From Paenibacillus chitinolyticus NBRC 15660 (lineage in GTDB: Bacteria > Bacillota > Bacilli > Paenibacillales > NBRC-103111): a stretch of 64,000 nt of DNA. A model generated the notes under the pieces. It made no database searches, was not told where the DNA came from, and saw nothing but the letters and a program-made list of their open reading frames with translations. Below, in pieces: positions 1 to 64,000 of this stretch (positions are counted from its first letter, which is position 1; every line of letters starts with the position of its first letter). A program made the translations under genes and the position numbers. The stretch spans positions 62,001-126,000 of the forward strand of contig NZ_BBJT01000002.1 in NCBI RefSeq assembly GCF_000739915.1. The letters run 5' to 3'.

Positions 1-217
1 CTCCCGGTCCTTTTTCCCGTTCATTGCACACATAGCGGATGCGCACATCTTTGCGTGTCCACTCGCGGATCGTCTCTTCCGTATGATCCGTGCTTCGGTC
101 ATCAACGACGATCAGTTCCCAGTTGGCGTAAGACTGGCGCAAGATGGACTCGATCGCGCCGGAAATGATTTGCGCCCGATTATACGTTGGCATCACAATG
201 CTTATCAACGGCTCCAC
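1..217 (-). CDS. Glycosyltransferase family 2, N-terminal fragment cut by the window edge
   Basis: The minus strand reads a GT-A fold N-terminus: PLISIVMPTYNRA, then SILRQSYANWELIVVDDRSTD, split here by the typical GT2 spacing. The VVDDRSTD segment is the nucleotide-sugar binding region of GT2 enzymes. I chose GTG at 217 because GGAG lies 8 nt upstream; an in-frame GTG nine bases earlier has no usable spacing. The remaining protein lies to the left of the window. GT2 enzymes transfer sugars from nucleotide donors, usually for surface glycans. The acceptor cannot be inferred. Confidence 0.85.
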   Translation of the reverse strand, partial: MEPLISIVMPTYNRAQIISGAIESILRQSYANWELIVVDDRSTDHTEETIREWTRKDVRIRYVCNEREKGPG

Positions 218-396
218 TCGCTTCACTCCAATCGTCACAAAATAGTTGCCTTAAATCATCGTCAGTGTAAATGCGTAAGCGGGAAGCCGTCAAGTCTGAA
301 AAGCGTACGGCGGTTTAAGCACGCCCTGCTTATGAGTTAAAAACATGCCTGATTCCAAAACGGATATGCCAGCTTGCTCGCAGCCTTCCGCAACGC

Positions 397-429
397 AAAA
401 GGCGCTCCGCTTCATTTACGCGGAGCGCC
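397..429 (-). terminator. Intrinsic terminator after the MarR gene
   Basis: A perfect 10-bp inverted repeat, GGCGCTCCGC at 401-410 and its complement at 420-429, is followed on the minus strand by TTTT. It sits about 50 bp past the stop of the minus-strand MarR gene. Confidence 0.75.
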
Positions 430-479
430 ACAGTTCGCATTGGAAGATGTCTCCATAATTTCATAGGAAATCGTCTTCT

Positions 480-908
480 TTATATGCGTTCATTGATTTT
501 GATCAACAATTTCTTTAAGACTTGCTTCTCCTCGTCGGTAAGGGCTTGAACAATTTCCTCCTCCACCTTTTGGAATGAGTCTTGAAAGTCTTCAATCAGT
601 TCAATCGCTTTGGGCAGTACATATATATTTTTTTGCCGTTCATTATTGGCCGGGATTTTACGCTCGATGAACCCTTTTTGCTCCAGACCTTGAAGCATGC
701 TTGTAATGCTGGCCCCACGCAGATGAAACCGATCTGCTAGGTCCTTTTGAATAAGATGATTATCTTGGTTCTCGTAAATATAGTCGATTACTTTTCCTTG
801 CTGAGCGTTTAACCCCAGCTCTTTTATACTCTCGTCGGCTCTTTTCTTTAACTTAAGACCGATAATCTGAAACAAATCCAGATAAGGCGTATCCTTTCGG
901 GATTGCAT
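480..908 (-). CDS. MarR-family repressor
   Basis: A 142-residue winged-helix regulator. The DNA-binding core is visible as LIQKDLADRFHLRGASITSM followed by LEQKGFIERK and the wing NNERQKNIYVL. MarR proteins bind palindromes as dimers and release on binding a small ligand. The ORF is open to 956, but I start at 908 because a GGGGG-rich ribosome site sits just upstream and the extra 16 residues are not MarR-like. The gene is divergent from the amidohydrolase at 1072. Both share a TTAG-AAAA-CTAA palindrome, at 935-946 in this gene's leader and at 1011-1024 in the neighbour's promoter, so self-repression and control of the hydrolase are likely. Confidence 0.9.
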   Translation of the reverse strand: MQSRKDTPYLDLFQIIGLKLKKRADESIKELGLNAQQGKVIDYIYENQDNHLIQKDLADRFHLRGASITSMLQGLEQKGFIERKIPANNERQKNIYVLPKAIELIEDFQDSFQKVEEEIVQALTDEEKQVLKKLLIKINERI

Positions 909-960
909 GACCGTCCCCCCTCCCCCTGTAATTGTTAGAAAACTAATTGTAAGCATTTAA

Positions 961-989
961 ACTATACAGTGATCCTATAGGCATGTCAA
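961..989 (-). promoter_or_regulatory. Promoter of the MarR gene
   Basis: On the minus strand TTGACA (984-989) is followed after exactly 17 nt by TATAGT (961-966), a near-consensus sigma-A promoter. A TTAGAAAACTAA operator at 935-946 lies just downstream in the 5' leader. Confidence 0.8.
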
Positions 990-1004
990 ATAAATATTAG
1001 TTTG

Positions 1005-1033
1005 TTGACAGTTAGAAAACTAACAGTTATACT
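1005..1033 (+). promoter_or_regulatory. Amidohydrolase promoter with a MarR-type operator in its spacer
   Basis: TTGACA (1005-1010) and TATACT (1028-1033) are separated by 17 nt. GTTAGAAAACTAAC (1011-1024), a perfect palindrome around AAAA, fills the spacer, so a bound dimer would block RNA polymerase. The same core recurs at 935-946. Confidence 0.85.
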
Positions 1034-1071
1034 CCGAATTGTTGAAAGACAAACACCTGGGAGGAATTCAA

Positions 1072-2382
1072 ATGGAGAATGTAGCTCAAAATGCTGCGTT
1101 AGAACAAGTTACGGCGATTACAAATGTACGGATCTTTGATGGAGAGCAAATTATTGCGCCCAGACATATTGTCATTAAAGGGAAGTCCATTATTTCAGTG
1201 GGCGGAGATCTTCCGGCCGATGCAATACTTATCGATGGAGAAAATGCGACTCTACTGCCTGGTCTGATTGATGCACATGTCCACACCTCAATCGGCGGAT
1301 TACGAGATGCCTTAAAATTCGGCGTTACAACCGAACTCGAAATGAACGGCGATTTTACTAAAAGAGGGCGCGAAATTCAGTTGAAAAATGTGAATGACGT
1401 CGCAGACGTCCGTTCTGCCGGCACAGCGATCACCGCTCCAGGCGGACACCCGGATGAATTACTGCCGGATGGAGATGAAATACCGGAATTCGTATTAAAG
1501 GAACTAGAGAAATTATCGGAGGAAGACCGGGAGGCGATGTTGGCCGCTTACGCTCACGATCACGAAGAAATACCGCAAGTGACGACGGTGGAAGAAGCGA
1601 TTAAACATGTGCACACTCAAGTGGAGAATGGAGCCGACTATATTAAGATCATGATTGAAGAAGGAACGGTTATGGGTGCACCCGGCCTGCCTGTACTAAG
1701 CGACGAGATTCTAAAAACAGCCGTGACAGAAGCCCACAAGTTCGATAAGCTGGTCATCGCCCACGTCTTGACGGCTCGTTCATCGCAAGAAGCTATCGAT
1801 TTTGGAGTCGACGGTTTGGGTCACTTGTTTATCGACAGACCCGAGTATACGTCCGAGTTAGTGAAATCCATAGCGGATTCAGGCGCTTTTGTTACACCGT
1901 GCTTGGTGTTGAATTCATCGATTATTGGAAATCCGGCCTCGGAATTGGCGAATGATCCGCGTGTTCATTCCAAATTAAGTCCGGATTGGATCGATATTTT
2001 GAACTCCAGCTTCAATACGTACCCGCAGGGCAATATGGAGAACAGCTTCAAGAATGTGATGGACCTTCACCGTGCCGGAGTTGATATTCTGGTAGGGACG
2101 GATGTCGCGCCGGTTCCCGTTCCGAACCTTGGCGGCCTTGCTCATGGGGCCAGTGTCCACCACGAAATGCAGCTGCTGGTGAAGGCCGGGTTCACTCCGA
2201 TCGAAGCTCTTCAGTCCGCTACTTCCAAACCGGCCCGCTGCTTCGGACTTCACGATCGCGGCCGTATTACCGAAGGTGCGCGCGCTGATCTTATTCTCGT
2301 AAACGGTGATCCGACCACTACTATTTCGGATACCTTGTCGATCAAATCCTTGTGGTTCAATGGTACGCAGCAGCTAGGTTAA
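1072..2382 (+). CDS. Amidohydrolase family metal-dependent hydrolase
   Basis: A 436-residue protein of the amidohydrolase superfamily (imidazolonepropionase/prolidase-like branch). It has a small N-terminal beta domain followed by a TIM barrel. Metal-site motifs are visible in order: DAHVHTS with His69 and His71, a DYIKIM lysine that could bridge the metals when carbamylated, AHVLTARS and GHLFID histidines, and GTDVAP with the catalytic Asp. Start ATG 1072 follows GGGAGG at 7-nt spacing. The upstream in-frame start at 1039 has no ribosome site. The substrate is unknown. Control by the divergent MarR suggests induction by the substrate or a related xenobiotic. A hairpin follows the stop. Confidence 0.88.
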   Translation: MENVAQNAALEQVTAITNVRIFDGEQIIAPRHIVIKGKSIISVGGDLPADAILIDGENATLLPGLIDAHVHTSIGGLRDALKFGVTTELEMNGDFTKRGREIQLKNVNDVADVRSAGTAITAPGGHPDELLPDGDEIPEFVLKELEKLSEEDREAMLAAYAHDHEEIPQVTTVEEAIKHVHTQVENGADYIKIMIEEGTVMGAPGLPVLSDEILKTAVTEAHKFDKLVIAHVLTARSSQEAIDFGVDGLGHLFIDRPEYTSELVKSIADSGAFVTPCLVLNSSIIGNPASELANDPRVHSKLSPDWIDILNSSFNTYPQGNMENSFKNVMDLHRAGVDILVGTDVAPVPVPNLGGLAHGASVHHEMQLLVKAGFTPIEALQSATSKPARCFGLHDRGRITEGARADLILVNGDPTTTISDTLSIKSLWFNGTQQLG

Positions 2383-2409
2383 TCAGCTTAGATTTCCCTG
2401 TACAATGAA

Positions 2410-2445
2410 AACTAAACCTCCGTGCCAAAGCACGGAGGTTTAGTT
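2410..2445 (+). terminator. Strong stem-loop after the amidohydrolase gene
   Basis: A 16-bp perfect stem (2410-2425 with 2430-2445) closes a CAAA loop. The U-tract is weak on the plus strand, and TTTTC follows on the minus strand, so it may act in both directions. Confidence 0.7.
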
Positions 2446-2493
2446 GATGTAATGGATTATTATAAGTCGATGCTCATCGCTTCCGTTCGCTAT

Positions 2494-2703
2494 TTAACCA
2501 ACCAGATCATCAGCTTTTGCCATTGACTCTCGAATCATATCGGAAAATGCTGTGAACGCTTTACTTTTAAACCGGTCTTTGCGGTGGATAAGACTTGTTT
2601 GAGTGAATCTGTATTTTTCCGGAATCGGATAGATGCCAAGATCAGCACATTCCCCCGTTAAAACCGATGCGGGCAGCAATGTGGCGGCAAGCCCGGTTTG
2701 CAC
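2494..2703 (-). pseudogene. C-terminal remnant of a LysR-type regulator
   Basis: Seventy codons read QTGLAATLLPASVLTGE, the typical end of a LysR effector-binding domain (VaaGLGiaLLP), then run to a normal stop. The frame stays open to about 2837 on the 5' side but has no plausible start, no helix-turn-helix and no first effector subdomain. It is a fragment of a protein that is normally about 300 residues. The 5' side overlaps another gene remnant on the opposite strand, so a deletion junction is likely near 2705. Confidence 0.6.
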
Positions 2704-2706
2704 AGA

Positions 2707-2778
2707 GCTTTCAATAAAGCGAAAGCCGCAGGTTATGATAATGACGAACTCGCCGCTGTTATGAAAGTGTTGCGGTAA
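2707..2778 (+). pseudogene. Possible C-terminal scrap of a 3-hydroxyisobutyrate dehydrogenase-type protein
   Basis: The plus strand reads AFNKAKAAGYDNDELAAVMK then VLR and stop. This resembles the last helix of beta-hydroxyacid dehydrogenases (A..aGygd.D.aav). Nothing upstream in this frame continues the family. It is antisense to the open frame extending the LysR remnant, so only one of the two readings need be genuine here. Confidence 0.3.
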
Positions 2779-2888
2779 GAAACCTGACTTTCTATGCAGA
2801 ACCGACTGAACGAGAAATCCGGTTACATTTTCTCCTCACTATTTATTTCTTCAACACAATCCTGATTATATTTTTTAAAACAAGTGAA

Positions 2889-2918
2889 TTGACAAAAAAA
2901 TAAGATATATAGTAAATT
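2889..2918 (+). promoter_or_regulatory. Probable promoter of the small secreted protein
   Basis: Consensus TTGACA at 2889-2894 is followed after 18 nt by TAAATT (2913-2918) in a very AT-rich stretch. It lies about 40 bp upstream of the ribosome site. Confidence 0.45.
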
Positions 2919-2959
2919 TTTACTGTAACCATACTAAATTAATTAAAGGAGTGGTAGTA

Positions 2960-3304
2960 GTGCTTAAAAAGAAATGGCTAGTATTGCCTGTTTTATCTTT
3001 GTCCATGATGACGGTCTTTGGTTTTAGTTCAGCTGTGCTTGCAAGTACGTCTACACAAACTCAAAAATCTTCTGTAGTTTCAGAATCAGAAAAAGCATCA
3101 TTCAACAAAATTTATATTGATAAAACACAAAGACTATATCCTAAGACAAGCTACCCTACCTTTAATGATACTTACGATACGTATCACTATTATGACGGAC
3201 AATATGAAGGTGAACTTAACAGAGATTCCGCCTACACTGAGGACAAATATTTCTTCTATGTTACTTATTCCGGTTGGGCTTACAATACTGACTTACAATC
3301 ATAA
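2960..3304 (+). CDS. Small secreted protein of unknown function
   Basis: A 114-residue protein with a clear Sec signal peptide: LKKKW, a hydrophobic stretch, and a predicted cut after SSAVLA. The mature part is about 85 residues, rich in Tyr, Asp and Thr, with no cysteine and no family I recognise. I start at GTG 2960, 8 nt after AAAGGAG; the in-frame GTG at 2951 overlaps that site. A terminator follows directly, so it is a single-gene unit. Confidence 0.7.
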   Translation: MLKKKWLVLPVLSLSMMTVFGFSSAVLASTSTQTQKSSVVSESEKASFNKIYIDKTQRLYPKTSYPTFNDTYDTYHYYDGQYEGELNRDSAYTEDKYFFYVTYSGWAYNTDLQS

Positions 3305-3317
3305 ACCGATAAACACT

Positions 3318-3360
3318 ATCCCCTGTTTTTCTTAAAAATTCAGGGGATTTTCTCTTTTTT
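3318..3360 (+). terminator. Intrinsic terminator
   Basis: TCCCCTG/CAGGGGA arms enclose an inner TTTTT/AAAAA pairing and are followed by TTTTCTCTTTTTT. Confidence 0.85.
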
Positions 3361-3362
3361 GA

Positions 3363-3593
3363 GCCAATTCTCAACATATATATCACCAAGATAACCCTGG
3401 AACTACTCATATTTTTATAGACACCGGCACAAAAAGTAATGTATATTTATACCTAACAGCCCAGAATACCCCAATTACTCTACTGTTGGGAGGTGTTCGG
3501 CCAAGCGAAGACATTCAATTTGAAAGCGAATTCAAAAACGGAAAAGACCATCCGCCTGGATCAAAGAAAGTGCTTGTCAAGTTCATTCTATGA
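3363..3593 (+). pseudogene. Fragment of a secreted beta-sandwich-like protein, start missing
   Basis: From the codon after a TGA at 3360 the frame is open for 76 codons but has no usable start. It contains HIFIDTGTKSNVYLYLTAQN and ends SKKVLVKFIL. The layout (backbone strand, NTG/DTG turn, short strands, K-x-G-K turn) resembles the mature part of the secreted protein at 24875-25360, which reads KLYAKNTGSKDFRIEV. I infer a decayed paralogue whose signal peptide was lost. The known domain is unidentified. Confidence 0.5.
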
Positions 3594-3613
3594 AAAAAGG
3601 AGCTTGAGATGGT

Positions 3614-3988
3614 ATGAAAAGAAAAATCACGTCTATCGCTTTCATGCTTGTCCTGCTGTTAAGTTTTGCTTCCACTAGTTTTGCGGCCTCTAGCGGACCG
3701 GGTACAGGCAACAATACTTGGGCACCGGTCCAAGCCCACGGCAATATTTATATCGAAGGCAACTTCATAAACGACGGGCAGATCAGCCTCGGGGTTAATT
3801 TTAGGCTGTACCGGGTTACCCCGAACGGAGATGTGCTGGTAGGGAGTAATTGGACGAACACCATTGTGGCCGGTCAAACTGCACGTCTCAAGATTCCCTT
3901 GGCTTCGAATCAACCCGACGGACAGTATAGACTTGTCTTAGACTCGCCGGGTGATTTCACCGTCATTGCTTATCTGGGCTACAATTAA
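3614..3988 (+). CDS. Secreted protein of unknown function
   Basis: 124 residues with a strong signal peptide (MKRK, a 16-residue hydrophobic core, predicted cut after TSFA). The mature domain of about 100 residues is rich in beta strands and ends QYRLVLDSPGDFTVIAYLGY, like a small beta-sandwich. There is no catalytic motif and no cell-wall anchor. ATG 3614 is preceded by AAAAAGGAG at 11 nt. A terminator hairpin follows within 10 bp of the stop. Neighbouring fragments of similar secreted proteins suggest a locus of duplicated small exported proteins. Confidence 0.75.
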   Translation: MKRKITSIAFMLVLLLSFASTSFAASSGPGTGNNTWAPVQAHGNIYIEGNFINDGQISLGVNFRLYRVTPNGDVLVGSNWTNTIVAGQTARLKIPLASNQPDGQYRLVLDSPGDFTVIAYLGYN

Positions 3989-3993
3989 ACGTT

Positions 3994-4045
3994 AAAACCT
4001 CCAATGCCACTTTGCTCCTTACAGTGGCGATGGAGGTTTTGTTTC
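3994..4045 (+). terminator. Intrinsic terminator
   Basis: AAAACCTCC...GGAGGTTTT arms, with an inner TGCCACT/AGTGGCG stem, are followed by GTTTCTT. Confidence 0.8.
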
Positions 4046-4090
4046 TTCAGCTTAACGCAGTTGCTCCTTCGATCTTGGCTAACCGCGGTC

Positions 4091-4117
4091 AAAAACCCCA
4101 GATACTGAGGTTTTACC
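4091..4117 (-). terminator. Intrinsic terminator after fbp
   Basis: On the minus strand AAAACCTCAG/CTGGGGTTTT pairs with one mismatch around TAT and ends in TTTTT. Confidence 0.65.
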
Positions 4118-4168
4118 CCCTCCTTTCTTATGAGCTAGGTTGAGCAATCTTTACCCTTAGCATCTGTT

Positions 4169-6100
4169 TCATTTCATGTAGCGATATTCCAGGAGATTCT
4201 TCAAATTTGAGATTTTCTGCAGCAGCTTCTCCCCGACATTGGTTTCCCTCACCAGCTTTCGCTCCAGTTCTTTGTCCACCAGTCTTTTTACAGACAATAC
4301 GTCCGTTCCGTTACATAACACATCTTCTTTTGAATTAAATTTCTTATGGGCGACGAGCTGCATGCCAAAGGAATTATACAACAACGTATATCCGGCGATG
4401 CCCGTTGTGGATTGATAAGCTTTGGAAAAACCGCCGTCAATGACGATCATTTTCCCATTTGCTTTCACGGGGTTCTCTCCACGAATTTCTTTAACTGGCG
4501 TGTGGCCGTTAATAATATGTCCATGATCCGGATTCAAATCAAACTCCAGCAGGATTTTCCGGCAGATCTCATCATTTTCACGCAAATGGTAGTAAGGGTT
4601 CTTTCTCTCCTTATGGGTCTCTTTATCTTGGATAAAGTACCGTTCAAAGGTGGTCATTTCTCTCTTTCCAAAGAGCGAGGAACATTCCCCTGTCCAGATG
4701 TACCATACCATGTCCGTTGCCAGATCATCCGTCTCTTCCGGATGCGCAAAGGCGTAACGTAAATAATATTCAAAAACATCGATCAGCTGACGGCCCGAAT
4801 ACGTCTTGTCTTCAATCTGCATTTTTTCCATGTTTCCTTCTTCATCCAAAGGAATACAGCCGTGGATTAACAAATTCCCGTTGTATTTTAAATAAAGGCT
4901 GCCCTTTTTCATAAGAAAATTCATATGTCTGGCCAGCTTTTCGGAATGCTGGAGGAAGAACAGCAGCTTCTCCATCACCTGCTGTTCTTCCTCCAGCAAT
5001 TGTTCAGGGTGCTGTGGATTTACGGTTGCGAAACAGGTGTTTTCCAGTGGGTAAGTTTTTCCGCCGATCTTGATCTCATTTTTGTCGTAATCGATCTGCT
5101 CAAGCAAAAGCCTTTCAGACATATGAAAGTAAGGGCGTCTCTTGATAATCGGGATTTCAAGTTTAAACTGGATCATGGCAATGGCTTGATGAATTTTGGT
5201 AATCTGCAGGATTTCCGACTCCGATACGTTATGGTCGGCCGGCAGCTTCGGTCTGAAGCCCGGGTTGTTATCATAGTATTTCTCCGCCAGGTTCAGCAGT
5301 GGGCGAAGATTGATTCCGTATACGTCTTCGATGATGTCAAGATTGTTGTATCTGGCGCAGATCCGGATAATATTCGCAAGGCAGACCAGGGAACCCGCAT
5401 AGGCGCCGATCCAAAGGACATCATGGTTCCCCCACTGAATGTCTACAGAATGGTAGTTGATCAGCGTGTCCATAATTTTATCAGGGTCAGGACCGCGGTC
5501 ATAGATATCTCCGACCACATGAAGATGGTCAACCACCAGGCGCTGGGTCGTATAAGCAAGGCCGATAATGAGCTTGTCCGCTTGGCCCAAGGAGATAATT
5601 TGCCGGTATATTTCATCATAATAGGGGTCTTTATTGTTGGTCGAATCCGTCTTGTATAGAAGCTCTTCTACAATATATACAAACTGCTCCGGCAGAGCTT
5701 TACGCAATTTCGAGCGCGTATATTTGGAAGAGGCATAAGAAATGAGCATAAGCATTTGTTCAATCGTTTGTCTATGCCACTGGTTCAAAGCTTGTTGATT
5801 GCACAGTTCTGCTTTAACCAGCTGTATTTTTTCTTCCGGATAATAAACTAATGCCGCAAAATCATTGATTTCATTATCCGTCCAAACCTCACGGAATAAA
5901 TCTTTGATTTTCTCTTTTACATTACCCGAACCGTTTCTTAGTACATGCTGAAAAGCCTGGTACTCCCCATGCAAATCACTGACAAAATGCTCGGTTCCCT
6001 TGGGGAGATTGGAGATCGCTTCAAGGTTGATGATTTCTGTTACGACTTTTTCTTCCGTATCATATTTCTGGGCCAATAAATCTAGAAACTGTGCATCCAA
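4169..6100 (-). CDS. fbp: Fructose-1,6-bisphosphatase class III
   Basis: A 643-residue cytosolic enzyme that hydrolyses fructose-1,6-bisphosphate to fructose-6-phosphate in gluconeogenesis. Length matches the Bacillales class III family. Calcineurin-like metal motifs are present in order: SDLHGEY (residues 41-47), [14 protein letters not shown], a C-terminal NGHTPVKE, and [19 protein letters not shown]. The start is TTG at 6100, 9 nt after AAGGAGG; no ATG nearby fits. It is a single gene with its own downstream terminator. Confidence 0.97.
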
Positions 6101-6326
6101 AACAGATGTCCTCCTTCAAGGAAATATGGTGATGTATAGCCGGGTGTATTTAGAAGCCCTATTCCTTTTAAGAGGATTTTAATTGGGCTAGCCGCGTAAC
6201 TTAGTGTAAACAGTAGGAATATATGTTCAATAGATATGGATAAATATCCTTTTCCCTAACTTGAACTTTTTGGAAACTTCTCTTCATATTGCGTTAAACT
6301 CCCTGCCCGTTACTTTAATGAACGAA

Positions 6327-6354
6327 GGGGAACTTGCCGCGCGGCAAATTCCCC
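6327..6354 (-). terminator. Stem-loop after the DJ-1/PfpI gene
   Basis: GGGGAA-TTGCCGC pairs with GCGGCAA-TTCCCC almost without a loop, just past the stop of the minus-strand gene. The downstream U-run is poor (TTCGTTCATT), so termination strength is uncertain. Confidence 0.5.
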
Positions 6355-6371
6355 ACTACCGTACTCATCGC

Positions 6372-6971
6372 TTAATCTCTTTTCCAATCATACTCCATAA
6401 TATTAGCAGCTTCTATAGCTGTATCTTCACCCAATAATTTTTCTACAACATATAACGCTGCGTCCATACCTGCGGATACTCCGGCAGATAATACAATTTT
6501 CCCGTTATCAACATAGCGGGCTTCTTCTAATATTTCAGTAGAAGTAGGTACAACATCCCTTAATTCATTTATAGCCAAACGATTTGTTGTAACTTTTAAT
6601 CCATCCAATAAAGTCGCTTTTGCTAAAAGTAAGGCTCCAGTACAGACGGACAGGATGATTTCAACATCATTTGATGTCTCACGAATCCAGTTCGTAATCG
6701 TCTCATTGTTCATTTCTTTTCTTGAACCCCATCCTCCGGGAACCACCAAAATATCAGGTTTAGGACAGTTAGCAATCGTATATGCTGGATTGATGCTTAG
6801 TCCTCCCGAGGCTTTTATCGGACTGTCATTTTCCGCCACAGTGAACACATTGAAGTCTTGCCCGCTATTACTGCCTGCAATAAAAACTTCAAACGGTCCA
6901 GCAAAATCCAAAGGTTCAACCTGTTCAAAAATTAATACGGCTACATTTCTTGTCTGCCGTACCTGTTCCAT
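6372..6971 (-). CDS. DJ-1/PfpI family protein (isonitrile hydratase-like)
   Basis: A 199-residue single-domain protein. VPGGWGSRKE and the nucleophile elbow LSVCTGALLLAKA place a reactive cysteine at residue 110, as in DJ-1/PfpI and the isonitrile hydratase/AraC-N branch. ATG 6971 follows GGGAG at 8 nt. The longer reading to 7043 would run through the terminator of the upstream riboswitch and is rejected. The exact substrate is unknown. The leader at 6988-7096 matches a ZTP riboswitch, so expression should follow the purine/one-carbon alarmone ZTP/ZMP, which hints at a repair or hydrolytic role when folate is short. Confidence 0.88.
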   Translation of the reverse strand: MEQVRQTRNVAVLIFEQVEPLDFAGPFEVFIAGSNSGQDFNVFTVAENDSPIKASGGLSINPAYTIANCPKPDILVVPGGWGSRKEMNNETITNWIRETSNDVEIILSVCTGALLLAKATLLDGLKVTTNRLAINELRDVVPTSTEILEEARYVDNGKIVLSAGVSAGMDAALYVVEKLLGEDTAIEAANIMEYDWKRD

Positions 6972-6987
6972 ATTATCATCTCCCATA

Positions 6988-7096
6988 TAAAAAAATAAAA
7001 GCATTAGGTCTAAGACCAAATACTTTGCCCAGGCGTATGGCATATGAAATATGTGCTCCCTCGTGGTTCTCCACGTTTACGCCAGTCACACATACC
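6988..7096 (-). promoter_or_regulatory. ZTP (pfl-type) riboswitch with a transcription terminator
   Basis: Read on the minus strand, the leader has the conserved parts of the ZTP/ZMP riboswitch in order. They are GTGACTGGCG (7089-7080), a hairpin CGTGG-AGAA-CCACG, GAGGGAGCAC pairing back to the 5' ATGTGT, and the 3' block CGCCTGGGCA (7035-7026), whose CGCC can pair with the earlier GGCG as the known pseudoknot. A terminator stem follows at 7001-7024 (11 bp with one mismatch around TTA) and then TTTTATTTTTTT (7000-6989). The ribosome site of the DJ-1/PfpI gene lies directly after. A TATAAT box sits upstream at 7110-7115. The family is known to turn genes on when ZTP accumulates. Confidence 0.9.
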
Positions 7097-7404
7097 AAAT
7101 ATTCACTTTATTATAATCTAAAAATTAAAACAAATACCAGCATTTGTTGCGTTATCCTGCCCGTTAGCGGAAAAGAGACCAATTGTTGCACACTGCATCT
7201 TCGTGAGGAAAAGTAAGGATGGTATACCAAAATATCGTCCACATCTCAATTCCTCCGTTTTTTTGTTGATTCCCTTTTTCTTCAATAGGGTTCCCAATTA
7301 CTTAACAAGATATAGAAAGGCGCCTATGCGCGAATCGTTTGCGGTTAATGATCAGATAAATCGGAGATAATTCAACACATACCGACATCTGGAGGAACTG
7401 CCAC

Positions 7405-8709
7405 ATGAATTCCAACGATCAATCGACCGGGCAAAATGCCTATTTGAAAGAGCTTAATGCCCTATTTATCCCTTTTAACGAAATGGAAAACCTGGACCGA
7501 ATAGTTGAAGCCATTGGAGACGCGGATATGGTGCTGCTTGGCGAAGCAAGCCATGGAACCTCGGATTTTTACCGGGTGCGGGCCGAGCTTTCGAAGAGGC
7601 TGATTACAAGCAAGGGTTTCAACATCATCGGCGTCGAAGGAGATTGGCCCGCCGCTTACCGGCTGAACCGTTATGTCAAAGGAAAGGCAGGAGCCGATTC
7701 CTCGGCGGCCGAGGCGCTCGGCGATTTTACCCGCTGGCCTACCTGGATGTGGGCGAATACGGAGATTCGCGATTTCGCGGAGTGGTTGAAGGCGCATAAT
7801 GCGGCAAGTCACGGGAACGGCAGCGAGCGTCAGAAGGTCGGATTTTACGGCATAGACATGTATTCGCTGTGGGAATCGATGGAGGCCGTTATCGGCTACC
7901 TGGAAAAAACTCGGTCTCCCCAGCTTGAACAAGCCCGCATGACCTACGCCTGTTTCGAGCCCTACAGCAGGGACCATCAGACGTATGGTATCGCGGCAGG
8001 CTTGCTCTCGGAGAGCTGCGAGGATGAAGTAGTCGAGCTGCTGAAGCAGATGCGGAGCCGGCGCATGGCACATCCGGGAAGTGAGGAAGAATTGAGTGCG
8101 GAGGTGAATATGCTGGTCACTTCCAGCTCGGAGGCCTACTATCGGACGATGGTCCGAGGCGGACCGCAGTCCTGGAATGTGCGGGACCGGCATATGGTTG
8201 AATCCCTGAAACGAATTATGTCCTATTACGGGTCCTCCGCCAAAGCCATTGTCTGGGAGCATAATACGCATATCGGGGATGCACGGGCAACAGATATGGC
8301 GCAAGAGGGCATGGTCAACGTGGGGCAGCTGCTTCGGGAAGATCCGGAGCAGCGGGTGTTTGCCGTTGGCTTCGGTACCTATCAGGGCGAGGTGTTGGCC
8401 GGAAGTGCCTGGGGTGATCCGGTGGAGAAAATGACCGTACCGCCCGGACAACCGGGAAGTTGGGAAGATTATATGCACCGGGCCGGAGGCGGAGTGGACG
8501 GCATGGTCATACTCTCCGAGGCATCCTCCGTGTTCCAGACGGTCATTGGCCACCGTGCCATCGGTGTCGTATACGATCCGAATCATGAGCAATTCGGAAA
8601 TTACGTGCCTTCGAGCATGAAGGACCGCTATGATGCGTTTGTTCATCTCGACCGGACTACGGCACTTCACCCCCTGCCTATCCTTCGGCCAGTTGCGGAA
8701 AAAGTATAA
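7405..8709 (+). CDS. Erythromycin esterase-like hydrolase
   Basis: 434 residues of the erythromycin esterase family. The catalytic-site motifs are LLGEASHGTSDFY (Glu47, His50), GVEGDWPAAYRLN, and a C-terminal WEHNTHIGDARATDM. Ere enzymes open the macrolide lactone using a water activated by His. Many chromosomal homologues have no proven macrolide activity, so resistance is only possible. ATG 7405 is 7-8 nt after TGGAGG. GC is higher than in the flanking spacers. It stands alone and is followed by a terminator at 8842. Confidence 0.9.
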   Translation: MNSNDQSTGQNAYLKELNALFIPFNEMENLDRIVEAIGDADMVLLGEASHGTSDFYRVRAELSKRLITSKGFNIIGVEGDWPAAYRLNRYVKGKAGADSSAAEALGDFTRWPTWMWANTEIRDFAEWLKAHNAASHGNGSERQKVGFYGIDMYSLWESMEAVIGYLEKTRSPQLEQARMTYACFEPYSRDHQTYGIAAGLLSESCEDEVVELLKQMRSRRMAHPGSEEELSAEVNMLVTSSSEAYYRTMVRGGPQSWNVRDRHMVESLKRIMSYYGSSAKAIVWEHNTHIGDARATDMAQEGMVNVGQLLREDPEQRVFAVGFGTYQGEVLAGSAWGDPVEKMTVPPGQPGSWEDYMHRAGGGVDGMVILSEASSVFQTVIGHRAIGVVYDPNHEQFGNYVPSSMKDRYDAFVHLDRTTALHPLPILRPVAEKV

Positions 8710-8841
8710 TTGTCGAAGGAAGACGTCTGAATGAATGCTTATATGTAATTACTTCATTCTAGGTATGCATTGATTTCCTGTTTGGTAATTGCTTTCTACG
8801 TTTGAGTCAGCCTTGTAAAACACGAAGGAGCCAAGTAAGAC

Positions 8842-8870
8842 AGCCTGCTGGTTTCAGCAGGCTATTTTGT
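8842..8870 (+). terminator. Intrinsic terminator
   Basis: AGCCTGCTG/CAGCAGGCT (9 bp) around GTTT, followed by ATTTTGT. It lies between two convergent genes. Confidence 0.75.
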
Positions 8871-8935
8871 CGATTACATAGTCAAACACGAATTCCGCAA
8901 GGTCATTCTCGTTTGGGAATTATTCTGACTGGTAT

Positions 8936-10141
8936 TCATTGCTTTCCGGGAAAACCATGTTTACTCGCACTCCACGCGACCATCAACGAAACGATGAGCA
9001 GGATCAGCAGCGCTCCCGGAAACGACTGAACACCCAAAAGTTCCAGCAAGGCACCGCCTACGATGCCTCCGCATGCGATGGCCAGATTCCAGACGGTCGT
9101 ATTAATCGGCATGGCGATGTCTACCCCTTCTTCACCACTTGCATTGGCTTGCGCGGATTGCAGCAAGGTGGCCGCACCGCCAAAAGTGAATCCCCATAAC
9201 GCCACAGCTGAGTAGACAATCGTCACAGAGGTGCCGCCGATCCATAGGGCAATGGATACCAGCGCAAAACCACTCAGGCTGATCAATACAAGCATACGCA
9301 GTATCCGGTCGATCAAGATTCCGACAATCCAAATGGACACAAGGGCGGCTGAACCAAAGACCAGCAAAACCAAATCAACACGTCCGGCGAGTCCGGAACG
9401 CTCGAGGAACGGCGCAATGTATGTGTATAAAATATTGTGCGCCAACATCCAGGTGAGCACCACGGTGAGAATCGGGCGCATGCAGGGCATGACGAAGACC
9501 TGCCTTACGGTCATTCTTTGGTTTGCAGGTTGTCCGGGGTAATCAGGCACTTTCCACAGAACCCAGCCGATTAAAATAAGAGCGAGAAAAGACATGAGTA
9601 CGAATACAGCGCGCCACCCGATCTGGTCACCTAGCAAAGTGCCGACGGGCACGCCGAAGGTCAGAGCAATCGGCGTTCCTACCATTGCGACGGCTAAAGC
9701 ACGTCCTTTCAAGGCGTCTGGAACCATGCGCCGCGCGTAACCGGCGATCATGCCCCATGCCGCGCCGGCAGCAACTCCGGCGAAAAATCGAGCAATAAGC
9801 GTCAACGCATAGCTGGTCGACAAGGCGGTAATCGTGTTGAACACCAAAAAGCCAACAATAATGGCGAGAAGCAGCGGACGACGCCGAACTCCGCCGGTAA
9901 GCATGGCGAACGGAATTGCCGCCACAAGCGAGCCTATCGCATAAAGAGTGACAAGCTGCCCTGCCATCGCTGTTGTAATATGCAGCCCATCTCCGATTAA
10001 CGGCAGCAGCCCGGCCGGAATGGTTTCGGTGAGAATGCATATAAATCCAGTCATCGCCAGCGCCAGCAATGCCATCCAAGGAAGACGGGCAGGCATGACT
10101 GCCGCTTGAGCTGTACCTGTAGATGAAGAATGTCGTGACAA
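8936..10141 (-). CDS. MFS transporter, DHA1 type (drug or sugar efflux)
   Basis: A 401-residue integral membrane protein with twelve predicted helices. The N-half includes GDGLHITTAMAGQLVTLYAI, typical of the AraJ/YdhP-like DHA1 branch, and the helix 2-3 loop TGGVRRRPLL stands in for motif A. The start is TTG 10141 with AAGGAGG at 8 nt. It is divergent from a TetR regulator whose operator candidate lies between the genes, so substrate-induced export is likely. Substrate unknown. Confidence 0.88.
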   Translation of the reverse strand: MSRHSSSTGTAQAAVMPARLPWMALLALAMTGFICILTETIPAGLLPLIGDGLHITTAMAGQLVTLYAIGSLVAAIPFAMLTGGVRRRPLLLAIIVGFLVFNTITALSTSYALTLIARFFAGVAAGAAWGMIAGYARRMVPDALKGRALAVAMVGTPIALTFGVPVGTLLGDQIGWRAVFVLMSFLALILIGWVLWKVPDYPGQPANQRMTVRQVFVMPCMRPILTVVLTWMLAHNILYTYIAPFLERSGLAGRVDLVLLVFGSAALVSIWIVGILIDRILRMLVLISLSGFALVSIALWIGGTSVTIVYSAVALWGFTFGGAATLLQSAQANASGEEGVDIAMPINTTVWNLAIACGGIVGGALLELLGVQSFPGALLILLIVSLMVAWSASKHGFPGKQ

Positions 10142-10214
10142 ATGAACTTCCTCCTTTGCATAGATATGAATTATGGATCGATCACTCCATAAAAGTTAAC
10201 CATCCGGACTTTAC

Positions 10215-10252
10215 TTGTCAATAACTTGTGGATCAATTAGTATAGAATTGAT
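10215..10252 (+). promoter_or_regulatory. TetR promoter with palindromic operator
   Basis: TTGTCA (10215-10220), 17 nt, then TAGTAT (10238-10243). The inverted repeat ATCAATT-N7-AATTGAT (10232-10252) covers the -10 and start region. A second partial repeat ATGGA-N8-TCCAT lies nearer the MFS gene. Confidence 0.55.
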
Positions 10253-10267
10253 GAAGGAGGTCATTTT

Positions 10268-10897
10268 ATGCCACGAACGGGACGTCCACGCGCATTTAAT
10301 CGTGATGAGGCGGTTGCTGCGGCTATGTTTTTGTTTTGGGAACACGGTTTTGAATCCACTTCGCTTACACAGCTCCGCGAAGCAATGGGAGGCATATCGG
10401 CGGCGAGTTTTTATGCGGCGTTCGAATCCAAGGAGGCGCTGTTTTACGAGGCGATGAACGTATATAAATCCACATATGGACAGGTTTCAGATAGTTTCCG
10501 GGATAGAAGCTTGACTCCGAAAGCAGCAATCGAACAAGTGCTTCGACGAGCGGCACGAATGCAGACAGACCGTTCTCATCCTTTAGGTTGCCTACTGGTT
10601 TTGTCGGCCGTAAACTGTTCCCCTGAACTAAATCATATACAAGAGATGGTTGCCAAGGAGCGCCAGAAGGTGCGGGGCTGGTTGAAAGATTGTTTATCGC
10701 GGGCAGCGGAGGATGAAGAATTGCCCCCTACTGCGGATATTTCGGTGTTGGTTGCTTTATTTGATACATTTCTTCAAGGTATATCCACACAAGCCCGGGA
10801 CGGTATTCCGTATGAAACCATTGACGAGGCCATCACTCAACTGATGCGGATATGGGATGTATCATCGGCTAAACCAGACATTCAGGGGATACATTGA
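10268..10897 (+). CDS. TetR/AcrR family repressor
   Basis: 209 residues. The N-terminal helix-turn-helix is clear: GRPRAFNRDEAVAAAM, then LTQLREAMGGISAASFYAAF with SKEALF after it. The C-terminal ligand domain carries two cysteines (HPLGCLL, AVNCSPEL), as in the YxaF/AefR-like group. ATG 10268 follows GAAGGAGG at 7 nt. It faces the MFS gene across 126 bp and probably represses both. Confidence 0.88.
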   Translation: MPRTGRPRAFNRDEAVAAAMFLFWEHGFESTSLTQLREAMGGISAASFYAAFESKEALFYEAMNVYKSTYGQVSDSFRDRSLTPKAAIEQVLRRAARMQTDRSHPLGCLLVLSAVNCSPELNHIQEMVAKERQKVRGWLKDCLSRAAEDEELPPTADISVLVALFDTFLQGISTQARDGIPYETIDEAITQLMRIWDVSSAKPDIQGIH

Positions 10898-11020
10898 TTT
10901 CTTGAATCTTAACACGACCTCCCCCTCCTCTCTTGTCATTCTTCTCCCGGACCGCATGCCGTAGTTTTTGCACCCGCTTGTTGCGTATCGAACAATACTA
11001 GGCTCACACACTTATACGTG

Positions 11021-11055
11021 AAAAAGGACAGCCCCGTTATGCCGGGACTGTCCTT
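11021..11055 (-). terminator. Intrinsic terminator of the MFS-monooxygenase unit
   Basis: AAGGACAG/CTGTCCTT with an inner CCCG/CGGG stem; on the minus strand it is followed by TTTTT. Confidence 0.85.
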
Positions 11056-11126
11056 CGTCATGCGTTGCTGATCCAGCTCCGCCGCAAGCCGTTTGCCTGC
11101 ACAATGCGGTTCACGATTACTTCAAT

Positions 11127-11632
11127 TCACGAAGAAAATCTTTCTTTCGAAACGAGGATGTCGATGAGTCCGAACGGTACGCGGTCGTCGAAGCAGAATA
11201 GCTCGTGGTTTTGGTGCGCCACTGTGGTGGCGGCCTCGCTGCGGGGGAAAAGCGCCTCTTCGTAGGTGCTCAGTGCCGCTTCTACGTTGTCGGGGTGCGC
11301 GGGGGTCGCCTTCCCCAGCTCGGCGCCGTCGAACATGGCCAAGTTCGCACCCTTGCCGGCGAATGGCGACATCAGGTGTTCCCGTGCGTGTCAAGCACCC
11401 GCACCGCTTGACCGCCTTTGTGGATCAGGCCGAGGAACTCGTTGAACAGCCCAGCTGCCTGGAGTGCAAGTTGTCCGTTGTACTCGTGGATGTCGAGCTG
11501 CCCGACCTGCGCGCGGGCCTCCGCCGAGGGCTCCGCCTCGTAGATCGTTGCGGGGACGCCGTGGACGTGGAGAACACGTGCGAGGGTCAGGCCTCCCAGG
11601 CCGTCGCCAACGATCGTAACGGGTGTCGTCAT
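11127..11632 (-). pseudogene. FAD-dependent monooxygenase (TetX-like) with its middle deleted
   Basis: Two halves of one PF01494-type flavoprotein lie head to tail. The N-part (11632-11375) has [20 protein letters not shown], the FAD Rossmann motif, then [19 protein letters not shown]. The C-part (11372-11127) starts [20 protein letters not shown], which normally follows the GDAAH motif. About 200 residues, including the GD motif, are absent and the frame breaks at the join near 11375. The DNA is far more GC-rich than its neighbours, suggesting origin in a high-GC donor such as an actinomycete. A 9-codon reading MTKKVGSGK with a good ribosome site (GGGGAGGAG) ends overlapping the ATG. Confidence 0.85.
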
Positions 11633-11674
11633 TTTCCGGATCCAACTTTTTTTGTCATGTTACTCCTCCCCTAT

Positions 11675-13093
11675 CTAATTACCTACGGCTGCCTTCCCAT
11701 TACGGCTTTTTAACAAAGAAGAACCTACTAAGCCGACAATCCCAAATACAAAGATTCCAATGAAAGCATAATTTATTCCATAAACCTGGGACTGGGCAAC
11801 TTCGTTAAGTCGTCCGGATTCAACGGCGTGACTCGATACTTCCGTATAGATGGTAATCAATAATGCAATTCCGATCGATCCGCCAACCTGTCGGAACGTA
11901 TTAATCATTGCCGTTCCATGATTGATTAAATGATCCGGCAGCGCATTTAACCCTTCCGTAGTCATTGGCATCATGATCATAGAAATACCCACAATCATGA
12001 GCGCGTAGAACAATACGATCATCCAAAGCGCCGTTTGTGCATGCATGAAAATAAATGGAATTACGGAGACGGCAATCAGAATATAACCGATTACGCCCAA
12101 GTATTTACCGCCGATCCGATCGTAAATTTTACCGGCAATCATGGAAACAATGCCGTTTACAACCGCACCGGGCAACAGAATGAGTCCGGATTCAAGAGCC
12201 GTCATCCCCCTAATGTTTTGAATATAAATAGGCAGCATCGTTTGTGGACCCATTAAGCAAATAAAGGAGATGACCACGGCAATTGTCGATAAAACAAAGG
12301 CATACGACTTAAATACCCTAAACTCAAGCATGGGTTTTTCCGACCTTAATCCCTTTAAAATCAGTAGAGTTAACCCAATTGCGCCAACAATGGACCACAA
12401 TGCTGCGCTTAGAGCGCTACCGGAGCCGGCAATGCTAATCCCATACAATAATGCGCCAAAACCAACCGTGGATAAAAATACAGAAGGAATATCTATCTTT
12501 TGCCGCTTGTTCACCTCTGTGACATTCTTCATGTAGAGTAGGGTAAGAATTAACACAATGACGGCAACAGGAAGCACCATGATAAAGATATATCTCCACG
12601 AGAAATGGTTCATAATCAAACCTGAAAGCGTCGGACCGATCGCCGGCGCAAAAGCCACGACTAATCCAACCAACCCCATCGCCGCCCCCCGCTTCTCTCT
12701 GGGGAAAATGATGAAAAATACAGTCTGCATAAGCAGCATAGTTATGCTTGCTCCGCAGGCTTGGATGATGCGTGCAATCAAAAGTAAAGTGAAGTTTGGC
12801 GATACAGCCGCAAGCGTTGTTCCTGCAATAAATAAGGACATAGCCACGATCATTAATTGACGAGTCGTATATTTGCTTATAAAGAATGCCGTCACCGGAA
12901 GAAGAATACCGTTAGCCATCAAGTAAGCCGTAGTTAGCCATTGTCCAGTACCTGCACTAATTCCAAAATCGATCATGATCTCGGGCAAGGCGGTAAACAA
13001 GACCGTTTGATTTAAGATGGTTACAAACGTTCCTATTAGAAAAATACATGCAAGTAAGGTTCTATTAAAGGTAAGACTGCTTTTTTCACTCAT
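11675..13093 (-). CDS. MFS transporter, DHA2 (EmrB/QacA) type
   Basis: 472 residues with 14 predicted helices. Family marks include TILNQTVLFTALPEIM, GQWLTTAYLMANGILLPVTA, RIIQACGASI, and the motif C-like VVAFAPAIGPTLSGLIM. DHA2 pumps use proton exchange to export drugs. ATG 13093 follows AAAGGAG at 9-10 nt; the longer reading to 13162 lacks a site. It is divergent from a MarR gene and upstream of the deleted monooxygenase (42-bp gap), so the original unit was probably an efflux-plus-modification resistance pair. Confidence 0.9.
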   Translation of the reverse strand: MSEKSSLTFNRTLLACIFLIGTFVTILNQTVLFTALPEIMIDFGISAGTGQWLTTAYLMANGILLPVTAFFISKYTTRQLMIVAMSLFIAGTTLAAVSPNFTLLLIARIIQACGASITMLLMQTVFFIIFPREKRGAAMGLVGLVVAFAPAIGPTLSGLIMNHFSWRYIFIMVLPVAVIVLILTLLYMKNVTEVNKRQKIDIPSVFLSTVGFGALLYGISIAGSGSALSAALWSIVGAIGLTLLILKGLRSEKPMLEFRVFKSYAFVLSTIAVVISFICLMGPQTMLPIYIQNIRGMTALESGLILLPGAVVNGIVSMIAGKIYDRIGGKYLGVIGYILIAVSVIPFIFMHAQTALWMIVLFYALMIVGISMIMMPMTTEGLNALPDHLINHGTAMINTFRQVGGSIGIALLITIYTEVSSHAVESGRLNEVAQSQVYGINYAFIGIFVFGIVGLVGSSLLKSRNGKAAVGN

Positions 13094-13332
13094 CACCATG
13101 TTCTCCTTTAAGTTCATTCCTGCTTCATTGCTGTCATCCATCCGAGATGGGGAAAAAATCACTCAAAACCATGTTTTCTCCTTCCTCTTTGGCTTATACT
13201 AATATCGATATCGTTTGACTCTCATCCGTTTTTGGATTGAACATTTAATGATGAGCCATGTAATAGTGAGGCGCCACACTAATATAGAGCAAGCGTACTT
13301 CTCAATTTATTTTTTGTCAAGGGAGAATAAGG

Positions 13333-13800
13333 ATGGATCTTTCAAAAGAAAATGCCGTTTTAGCGGTTGAAGTTCTTGATCTGCTGTTTCGTGCCACGCG
13401 CCATATCCAACAGGAATATGAAATGAAACTGGAGTCGCTTTCTTTACCGTTCCAGCTTTCAGGACCTAGGCTACGCCTATTGCTTGTGGTTTGGCGTGCG
13501 GAAAAAATTCGGATGAATGAACTAGCGAGCAAATTGGGCGTGAAACCCAGAACCGTGACTGAATTGGTTGATGCATTGGAACGGGATGGTGTTCTTCACC
13601 GAACCCCTGACCCGAATGATCGCCGGGCAACGCTTCTGCATTTAACCGAAGAAGCGCTGAATCAGATTTCTCGTGTTCGGTCTGTGCAAATGCAAATTTC
13701 GGATGAAATTTTGCAAAAGTTTTCAGCAGAACAGCGCACCCAATTACATGCCTTATTAAGCAAGATTTTTGAAGGAATGGAATTTGATTTTGTCTATTAA
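13333..13800 (+). CDS. MarR-family regulator
   Basis: 155 residues. Winged helix: RMNELASKLGVKPRTVTELV, DALERDGVLHR, wing PDPNDRRATLLHLT. Start ATG 13333 has GGGAGAATAAGG directly upstream. It is divergent from the DHA2 pump across 239 bp. This spacer contains the palindrome ATATCGATAT at 13202-13211, a candidate operator. It likely represses the pump and itself. Confidence 0.88.
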   Translation: MDLSKENAVLAVEVLDLLFRATRHIQQEYEMKLESLSLPFQLSGPRLRLLLVVWRAEKIRMNELASKLGVKPRTVTELVDALERDGVLHRTPDPNDRRATLLHLTEEALNQISRVRSVQMQISDEILQKFSAEQRTQLHALLSKIFEGMEFDFVY

Positions 13801-13840
13801 CTGCATGCATGCAGTTTCGTAGTGTATCCATCAAAAAATC

Positions 13841-13886
13841 CCCTCTGAGTAAAAGGCAGTCCGCCCACTCAAAGGGGAAACAATTT
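13841..13886 (-). terminator. Terminator-like hairpin with no clear gene
   Basis: On the minus strand CCCCTTTGAGT pairs with ACTCAGAGGGG, with an inner GGC/GCC, and ATTTTTTG follows. No minus-strand gene that would need it is recognisable in 13887-14110; a plus-strand role for the MarR gene is possible but lacks a U-run. Confidence 0.4.
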
Positions 13887-14155
13887 TGGGTGCCGGGGCC
13901 CAAGGTCGTCTCGTTCGAAAAGTCCTGCGCGTGCTCGATACATACATGCACACTGCTGGGCATCCGAAATTGTGGGCCATATTCCGAAATTCCAATGTCT
14001 ACCACATTTTGGTGCATAGGTTTATAATTTTTTTGTAAGCGCATACACGCTTAGGCTTCAGACAACCAAATACCGTCAGATCAAAGGGGGGGATGCCGTT
14101 TTAAACCCGATTGCGAGCTGATTTTATCCCCATTTTTAAAGGAGGAATTCTGATC

Positions 14156-15502
14156 ATGCGAAAGGGAATGTCTTACCTGTTGATCCTGTCGTTATTTCTG
14201 ACCTGTTTTTCCATCTTCGCTACGAAAGCCGAAGCCGCGGACTATACGCGCGGCGTCGAATTATCCGGAAGCGCAGCCACTATATGGTTCAAATCCGCTG
14301 TCAACACGAGTTGGGTCGATGTCCACTACAAAGTGAACGGCGGCGAACAGCAAAATTTTAGAATGGCCTACAACGCCGGCAAATCCCGATATGAAAAAGC
14401 CGTCTCAAACATTTCCGCCGGCTCCGTAATTACGTATTCGTTCACTTACAATAACGGAACTCCAGCTTACGACACCGAAGTCTTTACTTACACCGCGGGT
14501 ACCACGCCGCCTCCCTCTTCTTCCGGCTCTATTTATGACATTCTTCCATCTTCGATTCCCTCACCGCCAAGCGGCGCCGTTTCAGTGAAGGTCATGAATG
14601 GCACCAAAGGCGCTTACTCCGACCAGCAGATATACTGGGGCGTTATCGGCATTAATCCCGCCAACAATAAGTGGAGCTATCTGGACCTGAACGGCAATCT
14701 GATTCCCATCTCCACCGCCTTGAATGATGCGCCGGGGCATCTAACCAAAAAAGGCATCAGTTACGCCAACATTTACAATAAGGTCAGCGATGCTTCCTGG
14801 GTCACCTTGCCTAAAATCACGGCGGGCCGAATGTTCCTTAGCGTCGGTACACCCCTGTACATCAAAACCTATAACGATGGATTCGCCGGTCCCGATATCA
14901 ATAATCCGACCGATCCAAACCGCGATATCTATTTCGATTTCGCCGAGTTCACGATTGATGCAGCCGGCTATCACGGCAATACGACACGCGTCGATGGATT
15001 CGGTTTCCCCATTCAGCATCGACTGGTCAACAAATCCGGTTCCTTCGATCGAACCACGGGTGAACTGGAATCCGAGACCCGAAGCGGAATCTTCACCAAA
15101 TTCCAGGCTGAAGTTCCCGCCGCTTTCAAATCGCTGGCCATCGTTCAAGCGCCTTACCGCATCGTCGCGCCGATTCACGGTTCTTTCGCCCAGGGTGGCG
15201 CTAATGCCAACTATTTCGGCGGGTACGCTCCATACAGCACACAGGATATTTTCCGGTGCGACGGCGCTTTGACCAATGCGGCAACTTGTGCAGCCATTAA
15301 TCGTCATGTTTACACGACGAGTGACTGGAATAACGTGTCGAATTACTATAAAGCCGCGCCGGCCAATTATTACGCGAAATTTTGGCACGATCACAGCATT
15401 AACCGCTTGGCCTACGGGTTTCCGTATGACGATGTCAACGGCCAATCCTCTTATCTTGAAGTAGGCGATCCGAAAGGCCTGATTATCCGTGTCGGCTGGT
15501 AA
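14156..15502 (+). CDS. Secreted beta-1,3-glucanase: CBM56 plus GH64
   Basis: 448 residues. A signal peptide (predicted cut after KAEA, residue 27) is followed by a CBM56-like beta-1,3-glucan binding domain (about 30-115: AATIWFKSAVNTSWVDVHYK). A Pro/Ser linker leads to a GH64 catalytic domain (about 127-448). The two acids fit the family: Glu264 in DFAEFT and Asp280 in TTRVDGFG, 16 apart, the same spacing as the Glu154/Asp170 pair of the Streptomyces laminaripentaose-producing enzyme. It would cut fungal or curdlan beta-1,3-glucan outside the cell. ATG 14156 follows AAAGGAGG. A strong terminator follows. Confidence 0.93.
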   Translation: MRKGMSYLLILSLFLTCFSIFATKAEAADYTRGVELSGSAATIWFKSAVNTSWVDVHYKVNGGEQQNFRMAYNAGKSRYEKAVSNISAGSVITYSFTYNNGTPAYDTEVFTYTAGTTPPPSSSGSIYDILPSSIPSPPSGAVSVKVMNGTKGAYSDQQIYWGVIGINPANNKWSYLDLNGNLIPISTALNDAPGHLTKKGISYANIYNKVSDASWVTLPKITAGRMFLSVGTPLYIKTYNDGFAGPDINNPTDPNRDIYFDFAEFTIDAAGYHGNTTRVDGFGFPIQHRLVNKSGSFDRTTGELESETRSGIFTKFQAEVPAAFKSLAIVQAPYRIVAPIHGSFAQGGANANYFGGYAPYSTQDIFRCDGALTNAATCAAINRHVYTTSDWNNVSNYYKAAPANYYAKFWHDHSINRLAYGFPYDDVNGQSSYLEVGDPKGLIIRVGW

Positions 15503-15609
15503 ATATTGTGTTGACAATGTTCGAAGTATACTGTTACCGAAACGGAATATCTTACCTAAAACCTATTTGGGATGATGTGGACTTTTCTGGAGGGTAATCT
15601 CTATTTTCG

Positions 15610-15647
15610 CCACACAAAGGCCGTACGGTCGTTTGTGTGGTTTTTTT
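15610..15647 (+). terminator. Intrinsic terminator after the glucanase gene
   Basis: CCACACAAA/TTTGTGTGG with an inner GCC-GTAC-GGT stem, followed by seven T. Confidence 0.9.
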
Positions 15648-15744
15648 GCGTTCAATAAAGGAGGAAAATGAAGGACTGCGTTCACACGGCCGAGGTGCGC
15701 ACCAGTGTTCCTTCTTCTCCTGCATAAGCAGTTCCACAATGATG

Positions 15745-15774
15745 TTGAAATAGAAACAAAAATTTGAATATACT
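15745..15774 (+). promoter_or_regulatory. Promoter of the second MarR-type gene with a GAAACAAA half-site
   Basis: TTGAAA (15745-15750), 18 nt, TATACT (15769-15774). GAAACAAA at 15753-15760 in the spacer recurs in the promoter of the downstream MFS gene. Confidence 0.65.
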
Positions 15775-15807
15775 ATTGTTAATGCGCAACGGGTTGGAGG
15801 ACAGGCC

Positions 15808-16281
15808 ATGAACAAAGAAGAACAGGTCCTAATGGGTTTCAGGGACTTATTTAACAAGCTGGTTTGGCTTAATAAGGGGAAGATGGAAAACAGTCTTAAG
15901 GGGTATAAGCCTTCTGAAGTACATTGCATCGAATACATTGAAAAAAATGTAGATTCCAACGTGACAAAACTTGCGGAGTCCTTTTATATGACCCGCGGTG
16001 CCATCAGTAAAATAACTAAGCAGCTCCTAAAAAAAGGCCTTATCGAAAGCTACCGGAAGCCGGATAACAAGAAAGAAATTTATTTTAGGCTTACTGAAAA
16101 AGGGAAAGTCATTTATAACATTCATGAGGACCTGCACAAAGAGTTTCAAGAGCGGGATAAAGCCGTATTCGAACAGATAACCGAGGAACAATTTGACAGT
16201 ATGCTTAGCTTCGTGGAAACGTACAGCAGGCATTTGGATGCTGAAATAAAGAAACGTGGGATAAGTATTGAGCCGGAATAA
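15808..16281 (+). CDS. MarR-family regulator
   Basis: 157 residues. The helix-turn-helix TKLAESFYMTRGAISKITKQ and wing DNKKEIYFRLTEKGK are well preserved. It is clearly related to the MarR at 24055-24531, which shares the wing and the LTxxGKxxxxxHxxLHxxE stretch. ATG 15808 follows TGGAGG at 8 nt. It is co-directional with the broken MFS gene. Shared GAAACAAA elements in both promoters suggest autoregulation and control of that gene. Confidence 0.9.
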   Translation: MNKEEQVLMGFRDLFNKLVWLNKGKMENSLKGYKPSEVHCIEYIEKNVDSNVTKLAESFYMTRGAISKITKQLLKKGLIESYRKPDNKKEIYFRLTEKGKVIYNIHEDLHKEFQERDKAVFEQITEEQFDSMLSFVETYSRHLDAEIKKRGISIEPE

Positions 16282-16306
16282 ATTTGAATCATGAAAATGA
16301 AACCAC

Positions 16307-16346
16307 AAGCAGCCGGGTTCTATCGAGAGCGGGCTGCCTTTTTATT
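16307..16346 (+). terminator. Intrinsic terminator
   Basis: AAGCAGCC/GGCTGCCTT arms around a 17-nt loop, followed by TTTTTATT. Confidence 0.75.
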
Positions 16347-16358
16347 GTTATTATTTTG

Positions 16359-16399
16359 TTGACGCGGAAACAAAAATGTAATACGATAAATTTGTTTCC
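16359..16399 (+). promoter_or_regulatory. MFS promoter bracketed by a MarR-type inverted repeat
   Basis: TTGACG (16359-16364), 17 nt, TACGAT (16382-16387). GGAAACAAA (16366-16374) and TTTGTTTCC (16391-16399) are perfect 9-bp arms lying in the spacer and just after the -10. Confidence 0.8.
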
Positions 16400-16436
16400 A
16401 AGGAATCAAAATAACGAGTTTTGAGAGGAGAATGTC

Positions 16437-17169
16437 ATGTTCAAATTCAAATCACCCCATGAACAGGACACAGAACAAACCATAGATAAACATGCTTTAC
16501 TATTCGGTCTTATCTCTGTATTTCTTTGCGGAATAGGCTTCAGTATTATCACACCTGTCGTCCCGTTCTTAGTGCAGCCTTATATAAGCAATCCGGGAGA
16601 ACAAGCTATAGTTGTTACGCTGCTGACCTCTGTTTATGCATTGTGCGTGTTTTTTGCGGCCCCCGTACTTGGAGCTTTGAGCGACAAATATGGCCGTCGT
16701 CCATTGCTCCTGGTATGCCTGTTGGGTTCCGCAATCGGGTACTTCGTTTTTGGCATAGGTGGAGCTCTATGGGTACTATTTGCCGGGCGCATAATAGAAG
16801 GCATAACAGGCGGGAGTATAGGCACGATCTTCGCCTATTTTGCCGATATCATTCCTCCGGAACAGAGAACCAAATACTTTGGTTGGCTAAGCGCGATTGT
16901 AGGCGTAGGCACCGTCATCGGCCCGACTGTAGGCGGATTACTTGCCAAGTTTGGTTATTCTGTACCCATGTATTTTGGAGCCGTCATAACTTTATTGAAT
17001 GTTGTTTATGGGTTCTTTTTTATGCCTGAGAGCCTTAAGGCGAAGAATAGACTGAAAGAGAGGTCAAATCTATGTATCACTTGGTCATGCCGCACCCGCT
17101 TTTATGGGGATGATCCTTATAGCGGCGGCCATACCCGTTTTATATAAGAGAACGCATGTAACTAGGTAA
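16437..17169 (+). pseudogene. MFS (TetA-like) transporter with internal deletion and frameshift
   Basis: The N-half is intact through helix six: GFSIITPVVPFLVQPYI, motif A GALSDKYGRRPLLLVCLLG, RIIEGITGGSIGTIFAYFAD, and PESLKAKNRLKE. The reading then changes to nonsense (stop at 17147). In the next frame the true C-terminus of the same family appears: VSLGHAAPAFMGMILIAAAI then PVLYKR, ending at 17169. About 190 residues (helices 7-11) are missing between. The promoter and regulator are still intact, so the loss looks recent. Confidence 0.88.
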
Positions 17170-17246
17170 CTGCCTGCATAAAAACTTGCGGAATGCCCTT
17201 TCTTTGATCTCCCGTTTATAAAGGGCACAAGATTATAAACCTCATT

Positions 17247-17281
17247 GAAAACGCTCATCCGATAACCGGATGAGCGTTTTT
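17247..17281. terminator. Bidirectional terminator between convergent units
   Basis: AAAACGCTCATCCG/CGGATGAGCGTTTTT, 14-bp stem, ATAA-type loop, with T-runs in both directions. Confidence 0.9.
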
Positions 17282-17286
17282 GCATT

Positions 17287-17967
17287 CTACTTCCCCTGCT
17301 CCTTGATCACCTGCTCAATCCCGAGCAGAATCAGCCTCAGGCCAAACTCGAACGCCTTGTCAGTCCCCATCAGTTCGAACAGCCCGTTCGTGAACATTCT
17401 CCGGAACAGTCCCGCATCCGTCTCGCTCATGGAGTCCAGAAGTCGGTCCATTTCCCCGACCGGAAGCTCCTTCTGCTCCTTCAGGATAGCGGTAACATTG
17501 CGCTGATGCTGATAATCATCCAGAACGAAGTAGTAGACATAGTTCACAAGGGTGAGAATGACTTGCATCTTCTGCTCTTGGTCAAGCGGCGTTGACTCCA
17601 CGCAGAGCAGCATACGGTTGGTAAACCGGATGATATCCGGTTCGTGGGGCAGCGTCATCATCATGAGCTGTGTGGAGCAAGGATACCGGCTGAGTACGCT
17701 CCGTACCGTTACCGCAAGTCCCGTCAGCTGCTCCTTCCAATCCCCCTCGGACCGGAACTCCTCCAGGATCATTTTCGATACCTGGTTGGCCAGACGCTGG
17801 TAGAGATCCTGCTTGCTCTTGAAGTACCAGTACAGAGAGGGAGCCTGAATCCCCAACCGGTCGGCCAATCGTCTCATGCTGAATTTCTCGATGCCACCTT
17901 CCCCTAGAAGTTCCCAAGAGGTTTCCAAAATTTTATCCTCCGAAATCTGAGGCTGCTGCTTTTTCAT
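17287..17967 (-). CDS. TetR-family repressor (TetR_C type)
   Basis: 226 residues. Helix-turn-helix: ISEDKILETSWELLGEGGIE, FSMRRLADRLGIQAPSLYWY, FKSKQDL, as in true tetracycline-repressor relatives. The C-terminal ligand domain is about 170 residues. ATG at 17967 is preceded by a purine-rich AAAAGGGCGG. Three CTAACA-type operators lie between this gene and the divergent MATE exporter, so it should repress both. Confidence 0.9.
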   Translation of the reverse strand: MKKQQPQISEDKILETSWELLGEGGIEKFSMRRLADRLGIQAPSLYWYFKSKQDLYQRLANQVSKMILEEFRSEGDWKEQLTGLAVTVRSVLSRYPCSTQLMMMTLPHEPDIIRFTNRMLLCVESTPLDQEQKMQVILTLVNYVYYFVLDDYQHQRNVTAILKEQKELPVGEMDRLLDSMSETDAGLFRRMFTNGLFELMGTDKAFEFGLRLILLGIEQVIKEQGK

Positions 17968-17985
17968 CGATATCCGCCCTTTTAT

Positions 17986-18067
17986 CTAACAGTGTAAGTT
18001 TATGCTTTACAGGTTCATAGGTTCATGATATCATCTAACACTGTAAGGTTCAACCTAACACTGTTAG
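17986..18067. promoter_or_regulatory. Three CTAACAcTGTTAG operators and the MATE promoter
   Basis: CTAACAGTGTAAG (17986-17998), CTAACACTGTAAG (18035-18047) and the perfect palindrome CTAACACTGTTAG (18055-18067). The MATE promoter is TTTACA (18006-18011), 17 nt, TATCAT (18029-18034); the second operator starts at the next base. The last two centres are 20 bp apart, about two helical turns. Confidence 0.85.
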
Positions 18068-18108
18068 ACTTGCGTATTCCAAATTATATAAAGAAAGTAG
18101 TGACCCAC

Positions 18109-19461
18109 ATGGATGCAGAAAACCTCCATTACTTTGAAAAAGCACCGATCGCAAAAGCCGTAGCCCACTTCGCTGTACCGATGATGCTAGGCACATCAAT
18201 GAGTGTCATCTATTCCATCTTGAATGCCTATTTCCTTGGTACACTGGGCAACACGGCCATGTTAACCGCACTCGCACTAACCTTGCCGTTATTCGCGGCC
18301 ATTATGGCGCTAGGCAACTTGATTGGTATGGGCAGCGGTACATTCATCTCCCGTTTGCTGGGAGAGAAAAAATATGAGGTTGTAAAGCATGTGTCTTCAT
18401 TCGCCTTTTACAGCAGCTTAGTTCTCGGTCTTATCGTGATGGCCGTCGGCCTCCCGTTGATAGATTCAATCGTTCATGGCCTGGGAGCGACGCCTGACTC
18501 CTTCGGTTTCACGAAGGACTATGTCACGATTATGCTGATCGGTTCACCATTTGTCGTATTATTTTTCACGCTGGAAAATATCGTACGCTCGGAGGGTGCG
18601 GCAATCACATCGATGATCGGTATGATTCTCAGTGTTGTTGTGAATATTATTCTTGATGCGCTAGTCATTTTCGTCTTCCATTGGGACGTGATTGGCGTTG
18701 CGTCTGCTACGGTCGTTTCTAATTTGGCTGCGAGTATATTCTACGCCTTTCATATGAGAGCTAAGAGCCAATTCTTAACCGTCTCCATAAAATGGTTCAA
18801 GGTTACGAAGGACATTCTGAGCAATGTGATTAAAATCGGAGTTCCCGTCTTTATTATGAGTATCTTTTTGGGTGCCATGTCGCTTATCTTTAACCATTTC
18901 CTTGTCGAGTATGGGGATCAGTCCGTAGCGGCTTACGGAATTTCATCACGTTTATTGCAATTTCCGGAGTTTATTCTGATGGGGTTATGCGAGGGAGTCG
19001 TGCCGCTCATTGCCTTCTCTTTTACAGCGAATAAATTACGCATGAAACATACGATTGGATTTACGATCAAAGTGATTGTGGCGTTAGCCGTCCTGTTCGG
19101 CATCATCGTCTATTTGATTTCCGGCCACTTGATCGGTTTATTTACGAATGACCCGCAATTGATCGAAATGGGCAGCTACATTCTGCATGTGACGTTCTTA
19201 TCCTTGTTCATTACGGGGATGACCACATTGTTTACGGGAATCTTCCAAGCGACAGCGCAAGGAACCGCCGCGTTTATTATGTCGGTTATTCAAGGAATTA
19301 CTCTCATTCCAGTGCTCTATATCGCCAATCGAATGAACGGCTTCCATGGGGTGGTCTGGTCGCTCGTCATTGCGGATGCCGTCGCGTTCCTTGTCGGTGC
19401 CATCATGCTGTATGTTTTGCGGAACAAATTGCAGCCGGATTTGGATCATTTAGTACAGTAG
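18109..19461 (+). CDS. MATE-family efflux transporter
   Basis: 450 residues with twelve predicted helices in two related halves. FAVPMMLGTSMSVIYSILNA and GNLIGMGSGTFISRLLGEKK mark the first half; ISSRLLQFPEFILMGLCEGV and GIFQATAQGTAAFIMSVIQG the second. It is closest in look to the MepA branch, which exports cationic drugs using sodium or protons. ATG 18109 was chosen because the longer frame to 18025 covers the operators. The ribosome site is weak (AAGAAAG). A terminator follows. Confidence 0.9.
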   Translation: MDAENLHYFEKAPIAKAVAHFAVPMMLGTSMSVIYSILNAYFLGTLGNTAMLTALALTLPLFAAIMALGNLIGMGSGTFISRLLGEKKYEVVKHVSSFAFYSSLVLGLIVMAVGLPLIDSIVHGLGATPDSFGFTKDYVTIMLIGSPFVVLFFTLENIVRSEGAAITSMIGMILSVVVNIILDALVIFVFHWDVIGVASATVVSNLAASIFYAFHMRAKSQFLTVSIKWFKVTKDILSNVIKIGVPVFIMSIFLGAMSLIFNHFLVEYGDQSVAAYGISSRLLQFPEFILMGLCEGVVPLIAFSFTANKLRMKHTIGFTIKVIVALAVLFGIIVYLISGHLIGLFTNDPQLIEMGSYILHVTFLSLFITGMTTLFTGIFQATAQGTAAFIMSVIQGITLIPVLYIANRMNGFHGVVWSLVIADAVAFLVGAIMLYVLRNKLQPDLDHLVQ

Positions 19462-19477
19462 TAACCTATAACACGCA

Positions 19478-19518
19478 AAAAGGCAGGATACGGGCACTCC
19501 CCGCTCCTGCTTTTTTTG
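19478..19518 (+). terminator. Intrinsic terminator
   Basis: GGCAGGA and TCCTGCC-like arms with inner GGC/GC pairing, followed by TTTTTTT. Confidence 0.75.
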
Positions 19519-19618
19519 GGTTCATGGAATAGGCTGTGTCGTCCCGATCCATGAGCAGCATATCTGACGATCCGAGGAGCGGGCTTCTCATTTCCTAGCG
19601 ATCAGGACTGCTTCGGCT

Positions 19619-20212
19619 TTATAGGTACGCCCGGATCGAAGCGGTCAAATCGCTAACCACACTTCCGATTTGTTCCGGTGTCAGATGAAAATCGTTCAGT
19701 GTCCATTCGATCAGCATCATATGCACGATGGAGGACAGCGATTTGCCGGCGTACAGCCCATGCGTATGCATCGCTTCCTCCCCGTTTTCGCCCGGCTCAT
19801 TTCTTCTGCTCGCGAGCAGCTCGTCGAAGTAATCACAAATGCTTTTATAAATGAGCTGCCTGATCTTGCGGTCTTTGGTCAAAATACTATGGATTAAGGC
19901 GGCAGGGGCATTGCGCTGCCAATTGCGAAACAGCAGGACGAACATCTCTTCGTCGAACGTGGTCTTCATCCCGACGCCCACATCGTGCCACATCCCTTTC
20001 ATAAATCCGTCCAAATAGTTTAGCAGGATAACGTCCTTGTCTTGAAAATTACGATAAACGGTTTGCCGTGCAAGCCCGGCCCTATCCGCGATCTCGGTGA
20101 TCGATATGTGGGAGTACTCTTTTTTTTCCATAAGTTGAAACAAAGCCGTTTGAATCCATTCCTGCGATCGTAGAGCAAGCTTGCCTGACTGCACGTTCAA
20201 AGTGTGCCACAT
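19619..20212 (-). CDS. TetR/AcrR family regulator
   Basis: 197 residues. DNA-binding helices: ALFQLMEKKEYSHISITEIA, DRAGLARQTVYRNFQDKDVI. The C-terminus (SSIVHMMLIEWTLNDFHLTP) is like the TetR_C_33/DhaS-like group. The ATG at 20212 abuts AAGAGG with no spacing, so a slightly later start is possible. A TGTG-N-CACA palindrome overlaps this start and recurs at 20463-20485, ahead of the siderophore-binding lipoprotein. Confidence 0.85.
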   Translation of the reverse strand: MWHTLNVQSGKLALRSQEWIQTALFQLMEKKEYSHISITEIADRAGLARQTVYRNFQDKDVILLNYLDGFMKGMWHDVGVGMKTTFDEEMFVLLFRNWQRNAPAALIHSILTKDRKIRQLIYKSICDYFDELLASRRNEPGENGEEAMHTHGLYAGKSLSSIVHMMLIEWTLNDFHLTPEQIGSVVSDLTASIRAYL

Positions 20213-20221
20213 CCTCTTGTC
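20197..20221. promoter_or_regulatory. TGTG-N-CACA palindrome, copy 1
   Basis: AAAGTGTGCCACAT with flanking CTCTT overlaps the start codon of the TetR gene. It matches copy 2 at 20463-20485 at 20 of 23 positions, flanks included. Confidence 0.6.
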
Positions 20222-20310
20222 GTGTAAATTTGATCTTATTCACTCCACCCGCGCTGCATGAAAAGCTTTCTCGTAACCGATACAACTATACCATAGGTTA
20301 CATCTCTACC

Positions 20311-20454
20311 AGGAATGCTTGTTCAAAAAACCATTGTGCTGCGCTGGGGTTAACCGGGCAGCGCGATGCTCTCGTTCTCGTTGTCTCCGAACAAACGGGC
20401 AGATTTCCTGCTGCCTTAAACGGACACCCTTCCCCGTTACGACCCGCGAAGTAA
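20311..20454 (+). pseudogene. Remnant of a diadenylate cyclase (DAC/DisA_N) domain
   Basis: The plus strand reads HCAALGLTGQRDALVLVVSE, then QTGRFPAALNG. This mirrors the C-terminal core of bacterial DAC domains (RHRAALGLSE.TDAL.iVVSEETG.is.A.nG). The conserved RHR motif is degraded to NHC and the rest of the domain (DGA motif, N-terminal half) is missing. DAC enzymes make c-di-AMP from two ATP. This scrap cannot be active. It lies between two divergent functional genes. Confidence 0.5.
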
Positions 20455-20462
20455 CGTAAACA

Positions 20463-20485
20463 TTGAAAGTGTGACACATTCTCTT
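20463..20485. promoter_or_regulatory. TGTG-N-CACA palindrome, copy 2
   Basis: AAAGTGTGACACAT plus TCTCTT. The near-identity with copy 1 includes the non-palindromic flank, so duplication of a longer operator segment is possible. Confidence 0.6.
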
Positions 20486-20642
20486 AAGTGTCTATTTTCA
20501 GTCTCATTTCCTCGACAAGCATTGCATCCCAAAAGGTTTTATATTAAGGTAGACAAGGATCACACGTGTGACATCTGTAACGTTTCCGTTTTCATGGAGA
20601 GACGCATCATTCAAATTAAGGGAGTCGTCTGTAAGCTTCTAT

Positions 20643-20661
20643 TGAGAATGATAATCATTTT
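20643..20661 (+). promoter_or_regulatory. Fur box
   Basis: AATGAT-A-ATCATT (20647-20659) within TGAGAATGATAATCATTTT, close to the Fur consensus. It lies 35-50 bp upstream of the siderophore-binding lipoprotein, so iron repression is expected. Confidence 0.85.
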
Positions 20662-20694
20662 TACAAATAAGGGAAACCGAAAGGGGTATTACTG

Positions 20695-21663
20695 TTGGGA
20701 AAATCAAAAAAATGGATGGCGCTGCCTCTCCTCCTCATCATGTCCTTACTTGTCGCAGCCTGCGCCAAACCGAACGCATCCCAGCCGCCGGAAGAGAAAA
20801 GCAGCGGAGCTCCGGTCCGCATGATTAAACATGCGATGGGCGACACGCCCGTTACCGGAACGCCGCAGCGCGTCGTCGTGTTGACGAACCAGGGCACCGA
20901 ATCTTTATTGGAGCTTGGCATTAAACCGGTCGCTGCGGTAAAGTCGTGGATTGGCGAGCCCTGGTTTGATCATATCAAAGATAAGATGGACGGCGTCAAA
21001 GTTATCGGCGACGAGACGCAGCCCAATTTGGAGCTTATCGCCAGTCTGAAACCGGATATTATTTTAGGAACCAAGGTCCGCCACGAAAAAATATATCCGC
21101 AGCTTTCCGCTATTGCGCCAACCGTCTTTACGGAAAATCTCGGCGATAGTATGATTGAAAACTTCGAACTGGTTGCGAAGGCGCTAAACAAAGAAGCCGA
21201 AGGAAAAGCGGCGCTGGATAACTACAACAAAGCCATTGAGCAAACGAAAGCGGCCCTGGGCGATAAAACGAAAATGCGTGTTTCGCTGGCCCGATTCCAG
21301 CCCGGAAAAGTACGCGTCTACTACAAAAACAATTTCGCCGGCGTCGTCCTTGAACAGCTGGGTTTTGCCCGCCCGGAAGCTCAAAACAAAGATAAGTTCA
21401 CCGACGATCTTACAACGGAACAAATGAACGTGCTTGATGGCGATGTGTTCTTCTATTTTACTTCCGACCGCAAAGGTGAAACCGATGCCTCCAAAACGGC
21501 GGACGAATGGCTGAAAAGCCCTCTCGGACAAAATCTGAACGTTGTAAAAAAACAACGGACGTTCAATGTCAATGAAGCGGTATGGAATACATCGGGCGGC
21601 ATCATCGCGGCCAAGCTGCTGGTTGAGGACATTAAAGTCCGGTTCGAGAAGCTGAGTTTATAG
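20695..21663 (+). CDS. Iron-siderophore ABC transporter substrate-binding lipoprotein
   Basis: 322 residues. A lipoprotein signal peptide ends in the lipobox LVAAC (Cys23). The mature protein is a class III periplasmic-binding fold (FecB/FhuD type): RVVVLTNQGTESLLELGIKP, NLELIASLKPDIILGTKVRH, and a C-terminal LKSPLGQNLNVVKKQRTFNV. It would bind a ferric siderophore outside the membrane, most like the YfiY/YfmC group. The TTG start at 20695 follows AAAGGGG at 8-9 nt. The Fur box upstream supports the role. No permease or ATPase is adjacent, so it must use a transporter encoded elsewhere. Confidence 0.92.
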   Translation: MGKSKKWMALPLLLIMSLLVAACAKPNASQPPEEKSSGAPVRMIKHAMGDTPVTGTPQRVVVLTNQGTESLLELGIKPVAAVKSWIGEPWFDHIKDKMDGVKVIGDETQPNLELIASLKPDIILGTKVRHEKIYPQLSAIAPTVFTENLGDSMIENFELVAKALNKEAEGKAALDNYNKAIEQTKAALGDKTKMRVSLARFQPGKVRVYYKNNFAGVVLEQLGFARPEAQNKDKFTDDLTTEQMNVLDGDVFFYFTSDRKGETDASKTADEWLKSPLGQNLNVVKKQRTFNVNEAVWNTSGGIIAAKLLVEDIKVRFEKLSL

Positions 21664-21699
21664 GCAACCGTGCTTTTACCGTCATCGATTAGAATTAAT

Positions 21700-21742
21700 A
21701 AAATAGCTTCCGCCTTATGTAATAGGCGGAAGCTATTTTATT
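21700..21742. terminator. Bidirectional terminator
   Basis: AAATAGCTTCCGCCT/AGGCGGAAGCTATTT, 15-bp stem, between convergent genes, with T/A-rich flanks on both sides. Confidence 0.9.
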
Positions 21743-21829
21743 TAGTACCGGGAAGTAAAGCAGCCGTGAATCAAATTGCGTAGGCTCGATTCATCGATCC
21801 GCTTCGACACGCGGTAACCTTCACCAACC

Positions 21830-23332
21830 CTATTCAGTAACGTTTCCGCACCAGCGGGCAACCCCTTCCTTAATCGTTTGTCTAGGATTTGAATTTGAGC
21901 GGGATATCGCCCATGCAATATGGCCATCCGGCCTGATGAGTGCTGAGTGGACATCGTTCCAATCGTCGCCGGTTACGTCCAACGATGCAGACACAACTTG
22001 AAGGTTGCGATACTCTTCCCGATTCTGTTCACTCTGTTCATTACAATTAAGCTGCAAGAGAAGAAAAGTACCCTTGTGCAGGAGCTGATACATGCTAACC
22101 CGTTGTTCGTCTTTCAGCCTTAGCGCAATGTCCTTAGAGCGTTTCCCGTTTAGTGGATGGGGCGGTGCTTCGGCGTCTGGCGCATAGTGCACATCAATTG
22201 CGGCAATCTGAGCCGAGATTTGATAATTAGCCTCCGGTATGCTGAGAAGCTTGGACAACATGCTTCGCATTTCCATGATCGGAGGTGCCGCGTCCAAAAG
22301 CAAGGTCTGGACCTCGGTATTCCGAAGCAAGGCCGTATTCCATGGGAAGCGTTCCGTATGATAACTGTCCAGCATCCAGTCCGGGGCCCAACCCTTAATG
22401 GCGCCGGCAAGCTTCCAGCCTAAATTCATCGCTTCTTGAAGACCGACATTCATTCCTTGTCCGCCGGCCGGAAAATGAATGTGCGCCGCGTCACCCGCCA
22501 AGAACAATCGGTTATTCCGGTAGCGGCCCGCTTGCCGCGTCGCATTACCGAACCGGGACAGCCATCTTGCCTCGGTCAATCCAAAGTCACTTCCTGCCGT
22601 GCGGATTAGCGACGCACGAAATTCTTCAACCGTTAAGGGTTCGTTCTTAGATACATGGGAACGTTCCGGATCAATGATCAAAACCCGATAGAGATGTTCA
22701 TTGATCGGCATGACACGGACTAAACCTTTTTCAGAAATTCGGGATACAACGCTCTTGGAAGGCAGCTCGGCCAGAACGGCATCTCCCAGAATAGCGGTGA
22801 AGGTCGCATCGGTACCTTCGAAAGAAATACCGGCTTGTTTGCGAACCAAGCTTCCGGCCCCATCGGTTCCGACCACATAAAGAGCTCTTAACGCCGTCTC
22901 TCCGTCAGGTCCTGCAAGTTGAACATCGACCCCATCCTCATCCTGATGTACAGACAGCGCCTCAACCTCTCTTCGGATCTCCGCGCCTAGGCCAAGAGCC
23001 CATTCTTCGAGCACTTTCTCCGTCTCGCTCTGCGGTAGAAAGAGCGTATAGTTGGAGGTCGAATCCAACACCGAGAAATTCAATGGCGTGTCCAGTTCCG
23101 CGAAGTGCCCTCTAGGCAGCGGACGCCCTTTATTCATCAGCTTCGACTTCACGCCCCGCATATCCAATATTTCAAGTGTCCGTGGATGTACGGTAAGCGC
23201 GCGGGAGAAAGGAGTCGTTTCTTTTAACCGTTCCACAACGCAAACCTTTATGCCGGCCAATGCCAATTCTCCTGCCAACATCATGCCGACGGGCCCGCCG
23301 CCGATTACAATAACCTCATATGCATGTTCCAT
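21830..23332 (-). CDS. FAD-dependent aromatic monooxygenase (rifampicin monooxygenase-like)
   Basis: 500 residues of the PF01494 class A flavin monooxygenases. FAD motif GGGPVGMMLAGELALAG (12-28), DG motif VVGTDGAGSLVRK, and GD motif RLFLAGDAAHIHFPAGGQGM. A thioredoxin-like C-terminal extension follows, as in Rox and phenol hydroxylases. It would hydroxylate an aromatic substrate using NAD(P)H and oxygen. It lies 24 bp downstream of a RidA gene with the same direction, and both are divergent from a MarR gene. A role in antibiotic or aromatic detoxification is inferred; the substrate is unknown. Confidence 0.92.
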   Translation of the reverse strand: MEHAYEVIVIGGGPVGMMLAGELALAGIKVCVVERLKETTPFSRALTVHPRTLEILDMRGVKSKLMNKGRPLPRGHFAELDTPLNFSVLDSTSNYTLFLPQSETEKVLEEWALGLGAEIRREVEALSVHQDEDGVDVQLAGPDGETALRALYVVGTDGAGSLVRKQAGISFEGTDATFTAILGDAVLAELPSKSVVSRISEKGLVRVMPINEHLYRVLIIDPERSHVSKNEPLTVEEFRASLIRTAGSDFGLTEARWLSRFGNATRQAGRYRNNRLFLAGDAAHIHFPAGGQGMNVGLQEAMNLGWKLAGAIKGWAPDWMLDSYHTERFPWNTALLRNTEVQTLLLDAAPPIMEMRSMLSKLLSIPEANYQISAQIAAIDVHYAPDAEAPPHPLNGKRSKDIALRLKDEQRVSMYQLLHKGTFLLLQLNCNEQSEQNREEYRNLQVVSASLDVTGDDWNDVHSALIRPDGHIAWAISRSNSNPRQTIKEGVARWCGNVTE

Positions 23333-23356
23333 ACGTATAACCTCTTTTCTTAACTA

Positions 23357-23758
23357 TTAGGGGAAGGTAACGATAGCGTCTACTTCGATGAGCCAAGCAG
23401 GATCGGCTAGTGATTGAACGCCTATATATGTACTTGCCGTCTTCGGCCAGTTAGATCCAAATACCTGAAGCCCGGCATCAAATATGACCGAGACCAATTC
23501 CGGCCTGTGGTTGACTACAAAAATATTCATTTTAGCCATCTGCAGCGGATCCGCTCCGGCAGCGTCCAACGCATACTTGAGATTGGTGAACGCTTGAATC
23601 GCTTGTGTACGATAGTCCCCGGAACCCATTAATTTTCCTGTTTCATCCACCGCCACTTGACCTGATATGAAGGCTAGCTTTGAGGCCGTAGTTACAACGA
23701 CATGGGAAATGACAGACGTGACTTTATCCGTCAGTGTCTTCGGATTCAATAGTTCCAT
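23357..23758 (-). CDS. RidA (YjgF/YER057c) family protein
   Basis: 133 residues. KLAFISGQVAVDETGKLMGS, YRTQAIQAFTNLKYALDAAG and the C-terminal LADPAWLIEVDAIV define the family. RidA proteins hydrolyse reactive imines and enamines; some members process ring-cleavage products. The conserved Arg of classical RidA (near ...NRP/..R) is not obvious here, so imine deaminase activity is uncertain. ATG 23758 follows GGAG at 9 nt. It is the first gene of a two-gene operon with the monooxygenase. Confidence 0.9.
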   Translation of the reverse strand: MELLNPKTLTDKVTSVISHVVVTTASKLAFISGQVAVDETGKLMGSGDYRTQAIQAFTNLKYALDAAGADPLQMAKMNIFVVNHRPELVSVIFDAGLQVFGSNWPKTASTYIGVQSLADPAWLIEVDAIVTFP

Positions 23759-23925
23759 GCATGAGCACTCCTTCTTCCCTAACGAATGGCTGTTCAAAAG
23801 CAAAATAACGTAAATTTACTCCGGGTCGCATCTTCATAAAAACCTCCGATCCTACTTATAGTTTCGATTGAATAAAAGAAAATCATCTAAAACAAATGGT
23901 TTGTTCCACTTAAAACTATAACATG

Positions 23926-24019
23926 GTTTCTTATGAAACAATATAATTGTACCCGCCGATTTTCTTACTGTCAACCTGCAAGAATATATTGTTTCACAGG
24001 AAATAATTTGTGATATAAT
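23926..24019. promoter_or_regulatory. MarR operators and MarR promoter
   Basis: GTTTC-TTAT-GAAAC (23926-23939) and GTTTC-ACAG-GAAAT (23991-24004) lie between the divergent genes. TATAAT (24014-24019) serves the MarR gene and its -35 region overlaps the second site. The GTTTC/GAAAC core matches that seen around the related MarR at 15808. Confidence 0.75.
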
Positions 24020-24054
24020 AAACAAACTAAACAAAACGAGGAGCCAGCAAAATC

Positions 24055-24531
24055 ATGGATGCAATCAAGACAAACAAAGCCGCGATTCATGAAAGTTTTA
24101 TTGGGATTCTTCAGCAAAAAGAGCAGTACGAATCCCGGATAACCGGATCTCATCTCGAGGAAATTCGAAAAATCATAGGTGCGGAATTTAGCTTGAACAT
24201 GACGGAACTGCACACCATTGCATGCATCGGAGAACAGGAGCCGATTAACGTTACATCCATCGCGGCCATGCTAGATTTAAGCAAAGGGAACACGTCTAAG
24301 GTCACCAATAAATTATTGAAGGCCGGGTGGGTTCGAAAAGCCCAGCTCAACGACAATAAGAAAGAAGTGTATTTTCGGCTGACGCCGGTCGGAAAAAAGC
24401 TGTTTGCCCTGCATGACGAGCTCCATGCCAAGGAAGCGCAGAGAATGAACGAATTTTTGGGGAAATACACCGAGGCCGAGCTTGAATTTACCAAGCGATT
24501 GTTTGGCGATCTGGTTGACTTCTATCGCTAG
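24055..24531 (+). CDS. MarR-family regulator of the RidA-monooxygenase operon
   Basis: 158 residues. Winged helix: NVTSIAAMLDLSKGNTSKVT, NKLLKAGWVRKAQ, wing LNDNKKEVYFRLTPVGKK. It is a paralogue of the MarR at 15808. ATG 24055 follows GAGGAG at about 12 nt. Its promoter and that of the divergent operon share two palindromes, so it probably represses both until a ligand binds. Confidence 0.9.
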   Translation: MDAIKTNKAAIHESFIGILQQKEQYESRITGSHLEEIRKIIGAEFSLNMTELHTIACIGEQEPINVTSIAAMLDLSKGNTSKVTNKLLKAGWVRKAQLNDNKKEVYFRLTPVGKKLFALHDELHAKEAQRMNEFLGKYTEAELEFTKRLFGDLVDFYR

Positions 24532-24637
24532 AACGATGACGGAAGTGCTGATCCCCCCTATCAAAGTTAACGCGGAATCGGAAATGAACTTAGGATCCGG
24601 TTCAGCTTAACGGGCCTATTGGCGAAATAATGCGAAA

Positions 24638-24665
24638 GGAGCTGCCTTCGCAGCTCCTGTTATTT
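24638..24665 (+). terminator. Intrinsic terminator
   Basis: GGAGCTGC-CTTC-GCAGCTCC, then TGTTATTT. Confidence 0.8.
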
Positions 24666-24799
24666 CATTTTGAACAAGTCTCGGATTTCAGCCTAGTTCG
24701 ATTAATATGCGCTGCGCTAGCGCACTGTCTGCAGCCAGCTGATTCATTCTGTCGTTGATGAGAGGACTGATTCAGTACGGTGTCCTGTGAAGTTTTTGC

Positions 24800-24842
24800 A
24801 AAAAAAACAATGCAGATACAACGGATGTTGTACCTGCATTGC
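24800..24842 (-). terminator. Intrinsic terminator of the secreted protein gene
   Basis: CAATGCAG/CTGCATTG plus ACAAC/GTTGT pairing; on the minus strand eight T follow. Confidence 0.85.
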
Positions 24843-24874
24843 AAGATCATATCGCTTCTGTCGTCCTTATTTTT

Positions 24875-25360
24875 TTATTGCCACGGAGTGTCAGAACTTT
24901 TAAGAACAACTTGTCCTTTTGGAAGACCTGATCCACCGTAAATAGTCACGGTATAATTGCCTGAGGGAACCGTCGGGCTACTATCATTATTGATCACTTC
25001 AACCGATTTACCTGCTTCAACGGTTTTATCAAAAATAACCTTATTCTTAGTGTCGTGCTTTACTTCGATTCTAAAATCTTTTGATCCTGTATTTTTTGCG
25101 TACAGTTTAACATTTGGATATCCACCTGTTACGGAATAAGATTTGCTAGGGTCCACTACATTGCCAGTTAAATCCCAAGTTAATGTATCCTTAATTGCAT
25201 ATGGAGTAATTCCTATGGATTTTAAACCGTCATTTACCGAAACAGCACTAGAATCTCCAGCAAAAAGTGTAGTAGCAGCGCTCGCAGGTGCCACGGAAAT
25301 TAATAAAGCAGTTGAAAGGATAGTTGCAGAAGCCACTAATTTTGAAAAATTCTTTTTCAT
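24875..25360 (-). CDS. Secreted protein of unknown function
   Basis: 161 residues. The signal peptide is textbook (MKKNFSKL, hydrophobic core, predicted cut after ASA). The C-terminal 90 residues form repeated beta strands: YPNVKLYAKNTGSKDFRIEV, TVEAGKSVEVINN, SGNYTVTIYGGSG. This looks like a small beta-sandwich of the kind found in Paenibacillus exported proteins, and resembles the fragment at 3363-3593. No catalytic residues are evident. The ATG follows AAAGGAG at 9 nt and the gene is a single unit with its own terminator. Confidence 0.8.
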   Translation of the reverse strand: MKKNFSKLVASATILSTALLISVAPASAATTLFAGDSSAVSVNDGLKSIGITPYAIKDTLTWDLTGNVVDPSKSYSVTGGYPNVKLYAKNTGSKDFRIEVKHDTKNKVIFDKTVEAGKSVEVINNDSSPTVPSGNYTVTIYGGSGLPKGQVVLKSSDTPWQ

Positions 25361-25734
25361 TGTGTAACACTCCTTTTTTTGGATTCAGAATGAATTTCAG
25401 TAATTTCTTAAAAAACCACGACTTTACTACTCCAATACCTGAATTAAATTTTGTGACAATAACTGTCTTTTAATCACTTCCAATCTTTATCATATTTTTC
25501 TTAATATTACATTTACATTATACATTTACAATTCCTTAATTTCTAGTCCAGCTATGTATCCTGTCATCCGATTACCAAAAAAGGTCATTATATTACCATT
25601 TACAAATATGATTTTACATAAGAACCAATACCATTTGCATATGGCGATATAAGTTCTTGTCTTCCCCATTTTTTGTATTACAGTTTTGTCTCGCGTTTTT
25701 AGAGCGAAAGCAGCCCATAAAGAGAAAAATGAAC
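25361..25734. other. AT-rich spacer without a recognisable gene
   Basis: Stops occur in all frames and no homology to a family was seen. It contains the promoter of the secreted protein gene on the right of its start, but no clear hexamers. Confidence 0.6.
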
Positions 25735-25782
25735 AAAAAGAAACGGACTAGCATTTGAACTTATGCTAGTCCGTTTCTTTTT
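25735..25782. terminator. Long bidirectional terminator
   Basis: A 20-bp perfect stem (AAAAAGAAACGGACTAGCAT and complement) around an 8-nt loop, with T5 at the end in both directions. Confidence 0.9.
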
Positions 25783-25914
25783 GCACCGAGTCACAACATA
25801 TAACGAAAATGATTACGAGGCATGTCTGGTACCGCGGCTTTCCCGAACATAAGAGGATCGCCCATATCCTGGCCAAAAACCGGAGTACATACGAATCTTT
25901 TCTAGCACGATTCT

Positions 25915-26588
25915 TTAAAAACTCTGCTTGTGAAGCTTGGCCGCATGAACTCCGACGATCAGAAGCCATAGCAGGTCGGCTATTATCAAGACTCGTCCAA
26001 ACAGTCCTGCCAGTACTTCGGGACCAAACTGATTTGCAGGACAAATACGATCATGGCTGCGAGTGCAATGCCAGCGCTTGCGAACAACCGATTCCGAACG
26101 GGTCTCCAAGTGTTGTCACGTGTTAGCGAAATGCTGAGCAGAAGCGCCGCAACGGGAGTATAGTCAAGCATGGCACCAATGGAATGCATCCTGCCGCTGA
26201 ACGTTGCACCATCCGGACTAATTGATATCGGATCGGTGATGAAGATAGCCGCGATCAAGACTCCGATTGCGCTAATACCAAGAATAACGAGCCCGATATA
26301 TCCCGTAACGGTTCGAATTTGGGGATATATCGCCACTGCGACACAGATCTGAACAGCAGCCAACAATCCGAATGCAAGCCGCATCATCCAGCCGAAACCG
26401 CCCAAAGCATATTCGCTGATAAAACGCCATGTCGGATCGAATTCAGGCTCCAGAAGATGGAGGCTGCAAAGCACCAGAATGAACCATGTTCCTGAGAAGA
26501 CCGACACAAGCGCAAATCTGGAAGCGGTCACTGTTACCGGTTTTGCAGTGACTGGCGGTTTAGCCACTAACGTTTGAAGATCCGTCAT
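25915..26588 (-). pseudogene. DUF998 family membrane protein with a C-terminal frameshift
   Basis: The first frame (26588-25986) gives 200 residues. FSGTWFILVLCSLHLLEPEF, EYALGGFGWMMRLAFGLLA and FSGRMHSIGAMLDYTPVAAL are typical of DUF998 multi-pass proteins. It then ends abruptly at KYWQDCLDES. One base over, the frame continues as AGLFGRVLIIADLLWLLIVG then VHAAKL, the expected final helix, to a stop at 25915. A one-base change near 26005-26015 explains it. Function of the family is unknown. It may still make a protein lacking the last helix. Confidence 0.75.
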
Positions 26589-26617
26589 GTTTATATTCTC
26601 CTTATGTAAGATGTCTC

Positions 26618-27415
26618 TTACAATTCGAAATCGACGACAGTCTTCGCCAGCACTTCCGGTGCCGTTATTACTGCAGAATGATCCTGACCTGCCAGCGTAT
26701 GAATCGCAGCTTTAGGCAGAAGCTTAACAAGAGCTTGTGCGGCGTCATGGAATAGAGGCTCGCTGTTTTCCCCTGTCATGATCAGCGTTGGAGCGTTCAC
26801 TACCCATCTGTTCGTTGGCAGCGGCTTGCCTGACTGCGTGGTGCCCATAATCAGACCGTCATACGCGAGTGTGTGCGATAAATCCTCCATCTTATTCCAG
26901 GAGGGATCGGCCTTCATGTAGCCGATAAATTCTCCGGGAATGCCAAGAGCCTCGGATGCGAAATATTCGACGGCATCAGATCTTTTACCGGCTTCAGTCA
27001 GTGAATTCAATTGTTGGACATAGTCAACAGGCACAGGCTTGCGGCTGTCATTAATAATGAACGGCGGTTCATACAGATAGAGCTTCGTTACGCGATCCCC
27101 CAGCAAGCTTGCCGCCTCAAGCGCCAACACGGCTCCGGACGAACTTCCGAACAGGCTGGCTTGGCCGCCGGCGACTTCCGTTAAAGCTGCGATATCTTCC
27201 ACTTCTCTCTCCACGCTATAGGGAGCTGTATCTGTACTGTGGCCCCGCCCACGACGATCGTAATTGTAAACGGTGAAATGAGATGTCAATTGCTCCGCCA
27301 ATTGAGCGGCATCCTGATGGTCTGCCACCGCGGACGATACCAGGATAAGAGCGGGTCCGTTCCCTTGTTTTTTATAAGCAATCCTTGTTCCATCTTTTGA
27401 AATAACCGTGTTCAT
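26618..27415 (-). CDS. Alpha/beta hydrolase
   Basis: 265 residues. ISKDGTRIAYKKQGNGPALI, YNYDRRGRGHSTDTAPY, nucleophile elbow LFGSSSGAV (Ser in GxSxG), and a late AGQDHSAV histidine give a complete fold. ATG 27415 has GGGAGG 4-5 nt upstream. The frame is open further upstream to 27589, where it encodes the C-terminus of an AHSA1/SRPBCC domain, so the two domains read through with no stop between. Substrate unknown. It belongs to an ArsR-led run of minus-strand genes. Confidence 0.88.
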   Translation of the reverse strand: MNTVISKDGTRIAYKKQGNGPALILVSSAVADHQDAAQLAEQLTSHFTVYNYDRRGRGHSTDTAPYSVEREVEDIAALTEVAGGQASLFGSSSGAVLALEAASLLGDRVTKLYLYEPPFIINDSRKPVPVDYVQQLNSLTEAGKRSDAVEYFASEALGIPGEFIGYMKADPSWNKMEDLSHTLAYDGLIMGTTQSGKPLPTNRWVVNAPTLIMTGENSEPLFHDAAQALVKLLPKAAIHTLAGQDHSAVITAPEVLAKTVVDFEL

Positions 27416-27921
27416 AGGTCCTCCCATTAATGTTTCTAAGTATTCTTCAAGACGATCGTACGCATCCTTGAATCCTTCGATCATTCCCATGGCTTCAGCA
27501 TTGTCCAATTGTTCGCTAGTAGCGAATCGCGTCACGATGCTAATCCGCGTACCTCCAATTCCTTCCTCGAACAGGACTGTCGTGAACATCTCGCTATCGG
27601 AAACGATATTCCAGTCATTGGCAGCAAAAGAGTCTCGGTATACACCAGTTTGCGAGGTGCCTCAACCTCTTCATATACGGCTCTGCAGTACGCTTCTTCA
27701 CCACTGTTGTCATCGGATTTCAGACTGTACCGCCAAACGCCGCCTGGCCTTACGTCCATTTCATAAACGGTTGTCGTCCAGTTCTTCGGCCCCCACCATC
27801 GTGTAATGTGTTCGGGCTGAGTCCAGCCTTCCCAAGCAAGCTTAGTGGGTATCGCAACGGTGCGTTCGACGGTAAGCTCTCTACGCTCGCGGTTTTTGCG
27901 AATGATTGTTTTTCTTCTCAT
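27416..27921 (-). pseudogene. AHSA1/SRPBCC domain protein, frameshifted and fused in frame to the hydrolase
   Basis: From 27921 the frame reads RELTVERTVAIPTKLAWEGW, PEHITRWWGPKNWTT and PGGVWRYSLKSDD, a typical activator-of-Hsp90-like N-half. After LVYTE the family sequence jumps frames: DSFAANDWNIVSDSEMFTTV, then the expected GGTRISIVTRFATSEQ and MGMIEGFKDAYDRLEEYLE. An extra GA in a GAGA run near 27640 would explain it. The restored frame runs without a stop into the alpha/beta hydrolase. Before the frameshift this was probably one two-domain protein of about 430 residues. Confidence 0.8.
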
Positions 27922-28027
27922 CTGTATTCATCCTTTTTAGGTAAATTTCAAGCGCGTCAAACCGCTCGTTCCAGATTTTCGGGTCGTTCAGCGTGCAGCT
28001 CGCGATAAAACTGTTGAGACCTTTCAT
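27881..28027 (-). CDS. Small protein overlapping ArsR and SRPBCC genes
   Basis: A 48-residue ORF, MKGLNSFIASCTLNDPKIWN with a basic tail ending SQKPRA. Its ATG overlaps the ArsR stop as ATGA and has GGAGG 4-5 nt upstream, so translational coupling is likely. Its 3' end overlaps the SRPBCC start by 41 bp. No family recognised. Confidence 0.5.
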   Translation of the reverse strand: MKGLNSFIASCTLNDPKIWNERFDALEIYLKRMNTDEKKNNHSQKPRA

Positions 28028-28359
28028 TGTTCCTCCTTCTTCTTGTAATCCAGCATATAGTCCTCGAAATTGTCCAGACGCTCTTCCCACAGGATGCTGA
28101 AGGAATCAAACCATTCATCCAGTTCCTGAAAAGGTCCCGCCTCGAGGCTGTATATACGCTGTTGTGCCTTGCTGCGGGATCGTACAAGTCCAGCCTCGCT
28201 CAAGATGCGCAAATGACGAGACACATGCGGCTGGCTGATGCCCAGTGCCTGAACGATTTCTCCCACTGATCGCGGTCCCTTCTTTAGGAGTTCAACAATG
28301 TTGAATCGATTCGGTTCGGCGAGTGTGAGTAACGTTAATTGCATGACAGATGTATTCAT
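28024..28359 (-). CDS. ArsR-family repressor
   Basis: 111 residues. LLTLAEPNRFNIVELLKKGP, VGEIVQALGISQPHVSRHLR, ILSEAGLVRSR and the wing QQRIYSLEAG define the winged helix. No ArsR metal-site cysteines (CxC) are present, so the signal is probably not a metal. The ORF could start at GTG 28374, but that lies inside the promoter; ATG 28359 sits at the predicted transcription start and may be leaderless. ArsR repressors followed by SRPBCC genes are a common arrangement. Confidence 0.88.
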   Translation of the reverse strand: MNTSVMQLTLLTLAEPNRFNIVELLKKGPRSVGEIVQALGISQPHVSRHLRILSEAGLVRSRSKAQQRIYSLEAGPFQELDEWFDSFSILWEERLDNFEDYMLDYKKKEEQ

Positions 28360-28365
28360 GACTTC

Positions 28366-28395
28366 AATATACACTTACCTGTATATACACGTCAA
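28366..28395 (-). promoter_or_regulatory. ArsR promoter with operator in the spacer
   Basis: On the minus strand TTGACG (28395-28390), 18 nt, TATATT (28371-28366). Arms GTATAT (28381-28386) and ATATAC (28367-28372) form an inverted repeat across the spacer and -10. Confidence 0.7.
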
Positions 28396-28468
28396 TATAT
28401 ATTAATTCTGGACCCGTCGTTTGCTTTTGAACCCTTAAAGCGCTGTCCTTTAAAACCGTCGGCTAAAC

Positions 28469-28512
28469 AAAAAAGACACCGGGATCCCATTGGATCCTCC
28501 GGCGTCTTTTCG
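28469..28512. terminator. Terminator after the nitroreductase gene
   Basis: AAAAGAC-CCGG-GGATCC pairs with GGATCC-CCGG-GTCTTTT, one or two mismatches; runs of A and T at both ends. Confidence 0.85.
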
Positions 28513-28524
28513 TACTGAATATGT

Positions 28525-29187
28525 TTATGCCTTGGGCAGTTCGTTGTAGAAAGTGACATCCTCAATCGGCAATCTTAACGTCGGATGTCCCGGCTTCGCC
28601 GCCTTCCCGATGGCGATAAGCATAACGGGAGCGTACCGTTCTGAAATATTGAATGCTTCCACAAACTTGGCCTCGTCATAGCCGGCCATCGGAACCGTAT
28701 CGTAGCCTTTGGCGCGGGCTACAAGCATGAGCTGCATGGATATCAATCCACCGTCAATGGAAACGATTCGGCGAATAGTCTCCGGAGGCATGCTCGAAAA
28801 GATTCCTTGGTAGCGTTCCACGAACGATTTAGCCGTCTCTGCAGGCATGTGACCCGCATCAACTGCCATTCCGTAAATTTTTTCGGCCAATTTAATGCTC
28901 TCCAAATCTCCTAAGACCGCAATGACGGCCGATGCCTCGATCACTTGCTGCTGATTATACGCGATCGGAAAAAGCTTTTGCTTCAGCTCCGGCGAGTCGA
29001 TAACGAGGAACCTCCACGGCTGCAAATTGGCGCTTGAAGGAGCCAGCGTCGCTTGCTGCAAGATTTCGTTCATTTCCTCCCGCGAAATCTTGACTTCGGG
29101 ATCATAGCTGCGGACGGACCGGCGATCCTTAATAACATCGAAAAACTGCTGCTGCTCCACGGTTAGAGATGGTTGTGAAACGGACAT
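28525..29187 (-). CDS. Nitroreductase family flavoprotein
   Basis: 220 residues. RRSVRSYDPEVKISREEMNE (FMN phosphate contacts), ATLAPSSANLQPWRFLVIDS and the C-terminal GKAAKPGHPT are standard. These FMN enzymes reduce nitro-aromatics, quinones or enones with NAD(P)H. Start ATG 29187 follows AGGAGGAGAGA; ATG 29190 is an alternative. A 25-bp near-perfect palindrome lies just upstream at 29209-29233. An Rrf2 regulator is the next gene upstream on the same strand and may act there. Confidence 0.92.
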   Translation of the reverse strand: MSVSQPSLTVEQQQFFDVIKDRRSVRSYDPEVKISREEMNEILQQATLAPSSANLQPWRFLVIDSPELKQKLFPIAYNQQQVIEASAVIAVLGDLESIKLAEKIYGMAVDAGHMPAETAKSFVERYQGIFSSMPPETIRRIVSIDGGLISMQLMLVARAKGYDTVPMAGYDEAKFVEAFNISERYAPVMLIAIGKAAKPGHPTLRLPIEDVTFYNELPKA

Positions 29188-29208
29188 CATTCTCTCCTCC
29201 TCAATAAT

Positions 29209-29233
29209 TACTGTGCCTAATTTAGGCACAGTA
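29209..29233. promoter_or_regulatory. Perfect 12+1+12 palindromic operator
   Basis: TACTGTGCCTAA (29209-29220), one base, and its exact complement (29222-29233). It lies between the nitroreductase gene and the Rrf2 gene. A TATACT at its upstream edge on the minus strand is the likely -10, so a bound protein would block initiation. Confidence 0.85.
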
Positions 29234-29320
29234 TATCTTAAATAAAAATGCAGCCGACGACCAACTGCAATTCATTTGATTACAGTATATAACGTTCCGG
29301 CTCACATTGCAATCCGGAAA

Positions 29321-29734
29321 TTAACCTTGCATCAAATCGGCTAACGTATGCTGCTTGAGCAGTTCGACAGTCTGCTTCTGTACTTCTCCCATAATCGCTT
29401 CGAGCTTCGTATCGATTTGCAGACCTGTGGCGCAATCGGGTTCAACCCCCTGTTCACAGCAATCCGATTTGACGGCCATAAATATATCCGCCAAGGTAAT
29501 TTGATCCGGACGACGCTTCAAATAGTAGCCCCCACCACGCCCTTCTCTCGCTTCCACAATACCAGTGTGAGTGAGCTGCGCCAATACTCTGCGGAGGAAG
29601 GTCGCATGCGATTGTACACAGCCGGCTATGGCCGCGCTGGAAAGCATTCCTTCGCATTGGGCAAGCAGAATCAAAGCATGCACGGCAACGCCGAAACGCG
29701 GCGGACCGATTTGGGTGCCTCGGTTAGATATCAT
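29321..29734 (-). CDS. Rrf2-family transcriptional regulator
   Basis: 137 residues. FGVAVHALILLAQCEGMLSS, QSHATFLRRVLAQLTHTGIV, EAREGRGGGYYLKRRPDQI match Rrf2 winged helices. Cysteines in DCCEQGVEPDCATG are arranged roughly as the cluster or redox loop of IscR/NsrR-like members, so redox sensing is possible. Downstream lie a nitroreductase, upstream a thioredoxin-reductase-like flavoprotein, consistent with electrophile or redox stress. Confidence 0.9.
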   Translation of the reverse strand: MISNRGTQIGPPRFGVAVHALILLAQCEGMLSSAAIAGCVQSHATFLRRVLAQLTHTGIVEAREGRGGGYYLKRRPDQITLADIFMAVKSDCCEQGVEPDCATGLQIDTKLEAIMGEVQKQTVELLKQHTLADLMQG

Positions 29735-29854
29735 AACAACTCCTCCTGTTTACAGCGTACCCCGGAAACGGATGTCCACATATGATATGTAACATTATAT
29801 GAAAATACAGCAGATTCATAGATTCGTCAACGGTGGGAACATTCGTGCCTCCAA

Positions 29855-29887
29855 AAAACAGCAGCTCTGGACAAAATCCAGAGCTGC
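29855..29887 (-). terminator. Intrinsic terminator
   Basis: GCAGCTCTGGA/TCCAGAGCTGC around five bases, then TGTTTTTTGG on the minus strand. Confidence 0.85.
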
Positions 29888-29906
29888 CAGCCGATGGTTG
29901 GATCAT

Positions 29907-30818
29907 TTATTGCGTTTTCCGCCAAGCTTCTTGATTTAATTCTCCATTTATTGCTGCCCCGGCTGCAGCCCCCGATGCGGCTGCAGCAATGGATTGATGC
30001 ATGAGTGAAGACGTGTCACCCGCCGCGTAAACGCCAGGGACACTGGATTTTCCGAATTTGTCGACTTCAATCACCCCTGTATCCGATGTGCGGCAGCCAA
30101 GGGACTGCGGCAAATCCGTTCCCGGAACCAGATCCGACTTGAAGAAGATTCCCGTGCATGGAATTTCTATCCCATCCTCAAGCACAACGTGGTTCACCAT
30201 ACCCTCGCTGGATAATATGGCACGAATCGGCGTATCGAATAGCGGAATACCATGATCCCGCAATTCATCGCGTTCAGCCTCACTCAATTCATCGGGGCCA
30301 TTCGTGCAAACGACAAACCGTTTCGTCCACCCCGACAACAAGGGAGCGAAATGCAAGAGTGCCGCTCCTCTGCTAATGACAACCAGCGGCTCATCCCTTA
30401 ATTCCCATCCATCGCAATACGGGCAAACAAAGGCACTCTTCCCGTAGACCTCGGCCAATCCCGGAATCTCGAGCTTGTGATCCTTCATACCTGCGGCAAA
30501 CAGCAGCTTTTTGCTGGCGATCTTCATCCCTGTGGCCGTCTCCAGCAAGAAGGATCCGTCCTCGCCCGAAATGGACACAACGGTATCTTCCGCCTGGGAA
30601 ACCGATGGATAGACGCGCAGCTGCTCCTGCGCAATACGTCGGAATTCACTCGGGCTGATTCCGTCTCGCGTCAAAAAACCGTGCGCCTCCCGGGTCACGC
30701 CATTGCGGGGACGTCCCTCGTCAATGACAATCGTCCGCTTCCTCGCGCGTCCCAGCATAAGTCCGGCGCTCAAACCTGCGGGACCTCCCCCGATAATCGC
30801 TACATCCACTTTGTTCAT
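29907..30818 (-). CDS. Thioredoxin reductase-like NAD(P)/FAD oxidoreductase
   Basis: 303 residues. FAD motif VAIIGGGPAGLSAGL, active-site FVCPYCDGWEL (Cys132, Cys135, the CxxC redox pair), and a C-terminal GVYAAGDTSS FAD-binding motif. The NADPH domain has an unusual ISRGAALLHF in place of GGG/SA, so cofactor preference is uncertain. It belongs to the short TrxB-like group (about 300 residues) that is often not a true thioredoxin reductase. ATG 30818 follows AGGAGG at 10 nt. It lies 53 bp after the methyltransferase gene and ends in a terminator, so both are likely co-transcribed. Confidence 0.9.
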   Translation of the reverse strand: MNKVDVAIIGGGPAGLSAGLMLGRARKRTIVIDEGRPRNGVTREAHGFLTRDGISPSEFRRIAQEQLRVYPSVSQAEDTVVSISGEDGSFLLETATGMKIASKKLLFAAGMKDHKLEIPGLAEVYGKSAFVCPYCDGWELRDEPLVVISRGAALLHFAPLLSGWTKRFVVCTNGPDELSEAERDELRDHGIPLFDTPIRAILSSEGMVNHVVLEDGIEIPCTGIFFKSDLVPGTDLPQSLGCRTSDTGVIEVDKFGKSSVPGVYAAGDTSSLMHQSIAAAASGAAAGAAINGELNQEAWRKTQ

Positions 30819-30871
30819 GTTGTTTAGTCCTCCTCGTTAGTATGCTATTCGGTATTTATGGCGACTGCAGG

Positions 30872-31771
30872 CTAGATACGGTCTTCTCTGTCGTACATAT
30901 GCTGATTTTGCAGACGAACAAGCACTTTGCCGAACCGGCCGCCTTGCCGGATTTCCACTTGTCCGCCGGGATAGCGCGTGTCCAAGTAACGGGAGACAAT
31001 ATCACGAACCCTATCGTCCGCCGCGATACCGTACATTTTCAACCAATTGATCGTCTCCTTGAATGCCGTCTCCTTGGAGACTGTCGTTATTTTCATTTCT
31101 TCGGTTACCAACGATTGATACGAGTATCCCTTTAGCAGCAGTAATTGGGTCAGGTAAATCATCTCCAAATGTTCGGTCTCTCGGGGGCGATCCGTGACAA
31201 GCGGCCATACCTCGTCGACCAGGCTGTGCTTCCTGGAACCTACCGACAAGCTCATGTAGCAGAACGCTTTCGCGCAGCTCAGCACCTTCTCCACACTGGC
31301 CCAATCGCTCAGAACCGGGCACATGGAGACAAAGACGAGATCAAACGCTCGCTCCCATCCCCTTACTTCAAGATCGATGTTTTCGAAAGGTTCGTGAACC
31401 ACCTTGACCGTTCCATTCGTCAAGCCCGAACTATTTTGCTCCAGGAGCTCGATCAACGGACGAGAAGTTTCAACTGCGGTAACATCCGCTCCCCGCTCCG
31501 CGAAAGGTACGGAAAAGCCACCCGACGCCGCACCTATATCCAGAACAGAAGATCCCGAAAATTCAACGCCCTGGTCCTCTAGCCAGTTCATAATCCGCCT
31601 GGCCCTTCGCCTGCCTTCTTCGCTGAACACCTCTTTATTGAACGACTCGGCGGCTGAATCAAGTGAATGCGCCGGATCGATGCCGGCCCTCTTCATCTTG
31701 TTTACTCCCGTATACGGATCTTCCTTCCAGGCTTTTTCCCATACCGCCGAATCAAATAGTTCATCTCTCAT
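30872..31771 (-). CDS. SAM-dependent methyltransferase
   Basis: 299 residues. Class I motif I is VLDIGAASGGFSVPFAERGA, followed by motif post-I VTAVETSRPLIELL and motif IV region DLVFVSMCPVLSDW. The substrate is unknown. ATG 31771 follows GGGGG at 9-10 nt; the longer frame to 31864 is rejected. It sits between a DHA2 pump and a TrxR-like flavoprotein, an arrangement compatible with modification and export of a toxic compound. Confidence 0.88.
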   Translation of the reverse strand: MRDELFDSAVWEKAWKEDPYTGVNKMKRAGIDPAHSLDSAAESFNKEVFSEEGRRRARRIMNWLEDQGVEFSGSSVLDIGAASGGFSVPFAERGADVTAVETSRPLIELLEQNSSGLTNGTVKVVHEPFENIDLEVRGWERAFDLVFVSMCPVLSDWASVEKVLSCAKAFCYMSLSVGSRKHSLVDEVWPLVTDRPRETEHLEMIYLTQLLLLKGYSYQSLVTEEMKITTVSKETAFKETINWLKMYGIAADDRVRDIVSRYLDTRYPGGQVEIRQGGRFGKVLVRLQNQHMYDREDRI

Positions 31772-31910
31772 CGTATTTATCCCCCTTTTTTCTCCTAATA
31801 AAGGTTTGAAGTGGAGCCCTTGGATAGCGGAAGTCAATCGACGCAAACCTTGGTATCGCGGCATCGGTCCGCAGCAATTTCGCCGCGGAATCCTTTGCCG
31901 TTAGCTGTCG

Positions 31911-33365
31911 TTATTTCTGCTCCGGTATGTGAACACGTTTCATGAACAGAGAGAAGACGAAACCTACAATCGCAACGACAATCGCAATTTCGAAAACGTT
32001 CTGTATTCCCGCTGTCAAAGCAAGCGTCACGTTGGCCGGGTCCGTCTGGTCTGCCGTTTGTTTCAGAAAGCTGCTCATGCCCACAGACATGATACTTACC
32101 GCAACCGCTGTGCCGATCGCACCCGCCACCTGCTGGACTGTATTCATAATCGCGCTGCCGTGCGGGTAAAGTGAAGGAGGCAATTGGTTCAATCCATTCG
32201 CCTGCGAAGGCATCCAGACCATGGAGATCCCGATCATCAAGAAGGTATGAAGCGCAATGATTTGGGGGATTGTCGTCGTTGTCGTAATTCCGGATAGGAA
32301 CCAGAGCACGACGGATACCAAGGCCATTCCTGCGGGAACAACCCATCTTGGCCCAAATTTATCGAATAATCTGCCCATAATCGGTTGCATGACTGCGTTC
32401 ACAATCCCCCCGGGCAGCAAAACAAGTCCGGTAGAAAATGCGTTTAGACCTAAGCCTCTAATCAAATACATGGGCAGCATAAGCATAGCTGCCATCATCA
32501 CCATTACAGCGATCATAAGCATAACCGTGCCAACCGTAAACATCGGCTGTTTGAATGCCTTTAAATCCATCACGGGCTGCTTCATTCGCAATTGCCGTAC
32601 CGCAAATATCACAAGCGCCAATATGCCGACAATCAACGGAATCACGACCTTGGGCGACCCAAGTCCCCCTTCTCCTTCCCCGGCGCTGCTCAAAGCAAAT
32701 ACAATCCCGCCGAAGCCAAGTGTGGATAAGATAAGCGAATAGATATCTATTTTCGGCTTGGTAATGATCGAAATATTTTGCATATATCGCATTCCAAACA
32801 GAAGAGAAAACGCCAAAACGGGAAGAGACAATCCGAAAATCCAGTTATAGCTAAGCTGCTCGATCAACAGGCCGGAAAGAGTAGGTCCGACAGCAGGAGC
32901 AACCACGAGGACGAGCCCGATTAGCCCATAAGTCATTCCCCTCTTCTCGGGTGGAACAATGACCAGCACGGTGTGAAACATCAGCGGCAGTATGAGCGCT
33001 ACGCCCGCGGCTTGAATAACCCGTGCAAGCATGAGCAGCTCAAATCCCGGGGCAACCGTCGCCACCGCCGTGCCGAGTAAAGATAACAGGAGCGAAGCCG
33101 TGAACAATTGCCTGGTTGAAAACCATTGAAGAAACAACCCCGATACCGGAACCAATATGCCCAGGGTCAGTAAGTAACCGGTCGTCAGCCATTGGGCCGT
33201 TGCGGCGGTGATATGAAACAGGTTGATTAAATCGCTGAGCGCTACGTTTAAAGCCGTCTCGTTAAACATCCCAATAAATCCGCTTAACAGTAAGGAAACC
33301 ATGATTGGAATAACTTTATACTTTTGCACCGCACTATGCTGTGCTTCTGTCGTCACTGCTTGCAT
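31911..33365 (-). CDS. MFS transporter, DHA2 (LmrB/EmrB) type
   Basis: 484 residues, 14 predicted helices. GFIGMFNETALNVALSDLIN, AQWLTTGYLLTLGILVPVSG, RVIQAAGVALILPLMF and VVAPAVGPTLSGLLIE are the family signatures. It resembles lincomycin/multidrug exporters. ATG 33365 follows GGGAG at 8 nt. Upstream lies an inverted repeat also found ahead of the ThuA-DinB operon, next to an Rrf2 gene, suggesting shared control. Confidence 0.92.
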   Translation of the reverse strand: MQAVTTEAQHSAVQKYKVIPIMVSLLLSGFIGMFNETALNVALSDLINLFHITAATAQWLTTGYLLTLGILVPVSGLFLQWFSTRQLFTASLLLSLLGTAVATVAPGFELLMLARVIQAAGVALILPLMFHTVLVIVPPEKRGMTYGLIGLVLVVAPAVGPTLSGLLIEQLSYNWIFGLSLPVLAFSLLFGMRYMQNISIITKPKIDIYSLILSTLGFGGIVFALSSAGEGEGGLGSPKVVIPLIVGILALVIFAVRQLRMKQPVMDLKAFKQPMFTVGTVMLMIAVMVMMAAMLMLPMYLIRGLGLNAFSTGLVLLPGGIVNAVMQPIMGRLFDKFGPRWVVPAGMALVSVVLWFLSGITTTTTIPQIIALHTFLMIGISMVWMPSQANGLNQLPPSLYPHGSAIMNTVQQVAGAIGTAVAVSIMSVGMSSFLKQTADQTDPANVTLALTAGIQNVFEIAIVVAIVGFVFSLFMKRVHIPEQK

Positions 33366-33402
33366 ACTCTACACTCTCCCAGTTAAAATTCGATATTTAG
33401 AC

Positions 33403-33442
33403 TTTAAGGATACTAGATATCTTTAATTGCTTTAAAAAAAGA
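33403..33442. promoter_or_regulatory. Rrf2-type operator candidate, copy 1
   Basis: TTAAGGATA and TATCTTTAA are imperfect arms (one wobble) within 33403-33425. The run ATATCTTTAATTG-NN-TTAAAAAAAGA (33417-33442) matches 34784-34809 at 24 of 26 positions. Confidence 0.6.
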
Positions 33443-33469
33443 GTTATGTACCTACATTCAGTTCCCGGT

Positions 33470-33952
33470 TCAATGAAATCGCTTAAGTTTAGCGAGGTTC
33501 ATTTTCGGCGGGATATACCCGAGCTGCCTGCCCATTTTTAACATTTGTCCTCTATGATGAAATTCGTGGGTGGTGGTGTGCGTAAATAGCCATAATTCGG
33601 TTAACTCTACGCTGTCACTCTGCCAGGAGGCTTGAACGGTAGGGTCCCATTTGTTTTTAAATTCACTCAGAAATTCATGAACCAGGGCATCCGTTTTCTT
33701 AAAAATTTCACGCATTTCCTGTACATTGTCAATGGATTCTGGTTTTATTTTGGGAAGTGATTTACCAAGGGCACGACTCCCCAACCATACCCGGTAACAA
33801 TCGGCTACATGAGCCTGTAGACTGCGAATAGAATCTCCGCCTAAGGCTTCAACTTCTTTAACATAATCTGTTTTGGAAAAAGTTTCGCAATAACGAAATA
33901 ATGATTCCCTTGTGCGTTGGATCATTTCATACTGGCTTTTGAGTACGTCCAT
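33470..33952 (-). CDS. DinB-family protein
   Basis: 160 residues, four-helix bundle type. Probable metal-binding histidines are in SLQAHVADCYRVW and the pair in HTTTHEFHHRGQ, as in DinB/YfiT proteins. Bacillus relatives act as thiol (bacillithiol) transferases or metal hydrolases; the specific reaction here is unknown. ATG 33952 follows AGAGGAG at 7 nt. It is downstream of a ThuA-like gene with a 57-bp gap. Confidence 0.88.
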   Translation of the reverse strand: MDVLKSQYEMIQRTRESLFRYCETFSKTDYVKEVEALGGDSIRSLQAHVADCYRVWLGSRALGKSLPKIKPESIDNVQEMREIFKKTDALVHEFLSEFKNKWDPTVQASWQSDSVELTELWLFTHTTTHEFHHRGQMLKMGRQLGYIPPKMNLAKLKRFH

Positions 33953-34009
33953 CTTCTTGCTCCTCTTTTGATAATAGGGGTCAAACGGGGGATTTCTCCC
34001 CCTGGTTAA

Positions 34010-34642
34010 CTACTCTACGAACCTCTGGGCAGCCCACATTCCGCTATTTCGAATCAGCTTGCGTACGGATTCTACCCGGAAAGATGGAAGATGATGCCCC
34101 GGCATCAGATATACCACGCGTCCGGAGCCATAGGTATGTGCCCACGCTGCAGGCCACCGCTGGCCATCATGGTCATATTCGGCAAGTATAACCGCCGAGT
34201 CATGCGGACTCAGCTCGAACCGGAAAGGTTCTTCATCTATCGCAAAATCGCTTAAATTCCCCACAATCGGGTGACTCCCATGATTATATCGAATTGGCAG
34301 CGACGTATATTCCGGATGTCCCGTAACCCTGCCGCCGATTAACTTTTCGAGCTCTTCGCTTTGCTGCAGAGAGATACCGTTGTGAATAGCTAGCAGCCCC
34401 CCGCCGTTTTTCACATAGGATAGGAGCGCTTGTACCTGATCTTCGGGGATCTCCAGATCCGAAAAGTCGGTGTACGATATGAACAGATCATAACCCTTCA
34501 GTTTATCCTCCTGAAGCACAGCGTAATCATCCGTACATTCAACGTCCATAGCCTGTTCAAATATGGCTTGCAATTCGTGATCGATATACGTGAAAGGATG
34601 ATATTTCGCGCCCTCGTATTGTCCAAGCGCAATGGCTTTCAT
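34010..34642 (-). CDS. ThuA-like protein (glutamine amidotransferase-like fold)
   Basis: 210 residues. YVKNGGGLLAIHNGIS, GGRVTGHPEYTSLPIR and AWAHTYGSGRVVYLMPGHHL are ThuA-family landmarks. The family is tied to trehalose or sugar utilisation in rhizobia, but most members have no known reaction. Start ATG 34642 is 9 nt after AGGAG; ATG 34648 is only 3 nt from it. It is first in a two-gene unit with DinB. Confidence 0.85.
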   Translation of the reverse strand: MKAIALGQYEGAKYHPFTYIDHELQAIFEQAMDVECTDDYAVLQEDKLKGYDLFISYTDFSDLEIPEDQVQALLSYVKNGGGLLAIHNGISLQQSEELEKLIGGRVTGHPEYTSLPIRYNHGSHPIVGNLSDFAIDEEPFRFELSPHDSAVILAEYDHDGQRWPAAWAHTYGSGRVVYLMPGHHLPSFRVESVRKLIRNSGMWAAQRFVE

Positions 34643-34684
34643 ATTCATAGTCTCCTCTCTTTCCCATTTACCAGGGTTATCCTA

Positions 34685-34745
34685 TTTCCCTAATTTCATT
34701 TGAGCCGATAGCCGCCATTCACCCCCTTTATCGATTCAATCCTAG
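34685..34745 (-). pseudogene. Partial duplicate of the neighbouring Rrf2 gene
   Basis: About 60 bp here closely match 35000-35058 inside the intact Rrf2 gene, the part coding SITGVNGGYRLKRNW. In this copy the reading is broken. It is a relic of a tandem duplication or of a second Rrf2 gene. Confidence 0.75.
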
Positions 34746-34760
34746 CCATTATAAAACAAT

Positions 34761-34794
34761 ATTAAAGATATAAAAGATAATTAATATCTTTAAT
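34761..34794. promoter_or_regulatory. Rrf2-type operator candidate, copy 2
   Basis: ATTAAAGATAT (34761-34771) and ATATCTTTAAT (34784-34794) are perfect 11-bp arms, 12 nt apart, upstream of the ThuA-DinB unit. It shares ATATCTTTAATTG with copy 1. Confidence 0.7.
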
Positions 34795-34814
34795 TGACTT
34801 AAAAAAAGAAATTA

Positions 34815-35216
34815 TTATATGACTATATTGTATTCCCGCACAAGATCAGACATTTTCTGATTTCTCAACTGTTCTTCCATCTTCTCTTCTGCCAATAATA
34901 CCACCTTCTGAATCGGGCATCCAGGTCCATGTTCGAAACTGCAATCGAACAAAGAGGCCGAGCCTTCAATCGCATGAATGATATCTAGGAACGAAATATT
35001 TTCCCAATTTCGTTTGAGTCGATAGCCGCCATTCACTCCCGTTATCGATTCAATCATGCCCGCCTTCACCAACTTGGTCAGTATTTTGGACAAATAGGTT
35101 GGAGACACACTTTGCCGCTCCGCCAACTGCTGTACACCTATTGGTTTTTGGGGAGTCGCCGCAGTAAGAAAGAGCATCGTATGGAGGGCATAATCGGTAG
35201 CCTTGGAGTATTTCAT
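34815..35216 (-). CDS. Rrf2-family transcriptional regulator
   Basis: 133 residues. KYSKATDYALHTMLFLTAAT, IGVQQLAERQSVSPTYLSKI, LTKLVKAGMIESITGVNGGY and RLKRNWENISFLDIIHAIEG are standard. Only two cysteines remain in the sensor loop (DCSFEHGPGC), like the YwnA/CymR-type members without an Fe-S cluster, so thiol-based sensing is possible. ATG 35216 follows GAGGTGATT. The IR elements at 33403 and 34761 are its probable sites. Confidence 0.9.
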   Translation of the reverse strand: MKYSKATDYALHTMLFLTAATPQKPIGVQQLAERQSVSPTYLSKILTKLVKAGMIESITGVNGGYRLKRNWENISFLDIIHAIEGSASLFDCSFEHGPGCPIQKVVLLAEEKMEEQLRNQKMSDLVREYNIVI

Positions 35217-35346
35217 TCATAATCACCTCAAACACAGACTTAACAAGTCTATAATAACTATTATGCTTTATTACGTCAAGCTTCAGCAGATGAAGGTTTG
35301 TTTCGATCTATTCCATGGCACTATTCATCCTGTCCAACCAAACACG

Positions 35347-35694
35347 TTATTTCTCCCAAAGTTCGACCAGTCGGCCTTCAGGATCTTCAATCCAAATAAA
35401 CTTTCCAAATTCACTAACCTCTTTATTCTTTGCAAGAGGTACACCAATATGTTCAAGATGCTTAATAGTCTCGTCCAGATTATGTACTTCGAAATTTAAC
35501 ATCACTTGTTGTTCTGCCGGAAAATAATTGTCATTCTCGGTAAAGAAAGAAAAGATCGTCTCATTTCCTGATTGGGGTTTTATCACAGTCCCATTCCAGT
35601 TTTCTATTTCAATCTGCAGCACTTCACTGTACCATTTTTTTATTACATCCATATTCTTAGTTCTCCAAAAGATGCCTCCAAAACCTTTTATCAT
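35347..35694 (-). CDS. VOC (glyoxalase/bleomycin resistance) family protein
   Basis: 115 residues with two beta-alpha-beta-beta-beta modules: GFGGIFWRTKNMDVIKKWYS and NLDETIKHLEHIGV, ending WIEDPEGRLVELWE, where Glu is the usual metal ligand. Function could be lyase, dioxygenase or sequestering protein. ATG 35694 follows CAGGAG at 8 nt. It appears to be a single gene. Confidence 0.88.
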   Translation of the reverse strand: MIKGFGGIFWRTKNMDVIKKWYSEVLQIEIENWNGTVIKPQSGNETIFSFFTENDNYFPAEQQVMLNFEVHNLDETIKHLEHIGVPLAKNKEVSEFGKFIWIEDPEGRLVELWEK

Positions 35695-35919
35695 TGTATC
35701 TAACTCCTGTCTTTCATCAATTTTTAAATCTTAATGCCAGCAACTGAAGATTGCCCTTTCGTTTGCTCTTGGCCTTCCGGATCCCGAGGACTCATCGCAC
35801 CGCCACGGTTTTAATGCTTACACTATCCTTTCTGGAAGTACCTATCAATTAAGTGCGTACTGTTTTTTTGCGGGTCTACATTTTATACTGGCTTTACTTT
35901 AAATAAAGGAGAGAAAAAA

Positions 35920-36777
35920 ATGACTAAAAAAACAATACGCCTACTGATGCCGCAATGGCAAGGGGGAAACAATCCTAACTACTCTTTTGGAGCCGAACTC
36001 CTTGCTTGGCTAGCTCCTGACAATGATCAGCCCCTTATTCATGTCCCCGTTCAGGCTTATGACGGAATTCCGCTTGAAAACGAGAACGGTACGTATGGAA
36101 GAAAACAGCTGCTTGAGCAATTAGAGGCTGCTCATCATATCATTGATGCTTATAAACCGGATCGTATTGTTATGTTTGGTGGTGACTGCTTAGTCGAACA
36201 AGCCCCATTCGCCTATTTAAACGAACGATACAAGGGGGAATTAGGTTTGGTTTGGATGGATGCTCACAGCGATTTAGGCAGAATTGTAGGGTATGATTAT
36301 GGGCATACCTTACCTCTCGGGAACTTGATGGGAGAAGGTGATGAAGAGTTCGCCAAACATGTAAAAATTCCTTTAAACCCTGAAAATGTGTTTATTGCAG
36401 GTATAAATGTACAAACAGATTTAGATACAGAAATCATTCAACGACTAGGTATTAAAACTGCTGGAACCCAAGAGTTAATGAACGGCACTAAATCTATAAA
36501 GGAATGGATTAAACAAAGTAACATTAAGCACCTAGCAATTCACCTTGATTTAGATGTGCTTGACCCTAAAGCATTTCGTTCTTTATTATTCGCCAACCCT
36601 GAAACCCCTTATGAATTTTCTGCTGCTGGAACCATGCAAATGTCCGGGCTCCTTAATCTGATTAAAGAGCTGTCTGAAGAAACAGATGTGGTTGGATTGG
36701 GTATAACAGAGCATTTACCGTGGGATTCTATTAACTTGAGGAAACTGCTTGGAGAAATACCTATTTTAAATAAGTAA
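35920..36777 (+). CDS. Arginase/ureohydrolase-fold protein with an altered metal site
   Basis: 285 residues. Most manganese ligands of the family are in place: MDAHSD (Asp114, His116, Asp118) and HLDLDVLDP (Asp210, Asp212). The first ligand motif GGDH reads GGDC (Cys90). Length and fold are as in arginase, agmatinase and formiminoglutamase. The His-to-Cys change may weaken one manganese site, so hydrolysis of a guanidino compound is possible but unproven. The ATG follows AAAGGAGAG. Upstream at 35848-35867 a GTAC...GTACT arrangement resembles HxlR operators, but no such regulator is present. Confidence 0.85.
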   Translation: MTKKTIRLLMPQWQGGNNPNYSFGAELLAWLAPDNDQPLIHVPVQAYDGIPLENENGTYGRKQLLEQLEAAHHIIDAYKPDRIVMFGGDCLVEQAPFAYLNERYKGELGLVWMDAHSDLGRIVGYDYGHTLPLGNLMGEGDEEFAKHVKIPLNPENVFIAGINVQTDLDTEIIQRLGIKTAGTQELMNGTKSIKEWIKQSNIKHLAIHLDLDVLDPKAFRSLLFANPETPYEFSAAGTMQMSGLLNLIKELSEETDVVGLGITEHLPWDSINLRKLLGEIPILNK

Positions 36778-36940
36778 AGTCATTAAAACGCACTCACGCA
36801 CTATATGTTTGAACTGTACTGAATCCGTTCTTCTAAGCTTATTCCACTCCATGTCATAGGCATAAATCTTGACTACCGACAATTTCTTATTAACTTAGGA
36901 GAGACTCCGGACCTGCTGCTGTTTCAGCATGTTATTCAAC

Positions 36941-37471
36941 TTACGTCCGTTCGCTCAATCCATTAAATTTTCTGCGTTCCCGTTCCAACAGTTCACGCAA
37001 CGTCATCAAGCTTTCGGCCGCAGTTTGATGAGCTGTGTCGATGATGATGTGATCTCGGTCCCAAACATCATACTGCCGGTTCCTGACCTTCTCCCAAGTA
37101 GGTAGAACAAAACCGGGTATATCGGCTGCACGCGTTTCGACTCGATGCCTGTGTTCACGATCGTCAGAGCAGATCACTTCGATTTCCACAAACGGAGTTT
37201 CAAGGGATTCCGCCACGCTGCGCCAAGCTTGACGCGTTTCATGGATAGGATTGACTGTATCTGCTATGACGTCAAGGCCCAGCCGGAGATTCTGCGATGC
37301 AATCGCATAACACACGATGTAACCCGCAGGTCCATCGTCCCAAGTTCCGGCAACCCGCATAGCCTGCTCCACGACATCGACTCGCAGATACGCTGCTTGT
37401 AACTCTCTAGCCAGAGCGGATGATAGCGTGGACTTCCCGGTGCCTGGTAACCCGCTAAAGATATAAAGCAT
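36941..37471 (-). CDS. P-loop kinase-like ATPase
   Basis: 176 residues. The Walker A motif FSGLPGTGKSTLSSALA is at residues 4-20, with a following LRVDVVEQ segment and DTVNPIHETRQAW in place of the kinase acceptor loop. It resembles gluconate-kinase/chloramphenicol phosphotransferase-like AAA_33 proteins. ATG 37471 follows GGAGG at 8 nt. Substrate unknown. It is the last gene on this strand before convergent 35920-36777. Confidence 0.82.
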   Translation of the reverse strand: MLYIFSGLPGTGKSTLSSALARELQAAYLRVDVVEQAMRVAGTWDDGPAGYIVCYAIASQNLRLGLDVIADTVNPIHETRQAWRSVAESLETPFVEIEVICSDDREHRHRVETRAADIPGFVLPTWEKVRNRQYDVWDRDHIIIDTAHQTAAESLMTLRELLERERRKFNGLSERT

Positions 37472-37494
37472 AAAGCTCTCCTCCTTCACAGCAA

Positions 37495-37545
37495 CATCAG
37501 CATAACGTGAGGTACTCGTTCACGTTATGCTGATGTTTTATTTTT
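37495..37545 (+). terminator. 16-bp stem-loop with a T-rich tail
   Basis: CATCAGCATAACGTGA/TCACGTTATGCTGATG, then TTTTATTTTTTTATT on the plus strand. Both flanking genes are on the minus strand, where the T-tract is absent, so the orientation is odd. It could be read by plus-strand transcripts from upstream. Confidence 0.6.
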
Positions 37546-37560
37546 TTATTCTACGCCTTA

Positions 37561-38274
37561 TCAGAAAAATGCAGTTTCGCCTCTGGGACGATTTCGTATC
37601 TTGTACTTGATCCAGAGAAACAGTATGAATGGCAACGCTGTGTTCGAAGCGATAAAGAACAATAGCGACGGCAAGCCCGTGAGCGGCACATACTCGGCAC
37701 CTTTAAACGGAATAAACAATTGATCGCCAATAGGACTGTCAGAGAATAGGATTGCCGAAGCTGCGTTCCAACCGAGATGGCTGCCCGCCGCGATTGCCAT
37801 GGAACCCGATTCTGAGTACGCATATGCCCATACCAGTCCCATCACAAAAGTAGTTGCAAACATAAAAATCATAACGGGGATGTTGCCGAACAAACCATGC
37901 GAGAACCAATGATAAACCCCAAAGGCGGCTGCCGAAAGAACAATTCCGGGGCGAACACCGAACCAGCGGATCAGTATAACAAGCAGTGCTCCCCGAAAAA
38001 GCAGTTCTTCAAACCAAACAGACTTAAAACTCCACCAACTGGCAGCGAAAAAGTCAGTCCATCGATAGCCGGCGTTTACTTCCCAGCCCGCTGACGTAAT
38101 CAAAGACTCTGTCCATTTGACAACCGCACAAACGACCAGTCCAATCAGTAAAGCAATTCCAAATTGCCGCAGGCGCAGACCAATTGGATTGTACCCGAGT
38201 ACGGACAACGGCTGCCTAATCGTGAAGCGAAGCAAAAGCCATGACAACAGTACCATTACGATCATGCCTAACAT
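37561..38274 (-). CDS. CPBP-family intramembrane protease
   Basis: 237 residues, about eight helices. Motif 1 is VWFEELLFRGALLV (EExxxR), motif 2 FGVYHWFSHG, motif 3 GSHLGWNAA. These are the Glu and His residues of the Rce1/CAAX-protease-like (Abi) family. In bacteria the proteins serve in bacteriocin self-immunity or signal processing; which applies is unknown. ATG 38274 follows GGAG at 7 nt. Confidence 0.9.
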   Translation of the reverse strand: MLGMIVMVLLSWLLLRFTIRQPLSVLGYNPIGLRLRQFGIALLIGLVVCAVVKWTESLITSAGWEVNAGYRWTDFFAASWWSFKSVWFEELLFRGALLVILIRWFGVRPGIVLSAAAFGVYHWFSHGLFGNIPVMIFMFATTFVMGLVWAYAYSESGSMAIAAGSHLGWNAASAILFSDSPIGDQLFIPFKGAEYVPLTGLPSLLFFIASNTALPFILFLWIKYKIRNRPRGETAFF

Positions 38275-38475
38275 AACAAGTCTCCATCCCCTTTATCGAT
38301 TTTATTCTCGCATGACTGTTCTTTTCGAAACTCATGCATTTGCAAGAGACAGCTTACTGATGTGGGATGATTTGCTGTGAATGTGAGGAGCCGACTTCTT
38401 GGATCCGTGCTTTACTTACGAATGTACAAAGAAAAAGTTTCCATACCTGGATTGTACGTCATTCAAACGGATAAT

Positions 38476-38507
38476 AAAAAAGAGGCTGGGAAAATTCCCA
38501 GCCTCTC
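38476..38507 (-). terminator. Intrinsic terminator of the ApgM-DASS unit
   Basis: GAGGCTGGGA/TCCCAGCCTC around AAAT-type loop, then TTTTTTATT on the minus strand. Confidence 0.9.
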
Positions 38508-38564
38508 TTGGATAACGATTACGGTTCTTTTGAAGTAGACTAAGCTATGTGGATTGTGAAATAG

Positions 38565-39803
38565 CTAATTCCCCAGCTTTTTCACTCGGCCCATAAGACC
38601 GTAGAGCGTTCGGACAAATTCATTTCCGGTTAAATGTCCTAGCCCTCCATAAGCACAATCAATTTCATTGTACCGCCAATTCCGGTCTCTTCGGACGCTG
38701 GGCCCGTAAATCAGAACCGGAACGGGATCGCCGGTGTGTTCTCCTACCTCACAAGGCGTTGAGTGATCGGCAGCCAATGCGAGATAGGTGTTATCAGGCA
38801 GTCCCTGAGCGATAAGCCCCACCATTTTATCGAACTGCTCGATCGCTTTTGCTTTTTCAAGCGGTTCATTATCATGACCTTTCAGGTCAGGTGCCTTGAA
38901 ATGTACCAAAACCATGTCACTGTGGGCGATTTCTTCGATCGCCAGTTTAGCTTTCAGCTCAATATTCGTATCGATATTTCCTGTCATACTGCTGTCCGTG
39001 ATGGCTTTAAAGCCGGCCAGCCGTGCAACGCCGAGAACCGTACTTTCTCCCGCGATGCAGCTTCCTTTTATGTTTAGTTCATCCGTGACCGGCTCAAGAC
39101 GAGCCAACTTCCCGGCTCCCCTGGTAAGAAGAAAATTAGCGGGCAGTTTGCCCTGTTCGACACGTTTTGCATTGACCGGATGATCCGATAAGATGGCGTG
39201 AAATTTAGAAAGAAGATTATTCAGGATCGATGCCGTTCTCTTGGACTCCTCCGAATCGTCCAGCGGCTGTACCTCTTGATAGGGACATCCGTCGTTCGGC
39301 GCTTTAGGGTCCGAATCGCTGATATTTTCGCTCAATCCGGCTCCCCGCAGGATAAGTACAGCTCGATGTTCCGTTGCCGGTTTAACATACACCTTTACCC
39401 CTTGAAGCTCCAAACCGTTGATCGCATCCGCGATTTCATCTGTTCCCTGCCGGATCCGTCCCGCTCTGCGATCGACAACGATTCCGTTGTCGTCCACCGT
39501 GGCGAAATTACACCGAAGCACGACGTCTCCCTCTTGAACCTCCATTCCGATTCCCAGAGCTTCGATCGGCCCCCGTCCGGGATAATGATGCGGCTGGTAG
39601 CCGAATAAAATCATATGCCCCATATCCGTCCCCACGGGAATGCCCGAACCGATCAAATCCATCATGCCTGAAATGCCCATCAAAGCCAGCTTGTCCAAAT
39701 GAGGCGTCTTCGCGAATTCCAACGGCGTTTCATGATTAAGCAGTGGGTGGGGGCGGTCTCCTACCCCGTCAGCAATGGCTAAAATAACTTTTCTCTGCAG
39801 CAT
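38565..39803 (-). CDS. ApgM-type cofactor-independent phosphoglycerate mutase
   Basis: 412 residues of the alkaline phosphatase superfamily. AIADGVGDRP (metal Asp), VGTDMGHMILFGY (the catalytic nucleophile is normally Ser or Thr here), NFATVDDNGIVVDRRAGRI, FKAPDLKGHDNEP and LAADHSTPCEVGEHTGDPVP are the archaeal-type iPGM marks. It would interconvert 3- and 2-phosphoglycerate using manganese. Because it lies 18 bp after a DASS transporter and under a LysR gene, it probably serves uptake and use of a specific acid rather than central glycolysis; a role on a phosphorylated or phosphonate acid is an alternative. Confidence 0.85.
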   Translation of the reverse strand: MLQRKVILAIADGVGDRPHPLLNHETPLEFAKTPHLDKLALMGISGMMDLIGSGIPVGTDMGHMILFGYQPHHYPGRGPIEALGIGMEVQEGDVVLRCNFATVDDNGIVVDRRAGRIRQGTDEIADAINGLELQGVKVYVKPATEHRAVLILRGAGLSENISDSDPKAPNDGCPYQEVQPLDDSEESKRTASILNNLLSKFHAILSDHPVNAKRVEQGKLPANFLLTRGAGKLARLEPVTDELNIKGSCIAGESTVLGVARLAGFKAITDSSMTGNIDTNIELKAKLAIEEIAHSDMVLVHFKAPDLKGHDNEPLEKAKAIEQFDKMVGLIAQGLPDNTYLALAADHSTPCEVGEHTGDPVPVLIYGPSVRRDRNWRYNEIDCAYGGLGHLTGNEFVRTLYGLMGRVKKLGN

Positions 39804-39820
39804 GGTATCCTCCTAATAAT

Positions 39821-41308
39821 CTATATTCCGATGACTTTAAACCAGGTGAATATGGCCAAGCTGATCACGCAAGCACCGATAAAGCATGTCACGACCGCAT
39901 ATTTCACTTGATCCAATACGGTAAAATATCCTGTGCCGAAATAGATGGTATTCACCTTGGAATGCGGCGGAAGCGTGATGGTGTACGTCATGGTCATGGC
40001 TGCGGCTAAAGCTAGCGGGACAGGGTCCAGTCCGAGCGTTTTGGCCAGTGCGATGAATGCCGGTATCAATATCGTCACTCGTACGGTTTTGCTTGTAAAG
40101 ATAAGATGGCTGTACATGCTGAGGAACACCACCACGATATAAACCAGAGCATGGTTCATTTGCTCTAATCCCAGAGCGTCTACGACCTTGCCGATGATCC
40201 ACTCCGCGCCTTTCGATTTATCCAGCGCATTACCGACCGCGTAGGCACCTGCCGCGAAAATCATCAGCTCCCATTTGATGTTGGTCTCTTTCCATGTCAG
40301 CAAACCGACTCGGGGCAAGAGACACAGGAGCGCAGAGAGCACGGCCGTTTGTTCCGTACTGATCTCGAAACCGAACCAAGCCTTGTGGTAGTCACCGGTC
40401 GCCCATAGAACTACAGTAAAAATAAAGATCGCCACAGCCTTCTTTTCATCCAGGGAGAATGAACCCAACTTCTTTAACTCATCCTTGAGTGTATCCATCG
40501 CGCTTGTGAAATTGGTTTCATCCTTGAATGAAAACAGCTTTAATCCGACGAAGAACGTGATGAGCATCGTAACGATCGCAGTGGGCATAGAGGCCAGAAG
40601 CCAATCCATGTAGCCGATGTTACCTCCTGCCTGATCATTAATGAATCCGACTGCGATAATGTTTCCCGAAGTAGCCGTCATGACACCCGATGTCGCAATC
40701 GCGTCGGCTTGAACCCCTTGAAGCATCATCGTCTTGCCAAGGTTGCTTTTACCCGGTATCGCTTTGTAGACTTCCAACAAAATTAGGCAAATCGGCACCA
40801 TAAGTGTAGCTCTAGCCGTAGTGGAAGGAACGAAGAAGGCGAGAATAAAATTGATGACAATCAATAAAAACAACGTCGTTTTCGGCGTCTTACCGAACTT
40901 TGTGACCATCCATAACGATAATCTTCTGCCCAAATTCGACTTGATCATGGCAGCGGTGAGAATAAACGCGGAGACCATCAGCCAGATGACGTCATACCCT
41001 AATGTTCCGAACGCGACCGATTGATCCTTAACAGCTCCGACTAGAGGAAGCAGTAAAATGGCCATAATGGAGGTCAAATAAATAGGAATCGGGGTGGTAA
41101 TCCAAAGAATGAGCGCTCCGGTGAAAATGGCGATCGAACTTTGGGCTTGCGCGCTCATGCCTTCAGGCGTCGGCATAAAGAACAGCAGCAATCCGACCGT
41201 TATGGCCAGGGGAATCCCCCACTTCTTCATGCTTTCTTCCATCTTGCTCTTTTTCTTGATCGGCGGCTGTTTGTCATCACTTTCTAAGTTCCCTTTGATC
41301 TCGGACAT
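39821..41308 (-). CDS. DASS (SLC13) family anion:sodium symporter
   Basis: 495 residues, about eleven helices. ILWITTPIPIYLTSIMAILL, FFVPSTTARATLMVPICLIL (with the substrate-site S-T/S-N-T-like motif SGNIIAVGF) and a matching C-half (SHLIFTSKTVRVTILIPAFI) are family marks. Members import di- or tricarboxylates or sulfate with sodium. The substrate here may be a C3/C4 carboxylate given the linked ApgM gene. A charged N-terminus of about 28 residues precedes helix 1. It is divergent from a LysR regulator. Confidence 0.9.
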   Translation of the reverse strand: MSEIKGNLESDDKQPPIKKKSKMEESMKKWGIPLAITVGLLLFFMPTPEGMSAQAQSSIAIFTGALILWITTPIPIYLTSIMAILLLPLVGAVKDQSVAFGTLGYDVIWLMVSAFILTAAMIKSNLGRRLSLWMVTKFGKTPKTTLFLLIVINFILAFFVPSTTARATLMVPICLILLEVYKAIPGKSNLGKTMMLQGVQADAIATSGVMTATSGNIIAVGFINDQAGGNIGYMDWLLASMPTAIVTMLITFFVGLKLFSFKDETNFTSAMDTLKDELKKLGSFSLDEKKAVAIFIFTVVLWATGDYHKAWFGFEISTEQTAVLSALLCLLPRVGLLTWKETNIKWELMIFAAGAYAVGNALDKSKGAEWIIGKVVDALGLEQMNHALVYIVVVFLSMYSHLIFTSKTVRVTILIPAFIALAKTLGLDPVPLALAAAMTMTYTITLPPHSKVNTIYFGTGYFTVLDQVKYAVVTCFIGACVISLAIFTWFKVIGI

Positions 41309-41482
41309 CTCGTGCCCTCCCCGTCTAATGATAACGCTTTCATAATAGACAATATTTTTTGTTGAATCAATCCGATTTTATTCTTGTAATCCTCTCATCT
41401 TGTTATCAATCCAGATTCATCGAATCCCCATCCTTTTATTTATTTTCGTTTGCATTTTTAGTATAGTAACGATGATTGTATC

Positions 41483-41495
41483 AATCAATTTGATT
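41483..41495. promoter_or_regulatory. Candidate LysR binding palindrome
   Basis: AATCAA-T-TTGATT lies in the 246-bp divergent region, about 60 bp before the LysR start, where a LysR recognition site is expected. Confidence 0.45.
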
Positions 41496-41554
41496 ATCTT
41501 TTATAAACAATAACAAATCATTATAATACAATTTCCTTGAAAGGTGAACTGCCC

Positions 41555-42457
41555 ATGAACTTCAGCAAACTGCAAACATTCCTCACTCTATCCGAGTGCT
41601 TGAACTTTACGGAGGCGGCCGAATTGCTCTATTGCTCCCAACCGTCCGTTAGCATGCAAATTCAAAGCATGGAGGCGGAGTTGGGGGTATTACTTTTTGA
41701 CCGGATCGGCAAAAAGCTTTACCTGACGAAACAAGGCGAAGAGTTCAAGCCTTACGCGGAGCAAATGATCAACCTGCTGCATTCAGCCAAAGATCATATT
41801 AGGCAGTTGGAAGACTTATCCTATGGAACATTGTCGTTCGGTGCGAGCAATTTTGTGGGCGTCTATCTGCTTCCCATGATCCTGCGCAATTATTCCAAAA
41901 CGTTTCCAAATATTAAAATCAACATGAGTATTACTTCTTCTAGCCATCTTATTCACATGTTGGAATCTAATAAAGTTGAATTTCTTGTTCTGTCTGATCG
42001 GGTATTGATGGATGAATCCCGTTTTGAACGTAAAACTTTTTACGAGGACGAGCTTGTCCTTATTGTCAACCCTCTGCACCCGCTTGCCGCAAAGCCGGTT
42101 TGTACCCTACAGGACTTGGCCAACGAAACGTTCATTATCAAACCTGACAAATCGGCCACGCGAGGTTACTTGGAAGGAAAGTTTGAGGAATTAGGGTTTA
42201 CTCCACCCAAATATCTTGAAATCAGTAACTTGGAAGGAATTAAACAAGCGGTTATTCATGAACTTGGCGTATCGATTGTTTCTAACTTTGCCATTCAACA
42301 AGAAATTAAAAGCGGATTGATCGTCAAAATACCCGTAAAAGGGGTTACCTTCACCAGAGGGATCTGTTATGTCTATCATCGTCAAAAGCATTTTTCTCCT
42401 GCGGCCAAACAACTTGTTTCATTATTAGATCAATTCTATGACGTCAATTCCAACTAA
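41555..42457 (+). CDS. LysR-family regulator of the DASS-ApgM operon
   Basis: 300 residues. Helix-turn-helix: LQTFLTLSECLNFTEAAELL, YCSQPSVSMQIQSMEAELGV; effector domain from about residue 90 with GASNFVGVYLLPMILRNYSK and a C-terminal ELGVSIVSNFAIQQEI. It is CysL/CbbR-like in overall look. ATG 41555 follows AAAGGTG at 8 nt; the reading to 41537 is rejected. It is divergent from the DASS gene, a typical arrangement for induction by the imported substrate. Confidence 0.92.
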   Translation: MNFSKLQTFLTLSECLNFTEAAELLYCSQPSVSMQIQSMEAELGVLLFDRIGKKLYLTKQGEEFKPYAEQMINLLHSAKDHIRQLEDLSYGTLSFGASNFVGVYLLPMILRNYSKTFPNIKINMSITSSSHLIHMLESNKVEFLVLSDRVLMDESRFERKTFYEDELVLIVNPLHPLAAKPVCTLQDLANETFIIKPDKSATRGYLEGKFEELGFTPPKYLEISNLEGIKQAVIHELGVSIVSNFAIQQEIKSGLIVKIPVKGVTFTRGICYVYHRQKHFSPAAKQLVSLLDQFYDVNSN

Positions 42458-42749
42458 TGGGCGAAGCAACCGAAGTGCGATAGCCGTCTTTGGCTTGTTT
42501 CTTTCGGCACTTCTCGGTTGTTATCGCAAAATATGAAAATGACCGGGCAAGCAACAGCCTACCCGGTTCATCCGCTTTACTGCTATTTGTAATACAAGTT
42601 CAGCGTAACATCTATAGAGCAAAATTTAGATCTGGCATTCTGAGTATCGATTTATTGAATCAATGTGCCATCAACATAAACCAACCTCCTCATTTTAGTT
42701 GACTCAAAAATCATTCCTTTATTCTCCTATCAAAATACAGATGTACTTT
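42458..42749. other. Spacer with one imperfect stem-loop
   Basis: CAACCGA-AGTGC near 42469 can pair with GCACTTC-TCGGTTG near 42508, probably ending the LysR transcript. Nothing else recognisable. Confidence 0.4.
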
Positions 42750-42771
42750 TCTTAATAGATTCTTAATGAAT
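42750..42771 (+). promoter_or_regulatory. Tandem 11-bp direct repeats, response-regulator box 1
   Basis: TCTTAATAGAT (42750-42760) and TCTTAATGAAT (42761-42771), 11-bp period as for OmpR/PhoP-family sites. It lies about 95 bp upstream of the response regulator. The same repeats are at 48340-48361. Confidence 0.75.
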
Positions 42772-42865
42772 TGCAGTAAATATGTATTTCTCTATCTATT
42801 ATTGATATGATTTGATCGTGATCAAGATTGGCTTTATTTCGCTGAAGTAGGAGGAATGATTCACC

Positions 42866-43555
42866 ATCAATCAAATTTTAATAGTAGACGATGAACCCGG
42901 AATTCGTCAGTTAATTAGGATGCATTTAGAACAAGCGGAACTTCAAGTCATAGAAGCCGGTTCAGGACGACAAGCTATTCAATACTTACAGGAATATGCC
43001 ATAGAATTAGTGATATTGGACCTCATGATGGATGATGGCAACGGGTTCGAGGTACTGCAATATCTACGGGACGCAAATATGGAATCATTAGTAATTGCGC
43101 TTAGTGCAAGACGAGAAGTGCAAGACAAAATCTTGACGCTCGGATTAGGTGCAGATGATTATGTCACAAAGCCTTTTAGCCCAGTGGAATTGGTTGCTCG
43201 CGTACAAGCACAGTTAAGAAGACATCGCCCTCATTCTTCTTATCCTGCTAAGATTCTACGTTTAAATAAATTAGTGCTGGATATCGAAAATTATCTTTTG
43301 CGAAATGATGGAATATCATTTTCTGTGACCCCGGTAGAGTGCCGACTTTTAGAAATGTTCATGCAAAATCCAGACCGCGTTTTAACCAAGAGAGAAATTT
43401 ACAAGCAGGTGTGGAATCATGAAAACTTTGATGATAACAATTTAAGTGTTTTTATCAGCAAACTGCGAAGCATTCTTGAACCCACGGAGGATTCGCCTCA
43501 TTACCTTCACACCATACGTGGAATTGGTTACAGATTCTCAGGTGATGGACAATGA
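42866..43555 (+). CDS. OmpR/PhoB-family response regulator without a standard start codon
   Basis: 229 codons if started at ATC 42866. The receiver begins INQILIVDDEPGIRQLI, with the phospho-acceptor Asp52 in VILDLMMDD and the Lys of YVTKPFSPVEL. The C-terminal winged helix (about 135-229) has FSVTPVECRLLEMFMQNPDR and LHTIRGIGYRF. The frame is open only from 42860; it has no ATG, GTG or TTG before 42920, which would remove the acidic pocket. AGGAGG lies at 42849-42854, 11 nt before ATC. Either a non-AUG start, a mutated ATG, or a sequence error is implied. It overlaps the kinase gene by four bases (ATGA). Confidence 0.85.
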   Translation: MNQILIVDDEPGIRQLIRMHLEQAELQVIEAGSGRQAIQYLQEYAIELVILDLMMDDGNGFEVLQYLRDANMESLVIALSARREVQDKILTLGLGADDYVTKPFSPVELVARVQAQLRRHRPHSSYPAKILRLNKLVLDIENYLLRNDGISFSVTPVECRLLEMFMQNPDRVLTKREIYKQVWNHENFDDNNLSVFISKLRSILEPTEDSPHYLHTIRGIGYRFSGDGQ

Positions 43556-44976
43556 AAAATCGAACAAAGCTTTGGCTACTTATGCTCATTAGTGCAATCA
43601 CTAGTATTCTTCTGTTTAGTTCACTTAGTCTCGTTATGGGTAAAATAGGAGATAGGGGTTATGATCTGAAAAGCCTGAACGCCCTCTCGCAAGAAGTACT
43701 TAATACGATTGCAACGCATCAAGCTTTTCAGATCGAAGACATCACGCCAATATTGGATAATGCTCATAGCAACCATCCTGATATTCGTTATGAATGGATT
43801 TCAGCAGATGGATCGACGATTTATGATACCTTCGGAGAAAAGAAAACCTATGATTTTGAGCAGCTTGCAAATCGAATGCTTAATATGCCTCAGAACCTAT
43901 GGGGGGTCGATGAACCAGTTACGCTTACTTTTTCTATTAGCCAAGCTCATCAACCCTATTATTTGTTGATGAGCTTGTCCAGTGACGACATGAAAAATGG
44001 GCAAGTTTACTTTTTCATGCGCACCTTTAAAGCCCTGTCTACTTTTATGCTACCGTTAATTGTTGCTTTATTAATTCCCTATCTACTGTCTCTATGGTTT
44101 TTCTCTTCCATGGACAAACGAATCAATAAGCTCAATCATGCTTTAGGGCAGCTTAACCTCCAAAGTGAACTCACTGTACTAGAGGATACGAAAAAGGATG
44201 AGATTGGCCAACTCACTACGCATTATAATGCCATGGCTCGCCGTATTCAAAATCAAGGCGAACAAATCAAGCAATTTGACGCCAGACGAAATCTGCTGCT
44301 ATCTAATCTCTCCCATGATCTGCGCACCCCGCTAACGATGATTTTAGGCTATGCGGAAACGATTCGCGCTGGATTATATAAGGATGAGAAGGAGCTGCAG
44401 GCGAGTGCCAAAGTTTTGCTGCAGCGCTCTCGTTATATCGATAAGCTATTAGATCAATTGTTAGATATTACTCGTCAGGACGAGGGGAATTTAGAGCTTC
44501 ATGTTGACTTGCATAATGTATCTGAGATGATGCGAAAAGTGGCTGCAGACTACCTGATGTTTCTTGAGGGGCAAAACTTTACTGTTGAAGTCAATATCCC
44601 CGACGAGGATATCCAAGCCTGGATTGATGCCTCCCTAATCGAACGTGCGCTGCGAAACCTGTTGGACAACGCGATCCGTTACGGATCAGAAGGCCATTAT
44701 CTTGAGGTCGGGCTTACGGAAAAGTATGATGCCCTATTCATGACGGTTATCGATAAAGGACGCGGCATTCCCTTACAGGATCAAAAACATGTTTTTGAAC
44801 GGTTCTACCGTGTCGATGGCAGCAGAAAAGGCGAAGGACTCGGCATTGGACTATCCATTGTCCAAGAAATCATTTCCCTCCATGACGGATCAATTACCTT
44901 CACGAGTGTCCCTTTTGAAAGAACAGTATTCGAGGTCCAGCTGCCAAATCATCAGCGTGAACAATCAAAGTCATAA
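43552..44976 (+). CDS. Sensor histidine kinase, partner of the OmpR-type regulator
   Basis: 474 residues. TM1 about 8-28, an extracellular domain of about 130 residues, TM2 about 163-186, HAMP, then HisKA with phospho-acceptor His255 in LSNLSHDLRTPLTMILGY. ATP-binding boxes: RNLLDNAIRYG (N), VIDKGRGIP (G1), GEGLGIGLSIVQE (G2). Overlap with the regulator implies coupled translation. The signal is unknown. A strong terminator follows, so the operon has two genes. Confidence 0.95.
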   Translation: MKNRTKLWLLMLISAITSILLFSSLSLVMGKIGDRGYDLKSLNALSQEVLNTIATHQAFQIEDITPILDNAHSNHPDIRYEWISADGSTIYDTFGEKKTYDFEQLANRMLNMPQNLWGVDEPVTLTFSISQAHQPYYLLMSLSSDDMKNGQVYFFMRTFKALSTFMLPLIVALLIPYLLSLWFFSSMDKRINKLNHALGQLNLQSELTVLEDTKKDEIGQLTTHYNAMARRIQNQGEQIKQFDARRNLLLSNLSHDLRTPLTMILGYAETIRAGLYKDEKELQASAKVLLQRSRYIDKLLDQLLDITRQDEGNLELHVDLHNVSEMMRKVAADYLMFLEGQNFTVEVNIPDEDIQAWIDASLIERALRNLLDNAIRYGSEGHYLEVGLTEKYDALFMTVIDKGRGIPLQDQKHVFERFYRVDGSRKGEGLGIGLSIVQEIISLHDGSITFTSVPFERTVFEVQLPNHQREQSKS

Positions 44977-44986
44977 TAGGTAATGT

Positions 44987-45013
44987 AATAGGGCACCCAA
45001 AAGGTGCCCTATT
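44987..45013. terminator. Intrinsic terminator
   Basis: AATAGGGCACC-CAAAA-GGTGCCCTATT, 11-bp stem, placed between convergent genes. Confidence 0.85.
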
Positions 45014-45113
45014 ATCTGTTAATCGTATATAACTCTCCAAAGACGCTTGTGCTTTTTTTAAATAGCTTCCCTTAAAACTGGAATCATGTTTCTGATAACG
45101 GTGATCGCTTGCT

Positions 45114-48100
45114 TTAGCTCTGCTTACTCTTTTGATCGATCATCTTTAGCAGAATTGTTACGGCCTCCGCTCTAGTTGCCTTATCATGAGGAGCGAATTT
45201 GTTCGAACCTTGGCCTGATATCAGGCTAAGATTCTTCAACACTGCTACCTGAGCCTTTCCCCAGCTTGGAATGTCTGCGTCGTCCACGAAGTCGGTTATA
45301 GTATTCACTTCCACCTTCAGTGCTAGCGCTTTAGCGATCATCACAGCCATCTCTGTGCGTGTAATTTCTGCATCTGGACGGAAACTGCCATCCGAGTAGC
45401 CGTTAACGATGCCCGCTTGAACAGCTTGCTCTATCGCTTTCTGCGCCCATGTTCCAATCTTCGCCGAATCGTTGAACGTAAGCTTCGCAGCTTCCTCTTG
45501 CCGTTTCAACGCCTTCATCAGCATCACCACAAATTCAGCCCGAGTGATGATGGCATTCGGCTTGAACGTGCCATCCCCATACCCATTCACGAATCCGCTC
45601 TGTACTGCCTTATTGATGTCGGATACTGCCCAGTGCCCGGCTATGTCACTAAAGTTAACTTCCTTCGACTCGTCTATCGAGGGTGCTCCAATGGGCAATC
45701 CCGACGCCCGATCTACCACCAGCACAGCAAATTTCATGAAGTTGTCCACCTCTACGCTGATGCGATTGCCTTCGATTTTGCCGTTCTCGATTTTCACCCA
45801 TGTTTTCGTAGCTTCATTATAGTGAAAAATCGCTACCGTTTGGTTGCTATTCACTTGGCTTTGTTTAAATACCATAGTCAACGTAGCTGGCTTACTGAGA
45901 TTTTCTGGAATATTCTTCTGAACGTCGAACACCGGGCTTGCCGAAATTTCATTATGTGCAAAAAGATTTTGCGTATTCGATACCTTCTCAATGTTAATTT
46001 CCAACGGTTTGCTGGTAGCATTAGCCGGAATACGTATGAAGATCTCTTGATCCAAGCTCACTTCACCGGTGCTTCCTAACGGAAGTGTTAGTTTCCCATT
46101 CGTTGAGTAAATGGGGCTGCTGATTGAACCATGGTTACTGCTTGAACTTCCGCTTGAACTTCCGCTTGAGCTGTTTCTTGGCGTAACGGGGTTGGATGGG
46201 GAGGAAGTTGGGCTTGATCCGGCGCCATTCGTCGAAACCACCGTGAACGTGTATTCTGTTCCGTTCGTCAATCCCGTGACCGTGACCGGACTCAAGGTTG
46301 TGCTCGTGCCTGTGAATCCTCCTGGACTCGACGTAACCGTATACAGCGTGATCGCACTTCCCCCATCACTCGCTGGGGCGTCGAAGCTGACCGTTGCTTG
46401 TCCATTACCTGCGGTCGCCTGGACATTCGTCGGTGCACTCGGCACACCGATCGGTGCAACGGGCGTCACACTCGACGTTGCCAATGATGCCGCGGAGTTA
46501 CCTGCACCATTCGTCGCAACTACTGTGAACGTATACGCCGTTCCGTTGGTCAACCCCGTGACCGTGACCGGACTCGCGGTTGTGCTCGTTCCTGTGAATC
46601 CTCCTGGACTGGACGTAACCGTATAGCCCGTGATCGCACTTCCACCATCGCTCAATGGGGTGTCGAAGTTGACCGTCGCTTGTCCATTGCCTGCGCTCGC
46701 CGTCACATTCATCGGTGCGCTAGGCACACTGATCGGTGCGACGGGCGTCACACTCCCTGATGCCGCTGATGCCGCGGAGTTGCCTGCGCTATTCTTTGCA
46801 ACTACTGTGAACGTATACGCCGTTCCGTTCGTCAATCCCGTGACCGTGACCGGACTCGCGGTTGTGCTCGTTCCTGTGAATCCTCCTGGACTCGACGTAA
46901 CCGTATAGCCCGTGATCGCGCTTCCCCCATCACTCGCTGGGGCGTCGAAGCTAACCGTCGCTTGTCCATTGCCTGCGGTTGCTGTCACATTCGTCGGTGC
47001 GCTAGGCACACTGATCGGTGCGACGGGCGTCACACTCCCTGATGCCGCTGATACCGCGGAGTTGCCTGCGCTATTCTTTGCAACTACTGTGAACGTATAC
47101 GCCGTTCCGTTCGTCAATCCCGTGACCATGACCGGACTCGCGGTTGTGCTCGTTCCTTTGAATCCTCCTGGACTCGACGTAACCGTATACAGCGTGATCG
47201 CACTTCCACCATCGCTCAATGGGGCGTCGAAGTTGACCGTCGCTTGTCCATTGCCTGCGGTTGCCGTTACATTCGTCGGTGCGCTCGGCACAGCAACTAC
47301 TTTAAACGCATTTGAATGAGAATATCCTGCTGCATGACTTCCATTCTGATCGTCAACACGAATGTGCAAATACCACGTACCTACAGCAGAAGGCGTAGAA
47401 ATGGACTCTTCGCTCGTGAACTCTACCCACTCCACATTCGGCCAATCGGGCACCGTTACCGCTGTTGACCATCGGTAATACGTTTTGGAAGATCCTACAA
47501 AATCAGGAACAGTAACCGTTACCTTTGTTGAATTAGCTTGCTTTCCCTCTGATTCGCCGTTTGGAGAATAGCTGACTCCGTAAGATAAAATATTGAGGAA
47601 TGTATGCCCCCAATCAGAAGCATACGTCTTCGCTATAGAAGGATCAAAGGCTATCACCGAAACAGGTTTAAAAGAATTACTAAACGCATTAGTTCCAATT
47701 GCAGTTGAATCCCCTTCAATAATCACGCTTGTTAATCCATAATTATCAGAAAATGCAAAATCACCTAAGCTCGTTACACTGTTTGGGATCGTTACACTCG
47801 CTAATTCGTTCCAATAAAATGCATTATTACCTATGCTCGTTACACTGTTTGGGATCGTTACACTCGTTAATTTGTTCCAATGAAATGCAGAAACGCCTAT
47901 ACTCTTTACACTGTCCGGGATCGTCACACTCGTTAACTGATTATTATAAAATGCTGCATCTCCTATGCTCGTTACACTGTCCGGGATCGTCACACTCGTT
48001 AATTGTTTATTATAAAATGCAGCATACCCTCCTATGCTCGTTACAGGATATCCATCTATTGTAGCAGGAATATCAACCTCTGTGTCCGTTCCAGTATATC

Positions 48101-48266
48101 CTGTAATGGTTACTTCTGAGTTACTTTCTGTGTATTCATAATCTCCGGATACTGCCGCCTTCGCCTCCTGAATACTACCTCCTGTCCATGAGCCTAGCGT
48201 AATCAAAGCCAGCGTGAGTAGACAAATGATCAACTTCCTTATTTCCAACAAATTCGATCGCATCAT
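45114..48266 (-). CDS. S-layer-anchored surface protein: LRR, four FN3 repeats, three SLH domains
   Basis: 1050 residues. Signal peptide (about 1-38, cut near EAKA). Then BspA-type leucine-rich repeats of 23 residues (about 85-200: [20 protein letters not shown]). Next come a beta domain of about 100 residues and four near-identical fibronectin type III repeats of 94 residues (about 326-695: [20 protein letters not shown]). A Ser/Gly linker and a beta domain (about 720-850) lead to three SLH domains (about 865-1050: [20 protein letters not shown]). SLH domains bind pyruvylated secondary wall polymer. I start at ATG 48266; the GTG at 48308 abuts its own ribosome site. Two-component boxes lie upstream at 48340-48361. 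Confidence 0.92.
46205..47290 (-). repeat. Four tandem 282-bp repeats encoding FN3 domains
   Basis: The unit of 94 codons recurs about every 282 bp with very high DNA identity, including silent positions. This suggests recent unequal crossing-over or gene conversion, so copy number may vary between strains. Confidence 0.85.
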
Positions 48267-48339
48267 GTGACTGTTGCACCCTCTTCTATTATTATTCGAT
48301 TGCACCACTCCACATTTTACTAGAGAATTCTAACTTGAA

Positions 48340-48361
48340 TCTTAATGGATTCTTAATAGAT
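48340..48361. promoter_or_regulatory. Tandem 11-bp direct repeats, response-regulator box 2
   Basis: TCTTAATGGAT (48340-48350) and TCTTAATAGAT (48351-48361), 74 bp upstream of the SLH protein start. It matches box 1 (42750-42771) at 19 of 22 positions. On the minus strand it reads TTAAGA-N5-TTAAGA, PhoP-box-like. Confidence 0.75.
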
Positions 48362-48624
48362 AATGTAAATTTATGTAATTAAAAATCGGGAACATTACAC
48401 TGTTTCACTGTACGTGCGTTCGTGCTGATCAGGCGTTAGATAGCCATCTCGCCACCTTGTAAGCCAGCCCACAGCGTAATCGACGTGAAAAACGACTCAC
48501 CGTATAAGGCACCACAAAAAAGACCCGCATCCGCTCATAACCGAGCTAATTGAGCCTCTTCAATCTCCAGCCCCTACCTAGAAAAAAATGATGCGCCCTT
48601 GCGATTACTCGCGACGGTATTGCA
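48362..48624. other. Spacer without a supported gene
   Basis: An open minus-strand stretch (MRVFFVVPYTVSRF...) of about 33 codons has no ribosome site and no known family. Nothing else is evident. Confidence 0.4.
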
Positions 48625-49066
48625 TCAGGGTGAGCGCGGTTTGTACGATATCGGGCATGCCATCCTAGAATGGACAAGTATGGTCCTCCATTTTAATGAA
48701 CCCGACATACCATCCGACCGAGGGCTTATCGCTTCCTCCCGTTTTCCTGTATATCGCGGATCATCATTCTCTTCCTGGATGATGATCCGCGAGGAAATCG
48801 ACTTCCTCAACCGGAGATATCTTCAGAGAGCTATTTAACCAAAGTCGGTCGATCCCGCCGCTAAAGTCCTTGCTGCCATAATCCGCTCTATTCACCCATT
48901 CTTGCATTCGTTCCTTGCCAATATCGCGAGCCATCGCTTGATAGTACCACACAACGGAATAACGCATGGCTGATGCCGACGTATGATCTTGATTCCAAAT
49001 TTCGCGGGCTCGTCTATTCCCGTCCCACTTCTTCACCGTGTTCTCATCCGCAACGGTACCCGCACC
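48625..49066 (-). pseudogene. Remnant of a class D beta-lactamase or BlaR1-type sensor domain
   Basis: The first piece (49066-48764) reads DENTVKKWDGNRRAREIWNQ then DHTSASAMRYSVVWYYQAMA, GKERMQEWVNRADYGSKD and GGIDRLWLNSSLKISPVEEV, closely following the OXA fold (FKWDG..R..WN.DHTL.SSM.YSVV; DYGN.D; FWL..l.IS..EQ). In another frame downstream, RIIIQEENDDPRYTGK matches the segment just before KTG. The serine STFK motif is missing, the KTG is degraded and the frame is broken, so it is inactive. It sits just 3' of the hybrid kinase gene. Confidence 0.8.
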
Positions 49067-49173
49067 TCAAGCACTCACTTTTCTCCGTTTTATATCAACA
49101 AGTAGCACTATTGAAACATTGTAGTCCCTTTACAATCCAACAGCCATAAATTTCGCCCTATTTGTGGTACCCT

Positions 49174-52100
49174 TCAGCTTAACGGGTTTATCGTATCCGC
49201 GCTATTCGACCTGTTACGCACACGAAAAGTTACCTTTGTCCCATTATCTATCGTACTTTGTATATCGAGCCCTGTTCCAAAGTGCCTTTTTAATCGCTGA
49301 TCCGTATTAATCAATCCGACTCCCGAACTACTGTCCGCTCTTCTTTCCAGTATTCTTTGTAATTGATCTTTGTCCATTCCAATTCCATCGTCTTCAATGG
49401 TTATCTCTGCATGCGTATCATAGACAGAAACCCGGATAACAATCTTCCCTCCGCGGGGGCGATTCATAACTCCATGTCTTATCGCATTTTCAACGAGAGG
49501 CTGGATCGTAAGAAACGGGATTTCTAATTCCGCATAGTCATCTATCTCCCAATTGATCTGCAGCTTTTCTTCGAAACGGATCTTTTCGATATATAAGTAA
49601 GAGCGCACTAGACTTAGCTCCTCTTCAATCGGAACAAGTCCATTCGGATTTTCGAATTTAAATTTATTTCTCAAAAAATTACTGAGCTCATGGAGCAAAT
49701 TACCCATCTTATCTAAATTAATTTCTTTTAAAGCTATGACGGAATTTAAGGCATTAAATAAAAAATGAGGCTGAATTTGCGCTTGGAGCCATGCAGCTTC
49801 TAATTGCAATTGTTCACGAATGACTTGCTTAATCGTGGTTAGAGCCTCGATCCGTGACTTTATTTCTATGGCCTCCACCGGCTTCGTCACATAGTCGTTT
49901 GCCCCCGCCAAAAATCCGCTCTGAATATCTTGCGGTTGACTTCTTGCGGTGAGGAGCAGAATAGGAAGCTCAGCGAGTGTATATCGCTCACGAATGATCC
50001 GTGTCAGCTCATAACCGGACATCTGCGGCATCATAATATCAGAAATGATCAGATCCCATTCCTTGGTACCCAGTACTGCTAACGCTTCTTTACCGCTCGT
50101 TACCATCGTCACCTCATAGTCTTCCGGCGGTAGAATGGTTTCAAGCACTTGAAGGTTGATAGGATCATCATCAACAATTAATAAGTGCGGACGATCGCGA
50201 TGCACGTCTAATAAAATGGTTGGTTTCACGACCGGCGGGATATCCGCCTTTTCCCCGTTTTCCCAGACATTTTCTTGAATCGGCACGGATCGTAATGGCA
50301 ATGGCTCAAGTGCGCTCGTCCTATCGTTCTCTTCCTCCGCCACCAAGTCTGCCAGCTTTAATGAAAATTTAAATTCAGAGCCTTCTCCTGCAACAGAGGA
50401 CACGGCTAACGTACCTCCCTGAAGCTCGACCAGCTGCTTGCTTATACTCAAACCTAACCCGAAGCCGCCTTCAATCATGGTCTCACGCGTGCTGGCTTGT
50501 TCATACGGACGGAATAGGCGCTTAAGCATGTTCTCATCCATCCCGATACCGGTATCCGCAATAACGATACAGGCTTGTCCCTCTTCCACATAAGCTCGAA
50601 TCGAAATGACCCCATCGTTTGTATATTTCACTGCGTTATGAAGTAAATTGAAAATAATTTGAGTCACCCGGTTCTCATCCGCATGTACGGGAGGAAAATC
50701 TTCAGGAATATGATTTACAATTTGCAGAGACTTCACTTCTGCATTTAATTGCAGCATATCAAGCACGCCGGTTACAATTGGCTGAATAAACAGGACTCTT
50801 TGCTGTATACGCGGATTGCCTTCCCGTAAACTCATCACATCAATCAAATCGTTTAATATCAATGTCATTCGACGTCCTACAGATAAAACCGTTTCAAGCT
50901 CTTTGATACTCCTTTCCTGCAACAAATGCCGCTCCCGTTTTAAAACGGATTGTGACATATTAAGAATACTATGAAGCGGATTTTTAAATTCATGAGAAGT
51001 ATTTGCTAGGAATTGATCTTTATGGTCATTCATCCTTTGCAAGGTTGTCGCAAGCTCTTTCGTGTTCGCATGCATGATTAAATAATCTTTAAACCATACA
51101 GAGGCTAAACAAGCCATCGCAATAATCATATCGAACGGATAGTAGACAAGACTTAAACCGCTATCCAGCAAGATTAACGACCAAAGAGAATGGTTCATCA
51201 ACGCAAGAAAAGAGAAAAGCAGTAAAAGATTGCTCTTTAAATCTTTAATTACTTTTTTAAACATCGTAATCAGCGTTATAACTGCAGCAGTACCGCCTAA
51301 TACATAATAAATAGGGAAGAGCATGATCACTTGAGTTGGATTTAAAAACAACGTGATGCTGGCAGTCCCTAGACTCATTATTTTATAGACAGGGTACATC
51401 CTACGCCAATATGGAAGCTCGCGATGATTCGTACACTGGAGCAAAGCATAGGCTGCAATAACCAAAGCAAAATTAGTCAGCCTAAAATCCCAATTACTTC
51501 CAATGTAAAATAATTGATGGAACAACTTCTCATCCGTACTAAAGACACTCGTGATCGTTACACATAATGCAAGCAAACTGAAATAAAGCAGCTTCTTTTC
51601 CTTATTTCCTAGTAAATACAAAATAAGTGCATAGACAGCATGCATAATAAATATAATCGCTGCCAAAAACTGCATAAAAATGGAAAATTTCATCTCTTTG
51701 GCAATGGCTTCTTCTGAACCGAATTTAATGGATCGGACAATGCCCCCGCTTCGACTATCCACATAATTTGCCGCCTGAATGACGAGTTCGATTACACCAT
51801 TGTCATCTGCTGTAAAGGTTGTAGAATAAGGTAGGTCCTTCGAAATATATTCATCCTTTATCGTCGCAACCTGTCCGGATTTAGTAAGTAATCGACCGTT
51901 TACATATAATTCTGATGCAGTGCGTACGCTGGGCACACGAATACTATAATTCAGGTCCTTTTCCGGATTTACATAAACTCGCAAGCGATAAGAACCGAAT
52001 CCGTATGGAGTTGACTTCCCGGCATGCAAAGCTTCATTCCATCTTCCCGGAACCCCAATAAGCCTTGGCTTACTCTCGCCAAATCCTTGTAGCTGCCTGC

Positions 52101-52338
52101 CATCCATCAGCCGTTGTGAGGGATAAAACTCCCATTCTCCATCAAGTAAAACAATTTCCCCGTCCTCTGCATTCCAATTGCGCAAATCGAATTGCCCGTT
52201 TTTAATCGGCTCATGTTTTTGATCATGAAACATTTCCATCCACAAAATGCGCGAACCGGATAAAATAATCAATAACAATCCTAGCATTACTAGCATATTG
52301 CTCTTCTTTATTTGGTATTTGGATGAATGATTTGCCAA
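49174..52338 (-). CDS. 7TMR-DISM hybrid sensor: HisKA kinase, receiver, and LytS-type kinase in one chain
   Basis: 1054 residues. TM1 (about 13-35), an extracellular 7TMR-DISMED2-like jelly roll (about 60-205), seven helices (about 218-422), HisKA with His449 in LANTSHEFKNPLHSIL, HATPase (IIFNLLHNAVKYTNDG; GGFGLGLSISKQLVE), receiver (LIVDDDPINL, Asp767 in IISDIMMPQMSG, YVTKPVEA). A second kinase module follows with QIQPHFLFNALNS (His858), LVENAIRHG and GIGM boxes. No DNA-binding output is present, so the second kinase probably passes phosphate to a separate protein. The TTG start at 52338 follows AGGAGAGG at 8 nt. Confidence 0.93.
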   Translation of the reverse strand: MANHSSKYQIKKSNMLVMLGLLLIILSGSRILWMEMFHDQKHEPIKNGQFDLRNWNAEDGEIVLLDGEWEFYPSQRLMDGRQLQGFGESKPRLIGVPGRWNEALHAGKSTPYGFGSYRLRVYVNPEKDLNYSIRVPSVRTASELYVNGRLLTKSGQVATIKDEYISKDLPYSTTFTADDNGVIELVIQAANYVDSRSGGIVRSIKFGSEEAIAKEMKFSIFMQFLAAIIFIMHAVYALILYLLGNKEKKLLYFSLLALCVTITSVFSTDEKLFHQLFYIGSNWDFRLTNFALVIAAYALLQCTNHRELPYWRRMYPVYKIMSLGTASITLFLNPTQVIMLFPIYYVLGGTAAVITLITMFKKVIKDLKSNLLLLFSFLALMNHSLWSLILLDSGLSLVYYPFDMIIAMACLASVWFKDYLIMHANTKELATTLQRMNDHKDQFLANTSHEFKNPLHSILNMSQSVLKRERHLLQERSIKELETVLSVGRRMTLILNDLIDVMSLREGNPRIQQRVLFIQPIVTGVLDMLQLNAEVKSLQIVNHIPEDFPPVHADENRVTQIIFNLLHNAVKYTNDGVISIRAYVEEGQACIVIADTGIGMDENMLKRLFRPYEQASTRETMIEGGFGLGLSISKQLVELQGGTLAVSSVAGEGSEFKFSLKLADLVAEEENDRTSALEPLPLRSVPIQENVWENGEKADIPPVVKPTILLDVHRDRPHLLIVDDDPINLQVLETILPPEDYEVTMVTSGKEALAVLGTKEWDLIISDIMMPQMSGYELTRIIRERYTLAELPILLLTARSQPQDIQSGFLAGANDYVTKPVEAIEIKSRIEALTTIKQVIREQLQLEAAWLQAQIQPHFLFNALNSVIALKEINLDKMGNLLHELSNFLRNKFKFENPNGLVPIEEELSLVRSYLYIEKIRFEEKLQINWEIDDYAELEIPFLTIQPLVENAIRHGVMNRPRGGKIVIRVSVYDTHAEITIEDDGIGMDKDQLQRILERRADSSSGVGLINTDQRLKRHFGTGLDIQSTIDNGTKVTFRVRNRSNSADTINPLS

Positions 52339-52474
52339 GAAATATACCTCTCCTATTCGTTCTCATCTAAAAAATTTATGTAGGCACTAACTCCTAGTTT
52401 ACTTTATGCCATGAATTTCCTTGTGTCTATTATACAGCCATACATACTTAGCAAACTTTAGATTTTTATTGAAA

Positions 52475-52515
52475 TAAAAAAGAATGAGCCAAAATGTCCT
52501 TTGCCCATTCTTTTA
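52475..52515 (-). terminator. Intrinsic terminator after the dehydrogenase gene
   Basis: AAAGAATG..GC and GC..CATTCTTT arms, with TTTTTTATTTC on the minus strand. Confidence 0.75.
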
Positions 52516-52532
52516 TGAATTCGATTCCTTAT

Positions 52533-53546
52533 TTAGCTCTGATCTTTTAAATTCGTCCAATCAAAAAGAACCCCCATGGCTGAGCTGCGGTTCTGCACCA
52601 GTGAATCATAGACCTGAGCGGCCTCTAGCGGGGAATAACGATGGGTAATCAACGGGGCTACATTCATTCTTCCTTGCGTAATATAACTCAAATACAGAGC
52701 CGCCATATCGGGATGATCCCAACCTTTGTAATTCATCGTTCCATGGATACCCAGAATGGCAACGGAGTTGGATACCACATTGCTTCCGATTCCCTGTGCA
52801 GTAGGAGTAGCGGTATCTCCGAGTAAAATCACGCGTCCGAACTTGTTGACGAGTTGTGTGGCCTCAGCTAATACTGCCGGATGACCCGTAATATCGAAGA
52901 CAACGTCAAGCATTTTCCCCTTAGTCTTCTTTGAAATTTCCGCCTTAGCTTTCGCCCCATCCATAGCCATCCGGTGGATACCCGCCTTTTCAGGAAGGAG
53001 TCGGATTCGGCTCTCCGCCGGATCAATGGCGTATATCTCTTTGGCGCCAGACAGATAGAGGTATTGGGTAACCAATTGTCCAAGGAGTCCAAGTCCGATC
53101 ACACCGACCGTTTCTCCGAGAAATAACTCCGCTCTCCTTACCCCAAGCTGCGTTGTTTTGGCAAGACTGATCCATACGCCTTCCTCAGAGCTGACCTCAT
53201 CCGGAAGCACAGTTACATGGGTAGCTTCTGTCTTAAAATATTGGGTATGCGGTCCATCGACAAATACGCGATCACCTTTGTGAATGGCCCGGACATCCTC
53301 ACCGACTTCAAGTACTTCAGCGACCATGGAATAACCGGGGTAAAACGGATACTTAACCCAGCTAGCCCAGTTTGTATCCTTGTCGAACACGCCTCTAAGA
53401 CATTGAAGCTCCGTACCTGTACTAATGAGTGAAGTGATAGCCGCGCATAAAATTTCTGTCTTTCCGAGTTTGGAATCGAATGATTCCTTGCGAATCTCTA
53501 CCTTTTGTTTTTCAGCGAAAACGATGCTTAATGTTTCCATCTTCAT
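52533..53546 (-). CDS. Medium-chain dehydrogenase/reductase (zinc-alcohol-dehydrogenase-like)
   Basis: 337 residues. A GroES-like N-domain has the variant SLISTGTELQCLRG in place of the catalytic-zinc CGTD motif, then YPFYPGYSMVAEVLEVGEDV and KGDRVFV. The Rossmann motif is VGVIGLGLLGQLVTQYL. The absence of the Cys-Asp zinc pair and the S-x-GTE motif place it with the BchC/sorbitol-like group of uncertain substrate. ATG 53546 follows GGAGGAGGA closely; the in-frame ATG at 53540 is the alternative. An AraC gene lies 118 bp upstream on the same strand. Confidence 0.88.
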   Translation of the reverse strand: MKMETLSIVFAEKQKVEIRKESFDSKLGKTEILCAAITSLISTGTELQCLRGVFDKDTNWASWVKYPFYPGYSMVAEVLEVGEDVRAIHKGDRVFVDGPHTQYFKTEATHVTVLPDEVSSEEGVWISLAKTTQLGVRRAELFLGETVGVIGLGLLGQLVTQYLYLSGAKEIYAIDPAESRIRLLPEKAGIHRMAMDGAKAKAEISKKTKGKMLDVVFDITGHPAVLAEATQLVNKFGRVILLGDTATPTAQGIGSNVVSNSVAILGIHGTMNYKGWDHPDMAALYLSYITQGRMNVAPLITHRYSPLEAAQVYDSLVQNRSSAMGVLFDWTNLKDQS

Positions 53547-53664
53547 TCCTCCTCCGAAGGGATGATTTACCCTTGTGATTAGCTTAGATGGATCGGATTA
53601 GGAAAAGAAGAGCATGGTTTTGCAGAAATTTAACACTTATACAGGTCAAAATGTCGGATGAATA

Positions 53665-54498
53665 TTAGAGGTTTTTATCAAACAAACCCTTGTATTGACT
53701 TGGGGAAATACCCGTGTACTTCTTGAAAAGACGGGTAAAGGTTTGGACATCGTTAAAACCAAGGCTGGTGCTAATTTCCGTCATGTTCATTTCCTGTATT
53801 TTCAAAAGCGATTTGGCTTTTTCAATTTTGATCTCCCGATGCAGCAGGATGGGCGATTTGCCGAACATTTCTTTGAAACGGTTACTGACATAGGTTGGAT
53901 TCATATGTAATTCCTTGGCGAGATCCGATAACGAAAAGGAAGCCTCCGGCTGGGATACGATCTTCAGTAAAACGGATAAAAAGCTGTGAGACTGCTGCCT
54001 CATCTCGGCGACGTGAACTTTTTCAAAAGCATTGTCTACTAGTAAATACAGTAATTCCAGCGATTTAGCTTTTTGCAAAATGATGTTGGATATGTAGCCC
54101 CCTTGTGTCCTGGAGAGCATAAATTCGTCAAATACAGCTTCGAATTTTTTGTGGTTTTTCAGCGGATAAATGTAGGGGATTTGTAGAAGCGGCAGAACAT
54201 CAACCACATTCTGAATCTTAAAAGTGAAATTCCACCATAGAAACTCAGTCTCCTCATCATTATCTTTATATTGATCATATTCCAAATCAGGAGGAATAAA
54301 GATGACGGTTCCCGGATCAATGTCATAGATTTGGTTCTGAACTCTAAGTTTAGCTGATCCTTTTCTTATATAAGTCATCATATAAAATTCTTTAATGATG
54401 TTCTTTCTATAGTTCATCTCCGTACGGTGATGGATATCGAACGTCAAAATTTTCAACTCAGCTGTTTCCAGCAGAGATGAGAGGATGTCATCTTTCAT
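53665..54498 (-). CDS. AraC-family transcriptional regulator
   Basis: 277 residues. An N-terminal cupin (about 30-90: YIRKGSAKLRVQNQIYDIDP) and a C-terminal double helix-turn-helix: SLSDLAKELHMNPTYVSNRF, KEMFGKSPILLHREIKIEKA, EISTSLGFNDVQTFTRLFKK and GISPSQYKGLF. It resembles sugar-responsive activators. ATG 54498 is about 9 nt after AAAAGGA; GTG 54507 is too close. It probably controls the dehydrogenase downstream. Confidence 0.9.
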   Translation of the reverse strand: MKDDILSSLLETAELKILTFDIHHRTEMNYRKNIIKEFYMMTYIRKGSAKLRVQNQIYDIDPGTVIFIPPDLEYDQYKDNDEETEFLWWNFTFKIQNVVDVLPLLQIPYIYPLKNHKKFEAVFDEFMLSRTQGGYISNIILQKAKSLELLYLLVDNAFEKVHVAEMRQQSHSFLSVLLKIVSQPEASFSLSDLAKELHMNPTYVSNRFKEMFGKSPILLHREIKIEKAKSLLKIQEMNMTEISTSLGFNDVQTFTRLFKKYTGISPSQYKGLFDKNL

Positions 54499-54660
54499 AA
54501 TAAGCACATCCTTTTACGGAAAATGTTTTTAATCGATTTTCTAATTTAGGGACATTAATAGTTAATGAGATTAATTATGCTAATATGAGTGCTAGAGCGA
54601 CGGTTGACTCGATACCGATTCGTTCTAGAGTAACTCTTGTTAGAAAGGACCGTGCAAGAA

Positions 54661-55638
54661 ATGATTTCAAGAGAACAATTAGAAAAAAATCAAGTATGGC
54701 TTTATGCTTTCGTACTAATCATCGCCGCTGGATTTGGTTTGTTGTGGCCGGATTCCAGCGAAAACTTAGATCGTATGATTTCGTTTGTACTTGCCATCTT
54801 AATGTATGGAATGTTTGCCCAAATCCCGTTCTTTCGTTTAAAAGAGGCGCTAGCGAATCGAAAGTTCATCTATGCGCTATTGATTACAAATTACCTAGTC
54901 GTGCCTGTCCTAGTTTGGGGATTAACCCGGTTTCTTCCTAACGATCCGGCAATCCTGTTAGGTGTACTTCTTGTTTTGCTTACTCCCTGCATTGACTACG
55001 TTATTGTCTTTACACATCTTGGACGCGGCAACGAGAAGCTTATTTTGGTCTCAACCCCTATACTCTTCGTGACTCAAATGCTTTTATTACCGGTTTATCT
55101 ATGGCTTTTTATGGGCAAGACAGCGGCAGAAATAGTGAGCGTCGGGCCGTTTCTCGAAGCATTTTTAGGTCTTATTGTGGTTCCGCTGGTTCTTGCTCTG
55201 CTTACTCAATGGTGGTCAAGACGACAACCGCTGGGAGAACGTTTTCTTGACGCGACAGCATGGCTTCCCGTACCTTTTATGGCACTAACCCTGTTTGTTG
55301 TCGTTGCATCCCAGATCTCTAAACTGTATACCTCTTTTGATTCTATTATCCAGGTGATTCCCGTCTATGCCGCATATATGGCCATCATACCCATTATTGC
55401 CCGCATAGTTTCTCGTATATTCCGTTTAGATACAGGGGCGGGGCGGGCTCTTATCTTTAGTGCGGGAACTCGTAATTCTCTTGTCGTTCTCCCCTTTGCC
55501 CTGGCGCTGCCTGAACCTCTAAACGGGGTAGCGTCTGCAGTAATCGTAACGCAAACAATTGTAGAACTTATTGGGGAATTACTGTATATTCGACTTGTTC
55601 CAAAGGTACTTTTGCGAGACACGGAAGTGCCGAATTAG
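54661..55638 (+). CDS. BASS-type transporter annotated as arsenic resistance/bile-acid symporter
   Basis: 325 residues, ten predicted helices. The family signatures are LVLLTPCIDYVIVFTHLGRG (cysteine in helix 4) and SAGTRNSLVVLPFALALP in the second crossover region. The cysteine is the arsenite site in ACR3 pumps, but the surrounding motif differs from TPCTAMV, so arsenite export is only possible. ATG 54661 is 12 nt after AAAGGA. No ars repressor or reductase is adjacent. Confidence 0.82.
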   Translation: MISREQLEKNQVWLYAFVLIIAAGFGLLWPDSSENLDRMISFVLAILMYGMFAQIPFFRLKEALANRKFIYALLITNYLVVPVLVWGLTRFLPNDPAILLGVLLVLLTPCIDYVIVFTHLGRGNEKLILVSTPILFVTQMLLLPVYLWLFMGKTAAEIVSVGPFLEAFLGLIVVPLVLALLTQWWSRRQPLGERFLDATAWLPVPFMALTLFVVVASQISKLYTSFDSIIQVIPVYAAYMAIIPIIARIVSRIFRLDTGAGRALIFSAGTRNSLVVLPFALALPEPLNGVASAVIVTQTIVELIGELLYIRLVPKVLLRDTEVPN

Positions 55639-55675
55639 TAAGGGTTGCGGTACCATAGCATCACTATTCATAGAA

Positions 55676-55716
55676 AAACAAGACCACCCATTTAATATGA
55701 AGGTCTTGTTTTTTCT
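55676..55716 (+). terminator. Intrinsic terminator
   Basis: ACAAGACC/GGTCTTGT around a 16-nt loop, then TTTTTTCTTT. Confidence 0.8.
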
Positions 55717-55731
55717 TTGGAGCGACTAATC

Positions 55732-55947
55732 TTACTTTAAGACTATTGATGCAACCACAATACCTATTATGATTACAAGAATAAGGATTCCAGTGCTTTT
55801 CCAACCTAAACTACCTGTTAAATCAGTAAGGTTTCCATTTTCAGCCCTATTGAACGCATCGCTCATATTTCCGGTCGGATTTCTTTTTAATTCTTCGTGT
55901 CTTAGTCTTTCTCTTCTTCTTTCAGGAGTTTCTTTCTCTTTACTCAT
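55732..55947 (-). CDS. Small single-pass membrane protein, DUF6366-like
   Basis: 71 residues. A charged N-half (KETPERRRERLRHEELKRNP) is followed by DAFNRAENGNLTDLTGSLGW and one C-terminal helix (ILILVIIIGIVVASIVL). The NRAEnGNL..L.GSLGWK signature matches the DUF6366 family of unknown function. ATG 55947 follows GGGGGTG; the reading to 55992 has no site. Confidence 0.65.
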   Translation of the reverse strand: MSKEKETPERRRERLRHEELKRNPTGNMSDAFNRAENGNLTDLTGSLGWKSTGILILVIIIGIVVASIVLK

Positions 55948-56077
55948 TACGACACCCCCGTTTTCACTAATTTTAACATAGGTTATTGACAAATTTCCCC
56001 TTTAAAAACAATATTCTTATAGAAAAACACCCCAAAACAAAAAAAGCCGCAAGGATGCGACTTACTATATTGAAAAT

Positions 56078-56974
56078 CTAATCTATGGGCAGTCGGATGC
56101 CGCGCCAACCGCTTACATCGCATTGACCATATTCATTATCACCCACAGCAACCATCGTTCCGTCCGATTTAAGGCCGACAGTATGAGCGCAGCCCGCCGC
56201 TACCGCCACCATATCGCGCCAGCCGCTTACATCACATTGGCCATGCTCATTCCGGCCCGCAGCCACTACAGTACCGTCCGCTTTAAGGCCGATGGTATGA
56301 TAACTGCCCGCGGCTACCGCCACAATACCGCGCCAGCCGCTTACATCACATTGGCTATGCTTATTCAAACCGACAGCCGCCACCGTTCCGTCCGATTTAA
56401 GTCCGACGGTATGAAGGTACCCCGCCGCAACCGCTACCATATCGCGCCAGTCGTTCACATCACACTGGCCATACCGGTTATTCCCCACAATCGTCACCGT
56501 TCCGTCCGATTTAAGCCCGGCGGTATGCCAGTCGCCCGCCGCTACCGCGGCTATATCACGCCAGCCGCTTACATGGCATTGGCCTTCATTATTTCGGCCC
56601 GCAGCCACCACCGTACCATCCGATTTAAGCGCGACGGTACGGCGCCAACCCGCAGCAACCGCTACAATATCGCGCCAGTCGTTCACATCGCATTGGTTAT
56701 GCTTATTCCAACCGACAGCCGCCACCGTTCCGTCAGATGAAAGGCCGATTGTATGAGCATTACCCGTGTTCGTCGCCATGTGAACATTGCCAGCCGCCAC
56801 CGCCACCATATCGCGCCAGCCGCTTACATCGCATTGACCACATTTATTATCTCCTACAGCCGTCACCGTTCCGTCCGATTTAAGACCAACGGTATGACGA
56901 CGACCCGCCGCTAGAGTCTCTTTAGGCCACCGTTTCACCTGTAACGCCGCTTCAATCGGTGAAATAGAGTCCAT
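56078..56974 (-). CDS. RCC1-repeat beta-propeller protein
   Basis: 298 residues forming seven repeats of about 41 residues (123 bp): HTVGLKSDGTVAAVG, then GQCDVSGWRDMVAVAAG. This is the RCC1 blade pattern, enough for a single seven-bladed propeller. No signal peptide or anchor is seen, so it may stay in the cell; the ligand is unknown. ATG follows AAGGAGG at 7 nt. The DNA repeats are highly alike, so the gene may gain or lose blades. One blade carries a short insertion (NVHMATNTGNAHT). Confidence 0.85.
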   Translation of the reverse strand: MDSISPIEAALQVKRWPKETLAAGRRHTVGLKSDGTVTAVGDNKCGQCDVSGWRDMVAVAAGNVHMATNTGNAHTIGLSSDGTVAAVGWNKHNQCDVNDWRDIVAVAAGWRRTVALKSDGTVVAAGRNNEGQCHVSGWRDIAAVAAGDWHTAGLKSDGTVTIVGNNRYGQCDVNDWRDMVAVAAGYLHTVGLKSDGTVAAVGLNKHSQCDVSGWRGIVAVAAGSYHTIGLKADGTVVAAGRNEHGQCDVSGWRDMVAVAAGCAHTVGLKSDGTMVAVGDNEYGQCDVSGWRGIRLPID

Positions 56975-56998
56975 GTTTTACCTCCTTGAAAACAAGTC

Positions 56999-57303
56999 CT
57001 ATTTTATTTCAACCACCATATACTTCTGTATCCAACTAAAAGAGATTTTCCGAGCAACAATAATCGGGTGTCTATTGCCAGCATCAAACTGATCATAAAG
57101 TGAACAAAAACCGGCAGTTCGTGGCACGCTGAATGCGACTTGCGTGAGTTGAAACCCCAGCGGATCGGTACCAAACACCCCATACACGGCGGAAAGAGGC
57201 AGCGGAAGTCAGGGCGTGACATAAGCATTAGGCTCCGTTTGATTATAGCCAAGTATTCCGGTCTCCAAAAATTGCTTCGCCATCTTGCTGTAGAACATGG
57301 CAT
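56999..57303 (-). pseudogene. Degraded open reading upstream of the RCC1 gene, family unknown
   Basis: Two frames carry coding-like stretches. RDAMFYSKMAKQFLETGILG, ending PNAYVTP, is followed one frame over by AVYGVFGTDPLGFQLTQVAF, SVPRTAGFCSLYDQ and IVARKISFSWIQKYMVVE to a stop at 56999. There is no ribosome site and no recognisable domain. A frameshifted fragment is the simplest reading. Confidence 0.35.
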
Positions 57304-57447
57304 CGCGCCGGAGGGGGAAACGAGTTGCTGAGAATATAGGTGAGCCTAAGCGCCAAAGCGCTCATAAGTATATAAGATAAATCCATCTGAAGCGCATTCG
57401 TTCAGCCTCGTTTTCATAAAATTCCTGTGATCGGAAACTCATCGTCA

Positions 57448-58011
57448 TTACAACTGGCAGTCACAGAGAATACTATCCACGAGAAGTTGGACGCAATGCT
57501 CTGTGGGCTCGTGTTCTGTATCCACCGTCAGCTCCGCTTCCAGAGGAGGCTCATACAGCGAGTCGATTCCGGTAAACTGCTTGATGAGACCGGACCTCGC
57601 TTTGCGGTACAGCCCTTTGGGATCGCGCTGTTCGCACGTCTCAAGCGAGCATTTTACATAGACCTCCGTATAGTCTTCGGGCCCGAATCGCTGCCGAATC
57701 GTGTTCCTGGTTTCCGCCGAAGGGGAGATCATGGGCACGAGAACGACAAATCCGACGCTTAAAAAGAGCGCGGCGATTTCCGCCGCGCGCCGAAGATTCT
57801 CGTTGCGGTCCTGATCCGTAAACCCCAAGTCGCGATTGATGCCCGATCGAAGCTGGTCCCCGTCGAGCACCACGCACCGGATGCCTCGCCGGAACAACTC
57901 CCTCTCGGTTTCGGCGGCCAGCGTCGATTTGCCCGAACCCGACAATCCCGAAAACCACAGCACCTTGCCCTTATGGCCGTTCACGCGATTCCATTCACTT
58001 TTTTCTATCAT
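57448..58011 (-). CDS. cysC: Adenylylsulfate (APS) kinase
   Basis: 187 residues. It phosphorylates APS to PAPS, the sulfate donor for sulfotransferases. Walker A is GLSGSGKST (22-30), followed by LDGDQLRSGINRDLGFTDQD, RNENLRRAAEIAALF and YVKCSLETCEQRDPKGLYRK. ATG 58011 follows AAGGAGG at 7 nt. No sulfate adenylyltransferase or PAPS reductase is adjacent. The gene is 47 bp behind a sulfotransferase fusion on the same strand, so PAPS made here is probably used for glycan sulfation rather than assimilation. Confidence 0.93.
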   Translation of the reverse strand: MIEKSEWNRVNGHKGKVLWFSGLSGSGKSTLAAETERELFRRGIRCVVLDGDQLRSGINRDLGFTDQDRNENLRRAAEIAALFLSVGFVVLVPMISPSAETRNTIRQRFGPEDYTEVYVKCSLETCEQRDPKGLYRKARSGLIKQFTGIDSLYEPPLEAELTVDTEHEPTEHCVQLLVDSILCDCQL

Positions 58012-58058
58012 GATATGCCTCCTTCAGTTCCAATCTTTATGCTCCCGTTGAACGCTTA

Positions 58059-59855
58059 TCAGTCCCAAGCGTAAGCTTCTCCGATCAACTCGAACAACCG
58101 CCGGTTCGGTTCCGTGTAGTAGTTCCGCAGCCATTCCATCGTATCCTTCGGGATTAGCCGGTCGTTTTCGCCTTCATTTAACGAAGCATACCCGCCCGGC
58201 TCCCACAGCGGCATATCTAGAAAGGCCAGCACTTTCCGATAGCTTTCCGCGGGATTTCGGAACAAGGTCTCACTGCTCATGACGAGGATCTGATCCTTGG
58301 GGAAATACCGGTACCATCGCTCCAATTGCTCCGCGTATAACCCGCGCTTCAAATACGAGTAAATCGAGCAGTTCTGACTTGTGAAGCGGGGGTCCCGGCT
58401 CATGCGGTCATACTCCCCTTCCACCCTGGAGCGCTCGGCCTGCAGTGCTTCCGGAAATGACATCGGTTCCAAACCTCGTCTGACCATCATCTGATAATGC
58501 GAATAGGCTCGGTGGATCGGATTGCGCAAGAGTGCAATCAGTTTAACGTCAGGCAGCCATTCGCGCACCCTGCCGGGCGTCTGGGGATGGAACAGATAGT
58601 AGGGACTGGCCTCTCCCGTTATACTGCCTTCCGGCAGATCGGGCGGGAAATTTTTCTTATACCAGTCATAACCGAAGTGATACTGCTCATCGAAAAAATG
58701 AACCTCCTTCACCGCGGCGGATTTGATGTTCGGATTCTGCGTGAGGTCGTGATACAGGGAGGTCGTGCCTCCCTTCTGCGTCCCGATAATCAGAAAAGCA
58801 GGCTCTGTCGTTGTGTTATGGAACAGCTTTGTCCGGGCGGATCGTACCCATTCCACGTGGCGTTTGCTGTTGATGAAATGAACGTGCTGGACAACGCTTT
58901 CCATATCCGTGCCCTGCGGCGCGGTCTCCAAACACCGAACGGCATCCTCGCTCGCCTCTTCTTGCATGCCTAATTCCAGATACACGGACGAACGTAAAAT
59001 TTTAACGGAAAATTCATTGTAGCCCTTGTCGAGCGATTGATCAAAAAACTGCAAGGCCTTTTCAAAGTCCTTCTGCTGCTGGCTCCTGCAGCCCATCCGG
59101 TAATAATATTCCGCCAGATAATCATGGGCAGCCGCGCTCTGCTCATAGGCCATGACCACGTCGCGCGTCGGCCCGCTGAGCTTGATCCGGCCATCCTCGA
59201 GCCAGATCGCCAGATCGCAAATGATTTTTGCCTGTTCGCCCGCGTGACTGACGAATACAATCGTGGTGCCCGCGCTTTTCAACCGTAAGATCGCGTTGAT
59301 GCACTTTTTCTGAAATTCATGGTCTCCGACGGCCAGCACCTCATCGATTAGCAAAATGTCCGGTGTCATGTGGATAGCTACAGAGAAGCCCAGCCTCATA
59401 TACATGCCGGTCGAATAGCTACGCACCAGTCTGTCGATGTCTTCTCCGAGCTCGGAGAACGCGATGATGCTGTCCATCTTCTCCTGAATCTCCTTGCGTG
59501 TAAACCCGAGAACGGAACCGTTGAAGTAAATATTTTCTCTGCCGGTGAAGTCGGCATGGAACCCGGCCCCAAGCTCCAGCAGCGTCGCTACTTTTCCCTC
59601 GACCTTGACTCTGCCGGAGGTAGGATGCAGGATGCGGCTGATCAGCTTCAGAAGCGTGCTTTTGCCGGAACCGTTTTTGCCGATCAACGCCAGGCTTGTC
59701 CCCTTCGGTATCTCCAGCTCGATATCGCGCAGGACCCATTTTTCCTTCGATGCCGCAGGCGTGGGCGTCGTCACGATGTCCTTGATCGTATTTCGCTGCC
59801 CGCTAAGCTTGTTGAATTTTTTAGATACCCCATGCAGCTCGATTGCGTTTTTCAT
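58059..59855 (-). CDS. ABC exporter ATPase fused to a sulfotransferase
   Basis: 598 residues. Residues 1-235 are a Wzt/TagH-type polysaccharide exporter ATPase: Walker A GKNGSGKST (59-67), the SYSTGM signature (147-151), Walker B ILLIDEVLAVGD, H-loop His204. About 245-340 resembles TPR helices. Residues 350-598 are a PAPS-dependent sulfotransferase: the 5'-phosphosulfate loop IIGTQKGGTTSLYHDL (about 356-371) and the 3'-phosphate motif LLRNPIHRAYSHYQMM (442-457). In classical Wzt this position holds a glycan-binding domain. Sulfation could thus be tied to export. ATG 59855 follows GGGAG; the longer frame to 60026 overlaps the permease. Confidence 0.92.
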   Translation of the reverse strand: MKNAIELHGVSKKFNKLSGQRNTIKDIVTTPTPAASKEKWVLRDIELEIPKGTSLALIGKNGSGKSTLLKLISRILHPTSGRVKVEGKVATLLELGAGFHADFTGRENIYFNGSVLGFTRKEIQEKMDSIIAFSELGEDIDRLVRSYSTGMYMRLGFSVAIHMTPDILLIDEVLAVGDHEFQKKCINAILRLKSAGTTIVFVSHAGEQAKIICDLAIWLEDGRIKLSGPTRDVVMAYEQSAAAHDYLAEYYYRMGCRSQQQKDFEKALQFFDQSLDKGYNEFSVKILRSSVYLELGMQEEASEDAVRCLETAPQGTDMESVVQHVHFINSKRHVEWVRSARTKLFHNTTTEPAFLIIGTQKGGTTSLYHDLTQNPNIKSAAVKEVHFFDEQYHFGYDWYKKNFPPDLPEGSITGEASPYYLFHPQTPGRVREWLPDVKLIALLRNPIHRAYSHYQMMVRRGLEPMSFPEALQAERSRVEGEYDRMSRDPRFTSQNCSIYSYLKRGLYAEQLERWYRYFPKDQILVMSSETLFRNPAESYRKVLAFLDMPLWEPGGYASLNEGENDRLIPKDTMEWLRNYYTEPNRRLFELIGEAYAWD

Positions 59856-59880
59856 GTGCTCACTCCCGTTTCTAAGCCAT

Positions 59881-61722
59881 TCATACTTCCTCGACCACAT
59901 GCTTCTGCAATAGCGAAAATACGGCGAGTATCCCCATGTTGACGACTGTAAGAACGAACAGCATCGGGAGAAGAATGCCGAAGTCCGGCCACTGGCCGTA
60001 TAAAAATATGTCCCGGTAAGCGTCAATGATCGGGGTCATCGGATTGTAATCGAATACCCATCGGAAGGAGCCCGGGATCAGTGATAAAGGAAATAAAACC
60101 GGGGTCAAATAAAACCATACGACCATCAGGACGTTAACGATATGCTCCATATCTCGAAGATAAACCGTACCCAGAGCAGACAACATCACGATGGGCAAGA
60201 TAAGCAGCGTCTGCGCTAGTAATATGATCGGAAAAGCCGAAAGGGTCGCTGTGAGTGGAATTCCGCTAAGCCAGAGAGCCGGGATTAAAATAATTAGCGT
60301 AAGCAAGTAGTTGACCAGATTGCTTCCGATGACCGATAGCGGGATCACTTCTCTCGGAAAATAAACTTTCTTCATAAGCTCCGCATGATTAACCAGGCTT
60401 CTGGCGCCGCCGGAAATCGACTGTGAGAAAAAATTCCATGGCAGCAGTGCCACCAGAATGAATAATGGAAAATGGGGAATATCCGCCTTCATGATGAAGG
60501 AGAACACCGCAGCGTATACGCCCAGCATCAGAAGCGGATTCATGAACGTCCACAAGAACCCAAGCGCCGAGCCCTTGTAGCGCGTCCGCAAATCTTTCAA
60601 TATCATGTTCCGAAGCATCTCCCGATATTGGTAGATGTCCTTCAGCGGATGAATCGAATTTCTCTCTTCGAAGATACGGACGGCTAGCTTAAAGATTTCC
60701 TTCAACGCATAGAGGCTCCCGAGCCAAGCGAGATTGATCAAGAGAGACAATGACATGATGACGACGGCGACGATCGGCACATAACCCAGAGGATTTCCAT
60801 GAATAATGTCCCACGGCCGACGCTCGTAAAGCCACTCCATAATCAGCACATGACTCAAGTAAATATGGAATACGGATGAGCTCATAAAAGAAAGGAGCCG
60901 TGGGCCGCCCGTAGTTGCCTTACGGAATCCGAACTGTTTGACTCCAACGAAGACCGCAGCAGCTGTAAAGAGGACGGGAACAGACGTATATTTGTAAAAA
61001 TACATATTCGCAGAGGGGTACGTGCTTAAAATCCAATGGCTTCCGCCCGCGATGGCCATAAACGACAAAAGACCGAATCCGTAGAGGAGTCGTCTCTTCC
61101 CCTTGTCCAACTCTACCCTCGACAATACGTAACCGAGCAGAAAATAACCGATATAGCCTGGCAAGCTGGAAGCATCGATCACGAAACTCCAGCTTTTCCA
61201 TCCTGCCAGCGTCGCTAAATTGGAGAAAGCCAGTCCCGCCCCTCCGATATAGAATACGGCACGCGGCGGGACGCGTCTAACCAGCACCCGAAGAAGAGGT
61301 GTAATCAAATAAAGAAGAATGATCATGTATACGTACCAGAGATGGTAGTGAAGCGTCCCCTTGACCAAACCTGTGGCTAACTGGTCCCAATTGAAAGAAT
61401 GCATTTCCTTGCGAAGGTCCCACAAATAATAAATCATGCTCCATAGGAGAAACAGCGGCAGAAGTTTGCCGAGCCTTTTTCGATAAAAAGACATAGCCGA
61501 TTCGTTCCGGCCATGAGCTAGCAGAAGCGCCCCGCTAATCATGACGAATACGGGAACGCTCCATCGGAAGGCGGCGTTAATGATGTGGGCCGTCCACCAA
61601 TAGTGGATATCGCCGATGTCGCTCCTGATTCCAATGATCGGAGCGGTTATGTGTATGAGCACCACTCCGATCATCGCCGCGATTCGGAGAACATCCGTAT
61701 AGATCCATCTTGATCTTGCCAT
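59881..61722 (-). CDS. Acyltransferase-3 fused to an ABC-2 polysaccharide permease
   Basis: 613 residues. Residues 1-345 are a ten-helix acyltransferase-3 (OafA type): VLRIAAMIGVVLIHITAPII with His24, TLHYHLWYVYMIILLYLITP and the late IYLSHVLIMEWLY. Residues about 370-613 are a Wzm/TagG-type ABC-2 permease: REMLRNMILKDLRTRYKGSA, LGFLWTFMNPLLML and ALLPWNFFSQSISGGARSLV. Acyltransferase-3 proteins add acetyl groups to exported glycans. The ATPase partner starts 25 bp after this stop. The joining of modification and export in one chain is unusual. Confidence 0.93.
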   Translation of the reverse strand: MARSRWIYTDVLRIAAMIGVVLIHITAPIIGIRSDIGDIHYWWTAHIINAAFRWSVPVFVMISGALLLAHGRNESAMSFYRKRLGKLLPLFLLWSMIYYLWDLRKEMHSFNWDQLATGLVKGTLHYHLWYVYMIILLYLITPLLRVLVRRVPPRAVFYIGGAGLAFSNLATLAGWKSWSFVIDASSLPGYIGYFLLGYVLSRVELDKGKRRLLYGFGLLSFMAIAGGSHWILSTYPSANMYFYKYTSVPVLFTAAAVFVGVKQFGFRKATTGGPRLLSFMSSSVFHIYLSHVLIMEWLYERRPWDIIHGNPLGYVPIVAVVIMSLSLLINLAWLGSLYALKEIFKLAVRIFEERNSIHPLKDIYQYREMLRNMILKDLRTRYKGSALGFLWTFMNPLLMLGVYAAVFSFIMKADIPHFPLFILVALLPWNFFSQSISGGARSLVNHAELMKKVYFPREVIPLSVIGSNLVNYLLTLIILIPALWLSGIPLTATLSAFPIILLAQTLLILPIVMLSALGTVYLRDMEHIVNVLMVVWFYLTPVLFPLSLIPGSFRWVFDYNPMTPIIDAYRDIFLYGQWPDFGILLPMLFVLTVVNMGILAVFSLLQKHVVEEV

Positions 61723-61837
61723 ATCGTATTTCTCCCAACATAAAATTCCGCCGGCCTCACGACTTATCGGTTAATGAGCCGTTTCAGCAGCGTTTTTCTT
61801 TGCCTGATCCCATTCGCGCATATGGATGTGGTAACGA

Positions 61838-64000
61838 TCATGAACGAGCCTCTCTTTTGCCGGAAGGCAAATGGTTGTATTCCAGCACGTAACGCGCCCG
61901 ATCCCCCGACACATAGTTTCGTACATGCTCGGGATCGAACAAAAATGCTTTAAGTTCATCCTCGCCGCTCAATACCTTGCCCAGCTCCGGATGCGCATCG
62001 ATGGTCACGGCAATATTGCCGCTTTGCGGCGAGGTGAGGACGGGCACGCCTGCCGCGATCGATTCCTGGAGCGTGTAAGAGTAGCTCTCCGGAACAATCG
62101 ACCATAGCAATACCAGGTCGATGTCTTGCGCGATCAGCAGATTGGGCGCCCCCATCCTTCCTTCCAGGAGGAAGGAATAGCGATGTACCGAGACCTGATC
62201 GGCATACTTTTCTTGCGAGCCTATATGATGGAATTCATACAGGCGGCCGAGGGCTTCATCTTTATACAAACGTTCCCACACCGACCATCCTTTGTTTTCC
62301 ATTTTATAACCGAGGAAAGCGATCCTGATTTTACGATTCTCAGGCGGGGACTTGTAGATGATCGTTTGTCTGTCGAAGATCAGATGTCCCCTGACCCGTA
62401 TTTTATCCGTCATATCCGGATAGACGGCAGCGACCGTCTCTTTGACAAAATCAGAAGGAACTACGATTCGATCGGACTGATGAAGCACAGGCCGCAGGGC
62501 TTCCCGCCACTCCGCGAGCGCTATGCCGTGCGTACAGTTCTGACAGATGGCCGCATCGGTTCCCGCAGTGGTGATGATATCGGCAATGCAGGTACGTCTT
62601 TCTTTGGCTTCTTTGATGCTCTGGCGGATTTTGGGCTGATACATCATGTGATAGCTGGAACATAACGCGAAAAAGTCGTGCATGAAAAACGTATGGGGAA
62701 GGACGCCCGCCTCTTCCACGTTCCGCAACAGTGCCGTATAATCGCTTATTTGCCAGTTCAACAGATGATGGGTATAAATTTCAGCAAGATGCCTATGAAT
62801 TCGGGAGAGCCACTCCGTAATCTCTTGCACCGAATAAAAGCCTCTAAATTGATCGCTCACGACCACTCCGTAAAAAGTGTCTTCCTTTGTGTTCAACAAG
62901 GAATAGCTCTGGCCCGGATAGATCTGAATGATACCCACGTTGTTCTGAGACAAGTACGAAGCTTGCTCATAAATATACTTCTCGGTACCGCCCATGGATT
63001 CCAAGTAGTTCGTATGGGAGAAGATCAACGCATACTGCTTATAAGGAAGTCTGCCGGTCAAGCCGGCGTGCAGCGAGTGCTGGTTCCTTCGAATCGCGTA
63101 TCGCTGCAGCAAGCCCTTGGCCCATCCTTTGAACCGACGCTTGGCGCTACGCTCGATCTCTCTCCCCATCCGAAGCGGCAGGGTTATCTTCCAAGACAAC
63201 GATCCCGAATATGAAGCTACCTCCTGCCGGTAGTTTTCGATTTCCAAATCCTTTTGCCGAATCAGCAGGACACGCTCTTCCTTCGCCTGCTGCTCTCTTC
63301 TTTCTATCTCGGCGTTTAACCGGCTCGCTTCGGCTCGTTGTTCTTGCAAATCGCGGCTTATAGCGGCAAGCTTCGCCTCGCGTCTCCTGCTGTCCTCGCA
63401 TAGAAGCTCGAGCGTATCGATCTGCTCTCCGATCTGTTTGGCGGCCAGTTTAAGCGCTTTCTCCTTCTCGGCATTCGCTGTCAGCAGTCGTTCGATTCGC
63501 AGGCCGGCATCGTGAAGCGCAGCGGACAAGGCAACTTCGGCAGAATGTTGAAGCTGAAGCGCCTGAACCACATCTTCTCCTATTTCGAACGAGCAGCTTA
63601 GCTCCAGGCGCAAGGTTGCAGTCTCTCCATGCGGGGGCAAATCTCGAATCAAAAGCTGCGACGTATTGCCCGTGCTTATACCGGATACGCAATCCGCTTC
63701 TTCACCCACCCCTGTGAAGGCCAGGAACTGTACGTACTCTTTGGCATAGCCGCGAAGAAGATTGGCTTCTTCTCCTTCATAAACAAGACTAAGTTTGGAC
63801 AATTTGAAATACGCGGGCTCGGTAAAAAAATCGATTCGCAAAACCGATCCGAGCGATTCGCGAATTTCGACCGTTTGAAGACTTTTCTGTCCTTTCGCGC
63901 TCACAGTTATATATGTCGATTTATCCTCTGTGAACCGCCCGTCCGCTCCCGCCCAATAAATCCGAATTCGGTAAGATTTTTCGTGGTTCAAGAGCCGATC
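61838..64000 (-). CDS. Large glycosyltransferase with coiled coil and GT4 domain, 5' end beyond the window
   Basis: At least 720 codons; the frame is open to the right edge. The first 150 residues are a beta-rich domain (RIRIYWAGADGRFTEDKSTY). A coiled coil (about 165-270: LLTANAEKEKALKLAAKQIG to RQKDLEIENYRQ) precedes a GT-B domain. FSHTNYLESMGGTEKYIYEQ, HFIMHDFF-like and IVVPSDFVKETVAAVYPD, then LQESIAAGVPVLTSPQSGNI match GT4 enzymes. It probably builds the glycan that the downstream exporter handles. A cysteine cluster (CIADI...CQNC) is present. A TTG at 63991 could be a start but has no ribosome site. Confidence 0.85.
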   Translation of the reverse strand, partial: DRLLNHEKSYRIRIYWAGADGRFTEDKSTYITVSAKGQKSLQTVEIRESLGSVLRIDFFTEPAYFKLSKLSLVYEGEEANLLRGYAKEYVQFLAFTGVGEEADCVSGISTGNTSQLLIRDLPPHGETATLRLELSCSFEIGEDVVQALQLQHSAEVALSAALHDAGLRIERLLTANAEKEKALKLAAKQIGEQIDTLELLCEDSRRREAKLAAISRDLQEQRAEASRLNAEIERREQQAKEERVLLIRQKDLEIENYRQEVASYSGSLSWKITLPLRMGREIERSAKRRFKGWAKGLLQRYAIRRNQHSLHAGLTGRLPYKQYALIFSHTNYLESMGGTEKYIYEQASYLSQNNVGIIQIYPGQSYSLLNTKEDTFYGVVVSDQFRGFYSVQEITEWLSRIHRHLAEIYTHHLLNWQISDYTALLRNVEEAGVLPHTFFMHDFFALCSSYHMMYQPKIRQSIKEAKERRTCIADIITTAGTDAAICQNCTHGIALAEWREALRPVLHQSDRIVVPSDFVKETVAAVYPDMTDKIRVRGHLIFDRQTIIYKSPPENRKIRIAFLGYKMENKGWSVWERLYKDEALGRLYEFHHIGSQEKYADQVSVHRYSFLLEGRMGAPNLLIAQDIDLVLLWSIVPESYSYTLQESIAAGVPVLTSPQSGNIAVTIDAHPELGKVLSGEDELKAFLFDPEHVRNYVSGDRARYVLEYNHLPSGKREARS

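Follow-up and report, generated by a model that had tools for sequence, protein, structure and literature searches.

A ZTP riboswitch ahead of a DJ-1/PfpI family gene in Paenibacillus chitinolyticus, and the recurrence of this arrangement among Paenibacillus and Cohnella relatives

Why a sensor of ZMP/ZTP should stand before a gene of the DJ-1/PfpI family is the question raised by a minus-strand leader in Paenibacillus chitinolyticus NBRC 15660, which was analysed within a window of 64,000 nucleotides (contig NZ_BBJT01000002.1, positions 62,001 to 126,000; the coordinates given below are those of the window). With a probability of roughly 0.8, we read the leader as a ZTP riboswitch acting at transcription, through which a shortage of 10-formyl-THF would, by way of ZMP/ZTP, turn pfpI on, the DJ-1/PfpI gene being a regular part of the ZTP regulon and its product probably a cysteine hydrolase. 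Class membership, gene order, recurrence and the terminator are the parts of this reading that were observed directly.

The Rfam covariance model of the ZMP-ZTP family (RF01750) matched the minus strand from 7099 to 7020 over its full length (model positions 1-86) with 59.0 bits and an E-value of 5e-7 in cmscan, and this was the sole Rfam match in the whole 64 kb window. An earlier note, written from the letters of this DNA, had named the motifs of a ZTP riboswitch here and had proposed this covariance search as a check; all the motifs were found, in the right order and on the minus strand, and the score lies above the gathering score of 39 bits. The aptamer (7020-7099, minus strand) carries the pfl motif with P1, P2, P3 and a pseudoknot, in which GGCG of J1/2 (7083-7080) pairs with CGCC of the P3 loop (7035-7032), both sides being read from the sequence. 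A model made from 30 related aptamers, with the window sequence in the training set, found a single site in the window at 89.9 bits. Among these 30 aptamers, 95.7% of the helix cells were paired, both sides had changed in a compensatory way in 10 of the 17 pairs of P1, P2 and P3, and covariation reached 0.373 as compared to 0.187 after shuffling, with none of 500 shuffles as high. CTGGCG in J1/2 was identical in all 120 distinct aptamers, as the search pattern itself required, and CGCC was present in the P3 loop of 119 of them. By class membership, the window leader is confirmed as a genuine ZTP (pfl) riboswitch, for which ligand binding is predicted.

Every conserved core block is kept in the window aptamer except at one position of the ligand pocket. 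The base after GCC in P3 (7038, minus strand) is A in the window RNA, the only A among the 120 distinct aptamers, and G in the other 119. By sequence order this position is equivalent to G63 of the Fusobacterium ulcerans aptamer, a mapping with which C69, G71 and the A18-U68 pair of F. ulcerans fit, and G63 is a member of the ligand pocket that is essential for ZMP binding (PMC11419147). The window copy may bind ZMP weakly or be on the way out, and the A is possibly a sequencing error. It is unlikely, though worth weighing, that the window copy is decaying while the ZTP-pfpI association is real group-wide; in that case the pocket change would reduce or remove the affinity for ZMP, leaving the gene either largely silent or constitutive. 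Such decay would agree with this unique G-to-A change, with the loss of the riboswitch at the closest sister gene of the window pfpI (L048, 82% identical), which has no aptamer, and with the aptamer score, the second-lowest of 17 leaders (59 bits; range 56-64). However, the rest of the core is intact, as are the pseudoknot, the terminator and the reading frame, and the reported ribose/phosphate contact of the G63 nucleotide is made via its 2'-OH, which is kept by any base (PMC11419147). A shift of the window aptamer to another ZMP-related ligand, matched to the substrate of PfpI, is very improbable: the change does fall in the ligand pocket, but it occurs in one sequence only, and the standard pocket G is kept in all the other PfpI-linked aptamers that the search pattern picked up. 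A working ZTP switch is still the preferred reading, and control of pfpI is less sure in the window strain than in the group because of this unusual base.

The intrinsic terminator claimed by the earlier note was also borne out, at 6990-7026 on the minus strand: the hairpin (7026-6997) starts directly after the GGGC of the aptamer, is followed by a U-rich tail to 6990, and has a free energy of -9.4 kcal/mol with a z of -4.48, none of 200 shuffles being as stable. A simple terminator scan missed this hairpin because of the interrupted U tract. The ribosome-binding site GGGAG (6980-6984, minus strand) was recognised in the sequence 8 nt before the ATG. A weak candidate -10 box TATAAT (7110-7115, minus strand) was picked by eye a short way before the aptamer, and a consensus promoter scan gave no minus-strand promoter at 7110-7115. 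A terminator-type hairpin was present in 67 of 67 ZTP-PfpI leaders with varied upper-stem pairs, and in 64 of them its first base is the one that follows GGGN. ZTP leaders of the family generally (e.g. L002, L018, L034) have the terminator stem directly after the aptamer GGGC, before folD too.

The ZTP switches that have been studied act on transcription as ON switches, in which the growing terminator invades P3 and the pseudoknot when ligand is lacking, and ZMP stabilises these elements (PMC7337938, PMC10085676). The window switch likely follows the same gating logic by analogy. In the ligand-free state, the hairpin that follows the aptamer would stop transcription about 20 nt ahead of the pfpI start; once 10-formyl-THF runs short, ZMP/ZTP would accumulate, and the pseudoknot and P3 held by the ligand would stop the terminator from forming in time, turning pfpI on. 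We infer the ON logic, the identity of the ligand in the window copy and the way in which ligand binding blocks the terminator. Only 1-2 nt of the terminator stem also belong to P3, and none to the pseudoknot; with so little overlap between expression platform and aptamer, the contact point of the gating would have to differ from that of the Clostridium beijerinckii switch.

The association of the aptamer with pfpI was followed in 104 genomes of the window's family (Paenibacillus/Cohnella relatives). Among the 23 best homologues of the window PfpI (at least 48% identity), 20 have the aptamer directly upstream, and none of seven more distant homologues checked has one. A distant second PfpI lineage (B) shows the same arrangement: of its 51 family genes that were checked, 37 have the aptamer directly upstream, as do 10 of 20 taken from two further families of the order. 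At least one ZTP-pfpI pair is found in about 51 of the 104 genomes. In named genomes the aptamer was present at 16 of 80 homologous loci, all in Paenibacillus or Cohnella, with about 40-120 nt between aptamer and gene; the close homologues of Lederbergia, Metabacillus and Bacillus (66-68% identical) were without it. The tree places a long branch between the two PfpI lineages, and the riboswitch is common in each with a few losses or gains, which means either two recruitments or an old duplication together with the leader. Riboswitch genes of lineages A and B (20 and 34) shared a genome in three cases, a borderline partial exclusion (p 0.07, two-sided). The genes around the 16 named pfpI loci include no conserved neighbours, the riboswitch being the sole constant one. 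Operon partners were also considered as a clue to the function of pfpI, and none was conserved. The ZTP-to-DJ-1/PfpI arrangement described in the earlier note is thus seen again in many species and in both PfpI lineages, and this recurrence supports control of PfpI at the level of the group. Chance adjacency, or hitch-hiking of the riboswitch beside an unrelated gene, is hardly credible for a pair found in about half of the genomes with unconserved neighbourhoods; about 0.3 ZTP-pfpI pairs would be expected by chance among 126 ZTP loci, a figure that ignores relatedness.

These 126 family loci, which comprise all of the genus and the best scoring elsewhere, form a sample biased by score, and their target names except PfpI were read from the sequences rather than from a family search. 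The aptamer precedes folD at 47 loci, DJ-1/PfpI at 37, the rpiB operon at 15, pabB at 4, a lone GNAT gene at 4, and purC, glyA, folC or purH at a few; PfpI is the second commonest target after folD in this score-biased sample. One of the 37 PfpI frames (L221) is short and perhaps broken. At three loci (L160, L161, L233) the aptamer is followed by a protein that looks by eye like a nucleotidyltransferase. Among 70 loci from the rest of the phylum Bacillota, no pfpI was found behind a ZTP aptamer. The window genome has four ZTP aptamers, before folD, the rpiB operon, a pabB-like gene and pfpI. The aptamer before the pabB-like folate synthesis gene (L004, C27:34881-34959, minus strand) is weaker, at 42.5 bits, with CACC for CGCC and GGGG for GGGC. 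Four other genomes of the genus have three ZTP aptamers each, before folD, the rpiB operon and a DJ-1/PfpI gene that is about 30% identical to the window's and belongs to another lineage; since its congeners also carry a ZTP-DJ-1/PfpI pair, the window gene is not a stray. In Paenibacillus, Cohnella and their kin, DJ-1/PfpI regularly belongs to the ZTP regulon, beside folD-fchA, the rpiB operon and pabB. A link of the window switch to one-carbon starvation can fairly be drawn from the ZTP class of the RNA and from the folD, rpiB operon and pabB targets in the same genome.

In one genus and a few relatives, PfpI runs on into a GNAT acetyltransferase (PF00583). In five genomes (L358-L361, L372) the same GNAT is encoded on its own right after a ZTP aptamer, and a lineage-B ZTP-pfpI is present as well in four of the five. 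The fusion and the shared ZTP regulation suggest that PfpI and GNAT act in one process. Stand-alone GNAT genes behind ZTP riboswitches were also seen at L195, L198, L216, L170 and L361, and share homology with the GNAT domain that L056, L063 and others carry fused to PfpI. One ZTP-linked PfpI-GNAT fusion (L069, genome G049) has Arg for the catalytic Cys (SVRTG); an intact lineage-B ZTP-pfpI gene is present in that genome as well.

The window gene itself (6372-6971, minus strand, ATG at 6971) encodes an InhA-like protein of 199 aa that matches PF01965 with 83.1 bits (E 2.6e-23; gathering cut-off 26.6 bits). Its nucleophile-elbow Cys is Cys110, and the AlphaFold model has a pLDDT of 94.9. Asp22, Cys110 and Thr111 align with Asp17, Cys101 and Thr102 of isocyanide hydratase, the mechanism of which has been described (PMC10971408). 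Asn130 sits where His is usual, and this residue is the sharpest separator, being Asn in 65 of 68 ZTP-linked proteins and His in 59 of 60 distant relatives; the link between this change and the riboswitch rests on about two deep events, with no informative independent pairs. It is suggestive only that the His-to-Asn change arose near the base of both PfpI lineages, as two events. That loss of the His would abolish catalysis was considered and rejected, because the equivalent His126 of DJ-1, although part of the lining of the substrate pocket, is dispensable, and H126A keeps cPGA hydrolase activity (PMC12135873). Scores against NCBIfam equivalog models of the glyoxalase III, YajL and PfpI deglycase kind fell far below the cut-offs (53.7 as compared to 131 bits, 39.5 to 139 and 19.7 to 330). 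We infer that PfpI belongs to the isonitrile hydratase-like branch and works as a cysteine hydrolase, with a small-molecule substrate relevant to one-carbon/purine stress.

An alternative that we do not favour, though it deserves a serious hearing, is that PfpI is a general stress protein, of a glyoxalase, a deglycase or a chaperone type, which is induced alongside the other targets but has no folate or purine substrate. The DJ-1 fold and the weak similarity to the DJ-1/glyoxalase III and YhbO models, all far below the cut-offs, are in its favour, whereas among solved structures 3mgk and isonitrile hydratase are nearer to PfpI than DJ-1 is, the same sensor stands before two separate PfpI lineages and a GNAT partner, and the pocket His is changed to Asn in both lineages. 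Beyond the preferred reading of a hydrolase within the ZTP regulon, we tentatively propose, with less than even confidence, that the two DJ-1/PfpI lineages and GNAT, fused or free, make up an undescribed ZTP alarmone module of Paenibacillales, in which an InhA-like hydrolase with the His-to-Asn change would salvage or detoxify a metabolite of the one-carbon or purine pathway (e.g. a formamide or an imidazole-carboxamide derivative) and GNAT would acetylate it.

The RNA itself belongs to an established class (ZMP-ZTP, RF01750). In the papers searched, to which neither the founding description of the class (Kim et al. 2015) nor any supplements belonged, no report of a ZTP-PfpI or ZTP-GNAT link, of its scale in Paenibacillales or of the second lineage was found, and none mentioned PfpI together with ZTP or the pfl motif. 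Riboswitch targets have repeatedly exposed the roles of unknown genes, and the ZTP-pfpI pair ties a DJ-1/PfpI enzyme, from a family with disputed bacterial functions, to a defined alarmone, by which the function of the enzyme becomes directly testable under antifolate stress. The window copy is also a natural test of one pocket nucleotide. Divergent from pfpI lies a gene on the plus strand (7405-8709) whose product belongs to the erythromycin esterase family (PF05139, E 2e-120) and falls far short of the EreA/EreB cut-offs; a search for anti-phage defence gave no PADLOC match.

As compared to the known ZMP-ZTP riboswitches (C. beijerinckii pfl, F. ulcerans and Thermosinus carboxydivorans), the window element shares the full-length covariance match, P1, P2 and P3 with the pseudoknot, the 5' leader position and a downstream intrinsic terminator, but it precedes a DJ-1/PfpI gene and differs in one pocket base. 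Its platform is unlike the studied ones, since the terminator of C. beijerinckii invades P3 and the pseudoknot (PMC10085676), whereas the window terminator stem abuts the aptamer. On the protein side, the closest solved structure is 3mgk, a ThiJ-family protein of Clostridium acetobutylicum of which only the structure is available, which is the best match both in sequence (1.5e-28) and in fold (Foldseek TM 0.88) and has TTN at the His position as read from the alignment. Also close is the InhA isonitrile (isocyanide) hydratase of Pseudomonas fluorescens (3non, 6ni5), an enzyme by which isonitriles are hydrated to N-formamides; it has the same fold (TM 0.85-0.88, taken over the query length) and the Asp, Cys and Thr residues in common with the window PfpI, at about 28% identity, whereas the window PfpI has Asn130 for His and Arg84 for Gly. 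Both structures rank ahead of DJ-1; human DJ-1, YajL and PfpI share PF01965 and the nucleophile-elbow Cys with the window protein, which is about 21% identical to human DJ-1.
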